From the IMG/VR virus record IMGVR_UViG_3300031600_000041, positions 1 through 20,692 of that record: DNA of 20,692 bases, one strand, 5' to 3'. The notes under the pieces were generated by a model. The model was not told the DNA's origin. It searched no databases and saw only the letters and a list, made by a program, of their open reading frames with translations. Position numbers and translations under genes: made by a program. Source of the DNA: a virus. How positions within the stretch are numbered: position 1 is the stretch's first letter; each line of letters opens with the position of its first letter. Positions 1 through 20,692 of the stretch are shown here, one piece after another.

Positions 1-98
1 CCCCGCAGGCTGGCCTGATCGTGATACGGCGTCCCGAGCCAGGATCGCGCGATGGCGATGACACGCGTGGGGTTGGCACCGGAAACGGCATTACTCAC
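1..98 (-). CDS. NlpC/P60 family phage tail-tip peptidase, N-terminal fragment
   Basis: Only the first 32 or so codons lie in the window; the gene continues past the left edge. Translation from a GTG at 98 gives VSNAVSGANPTRVIAIARSW followed by LGTPYHDQASLRG. The WLGTPYxxQ(A)SxxG pattern is the start of the phage/GTA NlpC/P60 cell-wall peptidase family (TIGR02219-like, RcGTA gp14), in which the catalytic Cys follows shortly after the point where the window ends. The GTG overlaps the TGA stop of the DUF2163 gene (GTGA), so it is probably translationally coupled. In this family the peptidase sits at the tail tip and cleaves peptidoglycan during DNA entry. The family call rests on a short N-terminal motif plus its position directly after DUF2163; the catalytic residues cannot be seen. 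Confidence 0.8.
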   Translation of the reverse strand, partial: MSNAVSGANPTRVIAIARSWLGTPYHDQASLR

Positions 99-979
99 AG
101 CACACCACCCTCGTGCCCACCATCCTTCGTGGCGTGGCGCAGCACGGCATCCTGGCCGGGGATGTGCGGGAAGCCACGAAAGTTGATGGTATTTGTGAAC
201 TTCGCGGCGCAGGTCTCGATGCGCTTGTCGCAGCCCGCGCGGATGTTGAACGTATCAGCCTCGGTGATGGCGCGTACGGGCGCTTCGAGAAGTGTCAGCA
301 CCGCGATGCCGTCTGTAACGTCATGCGCGATGATTTCAGCCAGTCGCCCGGCATTGACCCCGCTGGTCCATTCGACCGTGCCGAATGTGAACCAGCCGGA
401 GGCGAAGCCGCCGAGGCCCGAGGCGGTGAAGGCGCGGTCGCGCAAGAGATCGAGGACGGTGCCCGGGCCTTTAAAGGCCGGATCATCAAGATCAACTCCG
501 CAGCGCGCATCCCCAAGTGCCGCATCGCAGGTCGCCTGAAACGTTCGTCCCACCGTCTGGCCGAGGACATGGGCAAGCGAGCGCACTTCGGCCACGAAGG
601 CCAGACGCCCGCGCCGAATTTGTCCAATGGCCCCACGGCGCATCAGCACCCGTTGTGCGGGATCCGCCCAGTTCACGCGCCAAACCTCGACTTCTGCATT
701 GTCCCAGCGGCCATCGAGAATGTCGGTCTCGGTAATCCGGTCCGAGGTCAGCACGCCTTCGGCATCCTGCGCATCGACCGACAGGTCGGAGCCCGAACGG
801 ACCTCGGAGGCCGTGAGCCCGCTTTCCGGCTCGAAATCGGTGCGGTCGAAGCTCAGCGTCACGTCATGATCGGTGAAGCCGAAGCTTACGCCGTCTGCGC
901 GGGCAATCCGCCAGCACCAAGAGAGCGTCGTCGTGCCCTCGTCGAGATGAGTCTGCAGGTCAGGGTTCATATTTTTCAT
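95..979 (-). CDS. DUF2163 tail-tip (hub) protein, GTA gp13-like
   Basis: This 294-residue protein matches the DUF2163 / phage BR0599 family (TIGR02218). The N-terminal part (about 1-140) is the first DUF2163 domain. The C-terminal part ends in the family signature CDKR-x2-TC-x2-KF-x-N-x2-NFRGFPHIPG (residues 250-275). Homologues form the hub of the tail baseplate in the Rhodobacter gene transfer agent. Four cysteines (151, 160, 250, 257) are grouped as in proteins related to lambda gpL, where cysteines hold an iron-sulfur cluster; a cluster here is an inference. The ATG at 979 overlaps the upstream DUF2460 stop as ATGA. A second Met at residue 4 is an alternative start. The downstream gene is the NlpC/P60 peptidase, the usual order in GTA-like tails. 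Confidence 0.92.
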   Translation of the reverse strand: MKNMNPDLQTHLDEGTTTLSWCWRIARADGVSFGFTDHDVTLSFDRTDFEPESGLTASEVRSGSDLSVDAQDAEGVLTSDRITETDILDGRWDNAEVEVWRVNWADPAQRVLMRRGAIGQIRRGRLAFVAEVRSLAHVLGQTVGRTFQATCDAALGDARCGVDLDDPAFKGPGTVLDLLRDRAFTASGLGGFASGWFTFGTVEWTSGVNAGRLAEIIAHDVTDGIAVLTLLEAPVRAITEADTFNIRAGCDKRIETCAAKFTNTINFRGFPHIPGQDAVLRHATKDGGHEGGVL

Positions 980-1602
980 CTACGGATCTCCAGAAGCGGA
1001 ATTGACGTGATCGAGCCCAGTCGTTCGAGGTCGTGCGTCACATCGAGCGCGTCGCTGTCAAAGCGGACCGGCACGTCGAATTCGAACCCTGCGGTGATCG
1101 CGACGCCAGCGCCGGGCGCGGAGCTAAAGGTGACGAGGCCAGTGGTCGTATCGACCGACCAGCCGGAGGGCTGCTCCACCCCGCAAAGCGCAATCCGCAC
1201 GGTTCCCACCACTGGCTTGGCGATGGCGCGCGTCCAGGATTGCGCGCCTGAGACATACCCCTTTACCAGTTGGAACGCGGTCACCGCACCATCTCCGGTG
1301 CCAATCGCCTGATCGGTCGGCGATGGCGTGCCCGAGGGCAGGCAGGACTTGTGGTCGCCCCAGTCCTTGAACCGGAAGCCATGCAGGCGGCCGTTCCGCG
1401 CCTCGAAAAATGCCACGACCGCCGCCAGATCGTCAGCGCGACGGATGCCATAGGCGACATCATACCGGCGGCGCGAGTTTGCCCAGCTGGCGTTGCGCTC
1501 CTCATCGCCGCTGGCCAGTTCGACGATCTGGGTGCGGCGTTCCGGCCCGCCGCGTGCGCCCCGGCTGATATTGTCGGGGAACCGGACCTCGTGAAACGCC
1601 AT
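976..1602 (-). CDS. DUF2460 distal tail protein, GTA gp12-like
   Basis: This 208-residue protein carries the DUF2460 / TIGR02217 signature: N-terminal FHEVRFP, a central RRYDVAYGIR, then FFEARNGRLHGFRFKDWGD (about 65-83), and a C-terminal FDVPVRFDSD segment. Family members are distal tail proteins that form the ring joining the tail tube to the hub. I chose the ATG at 1602 because it overlaps the tape-measure stop as TGATG; a GTG one codon upstream (1605) is also possible. It lies between the tape measure and DUF2163, exactly as in gene transfer agents and related siphophages. Confidence 0.93.
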   Translation of the reverse strand: MAFHEVRFPDNISRGARGGPERRTQIVELASGDEERNASWANSRRRYDVAYGIRRADDLAAVVAFFEARNGRLHGFRFKDWGDHKSCLPSGTPSPTDQAIGTGDGAVTAFQLVKGYVSGAQSWTRAIAKPVVGTVRIALCGVEQPSGWSVDTTTGLVTFSSAPGAGVAITAGFEFDVPVRFDSDALDVTHDLERLGSITSIPLLEIRR

Positions 1603-3776
1603 CACATGCCCCTCCGCCCGAGCGACACCGCGCGGGCGATGTCGGCTGCGACCTGCGTGCGCGATTGCCGGAAGCTCTCGGCGTCGCGCGCCATGATGGT
1701 GACGTTGACATTGCCGCCAGCGCCGTAGCTTTGTGCCTCGCGCCGCGACAGCACCCGCTCGCCGCGCTGCAGGATTGCCGGGACTTCGTCATGGCGCAGA
1801 CCGGCGACGCCACCGGAATGCATGCGTGGGGCGGCTGCAAACGCCATGGCCGGGACCATCCGCGAGGGTCCAGTCGCCCCGACCATACCGCCCGCATGCA
1901 GGATGTTCGCGAAGATCCCGCCAGCGCCGCCAACGCCGCCGAGTGCGCCCGAGAGCGCGTTGGCGATCGGCCCGAGGATGAACTTGCGCGCCCCGAGCTT
2001 TGCGAGATCAGCAATCAGCGAGGTGACCAGATCGCCAAACTTCAGCTTGCCGGTCTTCACGAACTCGCCAACTGCGTTTTCGGCCGACTGGAACGCGCTG
2101 ACGAGGCTCTGGCCAATGTCCCCGCCGATATCGCGGGCCTTGCTCGCATAATCTGACAGCGCGGTGGTGACCGCCTGCCAGCCCGAAACGGCGGCCTCGG
2201 TATCGGGTTTGGCCGCAGCGACCGCAGCCCCTGCAGCAGTTCCTACATCCGTCGCCGCCCGCCCGGCAGCATTGAGCGTGGTCTCAAACCGCTTCGCCGC
2301 AGCGGTGGCTTCATCCAGCGCGTCGCTGCCGGTCTCATCGCCGCCCGACATGGCGTCGCCCAGTGCCTGCAAGGCCGGGCCTACCCCGTCAAATGCCCCG
2401 GCGCGGGTTGCCGCCGCACGCTCGCGGTAGCTATCGGCCCTGTGCCCGGCGTTACTGGCGGCGTGCTCCAGCATCGAAGCATAGGACATGGCCCCAAACC
2501 AATCGATCCGGCTGTCGACACCGATCTCCTCGGCCACGGCATTGAAGGTGGGGCCGATCTTCCCGAGAAAATCCGCCCATTTGGTCGAGAGGAACGCCAT
2601 CAGCCGGGTCCAGATGCGCTCGATATCAGCGCCCAGTGCTCGAAAATCATCCGCGAAGGATCCGGCGGTGGCCTTGATACCGTCCCAGACGGCCTTGGCA
2701 ACATCGCCCATCAGCCCCATCGCGGCCCCAAAGCCACCTGCGCCCGCAACAAGTTTCGTGAACTGATAGACCAGCTCGCCCGCGCCAACGATCAGCGCCC
2801 CGATGCCGGTGCGGATCAGAGCACCCCGCAGCAGGACAAGCGCCGTGGCCAGACCGCGCACGGAGAGTGCAGCAACCGCCATCCCCGCAACCCAGCGCCC
2901 GGCGAGAAAACCCACAAAGGTGGCGGCGTAGGTGGTCAGGCGGCCAATGTTGTCGAACAGGCCACGAATGGCGATGCCCAGCGGCCCGGTGCGGCTCGCG
3001 ATTGCTGCCATGGCGTCAGCCACGGCTTCCAGCGCAGGTGCTGCAGCGACCGCCAGCTGGTTCGACAGCCCGCGCCAGATCAGCCCGAGCCGCGAGATTG
3101 CGTCATTGGTGCGTTCGATCTGGTCGGCGTCCTGTTCAGAGACGACCACACCGAAGGCCAGAACATCCTCCGTCGCCTGTCGCAGCGTCGCGGTGTCGAT
3201 CCGCGACATGGCGATGGAGCCTTCCTCGCCAAAAAGCTGTCCTGCGACGGCCGCGCGTTCGGCGGTGGGCACAAAGTTCTCGATGGCCGCATTGATCGCA
3301 CCCACACGCTGGTCCAGCGGTAGCGCAATCAGGTCGGACGCAGACAGCCCCAGCCGGTCCAGCGCATCAGCGGCTGGGCCGGTCCCGGCGGCCGCCTGGC
3401 TGAGCCGTCGCGTCAGATCCTTCGTCGCCTGTTCGATGCCGGAGATGGAGACGCCCGCGAGTTCACCCGCGCGCTCCAGCGTCTGGATTGAGGCGACCGT
3501 CGTGCCGAGCGATTGTGCCAGCTTGGCCTGCGCGTCGACAGTCTGCAAACCCGAGCGGACCATCGCCACGCCAGCAGCAGCGGCGGCGACAACAGCGGCG
3601 GCCGCCGCGACCTTCACCCGACGCGAGAAGGCCGCCATTCGGGCATTCGCCGCTTCCATCTCGCGTGACAAACGCCCGAAACCACGCGATCCGGCCTCGC
3701 CGACGCCTTCCAGCTCGGCGCGCACCTGTCGCCCGCCCACCGCTGCAAGGCGGACGCTGACACGTTTTTCAGCCAT
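1602..3776 (-). CDS. Phage tail tape measure protein
   Basis: This 724-residue, Ala-rich protein is the longest after the G/G-T pair and occupies the position of lambda gpH. The N-terminal 55 residues are basic and helical, followed by a hydrophobic stretch (about 54-73) and a long hydrophobic region (about 283-336), as in tape measures that enter the host membrane. The C-terminal part has Gly-rich segments and the motif GGVAGLRHDEVPAILQRGER (about 660-680), typical of lambda-like tape-measure C-termini. At the usual ~1.5 angstrom per residue, the tail would be about 110 nm (inference). The ATG at 3776 overlaps the stop of the frameshifted G-T product (ATGGCTGA), which supports both this start and the frameshift product. 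Confidence 0.93.
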   Translation of the reverse strand: MAEKRVSVRLAAVGGRQVRAELEGVGEAGSRGFGRLSREMEAANARMAAFSRRVKVAAAAAVVAAAAAGVAMVRSGLQTVDAQAKLAQSLGTTVASIQTLERAGELAGVSISGIEQATKDLTRRLSQAAAGTGPAADALDRLGLSASDLIALPLDQRVGAINAAIENFVPTAERAAVAGQLFGEEGSIAMSRIDTATLRQATEDVLAFGVVVSEQDADQIERTNDAISRLGLIWRGLSNQLAVAAAPALEAVADAMAAIASRTGPLGIAIRGLFDNIGRLTTYAATFVGFLAGRWVAGMAVAALSVRGLATALVLLRGALIRTGIGALIVGAGELVYQFTKLVAGAGGFGAAMGLMGDVAKAVWDGIKATAGSFADDFRALGADIERIWTRLMAFLSTKWADFLGKIGPTFNAVAEEIGVDSRIDWFGAMSYASMLEHAASNAGHRADSYRERAAATRAGAFDGVGPALQALGDAMSGGDETGSDALDEATAAAKRFETTLNAAGRAATDVGTAAGAAVAAAKPDTEAAVSGWQAVTTALSDYASKARDIGGDIGQSLVSAFQSAENAVGEFVKTGKLKFGDLVTSLIADLAKLGARKFILGPIANALSGALGGVGGAGGIFANILHAGGMVGATGPSRMVPAMAFAAAPRMHSGGVAGLRHDEVPAILQRGERVLSRREAQSYGAGGNVNVTIMARDAESFRQSRTQVAADIARAVSLGRRGM

Positions 3777-4433
3777 GGGAATGTTCCATCTGTTCGTTGA
3801 GTTTGGCGACCATCACTGCCTCGATCACGGGCAGCAGTTCGGCCATTGCGACGGGCGGGATGCCCAGCGCATCACCGAGTGAAAGTGCGGCCGACATATC
3901 CCAGCCGATCACCGCGCCGGGCAGCACGCGCAGCTGACCGCCGAGGCGGCCGATCAGGTCCCAGACCTGCCAGCCTTCAAAGGTGGTGGGTCGGTTCAGC
4001 CGCGCCGGGCAGTCTTCGCAGGTCGCTTGGCACGCGTCGCAGTAGCGCTCGCCCCCGCCGAAGGACCATTCGGCGAGGACGCGGAGACGTTTTTTTCCTG
4101 TTCCAGCAGCAAGCCCTTTGAGACGTAGGTCAATTGGAACGCTTCGAAGATCGGCCAGATGTCGAGAAGCGCATCGACAGCGTCGGGATTGGGGTCGATT
4201 GGATTGCCGTCCGCATCACCAATACCCTCCCATGCAAGCACAGCCCTCCGCGCCAGCGCTTTTGCGAAGGCGACGGCGCGTTCTTCGTCGGAAGCGTCCT
4301 CGGGAATCGCTTCCACGCCGGGGTCGCTCCGCGTCGCCACCATCAGCGCCGTCGTCAGCGGGCGCAGCTGCACCCGCGCGCCCGGTGCGAGATCATGCCA
4401 GCGCGGCTGGTTCGTCAAATCGAGCGTCAGCAT
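3769..4433 (-). CDS. Tail assembly chaperone G-T fusion made by -1 frameshifting
   Basis: The zero-frame chaperone runs from 4433 to the slippery site at 4095-4089. A one-base backward slip there joins it to a second open frame ending with TGA at 3769-3771, for a 221-residue product. The extension (residues 116-221) begins RLRVLAEWSFGGGERYC and holds a C-x2-C-x3-C-x2-C cluster (Cys 132, 135, 139, 142) that looks metal-binding. A helical segment ending NEQMEHSHG follows. The extension frame has no plausible start before residue ~180 of the fusion, so it would be untranslated without the slip, yet its stop overlaps the tape-measure ATG. In lambda and relatives, gpG and gpGT chaperone the tape measure during tail assembly and are absent from the virion. 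The product itself is inferred; the frames, slippery site and hairpin are read directly. Confidence 0.82.
3996..4433 (-). CDS. Tail assembly chaperone, gpG-like (zero-frame product)
   Basis: This 145-residue protein starts LTLDLTNQPRWHDLAPGARV after the Met. Residues ~1-110 form the compact domain, and the zero-frame end after the slippery codons (K114, N115) is a low-complexity Ser/Ala/Lys/Arg tail, as in other G proteins whose C-terminus is simply read-through to a stop. It lies between the tail tube gene and the tape measure, the position of lambda G. I prefer the ATG at 4433, which overlaps the tail tube stop as TGATG, over the TTG one codon upstream. It has no strong family signature that I recognise; the role is assigned from position and the adjacent frameshift signal. 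Confidence 0.8.
   Translation of the reverse strand: MLTLDLTNQPRWHDLAPGARVQLRPLTTALMVATRSDPGVEAIPEDASDEERAVAFAKALARRAVLAWEGIGDADGNPIDPNPDAVDALLDIWPIFEAFQLTYVSKGLLLEQEKNVSASSPNGPSAGASATATRAKRPAKTARRG
4052..4095 (-). promoter_or_regulatory. Programmed -1 ribosomal frameshift signal
   Basis: On the minus strand, seven A followed by C give the heptamer A AAA AAC (4095-4089) in the correct zero-frame phase (GAA AAA AAC), a classic X XXY YYZ slippery sequence. About 9-10 bases downstream is a hairpin. Its core is a perfect 7-bp stem, CGCCGAA/TTCGGCG (arms 4075-4069 and 4062-4056, loop of 6), which extends to about 10-11 bp with G-C and G-T pairs. Spacing and structure fit a stimulatory element. 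The site sits where lambda-like phages place the G/G-T frameshift. Confidence 0.85.
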
Positions 4434-5371
4434 CAATATACCTCAATATCATTGATCAGGGTTGCGGTGCACATCCGACCAACCACGCTGTCGCGGGCTG
4501 CCTGCCAATCGAAGGTGGCCTGAACGCCCTGCGGCCCGGAAATCTCGATCCGGGGGCGCGGCAGATAAACGGCGTGCACCGTGAAGGTGAAACTCTCGCC
4601 AGACGGCAAGACGTAGGCGAACTCGATCTCACAGGGATCGCCGTTGATCGCTTGTGTCACCAGCGTTTGATCGGCGAAGCGCACCTCGATGGAGCCGGTC
4701 AGAGCCGCAATGGACGGGTCAGCGCCGTCGATGCGGCCGTCCGAGCGGATGGTCTCGATCCGGTCGAGATTGTTGGCGTAGGTGATGTCGGCTGAAACGA
4801 CATTGCCGAGGGCTGCGCCGTTGCGCGTAATCGCCCCGTTGAAATGGCCAAAACGCTGCAATTCCAGCGCGGCGGGTGTGCCTGCGCTGGTCGTCGTGCC
4901 CACCGTCTCGCCTTGCGCCACGAGCCGGGCTGTCGCAGTCAGCAGGCCAGATCGCTGCATTTGCCAGTTGATCTGGTCGAGCACGCAGCCGGAATACATC
5001 GCAAAACGCGGCACCTCGGGCATGCCGGTTTCAATTGACATACTGGGCAGCGTCCAGGCACCCGACTGGAAATCATGCGTCCAGGGGCCGGTGCCAGTCG
5101 TGGTCGGATCACCGAATGCCGCCTTCAGCCAGAACCCGAAGGCCTCGGCGTCCAGCGGCACCACAACATCGCCATCCGCCGTCACCGCATCCTTGATCGG
5201 CGCCAGCGGATCCCGGCCATAGCCCAGCAGTTCCGAGCTCAGCAGCGGCTGCTCCGCGCCAAGCGAGGTGCTGGCGAAGGGCATTTTCGTGAAACTGCCC
5301 ACCGGCGGCGTTCCATAGGTCGTCTCGAACGCAAGCGCCATCTGCGCCCGCGCCCCTTGGGCTCTTGCCAT
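4433..5371 (-). CDS. Major tail tube protein (gpV-like position)
   Basis: This 312-residue protein begins MARAQGARAQMALAFETTYG, with the 'ETTYGTPP' opening typical of alphaproteobacterial phage tail tube proteins. The middle section is rich in beta-strand-forming residues and contains GYGRDPLAP and SGCVLDQINW. The C-terminal third has PRIEISGPQGVQATFDWQAA. It precedes the G/G-T genes, as lambda V does. The start is well supported: AGGAG lies 8 bases upstream of the ATG at 5371. This is the first tail gene after the interruption by the plus-strand bactofilin gene, so late transcription must cross that insertion to reach it. Confidence 0.88.
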   Translation of the reverse strand: MARAQGARAQMALAFETTYGTPPVGSFTKMPFASTSLGAEQPLLSSELLGYGRDPLAPIKDAVTADGDVVVPLDAEAFGFWLKAAFGDPTTTGTGPWTHDFQSGAWTLPSMSIETGMPEVPRFAMYSGCVLDQINWQMQRSGLLTATARLVAQGETVGTTTSAGTPAALELQRFGHFNGAITRNGAALGNVVSADITYANNLDRIETIRSDGRIDGADPSIAALTGSIEVRFADQTLVTQAINGDPCEIEFAYVLPSGESFTFTVHAVYLPRPRIEISGPQGVQATFDWQAARDSVVGRMCTATLINDIEVY

Positions 5372-5441
5372 GGGGGTTTCTCCTGTATGTTGAAGCGTAT
5401 GATCCCCGGAAGGGGCCGAAACTCAAAAGGGCAGATCATCA

Positions 5442-5831
5442 ATGACGGACGAAAAGTCTCCCGCCGCCGGATCCGGTGGTCGCTCGCATCTTGGTGCAGG
5501 TTCGCGCATCACTGGCGAGTTGCATTTTCCTGGCACCGTCGAGTTGCCCGGTTACGTCAAGGGACGCGTGGAAGCGTCCGCGATCGTCATCGAGGAAGCA
5601 GGCGAGGTCGAAGGCGAACTCCACGCCGCCAGCATCACCATCAAGGGCCGCTTCGATGGCCAGGTCATGGGCGGCAAGGTAAGGCTGCACGCAAGCGCGC
5701 GTGTGATGGGCGAAATCACCTATGAGAGCCTGAGCATCGAGAGTGGTGCGCAGGTTGAGGGGAAGTTCACGCTCCGACCATATGCCAAAGACACGAAGCC
5801 GGATGATCAGGCCAGTGGGTCGGCCGTGTAA
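5442..5831 (+). CDS. Bactofilin (polymer-forming cytoskeletal protein, DUF583)
   Basis: This 129-residue protein is a recognisable bactofilin (PF04519). A short Gly/Ser-rich N-terminal tail (1-17) leads into repeated short beta-helix rungs: GAGSRITGELHFPGTVELPG, then YVKGRVEAS, IVIEEAGEVEGELHA, ITIKGRFDGQV, VRLHASARVMGEI, LSIESGAQVEGKF. The C-terminal tail (about 112-129) is hydrophilic. Bactofilins polymerise without nucleotide into filaments that organise cell shape, stalks or polar complexes. No transmembrane segment is present. It lies on the strand opposite to the tail genes, 70 bases from the divergent tail tube start, and overlaps the end of the convergent tail-terminator gene by 25 bases. 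A weak AAAGGG lies 11 bases before the ATG. The placement suggests moron cargo. The family call is firm; what it does for a phage is unknown. Confidence 0.93.
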   Translation: MTDEKSPAAGSGGRSHLGAGSRITGELHFPGTVELPGYVKGRVEASAIVIEEAGEVEGELHAASITIKGRFDGQVMGGKVRLHASARVMGEITYESLSIESGAQVEGKFTLRPYAKDTKPDDQASGSAV

Positions 5832-6226
5832 TAATGTAGCACCACCGGGATCACCGCAGCTTTCATGCTGGCCGCGCCCTCGATGGGCAGATCGACCGGA
5901 CGGGGTGCCTCGGCTTCGACCCAGTCACAGAGCCCGCCAAGCGTGCGATCGGCAACAATCGCCGCGCCGATGCTGGCGGTCAGCGTGTCAAAGGCCGCGT
6001 CCCGGTCGGTGCCCTGCACGACTGCCTCAATCTCGGCGCGGTGCTGGTAATGGTAGCGCAGTGGCGACAGCGTGACGTCGGGCTCACCCGGCTCGCCATC
6101 CCGGAGGATCAGCAGGCCAACGGCGGGCACGCGCTCGGGCAGCACATCACCGCGCAGTGCGGTGGCGGGCAGCGTCGAAAGCCCCGCGTGCAGGGCGGTG
6201 AGGATGGTTTCGCGGAGGGTGGGCAT
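5807..6226 (-). CDS. Tail terminator / minor tail protein, gpU-like position
   Basis: This 139-residue protein starts MPTLRETILTALHAGLSTLP and contains VPAVGLLILRDGEPGEPDVTL, YHYQHRAEIEAVVQGTDRDA and a C-terminal PVDLPIEGAASMKAAVIPVVLHY. The layout (helical N-terminus, 'aeIevvvqg' strand, C-terminal strands) and length fit the tail terminators that cap the tail tube (lambda gpU, HK97-type completion proteins). A longer frame begins at 6262, but the internal ATG at 6226 gives the natural N-terminus. It lies between the Z-like and V-like genes as U does in lambda. It is isolated between two plus-strand genes and its 3' end overlaps the bactofilin 3' end. The function rests mostly on synteny. 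Confidence 0.75.
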   Translation of the reverse strand: MPTLRETILTALHAGLSTLPATALRGDVLPERVPAVGLLILRDGEPGEPDVTLSPLRYHYQHRAEIEAVVQGTDRDAAFDTLTASIGAAIVADRTLGGLCDWVEAEAPRPVDLPIEGAASMKAAVIPVVLHYYTADPLA

Positions 6227-6483
6227 GATCTTGTGTTCTCTTACAGATGCAGCGAGCGCCAAGCTGAAGCCAAAAACTCCATTCTTCCCGCAGAGCGTCT
6301 CAACTTGGCAAGATATCGAAATTAATCACAGACAATGCAGCTTCGGAATTCAAGCCTGTATCGTCTGCGCGCTGGAAGCCAGATCAAGCATGGCGACAAC
6401 TGGCACTGAGCAGAGCGCATTGATAGAACTGTTGGATCAAATCATTTATCAATCGGCGCCCAAAGCAAGAAGGCCCATCATCT
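6227..6483. other. AT-richer intergenic region upstream of the methyltransferase
   Basis: The 257 bases between the start of the tail-terminator gene and the start of the methyltransferase are visibly less GC-rich than the phage genes around them. They must hold the ribosome-binding site and any private promoter for the plus-strand methyltransferase (AGAAGG lies about 10 bases before its ATG), and possibly leader sequence for the leftward gene. A TTGATA at 6420 resembles a -35 box, but no good -10 lies at the right spacing. A 33-codon reading frame lies at 6390-6491 (separate entry). Confidence 0.5.
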
Positions 6484-6491
6484 ATGCCTGA
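6390..6491 (+). CDS. Possible small ORF overlapping the methyltransferase start
   Basis: An ATG at 6390 opens a 33-residue frame, MATTGTEQSALIELLDQIIY followed by QSAPKARRPIIYA. It ends in TGA at 6489-6491, overlapping the methyltransferase ATG by 8 bases. The 12-residue helix-like stretch ALIELLDQIIYQ and the overlap are what a short coupled leader peptide would look like. The start has no clear ribosome-binding site, and the same frame stays open far upstream, antisense to the tail-terminator gene, so the openness may be chance. I do not recognise a family. Confidence 0.2.
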   Translation: MATTGTEQSALIELLDQIIYQSAPKARRPIIYA

Positions 6492-7116
6492 GAACACAGA
6501 TCCCTCGGCCTTTTGGAATCGTGTCGCACGCCGCTATGCGGGCATGTCGGTACGTAATCCTTCGGCCTACGAGACCACGCTTGATCGTGTCCGTGCACAT
6601 CTTGAATCAACAGACCGTGTGCTGGAATTGGGCTGCGGTACGGGATCGACCGGAATACGCCTTGCGCCGTCAGTCGGGCAATATATCGCCACTGACTACT
6701 CCGCTGAGATGATCGCCGTCGCCCGTGAGAAGCAGGCTGAGGCCAAAATCCAAAATCTGGACCTCCGCATTGCGCAAGTCGGCGACGCGTCCTTGCCTGA
6801 AGGACCATTCGATGTCGTCCTTGCCTTTAATGTCCTCCATCTCCTCTCTGACCGGCGCGTCGCGCTTGAAGACGTCTCGCGCCGATTGCGTCCCGGTGGC
6901 CTCTTCATCTCCAAGACCCCATGTCTCGGCGGTGGCTACCGTATATTGCAGCCTATAGTAGCGGCTCTGCATTTCTTTGGAAAAGCGCCGAAGTTACGGT
7001 TCTTGACGCCAGCGTCGCTGGAGCGAGAGATTGCCGATATAGGCTTCGAAATCCGGGAGCACGGTGACTACCCGGCACGTCCGCCCAGTCGGTTCATATT
7101 GGCGGCGAAAGGCTGA
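6484..7116 (+). CDS. Class I SAM-dependent methyltransferase
   Basis: This 210-residue protein has a Rossmann-fold methyltransferase domain: motif I VLELGCGTGS (46-55), the acidic post-I residue in ATDYSAEMI (69-77), and GDASLPEGPFDVVLAFNVLHLL (100-121) covering motifs II and III. Then comes LRPGGLFISKTP (135-146), a Methyltransf_11/25-type pattern. The C-terminal half (150-210) has a hydrophobic stretch, PIVAALHFFGK, and ends PSRFILAAKG. There is no DPPY-type motif, so it is not a typical DNA amino-methyltransferase; a small molecule, lipid or protein substrate is more likely, but none can be named. It lies on the plus strand, convergent with DUF6441 (16-base gap), with an AGAAGG ribosome-binding site. 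Its codon use looks less GC-biased than the phage genes around it, suggesting separate acquisition as cargo. Confidence 0.88.
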   Translation: MPENTDPSAFWNRVARRYAGMSVRNPSAYETTLDRVRAHLESTDRVLELGCGTGSTGIRLAPSVGQYIATDYSAEMIAVAREKQAEAKIQNLDLRIAQVGDASLPEGPFDVVLAFNVLHLLSDRRVALEDVSRRLRPGGLFISKTPCLGGGYRILQPIVAALHFFGKAPKLRFLTPASLEREIADIGFEIREHGDYPARPPSRFILAAKG

Positions 7117-7132
7117 AACGTCTACCAGAGCG

Positions 7133-7768
7133 TCATTTTCCAAATCGGCCGTCCACCCAGTTCGCCACGATCAACCCCGGCACGCTGTCTAAAGCCCGCT
7201 CTGCGTCGCGGTCGAGGTTCAGCCGCTTCGGCAGCTTGACCTGCGGCACCAGGAGAAAGATCGGCACGGTTGCCACGCCGCGCCCGGTCTTGGATCTGGA
7301 CGCCACGGCCCGGCCTTTGGTGTTCAACCGACCCTCGGCCACGAGCAGGCTTGGCCCCCTCCGACGATAGACAAACCGCAGACGCAGACCGGTGCGGCGC
7401 TCCCACTCAAGGGGTGTAATGCGCCCGCCTTTGCGGCTTTTCCCGGCAGCTGGCGTCGGGATCGCAAGCCAGAAACCATCCCGCGACCGGATCAGCGGCC
7501 CGGTGTCATGCGCGCTGATGATCACCGGGGCCTTGGACCAGACCAGCGCGGCGGCATCGAGGCTTTCGCCCGACCTCGGGAAGTTCTGGTTGCGGATCGA
7601 GTTCGCCAGCCGCCGCCCGAGCCCCGCACGGGTGATTTGTCCCCGCCAGTCGGATTTAAGCCCGGTTCCGGCCTCGCGCATCGCGGCGCTGACAGCTCTT
7701 TCCCCGGATTTGATTTCCGCTGCCATCATCGCCACGATGTCCGGATCAATGTCGAGTTTCAGCTTCAT
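7133..7768 (-). CDS. DUF6441 phage protein (gpZ-like position)
   Basis: This 211-residue protein starts MKLKLDIDPDIVAMMAAEIK, continues REAGTGLKSDWRGQITRAGLG, and has a central FWLAIPTPAAGK and WERRTGLRLRFVYRRRGPSL. The sequence is typical of the DUF6441 family found in alphaproteobacterial siphophages. The C-terminal part has VPIFLLVPQVKLPKRLNLD. It sits between the FII-like attachment gene and the tail terminator, the position of lambda gpZ, and is probably a neck or tail-completion component (inference from position). The ATG at 7768 overlaps the upstream stop as ATGA, showing coupling. Confidence 0.82.
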   Translation of the reverse strand: MKLKLDIDPDIVAMMAAEIKSGERAVSAAMREAGTGLKSDWRGQITRAGLGRRLANSIRNQNFPRSGESLDAAALVWSKAPVIISAHDTGPLIRSRDGFWLAIPTPAAGKSRKGGRITPLEWERRTGLRLRFVYRRRGPSLLVAEGRLNTKGRAVASRSKTGRGVATVPIFLLVPQVKLPKRLNLDRDAERALDSVPGLIVANWVDGRFGK

Positions 7769-8079
7769 GATGGCCGCAGATCCAACGTCCAGATGAGGCG
7801 GTCGCTGTCACGCACAGGCTCTCCCTGGATCGTGAAACTGTCAGTGCCGATCACGATCAGATCGCCCGGGCGCGGATCGGCCAGGTCGGAGACGCGTACA
7901 TCCAGCACCATCGTGTCACTCATGAGCCGCGCAGCGCCGAACTCGGTGATACGATCCGGGGCGCGACGGATCACCCGGATCGTGCGTTCCTCCGACGTGG
8001 TGCCTGAGATCCACAATGCGACCACCGCCATGGACGGGTTGGCGAAGATCCGATCCATGGCGGCGGCAAAGACAGTCAT
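7765..8079 (-). CDS. Head-tail attachment protein, gpFII-like
   Basis: This 104-residue protein begins MTVFAAAMDRIFANPSMAVV. Its C-terminal half is RPGDLIVIGTDSFTIQGEPV-RDSDRLIWTLDLRP, the layout of lambda gpFII-type (Phage_attach) and similar small beta-barrel connectors: a G(D)xxxx strand, a 'y.v.g.p..d' strand, and a final strand. Such proteins cap the filled head and present the tail-binding surface. It follows the capsid gene by 6 bases and overlaps DUF6441, as FII follows E/FI in lambda. No FI-like gene is visible. Confidence 0.75.
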   Translation of the reverse strand: MTVFAAAMDRIFANPSMAVVALWISGTTSEERTIRVIRRAPDRITEFGAARLMSDTMVLDVRVSDLADPRPGDLIVIGTDSFTIQGEPVRDSDRLIWTLDLRPS

Positions 8080-8085
8080 GGTGCG

Positions 8086-9108
8086 TCAGTTCGAGGTGTG
8101 CAGGCGAATCGCGATACGCGGCCGCTTGTTAACCGGCAGGATCGAGGCCTCCGTCATCAGATCGATCCAGCGGCCTTTCTCGTCGAGATGCTGGCGGGCG
8201 TAGAGCGGCAGGCCCATGGTGTTGGCCGCCTCCAGCAGGTTGGCCGGGCCGCCATAAGTGGTGAAGGTGTCCATGGTGCCGAGTGGAAACGCGATGCCTT
8301 CGCTGGCCGGAACCAGCCGTTCGCTGGCGTTGGTCGAAAGCGTGACGGTGCCCGAATATTCCTCAAACACGATGCCTGCGAAGGGGAAGTTGCGGCGCAT
8401 GTCCTCCCGCAGGGGCTGGGCTCCGGTGGCCGCATAGAACTTGTAGGCCTCCTCGGTTTTCGGGTGCGAGATCAGCTTGTCGAAGAACTCGCGGCTGACG
8501 AGGGCATGGACCGAGGACATTGCCTCACCCAGAAGGTTGTCTTCCACCGCGCGCAGCACCTCGCGGACCTTGCCCTGAACATTGGTGCCCGCTGTGCCGA
8601 GCAGGAAGTCCACCGAGATTTGTGCCAAGCCGAACTCGGTGAAGTAGTTGTAGAGGGTGGTCCCGGCCCCATCTTTCACGATGCCGCGCAGCGCGTTCAT
8701 CTCCATGTATTCGCGGGTCTGGGCGTGCTTGCGGCGCATCAGCATTAGCTTGCGGTTCATCACCTCAACCAGCGGATCGGCACCATCGAACACGCCCAGC
8801 GCCGGACTTCCCTGAATGTCGCCGGGCAGGATCACGTCATCATGCGGAATCCACGGTAGGGCAAAGCTGCGCATGGCACGCCCCTCGCGGGTGCCAACCG
8901 TGGCGGGCCCGCCGAGCGGGACCGAGGGCAGCAGGTTCAGCACGCCCTCATATTGCTCAATGATCACCGAACGCTGGCTGACGCCTTCGAAGCGGAAGAG
9001 GCCGATCTGACCAAGGCGGGTGTAGAGGTTGGGCAGGATATTGATGGCCTGCGTCATTTCGGCCAGCGAATAGCCGCCAGCGTCAAACGGGTTGCGGACA
9101 AGGGTCAT
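8086..9108 (-). CDS. Major capsid protein, lambda gpE family
   Basis: This 340-residue protein matches the Phage_cap_E family. Recognisable blocks are IGLFRFEGVSQRSVIIEQ near the N-terminus, a central AQTREYMEMNALRGIVKDG (the E-loop/spine region), FDKLISHPKTEEAYKF (about 200-215), and the C-terminal NTMGLPLYARQHLDEKGRW. Its length is close to lambda E (341). GGAG lies 6 bases before the ATG at 9108. It is encoded directly after the decoration protein gene, as in lambda D-E, and assembles into the HK97-fold icosahedral shell. Confidence 0.95.
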   Translation of the reverse strand: MTLVRNPFDAGGYSLAEMTQAINILPNLYTRLGQIGLFRFEGVSQRSVIIEQYEGVLNLLPSVPLGGPATVGTREGRAMRSFALPWIPHDDVILPGDIQGSPALGVFDGADPLVEVMNRKLMLMRRKHAQTREYMEMNALRGIVKDGAGTTLYNYFTEFGLAQISVDFLLGTAGTNVQGKVREVLRAVEDNLLGEAMSSVHALVSREFFDKLISHPKTEEAYKFYAATGAQPLREDMRRNFPFAGIVFEEYSGTVTLSTNASERLVPASEGIAFPLGTMDTFTTYGGPANLLEAANTMGLPLYARQHLDEKGRWIDLMTEASILPVNKRPRIAIRLHTSN

Positions 9109-9162
9109 GGGGGGCTCCGAGGGAATGAAGGATGGATGGGGATGCGCTGGGCTGGTTCGGGA

Positions 9163-9543
9163 TCAGACGCCGTCGCGGGCAATGATGCCGACAGCGGCGA
9201 GCTGGCCAATCTTGGTGGTGATCTTCGCGCTGTCATCGACGGTGCCGTCGTAAGCGAGGCCTGCCCGCGACACGATCGAGGGCCCGCGTGCGATCACAAT
9301 GCCGCTGGCATCAGCGAGCGTGGCATCGACGGCGTAGAGCAAGACGGCGCTGGCGGTCTGCGCACCATCTGTGCCACCACTGGTCGACAGCTTGTATTTG
9401 CCGCTGGCGGTGATTTTTCCGAGCACCGAGCCGACCGGATAGGGCATGCCTTGCAGCAGCGTGACCACTTCGCGGGTATAGTTCGGGTTGACCTCATATT
9501 TGAGGACATCGCCCATGCTGGGCGGTTCTGTCAGGACTGGCAT
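9163..9543 (-). CDS. Head decoration protein, lambda gpD family
   Basis: This 126-residue protein fits the HDPD (gpD) family. It has an N-terminal EPPSMGDVLKYEVNPNYTRE, then PYPVGSVLGKITASGKYKL (about 40-60), AVLLYAVDATLADASGIVIA (about 72-95), and a C-terminal ITTKIGQLAAVGIIARDGV. Such proteins trimerise on the expanded capsid and stabilise it. GGAG lies 9 bases before the ATG at 9543. It sits between the protease/scaffold and capsid genes, the lambda order. Confidence 0.93.
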   Translation of the reverse strand: MPVLTEPPSMGDVLKYEVNPNYTREVVTLLQGMPYPVGSVLGKITASGKYKLSTSGGTDGAQTASAVLLYAVDATLADASGIVIARGPSIVSRAGLAYDGTVDDSAKITTKIGQLAAVGIIARDGV

Positions 9544-9578
9544 TGGTCAGTCTCCATGTTTTGGGGGTGGGGCTGCGT

Positions 9579-9959
9579 TCAGCGCGAGGCTGTGGCGGCC
9601 TTCTTTGCGGCGGCGATAATCGGGCTGTCCTTGGCGGCGGCCGCCGCCGGGGCCGTGGCGATGATGCCTGCCGCATCGCCGCGCGAGGCGAGATCGGCCA
9701 GCACGCGGGCGCGCAGGGCTTCGGGTTTCAGCCCGCGCGCAACGGCGTCGGCGGCGTCGATGTCCACACCCAGCCGGGCGGCCTGCGCGCAGACCTGTGC
9801 CACCTCGGCCGCTTCGGCCCGGATGGCGTCGGCGCTCATAGTGGCTGGGTCGGGCGTGAGCGCGGGTGCGGCGGCTTCAACGGGCGGTTCGGGAGCAACC
9901 TCGGTGGCTGGGGTGGCGGCCGAGGCCGGATTCTGGGTGTCGGTGGAGTCGGTGGTCAT
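9579..9959 (-). CDS. Nested scaffolding protein (Nu3-like), internal in-frame start
   Basis: An in-frame ATG at 9959 inside the protease gene is preceded by AAGGG with 7 bases of spacing, a better ribosome-binding site than many starts in this operon. It would yield a 126-residue, Ala/Pro/Glu-rich protein starting MTTDSTDTQNPASAATPATE. A helical segment follows (SADAIRAEAAEVAQVCAQAA), then a basic C-terminal end, AAAKKAATASR. That is scaffold-like composition. In lambda, Nu3 is made this way from the 3' end of C. The start and composition are visible; separate expression is inferred. Confidence 0.65.
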   Translation of the reverse strand: MTTDSTDTQNPASAATPATEVAPEPPVEAAAPALTPDPATMSADAIRAEAAEVAQVCAQAARLGVDIDAADAVARGLKPEALRARVLADLASRGDAAGIIATAPAAAAAKDSPIIAAAKKAATASR

Positions 9960-10898
9960 CTGTGGACCCTTTCTGCTGGTGGGATTGATGCCCCCTGGGG
10001 CGGCGGCGAAGGCGCGGAAGGCGGTGACAGGATCAGCAAGCTCGTCGGCCAGACCAGCGGCAATGGCATCAGCGCCGCGGAACACGGCAGCCTCTGTTGC
10101 CAGCGCCGCCGCATGGCTGAGACGATCCCCGCGCCCGGCGGCAACGGTTTCGGCAAATAGGAAGCGCACGACCTCCAGCTCGCGCTGCATCTGGTCGTGC
10201 ACCGCCTCCGGCAGTGGCTGGTAGGGATTGGCGTCGATCTTGTGGATTCCGGCATGGATCAGCGTGACGGCGATGCCCTTCTGGTCCAGCGCCCCGCTCA
10301 TGTCGGTGTGCAGCGCCACGACCCCGATGCTGCCAACTGCCCCGGTGCGCGGCAGGATGATCCGGTCGGCCTGGGAGGCCAGAACGTAACCGGCGGACAG
10401 CGCATGTTCCGCCACGAAGGCCTGCACCGGCTTTTGCGCGCGTGCCGACCGGATGCGGTCGGCCAGATCGAAGGCCCCCGCGACCTCACCGCCGAAGCTG
10501 TCGATGTCGAGGGCAATGCCCCGCACCGCAGGGTCGGCCGATGCCGCCTGCAATTGCGCGGCGATCCCCTCGTAAGACGTCAGCCCCGAGGATTGCCCGA
10601 TCCACGCTCCGCGATGCACCAGCGTTCCGGCGATTTCGATCACTGCGATGCCCTCGACCACCGCGAAGGGCTGGCTTCCATTGCGCTGATGGCGCTGGGC
10701 GAGGTCGTTGCCAAAGAGCGAAGCGCGGGCGGGCATCTTGGCTTCGACCTGATCTGCCGTATCCACCTCCAGCCCTTGGAAGGTGATGTCCTGGCCGGTG
10801 ATGCGCGGCCCCAGCCCCGAGAGGAACGCCAGTGCCTTGGCAGGGTCCACCATCAGCGGCGTGTTGAAGGCGCGCTGGGCGATCTGGGCGTGGTGCAT
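9579..10898 (-). CDS. S49 family head maturation protease, lambda gpC-like
   Basis: This 439-residue protein has an S49/ClpP-fold peptidase domain at about 75-300 and a long Ala/Pro-rich C-terminal region. Motifs are LDIDSFGGEV (131-140 in GTG numbering) and EHALSAGYVLASQADRIIL. The latter contains the likely nucleophile Ser169 in the SAGY motif. Then follow GAVGSIGVV and GIHKIDANPY, with the likely base Lys221, 52 residues after the serine. As I recall, that matches the Ser-Lys spacing proposed for lambda gpC. It cleaves scaffold and portal or capsid proteins during procapsid maturation. I chose the ATG at 10898 (TGATG overlap with the portal stop) over the GTG at 10901. The last 126 codons are probably also translated separately as the scaffold. 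Confidence 0.93.
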   Translation of the reverse strand: MHHAQIAQRAFNTPLMVDPAKALAFLSGLGPRITGQDITFQGLEVDTADQVEAKMPARASLFGNDLAQRHQRNGSQPFAVVEGIAVIEIAGTLVHRGAWIGQSSGLTSYEGIAAQLQAASADPAVRGIALDIDSFGGEVAGAFDLADRIRSARAQKPVQAFVAEHALSAGYVLASQADRIILPRTGAVGSIGVVALHTDMSGALDQKGIAVTLIHAGIHKIDANPYQPLPEAVHDQMQRELEVVRFLFAETVAAGRGDRLSHAAALATEAAVFRGADAIAAGLADELADPVTAFRAFAAAPGGINPTSRKGPQMTTDSTDTQNPASAATPATEVAPEPPVEAAAPALTPDPATMSADAIRAEAAEVAQVCAQAARLGVDIDAADAVARGLKPEALRARVLADLASRGDAAGIIATAPAAAAAKDSPIIAAAKKAATASR

Positions 10899-12394
10899 CA
10901 CGGTTCATCCTTGGGGTCGGGCTCTTCTTCAGTATCTTCTGGCGCATCGTCATGATCGCCATTGGCCGGATCGTCATCCTTCGTGGCCCCATGGCTCGGC
11001 CCCTGCGCGGGCGACCCCGGTCGCCGGAAATCGAGGCCCAGCGCCAGTTCGCGTTTGCGCTCTGCGGCAATCTCGCGGTCGACCTGTTCGGCGTCATAGC
11101 CGCGCTCGGAAATGGCCTGCGTGCGGGATTTGAGGCCCGCTTCGATCTGCAGAATCTCGGCCGAGGCGTCCTTCATCGGATCGACCCAGTCCCATTTGGT
11201 CGGCAGCCAGGCGCAAGCCTGATACTGCCGCCGCTGGCTGTCGTAGCCGGGCAGATACAGCGCGCCCGAGAGTACGGCGGTATCCATCCAGCGGGTCCAG
11301 ACCGCGCGGCCCATCTGGTAGACCATCACACTGTGCTGGAAGGCCGAGATGCGGCGGCGGAACTCGATGAGCGATATCCGCGTATTGGAGAAGTTGCCCT
11401 TGGCCGTATCGCCGGTCAGATAGCCATAGGGGATGCCGAGCGCCGCTGCGATTTGCAGCAAGGTGCGGTACTGGAACGGCTCATAGGTGCCACCGGAATC
11501 CGGCGTCGCTGGGGTGGACACGTCTTCACCGGGATCAAGGCGCACCACCTGGCCGGGCTCGACCTCCAGATCCTCTTCCGTCGGTTCCAGCGGAGTTTCA
11601 GGGGCGGGCGAGGTGATGAACATCGCGAACATCGCCGCGATCTTTTTGCGCTCCAACTCGGCATCGTCGTAGAGATCCAGCGTGAACAGCTTGACGATCG
11701 CAGCGGAAAATCGCGATACGCCGCGCAGCTGCCCGGCCTCGACCGGGTCCAATACATGGATCACTTCGGACGCAGGCACCCGTGTCGTCTCGCCCGCCAA
11801 CCCCGGATCGGTCAAATCTCCGGGATGACGGCGCAGGAAGTGATAGGCGACGCGGCGACCGATGCCGTCGAACTCAATCCCCTGCCGGATCAGGCCAACG
11901 CCGGGCAATTCGCGGCTCATGTCGAGCGGCAGCATTTCCGCAGGCAGCATCTGCAATTGCAGCGGCACGGTCAGACCGTCCTCGGCCCGGCGCGGCCGGA
12001 TCCGGATGAACACCTCGCCCGCGAGATAGACCTCGCGCGCGGCGCGGCGCTGCAGCCCGTAGAAATCGGTCAGTCCTTCGACATCTGCATCATCGGTCCA
12101 GGCCAGCCACAGCGCCTGCAGCTCTTCCTTCTTTGCGGCATCGGCAATGGTGGACGAAGGCTTGATGCCATCGCCGACCACATTGCTGGCGAAGGATTCC
12201 ACCGCATTGGCAGCATAGCCATTGTTGCGCACCAACCAGCGGGCGCGGGCGGTGATCGTGTCGCCCGAGGCGGCGATCAGGGTGTTCACGTGGGCGCGGC
12301 TGGCCCGGAAACCCCGCAGCCGCCGGTGGGCCTGCGCCGCGTCAAACCCGCCGATAATGCTGCCGATGCGCTGGCGAAAGGCTTCAAACGCCAT
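10898..12394 (-). CDS. Portal protein, lambda gpB family
   Basis: This 498-residue protein belongs to the Phage_portal_2 (lambda B) family. It has the N-terminal RWLVRNNGYAANAVESFASN (about 51-70), VVGDGIKPS, and then YLAGEVFIRIRPR. A central VIHVLDPVEAGQLRGVS (about 220-237) and the C-terminal QIAAALGIPYGYLTGDTAKG with the following NFSNTRISLIEFRRRI are strong family signatures. The last ~40 residues are acidic (DDDPANGDHDDAPEDTEEEP). The dodecameric portal is the channel for DNA packaging and the neck attachment point. The ATG at 12394 follows the gpW-like stop by 3 bases; the stop overlaps the protease start. Confidence 0.95.
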   Translation of the reverse strand: MAFEAFRQRIGSIIGGFDAAQAHRRLRGFRASRAHVNTLIAASGDTITARARWLVRNNGYAANAVESFASNVVGDGIKPSSTIADAAKKEELQALWLAWTDDADVEGLTDFYGLQRRAAREVYLAGEVFIRIRPRRAEDGLTVPLQLQMLPAEMLPLDMSRELPGVGLIRQGIEFDGIGRRVAYHFLRRHPGDLTDPGLAGETTRVPASEVIHVLDPVEAGQLRGVSRFSAAIVKLFTLDLYDDAELERKKIAAMFAMFITSPAPETPLEPTEEDLEVEPGQVVRLDPGEDVSTPATPDSGGTYEPFQYRTLLQIAAALGIPYGYLTGDTAKGNFSNTRISLIEFRRRISAFQHSVMVYQMGRAVWTRWMDTAVLSGALYLPGYDSQRRQYQACAWLPTKWDWVDPMKDASAEILQIEAGLKSRTQAISERGYDAEQVDREIAAERKRELALGLDFRRPGSPAQGPSHGATKDDDPANGDHDDAPEDTEEEPDPKDEP

Positions 12395-12397
12395 GGG

Positions 12398-12613
12398 TTA
12401 CAGACCCTTTGAGGCGACAGCGCCCCAGCGCCGACGTCGCGGGGTGCCGGAAATGGCCGTGGCAATCCGACCTTCCAGATCGGCAATGGCATTCGCCAGT
12501 TCGACGTCCGAGCCATAGGCGATGGTCTTGCCGTCATAGCTGACCGACCGGACGCCCGCGTAGCGTGCCTCCTGCAGTGCGGTCAGAAGCGCGCGCATCC
12601 GTTCCAGATCCAT
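12398..12613 (-). CDS. gpW-like head-tail joining protein
   Basis: This 71-residue protein has the gpW pattern: an N-terminal helix MDLERMRALLTALQEARYAG, a beta hairpin VRSVSYDGKTIAYGS, and a second helix ELANAIADLEGRIATAISG followed by a basic tail PRRRRW. Length and order fit lambda gpW (68 residues), which binds below the portal after packaging and stops DNA leaking out. The gene sits between the large terminase and portal genes, exactly where W lies in lambda, with gaps of 1 and 3 bases. Confidence 0.9.
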   Translation of the reverse strand: MDLERMRALLTALQEARYAGVRSVSYDGKTIAYGSDVELANAIADLEGRIATAISGTPRRRRWGAVASKGL

Positions 12614-12614
12614 C

Positions 12615-14681
12615 TCAGTCCCTCATAAAGTTTGGTGTGTAGACCCGGCGTTTGCGCCGTGGCGTTGTCGGTGTCCCGGCCGTCGGCGTGGCAGGCGTTG
12701 TGGGTTCGGACGGCGTGTCCGTTTGCCGCGCCGGTCGGGTTTCTACACCGGCCTGTTCTTCAAGCCTGCGCCACGTCGCCTCGTCCCAGCGATCCACCCC
12801 AAGGATCCATGTCGCCGCGCGGGCATAGACCCGGCAATCCAGCGCCTCGTTGCGCTCGCGCATCTTCTGCCATTCGGGATGGGCATAGCCGCGCTTGTTG
12901 CGCACGGTGACCAGCTGCTCTGCCACCAGCTGCTTCAGCCATTCCGTGTCGATCCAGTCGGGCAGATGGACGGTGCCCGGCGCGTCACAGACGCCCAGCG
13001 CGCGATCCTCGTCCGAGGGGCGCTCGAGCCGCAGGAAGCGATAGGTCTCTGTCTTGAATGTGGCGGTGGCGATCGACCACAGCCGTGCGCCGCGGCGCAA
13101 ACGCTTGCCGCCGATGGTGGCGTCGACAAAGGTCGGGCCAGACACTGGCGTGGCGCGATTGAAGCCTTCCAGCCCCTTGATTGGCGAGACCTGCTCGAAG
13201 CCCTGCGCCCGCGCCCATGCGTAAACCGCGGCGGCTTCATAGCCGGTGTCGATCGCCAGTTTGGCAATCACCATCACAGCGCCGTTGGCATGGGTCCAGG
13301 TGCGGCCCAGCAAGGCGGTCAGCTTGTCCCAGCAGTCCGGATCGTCGGGACCGCCCGCGATGACGATGTGATCGATCAGCCAGCTTTCCAGCCCGCGTCC
13401 CCAGGCCCAAACATCGACCTCGATCCGGTCCTTCTGCACATCCACGCCCGCGGTCAGGAACAGCCCGCCTTCCGGAATCTGCGCCCCGAAGGTTTCGCGG
13501 CGTTCCGCCAGCCGCTGCCATTCCGGCGCATCGCCCGACTCAACCCATGTCTCGCCCAGCAGGGTGTTGCGCGCCGCGCGCAGCATCTCTTCCGAGCCCT
13601 GCGCCGCCAGCCAGTCCCGGGCGATCTGCGCCCAGCTTTTCCAGCCCAGCGGCGAATAGAGTGCCGAGAGGTGGAAGCCGATGGAATGCGGATCGGCGGA
13701 CACCGCCGTTGCCCGCCATTCGCCACGCTCCAGCATTTGCGTCTTGTGATGCTCGGCAATGGGCTTCTCACAACCTTCGCAGTGGTATGCCGCCGTGTCG
13801 GGCCGCCCCTTGTCCCAGCGCAGCCTTTCAAACTGCAGCCACTGCATCGCCCCGCAATGTGGACAGGGCACGAAATACCGCCGCTGGTCGCTCGCTTCGA
13901 ACTCGCGTTCAATCCGGCTCAACCCCCGGATGGTTGGCGTCGAGACCATGAACACCTTGCGCCGGTGCGAGAACGTGGTCGTCCGCGCTTCGGCCAGCGT
14001 GACCGGATCACCTTCCTCGTCGGCGGAAGCCGGATAGGCGTCGACCTCATCGAGAAAGATGTAGCGCGCGGGCATCGACCGCAGGCCTGTGGCCGAGTTC
14101 GCACCAGTCAGCACCAGGATCCCGCCGGGGAATTCCTTGGACAGCATCGAGTTGCCCGCATCGCGCGACCGCGCCGGGTTCACCCGTTCCCGAAGTGCCG
14201 GGCTGTCAGCAATTAGAGGGTCCAGCCGCCCGCGCGACGACCGCTTGGCCATTTCCACCGTCGGCAGCACCGCCAGCATCGGTCCCGGCGCGTGGTGGAT
14301 CACGAAGCCGATCCAGTTGTTGCCCGCCTCGGTGGCGCCAACCTGCGCGGCCTTCATGAAGCTGATCCGCTGCGCCGGGTGGCGCGGCGACAACGCATCC
14401 ATGATCTCGCGCAAGTAAGGCGTGCGCGCGGTTCGGTACTGGCCCGGTTCTGCCGAAGCGCGCGACGACAGTTTGCGGTGCTGATCTGCCCATTCCGAAA
14501 CCGTCAGGTCCGGATCAGGACGCATCCCGCGACGCCAGGACCGCAGGATGTCCTCGGCCCCGTCAAACCCGAGATCAAGCCCGTCTGTCAGCTGATCATC
14601 GGTCAGATCGCTGGTTGTCGTGTTGTCGCTATCCGAGGCTGACCCGGAGATCGGCGAGGGCGTCGAGTTGCGCTCTGACAT
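12615..14681 (-). CDS. Terminase large subunit, GpA family
   Basis: This 688-residue protein is a lambda GpA-type packaging motor. The ATPase domain has FMKAAQVGATEAGNN (108-122, Walker A-like segment), Walker B IFLDEVD (208-214) and coupling motif STPT (247-250). A zinc-ribbon-like insert has Cys pairs at 273/276 and 301/304. The nuclease domain begins near LTAGVDVQKDRIEVDVWAWG (409-428), whose Asp residues are expected metal ligands. The N-terminal ~45 residues are Ser/Thr/Asp-rich and disordered; the Pro/Thr-rich C-terminus ends in RRKRRVYTPNFMRD. Its first 53 bases overlap the small terminase gene in another frame. GpA-type enzymes cut cos ends in lambda. Confidence 0.96.
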   Translation of the reverse strand: MSERNSTPSPISGSASDSDNTTTSDLTDDQLTDGLDLGFDGAEDILRSWRRGMRPDPDLTVSEWADQHRKLSSRASAEPGQYRTARTPYLREIMDALSPRHPAQRISFMKAAQVGATEAGNNWIGFVIHHAPGPMLAVLPTVEMAKRSSRGRLDPLIADSPALRERVNPARSRDAGNSMLSKEFPGGILVLTGANSATGLRSMPARYIFLDEVDAYPASADEEGDPVTLAEARTTTFSHRRKVFMVSTPTIRGLSRIEREFEASDQRRYFVPCPHCGAMQWLQFERLRWDKGRPDTAAYHCEGCEKPIAEHHKTQMLERGEWRATAVSADPHSIGFHLSALYSPLGWKSWAQIARDWLAAQGSEEMLRAARNTLLGETWVESGDAPEWQRLAERRETFGAQIPEGGLFLTAGVDVQKDRIEVDVWAWGRGLESWLIDHIVIAGGPDDPDCWDKLTALLGRTWTHANGAVMVIAKLAIDTGYEAAAVYAWARAQGFEQVSPIKGLEGFNRATPVSGPTFVDATIGGKRLRRGARLWSIATATFKTETYRFLRLERPSDEDRALGVCDAPGTVHLPDWIDTEWLKQLVAEQLVTVRNKRGYAHPEWQKMRERNEALDCRVYARAATWILGVDRWDEATWRRLEEQAGVETRPARQTDTPSEPTTPATPTAGTPTTPRRKRRVYTPNFMRD

Positions 14682-15183
14682 GGGTTTCCAGCACCCTCTG
14701 CAGGATCGCGGCCTCGATCATCACCGGCTCGCCGGATTTCTCCGGATTGCCCGATTGTTTTTCCACCTCTGCGGCCACGTCCGCCGCCATCAGCGCCGCC
14801 ACTCTGCTGGGCCAGGTCACCCAGACGTCGCGTTCCTGTCGCGCCAAGCGAAACACCAGCGTTTCCGCCCGGGCCCGATCGACCAGCGTGCCCTTCTTCT
14901 TCTGGATCGCCAGCTGACGTTCCTGCGCCTGATAGACGGTCAGTGCGGTGCGGGCCTTCAGATAGGAGGAGCTGTCGGCCGGACCGGAAAACCCGGTGTC
15001 GCCGCCGGTGCTGCGGCGCTGCTGATCGGGATCGGTCATCTCGGCGCGTCGCACATCGGACGCGGCGGCGTTGATCGAGCCATCACCGTAGATCGCCAGT
15101 CGTCCAGCCTTGCGCGCCTTTTGAATGGCGCCGCGCGACAGGCCGGAATGGGCGGAATATTCGCGCTCGGACATACCTTCCAT
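14629..15183 (-). CDS. Terminase small subunit, Nu1-like
   Basis: This 184-residue protein starts MEGMSEREYSAHSGLSRGAI. The N-terminal ~45 residues form a winged helix-turn-helix: SEREYSAHSGLSRGAIQKAR, then KAGRLAIYGDGSINAAASD. The central part is helical and charged (TALTVYQAQERQLAIQKKKG, 85-104) and ends with RRVxxxHVRAQ-like helices. This is the layout of lambda Nu1, which binds the packaging site and recruits GpA. An ATG at residue 4 (15174) is an alternative start. It is the first gene of the leftward late operon, and its 3' end overlaps the large terminase by 53 bases. Confidence 0.87.
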   Translation of the reverse strand: MEGMSEREYSAHSGLSRGAIQKARKAGRLAIYGDGSINAAASDVRRAEMTDPDQQRRSTGGDTGFSGPADSSSYLKARTALTVYQAQERQLAIQKKKGTLVDRARAETLVFRLARQERDVWVTWPSRVAALMAADVAAEVEKQSGNPEKSGEPVMIEAAILQRVLETHVRAQLDALADLRVSLG

Positions 15184-15306
15184 GGCAATAGGATTGACCT
15201 CAACATATTGGCTTTAAACGAAAATATATGTCTTATTCAGTTGATTGCACTCGCCCGACAAGCGACTCTTTGATCAGGAAATCACCCCAGGATCGGAGAC
15301 CAGACC
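15184..15306. promoter_or_regulatory. Divergent AT-rich intergenic region between the late operon and plus cassette
   Basis: These 123 bases separate the leftward small terminase from the rightward gene at 15307 and are much more AT-rich than the flanking genes, so promoters for both directions are expected. On the plus strand, TTGGCT (15208-15213) and TCTTAT (15231-15236) are 17 bases apart, a weak sigma-70-like pair. On the minus strand, a TATATT lies near 15224-15229 without a good -35. Lambda-like phages have cos just upstream of Nu1, so a packaging site could also lie here, but no cos motif is recognisable. Confidence 0.4.
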
Positions 15307-15525
15307 ATGACCGCCATCACCACAATCCGCATTGACCATGATGCGCTGCCCGAACCGTTCGACCGCTCGCGCCCCGACGCCGTCGCCGCCGCCATCGAGG
15401 CCGCGCTGCGCGAAGACGGGATCACCGCCGAGGCCTCGGACGTGATCACGCACATCAAGGTCGAACTGCCTACGACGCAGCTGGCTGCTGCCAGTGCCGT
15501 GCTGGCCGACCTGCAGCTGATTTAA
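15307..15525 (+). CDS. Hypothetical small protein
   Basis: This 72-residue acidic protein starts MTAITTIRIDHDALPEPFDR. It has a helical middle (RPDAVAAAIEAALREDGI) and a C-terminal VELPTTQLAAASAVLADLQL. A GGAG 8 bases before the ATG supports the start. It is the first gene of a four-gene plus-strand cassette and is followed after 11 bases by the next gene. I do not recognise a family; composition and length suggest a small soluble protein. Confidence 0.75.
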   Translation: MTAITTIRIDHDALPEPFDRSRPDAVAAAIEAALREDGITAEASDVITHIKVELPTTQLAAASAVLADLQLI

Positions 15526-15536
15526 CGGAGGCCCCG

Positions 15537-15899
15537 ATGACCATCCCCTGCAATTGCCTGCGCGAAGGCGACACCCTCGCCGATCTGATCCGCCGCAACT
15601 GCGTCCTCGGCTTCGATCTGCGGTTCTGCCGCAGCGTCGCCGTCAGCCCCGGGGATCGCGACACCATCACTTGCGATCCGCCCGAGGCGGAGTTCGCCAC
15701 GCTTTATGCCCTGACCGATCTGGGCGAGGCCATTGCGATCCATGACGCCGACCTTTCCAGCTCCGTGGCTGACGAGGTGGCCACCGTCGCCCGTGCGCTC
15801 TTCATAGCCATCCTTAACGCCCGTTGTGATCCGCCCGATGCCGCTCAGAGGCACGAGGCTGAACAGGCTGCGCTGACCGATCATGATCGGATCGAATGA
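15537..15899 (+). CDS. Hypothetical protein
   Basis: This 120-residue protein starts MTIPCNCLREGDTLADLIRR. It continues NCVLGFDLRFCRSVAVSPGD with DTITCDPPEAEFATLYALTD, and ends in an acidic helical tail, QRHEAEQAALTDHDRIE. Five cysteines occur in the first ~50 residues (5, 7, 22, 31, 46), though they do not form an obvious zinc-finger spacing. GGAG lies 6 bases before the ATG. The 3' end contains a 14-bp perfect palindrome (15877-15890). I do not recognise a family. Confidence 0.72.
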   Translation: MTIPCNCLREGDTLADLIRRNCVLGFDLRFCRSVAVSPGDRDTITCDPPEAEFATLYALTDLGEAIAIHDADLSSSVADEVATVARALFIAILNARCDPPDAAQRHEAEQAALTDHDRIE

Positions 15900-16001
15900 T
15901 CAGAATGAAATCTTATGGCTCTGATTTGCCTACGATAATCGGCCCGGCAGAGCGATTGTGATGACACGCAAACGATGCAACTCACCCAACGGAGCCACAC
16001 C

Positions 16002-16271
16002 ATGACACGCGTCAACCCGATCACCACACCCCGCCACCAGCTGCGCGCAGAAAAGGCCCGGCTGAACAAGGAGGCCGCGCTCGCGGCTTTCATCGGCAAG
16101 AAGGCCGAAATCGACGAGATGCTCGCCCGCTTGGCACAGCTCAGCGACGACCATTTCAACAGCCACCCCGAAGAAATCAACTGGGGCGACGTCGGCACCC
16201 TTGAGCACTACGCCGGGCTGCTCAAGCGCATCACTGACAATGCGTTTGGCGAGGGCGAGCACGCAGAATAA
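16002..16271 (+). CDS. Hypothetical small helical protein
   Basis: This 89-residue protein starts MTRVNPITTPRHQLRAEKAR. The region 13-50 is strongly helical and charged and may form a short coiled coil (LRAEKARLNKEAALAAFIGK followed by KAEIDEMLARLAQLS). The C-terminal half is NSHPEEINWGDVGTLEHYAG and then LLKRITDNAFGEGEHAE. I chose the ATG at 16002, which has GGAG 8 bases upstream, over the in-frame ATG at 15975. It is the third gene of the plus cassette, and no family is recognised. Confidence 0.78.
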   Translation: MTRVNPITTPRHQLRAEKARLNKEAALAAFIGKKAEIDEMLARLAQLSDDHFNSHPEEINWGDVGTLEHYAGLLKRITDNAFGEGEHAE

Positions 16272-16293
16272 CGGAACCACGCGCCACAGAGCG

Positions 16294-16312
16294 GCCCGCC
16301 AATATGGTGGGC
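16294..16312 (+). repeat. Short hairpin between cassette genes
   Basis: GCCCGCCA-ATA-TGGTGGGC forms an 8-bp stem (one G-T pair) with a 3-base loop, in the 97-base gap between the small helical gene and the DUF3489 gene. There is no T-run after it (TTGCCCC follows), so it is not a classic terminator. It could protect the mRNA or attenuate it. Confidence 0.4.
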
Positions 16313-16368
16313 TTGCCCCGGTAGAAGGCCGCGCAATTCCGCGCCGCCCGATCAGGCCGGAGGCCCGG

Positions 16369-16929
16369 ATGCCCAAACTTACCGACACGCAAACCACAAT
16401 TCTCAATGCCGCAGCCCAGCGCGCAGACAATCTCGCGATGCCGCTGCCCAAGGGGCTGCATGGCGCTGCTGCGCAAAAGGTTGTCAGCATGATGATGATG
16501 CGCGGCTGGCTCGAGGAGGTCGATGCCGACATCCGCAAAGGCGAACCGCTCTGGCGCGAGACCGGCGATGGCCACGGCACCACGCTGATCGCGACCGAAG
16601 CAGGTCTGCTGGCCATCGGGATCGAGCCGGTCGTTGTTGGCATGGTGACCAAGCTACGCAAGGCCACGCCGGAGTCGGACCCGCAGGCGCCTGCGTCGGA
16701 TGTGCCGAAACCGGTCAACATCCGCACCGGCACCAAACAAGCGCAGATCATCGCGCTTCTGCAGCGTCCCGAAGGTGCGTCCATCACCGAGATCGCAGCG
16801 GAGACTGGCTGGATGCCTCATTCGGTGCGCGGCATGATCTCCGGGGGGCTGAAAAAGAAGCTCGGCCTGCCCGTTGCCTCTGAAAAGGTCGGTGGGAGAG
16901 GCACCGTGTACAAGCTGGACGCCGCCTGA
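16369..16929 (+). CDS. DUF3489 domain protein
   Basis: This 186-residue protein starts MPKLTDTQTTILNAAAQRAD. The C-terminal domain (about 120-186) is DUF3489: RTGTKQAQIIALLQRPEGAS, then ITEIAAETGWMPHSVRGMIS and GGLKKKLGLPVASEKVGGRG. This is a winged helix-turn-helix layout. The N-terminal half also reads like a winged-helix unit (AAAQKVVSMMMMRGWLEEVD followed by GTTLIATEAGLLAIG), so the protein may be a two-domain DNA-binding regulator. The longer open frame to 16201 overlaps the preceding gene; the ATG at 16369, with GGAG 7 bases upstream, is preferred. Such proteins are common in alphaproteobacterial mobile DNA; the function is unknown. Confidence 0.87.
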   Translation: MPKLTDTQTTILNAAAQRADNLAMPLPKGLHGAAAQKVVSMMMMRGWLEEVDADIRKGEPLWRETGDGHGTTLIATEAGLLAIGIEPVVVGMVTKLRKATPESDPQAPASDVPKPVNIRTGTKQAQIIALLQRPEGASITEIAAETGWMPHSVRGMISGGLKKKLGLPVASEKVGGRGTVYKLDAA

Positions 16930-16950
16930 TGCCCCGCTTAACCGTCCGGA

Positions 16951-17178
16951 TCACCCGCGACGTGAACGAGAACACCGGCGTTCGAACAGGCGGCGAAGAG
17001 TGTAGCTGCGCAGCAATGAGATACCCAAGAAGATCGCGCCGATGGCGAGGTTCTCGCCCACGCTCGGATGCAGCCCGAACCATGGGAACACCACGATCTG
17101 GGTTGCCAGCGCCAGCGCATAGCCCACGGCAACATTGGTGACGGCTTCAACAAAAGACATGCATCGGGACTGGGTCAT
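16951..17178 (-). CDS. DUF7220-like small membrane protein
   Basis: This 75-residue protein begins MTQSRCMSFVEAVTNVAVGY, a very characteristic phage/GI opening of the DUF7220 type. It has two membrane segments (about 9-33, including YALALATQIVVFPWFG, and 43-60, including LAIGAIFLGISLLRSY) and a basic C-terminus, RRLFERRCSRSRRG. It is the last gene of the leftward methyltransferase operon, overlapping the preceding gene as ATGA. It converges on the DUF3489 gene with a 21-base gap. Its function is unknown; two-helix phage membrane proteins can be involved in exclusion or lysis, but nothing here shows which. Confidence 0.82.
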   Translation of the reverse strand: MTQSRCMSFVEAVTNVAVGYALALATQIVVFPWFGLHPSVGENLAIGAIFLGISLLRSYTLRRLFERRCSRSRRG

Positions 17179-17636
17179 TCGGCTCCCCCCGGCGCATGCA
17201 ATTCATCGAGGATGCGGTTTGCGATCTGACCCACATTGACGACGATGCATGCGCTTTCGTCTGGTGAAATCAAGATGTCCCCAATGTTGGTGAGTTGAAC
17301 AAACTCGCTACGGCTTTCGTTTTTGAACCAATCTTCAAACCCATGAATCAACCAGACAACCCCAGTGCAGCCATCCGGCTGATCGACGCTGGCGCGCAGA
17401 TATTGCGACAGGTGTTCCTGGACATATCGAAACGCGATTGATGGCCCGAGGCCGATGTTGCGCAATTCCTGTGCCACGGCAATGGCCACCACGTCGCGCC
17501 AGCTATACCAGCGCTCCTTTCCCGACTCGGGGGTATGCTCCGGACAAAAACCGTCGCGCGATATGGCCTGGTTCAGATCATTGCGCTGGATCGGGATCGC
17601 CCGCACCAGATCGGCCAATCGCCAGCGCATGTTCAT
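17175..17636 (-). CDS. Hypothetical protein with a possible helix-turn-helix N-terminus
   Basis: This 153-residue protein starts MNMRWRLADLVRAIPIQRND. Residues ~5-80 resemble a MerR-type or similar DNA-binding unit: LADLVRAIPIQRNDLNQAIS, then a WYSWRDVVAIAVAQELRNIG helix pair and GPSIAFRYVQEHLSQYL. The C-terminal half is a predicted alpha/beta region (VVWLIHGFEDWFKNESRSEF, then SACIVVNVGQIANRILDEL). It is coupled to the methyltransferase upstream (ATGA) and to DUF7220 downstream (ATGA), so all four genes form one operon. Base composition is less GC-rich than the methyltransferases. No family is recognised with confidence, and the HTH reading is an inference. Confidence 0.75.
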   Translation of the reverse strand: MNMRWRLADLVRAIPIQRNDLNQAISRDGFCPEHTPESGKERWYSWRDVVAIAVAQELRNIGLGPSIAFRYVQEHLSQYLRASVDQPDGCTGVVWLIHGFEDWFKNESRSEFVQLTNIGDILISPDESACIVVNVGQIANRILDELHAPGGAE

Positions 17637-18997
17637 TCCGCCGTTCCTTCCAATTCATCAACGGTCACGCCCTTGCCATCGCGCCGCGCCACATCCCCTG
17701 TCGCCATCTCCCACCGCCGTACCGCGACGTCGCAATAGACCGGGTCCAGTTCCATCGCAAAGCAGCGTTGCCCGGCGCGCTCGGCGGCGACCAGCTGGGT
17801 GCCGGAGCCGCAGAACGGTTCATAGATCAGATCGTCGGGATCCGAAAACGCTGTCAGCACCGCCTCGACCAGCGCCACCGGGAACACCGCCGGATGCGAT
17901 CCGGCCGCGCCCAGCCCTCCTTTATGGCGCATGATGCGGAAAACGCTGTCGGGGATGCGGTGGCTTTGGATCGCATTGCCGGTGCCGGTCTTGGCGTGAA
18001 CGGTGCCGTCGGCTCCGCGAAGCCCACCGCCGCCGAGCGTTGTGCCCGCGTGTTTGGACGGGACGGTTTTGTGTGGTTTGCGTGAGCTGTGGTTGAAGTG
18101 GAAAATGAACTCGTGCGACGGCGCCAGGCGGCCGTTCCAGTCGCCCGGCAGGCCCGGGCCCTGATCCCACACATACCAACCAAACCGCCGCCAGCCAGAG
18201 CTGCGCATCCATTCGACCCATCCTTCCCAATAGGGCAACCATTCGCCGTCGCGGTGCACGAGGCCGAGATTGACCAGCAGCTGCGCGTCGGCTTTGAGCG
18301 GGGCCGCAGTGAAGACGCCCTGCATCAGCGCGTCCCAATCACCGACCTTTTCCTTGGCCGCGCCATAGTCGCGCTGCTGGGCGTAAGGCGGCGAGGTGAA
18401 CATCAGCGTGGCTTGCTCGCCTTGCATGAGCTTGGCCACGGCAGCAGGATCGGTCGCATCGCCACAGCACAGCCGGTGCTTGCCCAGCGCCCAGATGTCG
18501 CCCGACTTGGTGATCGGTTCTGCGGGCGGGTCTGGAATCGCATCGGCGTCGTCGTCGGAAATCGCCGGTCCGCCATCGGCGTCTGCCAACAGGGCGTCCA
18601 ATTCGTCCTCGGGGATCCCGATCAGCCCGAGGTCGAAATCCTCGGCCAGCAGCGCCTGCAACTCCTGCAACAGCAGGGCCTCGTCCCAGCCGCCCAGTTC
18701 GGTCAGTTTGTTGTCGGCGATGCGATACGCCCGGCGCTGCGCCTCGGTGAGATGGCCCAGAATAATGACCGGGGATTCCGTTAGGCCAAGTTGAGCGGCG
18801 GCCAGGATGCGGCCATGGCCAGCGATCAGCTCGCCATCAGCAGCCACCAGCACCGGCACGGTCCATCCGAACTCGGCCATGCTGGCGGCGATCTTTGACA
18901 CCTGGTCAGCGTCATGGGTCTTGGCGTTACGGGCGTAGGGCTTCAGTCGGTCCAGCGGCCAATGCTCGATCTGACCGGGCAGAAGCGGCGCGTTCAT
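17633..18997 (-). CDS. ParB-domain DNA methyltransferase, TSPPY type
   Basis: This 454-residue protein has a ParB/Srx-like N-terminal domain (about 9-125; PYARNAK at 20-26, LIAGHGR at 57-63, AYRIADNKLTEL at 90-101). An acidic Asp-rich linker follows (about 138-160), then an amino-methyltransferase domain of class beta order. Motif IV is TSPPY (201-205) and motif I is YEPFCGSGT (392-400). The Ser in SPPY is more usual in N4-cytosine enzymes, so m4C is the better guess. The ATG at 18997 overlaps the upstream paralogue as ATGA. Phage enzymes of this type modify the phage's own DNA, probably against host restriction, or affect packaging and replication. No restriction endonuclease is encoded nearby. 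Its target sequence cannot be deduced. Confidence 0.92.
   Translation of the reverse strand: MNAPLLPGQIEHWPLDRLKPYARNAKTHDADQVSKIAASMAEFGWTVPVLVAADGELIAGHGRILAAAQLGLTESPVIILGHLTEAQRRAYRIADNKLTELGGWDEALLLQELQALLAEDFDLGLIGIPEDELDALLADADGGPAISDDDADAIPDPPAEPITKSGDIWALGKHRLCCGDATDPAAVAKLMQGEQATLMFTSPPYAQQRDYGAAKEKVGDWDALMQGVFTAAPLKADAQLLVNLGLVHRDGEWLPYWEGWVEWMRSSGWRRFGWYVWDQGPGLPGDWNGRLAPSHEFIFHFNHSSRKPHKTVPSKHAGTTLGGGGLRGADGTVHAKTGTGNAIQSHRIPDSVFRIMRHKGGLGAAGSHPAVFPVALVEAVLTAFSDPDDLIYEPFCGSGTQLVAAERAGQRCFAMELDPVYCDVAVRRWEMATGDVARRDGKGVTVDELEGTAE
18593..18997 (-). repeat. Long imperfect direct repeat, copy 1 (ParB half of methyltransferase)
   Basis: The 5' ~405 bases of the downstream methyltransferase gene are a diverged direct copy of 19852-20256. 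The resemblance is visible at DNA level, for example around 18870-18945 versus 20130-20205. It could allow recombination deleting one gene to leave a chimera. Confidence 0.75.
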
Positions 18998-20256
18998 GCC
19001 GCGAGCCTCTTTGCCTTCAGGTCGGCGAAGGACTCGCCAGTTCCTTCAAGCACGGCATTGGCACCGGTGAACTGCTGCCAACGCTCAATGGCGACATCGA
19101 CGTAGGCCGGGTTCAATTCGATTCCGAAGCAGACTCGCCCGGTGGTTTCCGCCGCGATCAGCGTGGTGCCGGATCCCATGAACGGTTCAAAAACCGCTTG
19201 GCCGGGGCTGGAATTGTTCAGGATCGGGCGGCGCATGCATTCGACCGGCTTCTGGGTGCCGTGCACGGTAGCGGCATCCTGATCCTTGCCGGAAATGTGC
19301 CAGAGCGTCGTCTGTTTGCGATCCCCCGCCCAATGGCCTTTGCCGGTTTTCTTGACGGCATACCAGCAGGGTTCGTGCTGCCAGTGATAGTCGCCGCGGC
19401 TCAATACAAGCCGATCCTTGGCCCAGATGATCTGCGACCGCACGGCGAAACCGGCCGCGACGAGGCTCTCGGCCACGGTCGCAGCGTGCAGCGCACCGTG
19501 CCAGACATAGGCGACGTCGCCGGGGAACAATGCCCAAGCCTCGCGCCAGTCGGCACGATCATCGTTCAGCACCTTGCCAGTGCGTTTGGTCTTTGCCGCG
19601 CCCGCCTGATTGCGCCATGACGGGTCATATTCCACGCCATAGGGCGGATCGGTCACCATCAGGAGCGGCTTCACGTCGCCCAGCAACCGCTCGATCACAT
19701 CGGCGGACGTGCTGTCACCGCAGATCAGCCGGTGCGATCCAAGCTGCCAGAGGTCGCCCGGCACCGACACTGGCGTGACCGGCTGTTCGGGAGTGTCATC
19801 CTCGCCCTCGATGGGCCCGTCGTCGCCCAGCGCGTCCGGATCACGCAGCAGGGCATCCAGATCCTCGCCGGTGATGCCCAGCAGCGACAGGTCGAAATCC
19901 TCGGCCAGCAGCCCCGCGATCTCGTCGCGCAGCATGGCCTCGTCCCAGTCGCCCAGCTCGGTCAACTTGTTGTCGGCAATGCGGTAGGCGCGGCGTTCAG
20001 CTTCATCGAGGTGGCCGAGCCGGATCACAGGTACGTCGGTCAGCCCGAGCATCGTGGCCGCCAGCACGCGGCCGTGCCCGGCGATCAGCTCACCATCGTC
20101 GGCCACCATGCAGGGCACGGTCCAGCCGAACTTGGCCATGCTGGCCGCAATCTTGGCCACCTGGTCGTCGCCATGCATCTTGGCGTTTCGAGCGTAGGGA
20201 CGCAGCCGATCAATCGGCCACGTCTCGATCTCGCTTGGCGCGAAGACAAGGTCCAT
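18994..20256 (-). CDS. ParB-domain DNA methyltransferase, TDPPY type
   Basis: This 420-residue protein has the same architecture as its downstream neighbour: a ParB-like domain (about 9-128, with PYARNAK at 20-26 and LIAGHGR at 57-63), an acidic linker (about 138-160), then a methyltransferase domain. Motif IV is TDPPYGV (202-208), followed by HGTQKPVE (332-339) and motif I FEPFMGSGTT (356-365). DPPY points to N6-adenine methylation. The first 135 residues align without gaps to the paralogue, so the pair arose by tandem duplication with divergence of the catalytic part. The ATG at 20256 is the first start of the leftward operon, about 90 bases after a leftward terminator, so its promoter should lie between 20256 and 20342. 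Confidence 0.93.
   Translation of the reverse strand: MDLVFAPSEIETWPIDRLRPYARNAKMHGDDQVAKIAASMAKFGWTVPCMVADDGELIAGHGRVLAATMLGLTDVPVIRLGHLDEAERRAYRIADNKLTELGDWDEAMLRDEIAGLLAEDFDLSLLGITGEDLDALLRDPDALGDDGPIEGEDDTPEQPVTPVSVPGDLWQLGSHRLICGDSTSADVIERLLGDVKPLLMVTDPPYGVEYDPSWRNQAGAAKTKRTGKVLNDDRADWREAWALFPGDVAYVWHGALHAATVAESLVAAGFAVRSQIIWAKDRLVLSRGDYHWQHEPCWYAVKKTGKGHWAGDRKQTTLWHISGKDQDAATVHGTQKPVECMRRPILNNSSPGQAVFEPFMGSGTTLIAAETTGRVCFGIELNPAYVDVAIERWQQFTGANAVLEGTGESFADLKAKRLAA
19852..20256 (-). repeat. Long imperfect direct repeat, copy 2 (ParB half of methyltransferase)
   Basis: This is the partner of the repeat at 18593-18997, covering the ParB-like domain of the upstream methyltransferase. The encoded residues 1-135 are collinear with copy 1, without gaps. 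Confidence 0.75.
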
Positions 20257-20341
20257 GGGTGGTTCTCATTTTGGGCAGGGCGGGCAAGCCGATTTGCGCG
20301 GCCAAGACCGGCAGCGGCAGAATCGAGATCCGCGATGTGGA

Positions 20342-20380
20342 GAAAAACGAAAGCGCCCGAGAGGGATTTCCTCCGGGCGC
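20342..20380 (-). terminator. Rho-independent terminator, leftward
   Basis: The arms GCGCCCG (20353-20359) and CGGGCGC (20374-20380) pair perfectly. An inner GAGG/CCTC stem (20361-20364 with 20370-20373) extends the helix past a single bulge to 11 bp, with a 5-base loop. On the minus strand the hairpin is followed by TTTCGTTTTTCT, the T-rich tail of an intrinsic terminator. On the plus strand the trailing bases are only moderately T-rich. It would stop leftward transcripts entering from the right, about 90 bases before the methyltransferase ATG, or act as an attenuator. Confidence 0.75.
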
Positions 20381-20440
20381 TATTCTTCGATGATCAATAG
20401 GTAGGTCAAGGGGGGCAGCATTGTCAAACGAAAAACGGAA

Positions 20441-20636
20441 GTGGATTCAATGCCTTCGCGGAGGGGTGGCTTCCGAAGCCTGGCTTCTGGTCCAGGTGGC
20501 TTCCCTGGATTCCACGGGGTGGATTCTTGACAGAAACAGTAAAATCCACTCTGAGAGCCGGGCGGACCAACGTAAGGCGCTGTAATATTGTGACTTTATT
20601 TCGCGCTTTCACCGAGGTGGCTTCCAAGTGGATTCC
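20441..20636 (+). repeat. Cluster of iterated 9-mers GTGG(C/A)TTCC
   Basis: Copies start at 20441 (GTGGATTCA), 20466 (GTGGCTTCC), 20480 (CTGGCTTCT), 20496 (GTGGCTTCC), 20505 (CTGGATTCC), 20519 (GTGGATTCT), 20617 (GTGGCTTCC) and 20628 (GTGGATTCC), with an inverted ATCCAC at 20544. Spacing is irregular (9-25 bases, then a 98-base gap). Seven-base arms TTCACCG (20608-20614) and CGGTGAA (20638-20644) flank the last two copies. The arrangement resembles iterons or multiple binding sites for one protein. Confidence 0.7.
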
Positions 20637-20692
20637 CCGGTGAAGAAGCCAGTCGCTAGCGAAACGCCGCGCTGCGCCCCCCCGTATACGTT

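Follow-up and report, generated by a model that had tools for sequence, protein, structure and literature searches.

An antisense bactofilin gene between the tail genes of temperate Rhodobacteraceae phages

The bactofilin gene and its surroundings

The window, meaning the whole stretch of DNA analysed here, is a 20.7-kb virus record and a fragment. Between two of its tail genes lies an open reading frame (ORF) that matches PF04519 (bactofilin) with an E-value of 3.1e-24 and 85.5 bits against a curated cut-off of 27.9 (Pfam). An earlier note, made from the DNA letters, had described a DUF583 bactofilin of 129 residues on the plus strand, placed between the tail-terminator and tail-tube genes and opposed to late transcription. 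This description is borne out in each respect, as the ORF is flanked by matches to phrog_4204 and PF18906 and runs against both of these genes. No PHROG or NCBIfam model matched the ORF, and PADLOC gave no match for it. The features of the locus are as follows:

5442..5831, plus strand: bactofilin ORF, 129 aa, type A, with an ATG start and a Pfam match
5372..5441, plus strand: intergenic leader between the tail-tube start and the bactofilin start, presumed to hold the bactofilin promoter
5426..5431, plus strand: AAAGGG, Shine-Dalgarno-like, 10 nt upstream of the bactofilin ATG
5807..5831: antisense overlap of 25 bp between the 3' ends of the bactofilin and tail-terminator genes
5807..6262, minus strand: tail terminator (phrog_4204), one border of the insertion site
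4433..5371, minus strand: tail tube protein (PF18906), the other border of the insertion site
5380-5384, minus strand: tail-tube ribosome-binding site (complement CTCCT), 5' of the tail tube gene

The final seven residues of the bactofilin and its stop codon are encoded in the complement of the tail-terminator gene. An A/G-rich tract like AAAGGG is also found upstream of the bactofilin in type A relatives. No sigma-70 promoter consensus was found in positions 5200-6550, nor was a terminator consensus found for the bactofilin gene. A conserved hairpin in the 5' leader, seen by eye, is unsupported, with arms averaging 4.5 bp against 4.0 bp in shuffled sequences. In base composition, the gene (GC 0.615, GC3 0.71) is only slightly low relative to the tail genes (GC 0.635-0.675, GC3 0.76-0.77).

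Occurrence in viral and host genomes

Contigs L002 and L003 match the window at 99.98% over 11.8 kb, the gene and both of its junctions included; their IMG taxon ids are 3300031394 and 3300031396, and the samples are possibly related. In a Sedimentitalea MAG, the same junction holds a bactofilin that is 94% identical as protein. Given this agreement, an assembly artefact is rejected, and the dozens of further contigs described below, isolates included, complete the case against an assembly or recombination artefact.

A sequence search of IMG/VR found close relatives in 24 contigs; a profile search returned 41, these 24 included. In all of these viral contigs, to the extent that the contig covers the region, the type A bactofilin lies between the terminator and tube genes. 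A scan of genome contigs gave 18 loci, nearly all with Rhodobacteraceae or Roseobacteraceae labels and one with a Hyphomicrobiales label. The survey of phage and prophage genomes that the earlier note had proposed succeeded in IMG/VR, where the gene stands at the tail junction, and in genome contigs, and failed in INPHARED, where tblastn against 50,697 phage records gave no match for type A or for type D (introduced below). Among the viral copies, L020, L025, L139 and L140 are broken by a stop or frameshift; the last three were recovered from two metagenomes whose ids are neighbours (3300001335/6), which makes sequencing error possible.

Prophages carrying the bactofilin are present in both isolate and MAG genomes. 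In four host genomes (G001, G002, G005 and G007), the contig with the bactofilin also encodes a tyrosine integrase, at a distance of 24-29 kb, indicating that the carrier phage is temperate; in the window fragment itself, no integrase was identified. The carriers are a temperate virus family of marine and saline Rhodobacteraceae.

Recurrent insertion at one junction

The terminator/tube junction hosts several types of bactofilin. Matches at lower identity uncovered type B (L162, L163, L171, L173, L179 and L195-L198), type C (L176/L212) and type D (L159/L161), and a type C search of viral contigs gave no further members. The bactofilin is antisense to the tail genes in 84 of 84 scored site entries, a count in which redundant loci are included. 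Overlap with the terminator gene is absent from types B, C and D.

Among the 80 closest tail-tube relatives, the junction was measurable in 78. It is empty in 71 of these, with 27-31 bp from the end of the terminator gene to the start of the tube gene, and the leader (5372..5441) is missing. Four relatives carry a bactofilin there, two of them being the window's own phage, and three carry other cargo. On a tail-tube DNA tree of 112 rows, the bactofilin changes between presence and absence at least 11 times, and at least five of these changes are forced by supported branches; since the rows were partly picked as bactofilin carriers, the tree counts changes and not frequency.

In other loci (L043 4397-4819, L087 2433-2897 and L071 3053-3976), the same junction is taken up by an SNase-like nuclease gene (PF00565) or by a 307-aa unknown ORF. 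These two SNase-like genes and one unknown ORF run along the tail strand, unlike the bactofilins. The terminator/tube junction is a general cargo site.

At the terminator/DUF6441 junction of the window, a SAM methyltransferase gene (6484-7116, plus strand) lies antisense to the tail operon. Among the loci compared, it is found only in the window's own phage (L002/L003), and other loci have from 0 to about 3 kb of different DNA at this position. Its PADLOC match to mad2 probably reflects a generic methyltransferase domain. Elsewhere in the window (17633-20256, minus strand), adjacent proteins of 454 aa and 420 aa match DNA adenine methyltransferase models, and the first of the two also matches a ParB-like domain.

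Relationship to host bactofilins

The earlier note had suggested comparing the tree position of the gene with that of the host's own bactofilins. In the resulting tree, types A, B and C are united in a single clade with support 99/93, apart from both the host core bactofilin and host type H. Type A is about 40% identical to the host core bactofilin, which, in combination with the separate clade, rules out a recent host copy. Type D falls outside the A+B+C clade on a long branch. The simplest reading of this placement is that two or more unrelated bactofilin lineages (A+B+C and D) occupy the junction, implying at least two acquisitions.

All eight host genomes examined encode a core-type bactofilin alongside the phage copy. 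Across 397 genomes of the host family, some bactofilin is found in 389 and type A (>60% identity) in six. At residue 109 (window numbering), Cys is found in all 12 proteins of type B and in 25 of the 39 of type A; host type H has Phe there, and the host core has Val.

Selection and persistence in decayed prophages

Type A bactofilins are under purifying selection, with a median pairwise dN/dS of 0.22 (772 pairs). By region, dN/dS is 0.048 for residues 14-37, 0.088 for residues 38-60, 0.23 and 0.20 in the remaining core and 0.44-0.66 in the tails. Conservation of the protein in 41 viral contigs, together with a dN/dS of about 0.2, shows that the ORF is not there by chance.

An intact bactofilin ORF is present in six genome loci that are decayed prophages (L109, L113, L115, L116, L119 and L121). 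Phage homology at these relics extends about 60-140 bp upstream of the bactofilin, where the leader is kept, and up to about 400 bp downstream. The tube gene is absent or broken, as in L113 with a stop after MARA, and a readable stretch of the terminator gene is found in L109 only. Compared with their nearest relatives, the relic bactofilins have an omega of about 0.10-0.36 and thus a constraint about as elsewhere, a value that is not branch-specific and in which divergence may partly predate decay. The survival of the bactofilin where neighbouring tail genes have decayed suggests that its function lies in the infected cell rather than in the virion.

Predicted structure and membrane association

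The right-handed beta-helix for which the earlier note had suggested a structure prediction was predicted by AlphaFold2, with core pLDDT mostly above 90, a beta-helix core of about residues 15-111 and short disordered tails. The best PDB matches are BacA (2n3d; target-normalised TM 0.91, 1.4 A, 33% identity) and the TtBac filament structure (6rib; TM 0.88, 30% identity). The protein is short, and accordingly the Foldseek E-values are weak (2e-3); the PF04519 sequence match is independent of the fold match.

Membrane binding by BacA needs an N-terminal membrane-targeting peptide resembling MFSKQAKS, and polymerisation and membrane binding stimulate each other (PMC12448750). Host core proteins start with MFSK in eight of eight cases, and most host H types also have the peptide. 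Type A proteins begin with MTDE, MADQ, MMDQ or similar and have no MFSK-type peptide; type B proteins, which mostly begin with MSQT, likewise have none. From its N-terminal sequence (MSIFGKQTK), type D may retain the peptide.

The position of the polymerisation Phe is occupied by F130 in Caulobacter, F105 in Thermus and L110 in H. pylori (PMC12364344). At this position in the C-C interface, type A proteins have V, I or L (V105 in the window protein), the host core has an invariant F, and host type H also has V or I. The hydrophobic V105 is compatible with nucleotide-independent polymerisation. Furthermore, type A proteins are more alike at the N-end (identity 0.93) than at the C-end (0.76), reversing the gradient of the host core (0.81 and 0.96).

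A probable moron acting in the lysogen

The bactofilin gene is a genuine accessory gene of phages, found recurrently and under selection. It separates two genes that are neighbours in close relatives and occurs sporadically, as for a moron, and the moron-like character ascribed to it by the earlier note agrees with the presence/absence polymorphism, the clean empty sites and the intact copies in decayed prophages. It is reasonably probable that the gene is an accessory moron of a temperate Rhodobacteraceae siphophage and acts in the host cell, the lysogen, rather than in the virion. Several points count against this reading: the lack of a consensus promoter and terminator for expression in the lysogen, the few broken viral copies, the missing integrase in the window fragment, and the solo chromosomal copies discussed below, which could make the phage a mere vehicle for a mobile host gene.

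In this reading, the bactofilin gene, inserted antisense at the terminator/tube junction, would be transcribed in the lysogen from a promoter in its leader. Its product is a small bactofilin with a predicted normal beta-helix. It keeps the hydrophobic V105 at the C-C polymer interface but has neither an N-terminal membrane-targeting peptide nor the long C-terminal tail seen in the BacA-type protein of the host. Most likely, such a protein would join, cap or redirect the membrane-bound bactofilin scaffold of the host through its highly conserved N-terminal end. Envelope-building or receptor proteins might then be relocated, which could benefit the lysogen through, for example, surface change or superinfection exclusion. 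The target is probably the host bactofilin or envelope scaffold. A possible candidate is an abundant host bactofilin such as SPO2231, the BacA of Ruegeria pomeroyi, which ranks first among the major proteins of the inner-membrane fraction, with a relative abundance of 11-13% (PMC9938194, Table 2).

In a more specific form of this host-directed model, the phage protein would be soluble and dominant-negative, copolymerising with host BacA or capping it and so drawing BacA off the membrane. The missing targeting peptide, the reversed gradient of constraint and the replacement of the invariant host Phe by V, I or L would all suit such a partner, as would the mutual stimulation of polymerisation and membrane binding in BacA. 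However, identity to host BacA is only about 40%, and the V/I of host type H and the L110 of H. pylori make it likely that self-polymerisation is intact in the phage bactofilin. This form of the model is possible but somewhat doubtful.

It is unlikely that the bactofilin is a hitchhiking mobile host gene, in which case A+B+C would be chromosomal bactofilins with a host function unrelated to the phage, occasionally captured and redistributed by phages. This account draws on chromosomal members of the clade that adjoin different host genes (atpB, sufS-like, M16 peptidases, pckA and thiolase) and branch among the site members in the tree. Yet the six type A chromosomal loci examined with upstream DNA all keep remnants of the phage leader or of the tail genes, indicating transfer from phage to chromosome there, and repeated fixation at one phage site implies a benefit to the lysogen or the phage. 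The solo chromosomal members L199, L202, L204-L206 and L208-L211 are possibly domesticated phage genes.

A role in organising virion assembly, raised in the earlier note, fares worse. A bactofilin that scaffolds tail-tube assembly would explain its position by the tube gene, which is invariant across divergent tails. Against this, the gene runs against the tail genes, it is found in only 4 of the 78 nearest tails with a measurable junction, and the tube tree requires at least 11 gains or losses. In addition, the ORF is preserved after loss of the tube and terminator genes, and unrelated cargo (SNase) uses the same junction. The small share of very close tails with the gene and its outliving of the tail genes in decayed prophages make a virion or tail-assembly factor very improbable. 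Antisense regulation of the tail operon with an incidental protein, for which the constant antisense orientation and the 25-bp terminator overlap in the window might speak, is scarcely credible against strong selection at the amino-acid level and the absence of that overlap in types B, C and D.

Returning to the moron acting in the lysogen, a broader proposal can be made tentatively: temperate phages may use a membrane-detached bactofilin to remodel or poison the abundant membrane-bound scaffold of the host during lysogeny, a strategy that would have been acquired at least twice at one site and sometimes left behind in chromosomes.

Comparison with known systems

No report of a phage-encoded bactofilin was found in the open-access literature. 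The word bactofilin is absent from a study of Rhodobacteraceae prophages (PMC8224337), and an apparent mention of DUF583 in a defence paper (PMC13092281) is a prefix match to DUF5830. A BFVD fold search gave no bactofilin-like match among the matches listed, and none at E <= 0.001.

Bactofilins have been studied as bacterial shape and scaffold proteins. A selected, site-specific and recurrent phage bactofilin without a membrane anchor would offer a natural probe of the scaffold role in envelope organisation, and could show prophages supplying new cytoskeletal genes to alphaproteobacterial chromosomes. These ideas are directly testable in culturable lysogens, such as those of the non-pathogenic marine isolates Puniceibacterium sediminis DSM 29052 and Roseovarius gaetbuli CECT 8370.

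The phage protein shares the PF04519 beta-helix with BacA of Caulobacter crescentus (PDB 2N3D), an alphaproteobacterial core bactofilin. It differs in having 33% identity, no MFSKQAKS peptide, a short C-terminal tail and V instead of F at the C-C interface, and in being prophage-encoded. The bactofilin of Thermus thermophilus (PDB 6RIB/6RIA) has the same fold but is chromosomal and 30% identical.

Prophage morons, as in lambda-like phages, are alike in being extra opposite-strand genes between neighbours, sporadic, and intact in defective prophages. Unlike them, the present gene carries cytoskeletal cargo, has no recognisable promoter/terminator pair and belongs to a protein family acquired recurrently at one site. 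Among polymer-forming proteins, phages are known to use the tubulin PhuZ and actin-like proteins, which depend on nucleotides and serve the lytic cycle or replicon partition, whereas bactofilin is nucleotide-independent and is here accessory cargo.

Follow-up and report, generated by a model that had tools for sequence, protein, structure and literature searches.

In phage lambda, binding of the small terminase subunit (TerS) to cosB anchors the large subunit (TerL) on cosN, which leads to a staggered cut and the start of packaging, and cosQ acts in termination (PMC9026076). The lambda cosB runs from R3 (bp 50-65) through I1 with an IHF site and the inverted R2 to R1 (PMC9026076, PMC4669245). 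Lambda, 21 and N15 represent different packaging-specificity groups (PMC4669245), and in the literature consulted the recognition of sites by small terminases rests on these three phages. Besides, cos sites that operate with Rpp proteins have been reported for PICIs (PMC6739421, PMC9026076).

Here, we analyzed a complete virus record of 20692 bases, referred to as the window. The initial annotation had noticed a cluster of short repeats near its right end and listed a packaging site among several candidates. This candidate was supported, as the array is tied to a cosN-like block and its word follows the TerS type. With a probability of roughly 0.9, judged from sequence, the array represents cosB within a cos site of the lambda type, and TerS is predicted to read its multiple copies of one word. 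The lambda-type cos itself is a known kind of element, and the phages carrying it here are mostly from Rhodobacterales where the host is known. For a multi-copy array of this kind and its covariation with the TerS helix, our searches of the published open-access literature listed no description.

Layout of the region

The identified genes of the window are encoded on the minus strand and run from right to left. The parts of the region are as follows.

20672..20683, minus strand: predicted cosN cohesive end GGGGGGGCGCAG, 12 nt, from the conserved block and the alignment across the lambda end junction
20654..20664, minus strand: TTTCGCTAGCG, conserved in relatives, between cosN and the array at the place of lambda I2
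20441-20636: array segment with eight same-strand TGGMTTC cores and one degenerate inverted copy
20628..20636, minus strand: site R-a GGAATCCAC, bp 48-56 from the cohesive end, at about the place of lambda R3, reading toward the late genes
20617..20625, minus strand: site R-b GGAAGCCAC, bp 59-67
20550..20616, minus strand: spacer, where many relatives have an IHF consensus (+98)
20541..20549, plus strand: inverted degenerate site, R2-like, reading GTGGATTTT on the minus strand with two mismatches
20519..20527, minus strand: forward site AGAATCCAC
20505..20513, minus strand: forward site GGAATCCAG
20496..20504, minus strand: forward site GGAAGCCAC
20480..20488, minus strand: partial forward site AGAAGCCAG, 7-base core at 20481
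20466..20474, minus strand: forward site GGAAGCCAC
20441..20449, minus strand: forward site TGAATCCAC
20352..20409, minus strand: promoter-like hexamers at 20409-20382, then a GC hairpin at 20352-20381, ahead of the late genes and outside cos
18994..20256, minus strand: ParB-like/N6-N4 DNA methyltransferase, first gene after cos
17633-18997, minus strand: second ParB-like/N6-N4 methyltransferase
14629..15183, minus strand: terminase small subunit TerS (phrog_57), recognition helix SRGAIQKARKAGR
12615..14681, minus strand: terminase large subunit of the GpA type (PF05876, PF20454)

Also identified were a lambda-family portal, an S49 protease, capsid protein E and tail genes. Small plus-strand genes (15307-16929; one DUF3489, one phrog_14596) located between the methyltransferases and TerS oppose the late-gene direction, and proteins resembling their products by eye were seen near cos in L221, L227 and L254.

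The cosN-like block (20654-20683) lies just beyond the segment delimited by the initial annotation, at a fixed distance from the array. Its nick positions were taken from the alignment to lambda and would fall between 20683/20684 and between 20671/20672, and the GpA-type TerL is proposed as the enzyme that nicks there. The window ends 9 bases past the predicted nick and therefore the remainder of the cos site is not visible in it. We considered contig ends close to cosN (the window, L095) as evidence for virion ends and rejected this, as other contigs end 28-142 bases away.

The repeat array

The cluster at 20441-20636 is real and far above chance in shuffle controls. It had been described as eight copies of a 9-mer, a count that holds for the 7-base core TGGMTTC (plus-strand starts 20442, 20467, 20481, 20497, 20506, 20520, 20618 and 20629); GTGGMTTC occurs six times and the exact 9-mer GTGGMTTCC only four times. 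In the whole window GTGGMTTCC was found seven times, four of them inside the array segment, versus a mean of 0.39 and a maximum of 3 in 100 dinucleotide shuffles. Within 20257-20692 the core was present nine times on both strands (mean 0.09, maximum 2 in 5000 plain base shuffles), with the ninth core falling outside 20441-20636.

An 88-aa frame on the minus strand stays open between the contig end and 20424. However, coding is unlikely because its 67-aa form matched no PHROG family and just 68 of 1146 frames of 240 bases were open at the array stretch across 191 relatives. This is in line with the description of a segment lacking a convincing gene; coding in relatives would have spoken against it, and there the stretch is mostly closed. 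When phage records were searched with the intergenic DNA, the only match covered 32-42 bases at the hairpin and came from two cyanophage records; with the whole window as query, megablast returned no match.

The window does contain the reported inverted repeat flanking the last two copies (20608-20617 / 20635-20644), but relatives do not keep it: among 193 of them the arm nearer cosN, TTCACCG, was found in 164 and the other arm, CGGTGAA, in none. Such a repeat around two copies could indicate a recombination or attachment site. However, the absence of one arm (0/193) and the position of the array upstream of the terminase genes in a set of 36 TerS loci with a strict cos pattern leave this reading next to no chance.

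The array stands just upstream of the promoter-like site, which would also suit an operator array for a regulator of late-gene transcription. In support of this, the promoter-like site and the conserved hairpin follow the array; 20352-20409 holds one promoter-like site and no terminator by the prediction rule used, and the hairpin CGCCCG..CGGGCG is kept in 113/191 relatives. Against it, the spacing of the array is fixed relative to cosN, its word follows TerS, and the TTGAC..CTTGAC box occurs in only 83/191 relatives. Moreover, a relative of the small window gene 17175-17636, picked by eye as the regulator candidate, was detected in just 18 of the 136 array loci whose downstream sequence reaches at least 2.5 kb, and in 12 of the 89 reaching at least 6 kb. 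We consider an operator function very unlikely. As a separate observation, promoter-like hexamers with a conserved GC hairpin directly after them might perhaps represent an antitermination-controlled late promoter.

Conservation and geometry in related phages

The first search was carried out with the methyltransferase protein instead of DNA, and the best 80 viral loci of a larger number were used. Among these, GAAKCCAC or its complement was present within 1.5 kb in 58 of the 65 loci having at least 300 bases upstream, the seven others being L016, L041, L066, L067, L070, L072 and L081. An alignment of the methyltransferase upstream regions (65 loci and the window) revealed a stronger outer block consisting of a C-run, TGGTTCCTCCC, a variable stretch, and then CGTATRCGGGGGGGCGCAGCGC and TTTCGCTAGCG. 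Scans with this cosQ-cosN block covered 55 viral loci, then at least 120 genome loci and at least 120 viral loci. According to the record titles, 114 among the 120 genome loci listed belong to Rhodobacterales. GGTTCCT (cosQ) was found at most 45 bases upstream of cosN in 54 of the 55 viral loci, and the exception is cut by the contig end.

The array recurs with fixed position and spacing in at least 193 other loci. For its density we used 233 loci that are distinct in the 100 bases around the block and were chosen by the cosQ-cosN pattern, of which the array is no part. The density of GGAAKCCA was 20.5 per kb across the 260 bases that follow the block, compared with 0.02 per kb across the 260 bases preceding it and 0.05 per kb over all other sequence of these loci (1.92 Mb), so the repeat is rare outside the array. 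An equal frequency across the host genome would have spoken against the cluster, and the sequence of these loci gives no sign of it. At least three copies were present in 136/156 loci having at least 2.5 kb downstream; the 20 others include other-word phages as well as L169 and L189, which we rejected as true cos loci since they look like chance pattern matches.

With position 0 set at the first G of the cohesive end, 187 of 194 loci (193 relatives plus the window) have a core at +48 and 185 have one at +59. In 188/194 an inverted TGGMTT lies between +120 and +150, with further forward cores beyond it, and on average 7.1 cores (range 3 to 10) fall within +40 to +260. The strict IHF consensus occurs in the spacer of 71/194 loci, 68 of them at +98, versus 0.2 expected from base shuffles; four other tested segments had 0, 0, 0 and 1. 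The window spacer (20550-20616) contains no IHF consensus, even allowing one mismatch.

These positions also bear on the idea of replication-origin iterons, which had been among the first candidates. Short direct repeats in a gene-free segment would suit an origin. However, the geometry is fixed to a lambda-like cosN, with the inverted member and the IHF position as in cosB, and the only neighbour gene in view encodes a methyltransferase, the other flank lying beyond the contig end. No replication or recombination gene was found among the window proteins given to family searches, which comprised part of the genes. We rate an origin as highly improbable.

Some features of the arrays were noted in passing. 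In the spacers of GTTTCC/TACC arrays (L299, L280 and similar) a GC-rich inverted repeat GGCGCG..CGCGCC was seen by eye, at the place that the IHF consensus occupies in many GAAKCC arrays. Furthermore, the choice of T or G in GAAKCCA depended on the site in 191 relatives, with mostly G at about +167 to +203 (121/24, 102/25, 101/8) and mostly T at about +145 to +158 (185/113). As the T form contains a GANTC site, the sites could, speculatively, be distinguished by methylation.

Comparison with known cos sites

As in lambda, forward sites are followed by the IHF position, the inverted site and again forward sites. A cosQ-like GGTTCCT/GGGTCCT precedes the GC-rich cosN by about 27 bases, compared with a hand-counted 30 in lambda. 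Further similarities are TTTCGCTA on the far side of cosN, first sites near bp 48-67, a GpA-type TerL and a winged-helix TerS. Likewise, GpA, portal, S49 protease and capsid E of the window are of the lambda type. In contrast to the three sites in lambda, there are about seven sites on average with another core word, and where the window has TTTCGCTAGCG the lambda I2 segment reads TTTTCGCTA. TerS starts at bp 191 in lambda and at bp 89 in N15, whereas here its gene is found 2.8-9.2 kb from cos behind other genes (about 5 kb in the window). The window also differs from lambda in lacking the IHF consensus, and its contig ends before cosQ.

In a direct alignment the cosQ-cosN region of a relative was collinear with the lambda end junction at a score of 37, compared to shuffle maxima of 36 and 31, and this score was reached by 0/1000 shuffles in each of two controls. 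The short piece available from the window scored 35, a value reached by 1/1000 query and 0/1000 lambda shuffles. A profile of 24 other-word cos sites had the cos junction as its top match in lambda (E 5.9) and N15 (E 0.019). With the own-type profile the lambda junction was second (E 6) and the N15 junction was absent from the first four, and a combined profile placed the junctions second in both lambda (E 12) and N15 (E 3.3). The other-word profile matched phage AmM-1 (E 1.4), presumably by chance, with a better score than lambda. AmM-1, an Aurantimonas phage related through its methyltransferase, gave no clear cos match. The resemblance to the lambda and N15 cos is weak though position-exact, and it is the exact position that carries the weight.

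As in the lambda, 21 and N15 groups, cosQ and cosN are conserved while the R words differ and are matched to differing TerS recognition helices. Here, however, the hosts are mostly alphaproteobacterial where known, whole multi-site arrays switch their word, and several such switches are found on one TerS tree. The PICI sites similarly retain cosQ and cosN with a different cosB, but in our set it is the TerS of the phage itself that varies.

Agreement between array word and TerS

Other words with a similar cosQ-cosN were GTTTCCA (L299) and GTACCA/CTACCA (L272, L280, L298), and the recognition helices of TerS on the other-word contigs differ. In L265 the array is GTTTCC, as expected from the TerS of the contig, an expectation that was recorded only afterwards. 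A search based on TerS yielded 116 loci, of which 108 and additionally L358 were examined; eight partial TerS matches (L372, L421, L429, L431, L471, L472, L474, L475) were left out. The strict cosQN pattern was present in 36 TerS loci, with agreement of word and helix in all of them. Further scans added more agreeing loci and at first showed no array in L442, L455, L462 and L473, although L442 later showed a GTTTCC array.

We also examined 76 distinct TerS with at least 2.5 kb upstream for the array word. It fits the helix in all 52 scorable loci: SRGxxQKA with GAAKCCA (29), SHTAV(R/G)KA with GTTTCCA (13) and SHV(S/A)V(L/M)(R/K)A with TACCA (10). Most of the 24 loci with no array call have upstream sequence shorter than many cos-TerS distances, and L389, L406, L414, L438 and L455 gave no call despite 5-6 kb upstream. 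The identical scan downstream of TerS called an array in 0/76. T/V at position 17 and R/G versus L/M at position 20 separate GTTTCC from GTTACC/GTACC, and SRGAIQKA goes with GAAKCC.

A tree of 38 TerS sequences, built without the DNA-binding domain and labelled by helix type, placed the SRG group in one clade, and the other two helix types interleave. For 18 rows both the word, read from the DNA, and the helix were available, and both change together in three of three independent, well-supported pairs; with only three independent switches a sign test cannot reach significance (p 0.25). The best tree requires four changes each for word and helix. One example is provided by the tree neighbours L454 and L458, which are identical at 112/136 positions outside the DNA-binding domain. 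L454 combines the helix SHTAVRKAVLA with GTTTCC, and L458 combines SHVAVMKAVRA with GTTACC. By alignment, helix residue 20 is R in L454 and M in L458, and this residue is one of two described as important for the discrimination between lambda and 21 (PMC4669245). Taken as a packaging code, these data make it fairly probable that the entire multi-copy cosB switches its word once a few residues in the TerS recognition helix are altered.

The TerS of the window is just 23% identical to that of lambda. Its AlphaFold model has a mean pLDDT of 73.9 (82-86 in the first four of ten blocks), and its N-terminus folds into two short helices, then a turn containing a strand, then a third helix. Foldseek with this model returned nothing at E 0.001 or better, and the TerS profile found no relative among PDB sequences. 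In a structural realignment of the N-terminus, 6hn7_B from the Rpp-TerS paper (Z 7.2) and 7lw0_A (Z 7.1, rmsd 1.5) were on top; an excisionase and 7lwr_A were also among the top ranks, and gpNu1 (1j9i) had a Z of 4.6. MerR and excisionase domains score nearly as high as lambda-type TerS chains and all Z values are below 8, so the fold match supports, without proving, that the modelled N-terminus resembles the lambda-type winged helix of gpNu1.

Methyltransferases next to the array

The neighbouring genes had suggested that the array is a parS-like binding site for the ParB-domain methyltransferases. The N-termini of the window methyltransferases match ParB-like PHROGs (phrog_620, E 6e-48), but these proteins have no Pfam ParB domain match. 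Proximity speaks for the idea, since the methyltransferase match starts at most 700 bases from cosN in 122/156 loci having at least 2.5 kb downstream, with at least three array copies in 110 of these 122. However, at least three copies are also kept in 15/18 loci with the methyltransferase beyond 700 bases and in 11/16 loci without a methyltransferase match, one of which (L254) retains a 101-aa piece like the second methyltransferase. On contig 2843091766_000001 no array is present in the 6 kb before the methyltransferase (L081), and cos with its array lies 6.2 kb upstream (L103). In the GTACC-type phages a different protein follows the array, which we take, from a motif seen by eye, to be a C5-type methyltransferase. 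Accordingly, the array is independent of the methyltransferase gene. A ParB array is very unlikely, as the repeats stay with cosN when the methyltransferase is distant or has no match, and their word follows TerS. We take the methyltransferase at 18994..20256 as cargo and not as the reader of the array.

Solitary cos copies

Cos with the array was also observed in bacterial contigs beside apparent host genes (L221, L227, L231, L254, L259). Some of these copies are accompanied by TerS fragments and are apparent prophage remnants keeping cos. We inspected ten solitary cos copies and left out an eleventh, L224. The same large helicase gene was found in six of the ten loci. The protein (DEAD and UvrD, up to 1.7 kaa; L243:1706-6589, L249, L198, L210, L219, L259, L081/L103) is about 94-96% identical between six loci and has PADLOC matches to the DpdF, PsyrT and GajB models. 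Its gene ends about 260 bases from cosN on the opposite strand and is a candidate for defence cargo beside cos. We considered whether solitary cos copies belong to satellites and rejected this, as a 46-kb viral contig (L081/L103) has the helicase gene between cos and the methyltransferase and other solitary loci show TerS remnants. The gene order and the remnants are more simply explained by decayed prophages or by prophages with other cargo.

Packaging model and implications

For the cosB reading we propose the following mechanism. TerS would dock on the repeated words via its N-terminal winged helix, the first two sites standing at roughly 48 and 59 bp as measured from the cohesive end, the inverted site near +133 and the forward sites after it. 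A bend between the site groups could bring them together. TerS on the array would then place the GpA-type large subunit on cosN, and this subunit would make a cut staggered by about 12 bases in the GC-rich block and begin to fill the head. As a guess, the additional sites may increase TerS loading locally or take over from IHF bending in arrays that lack the IHF site. We infer TerS binding, the nick positions, the bend, the order of events and, by analogy, the steps of packaging in the window phage.

The at least 193 arrays of one word besides that of the window, together with at least two other words, provide a large natural data set on DNA recognition by small terminases. The interval between cos and TerS appears as a place where other genes collect, such as the methyltransferases and the large two-helicase protein. 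If the packaging code is true, TerS would allow prediction of the cosB word, or conversely the array would allow prediction of the TerS type. Related phages would then fall into packaging groups with poor packaging of one another's DNA. For many Rhodobacterales phages and prophages, the cos reading yields predictions of the virion ends and of the packaging group.
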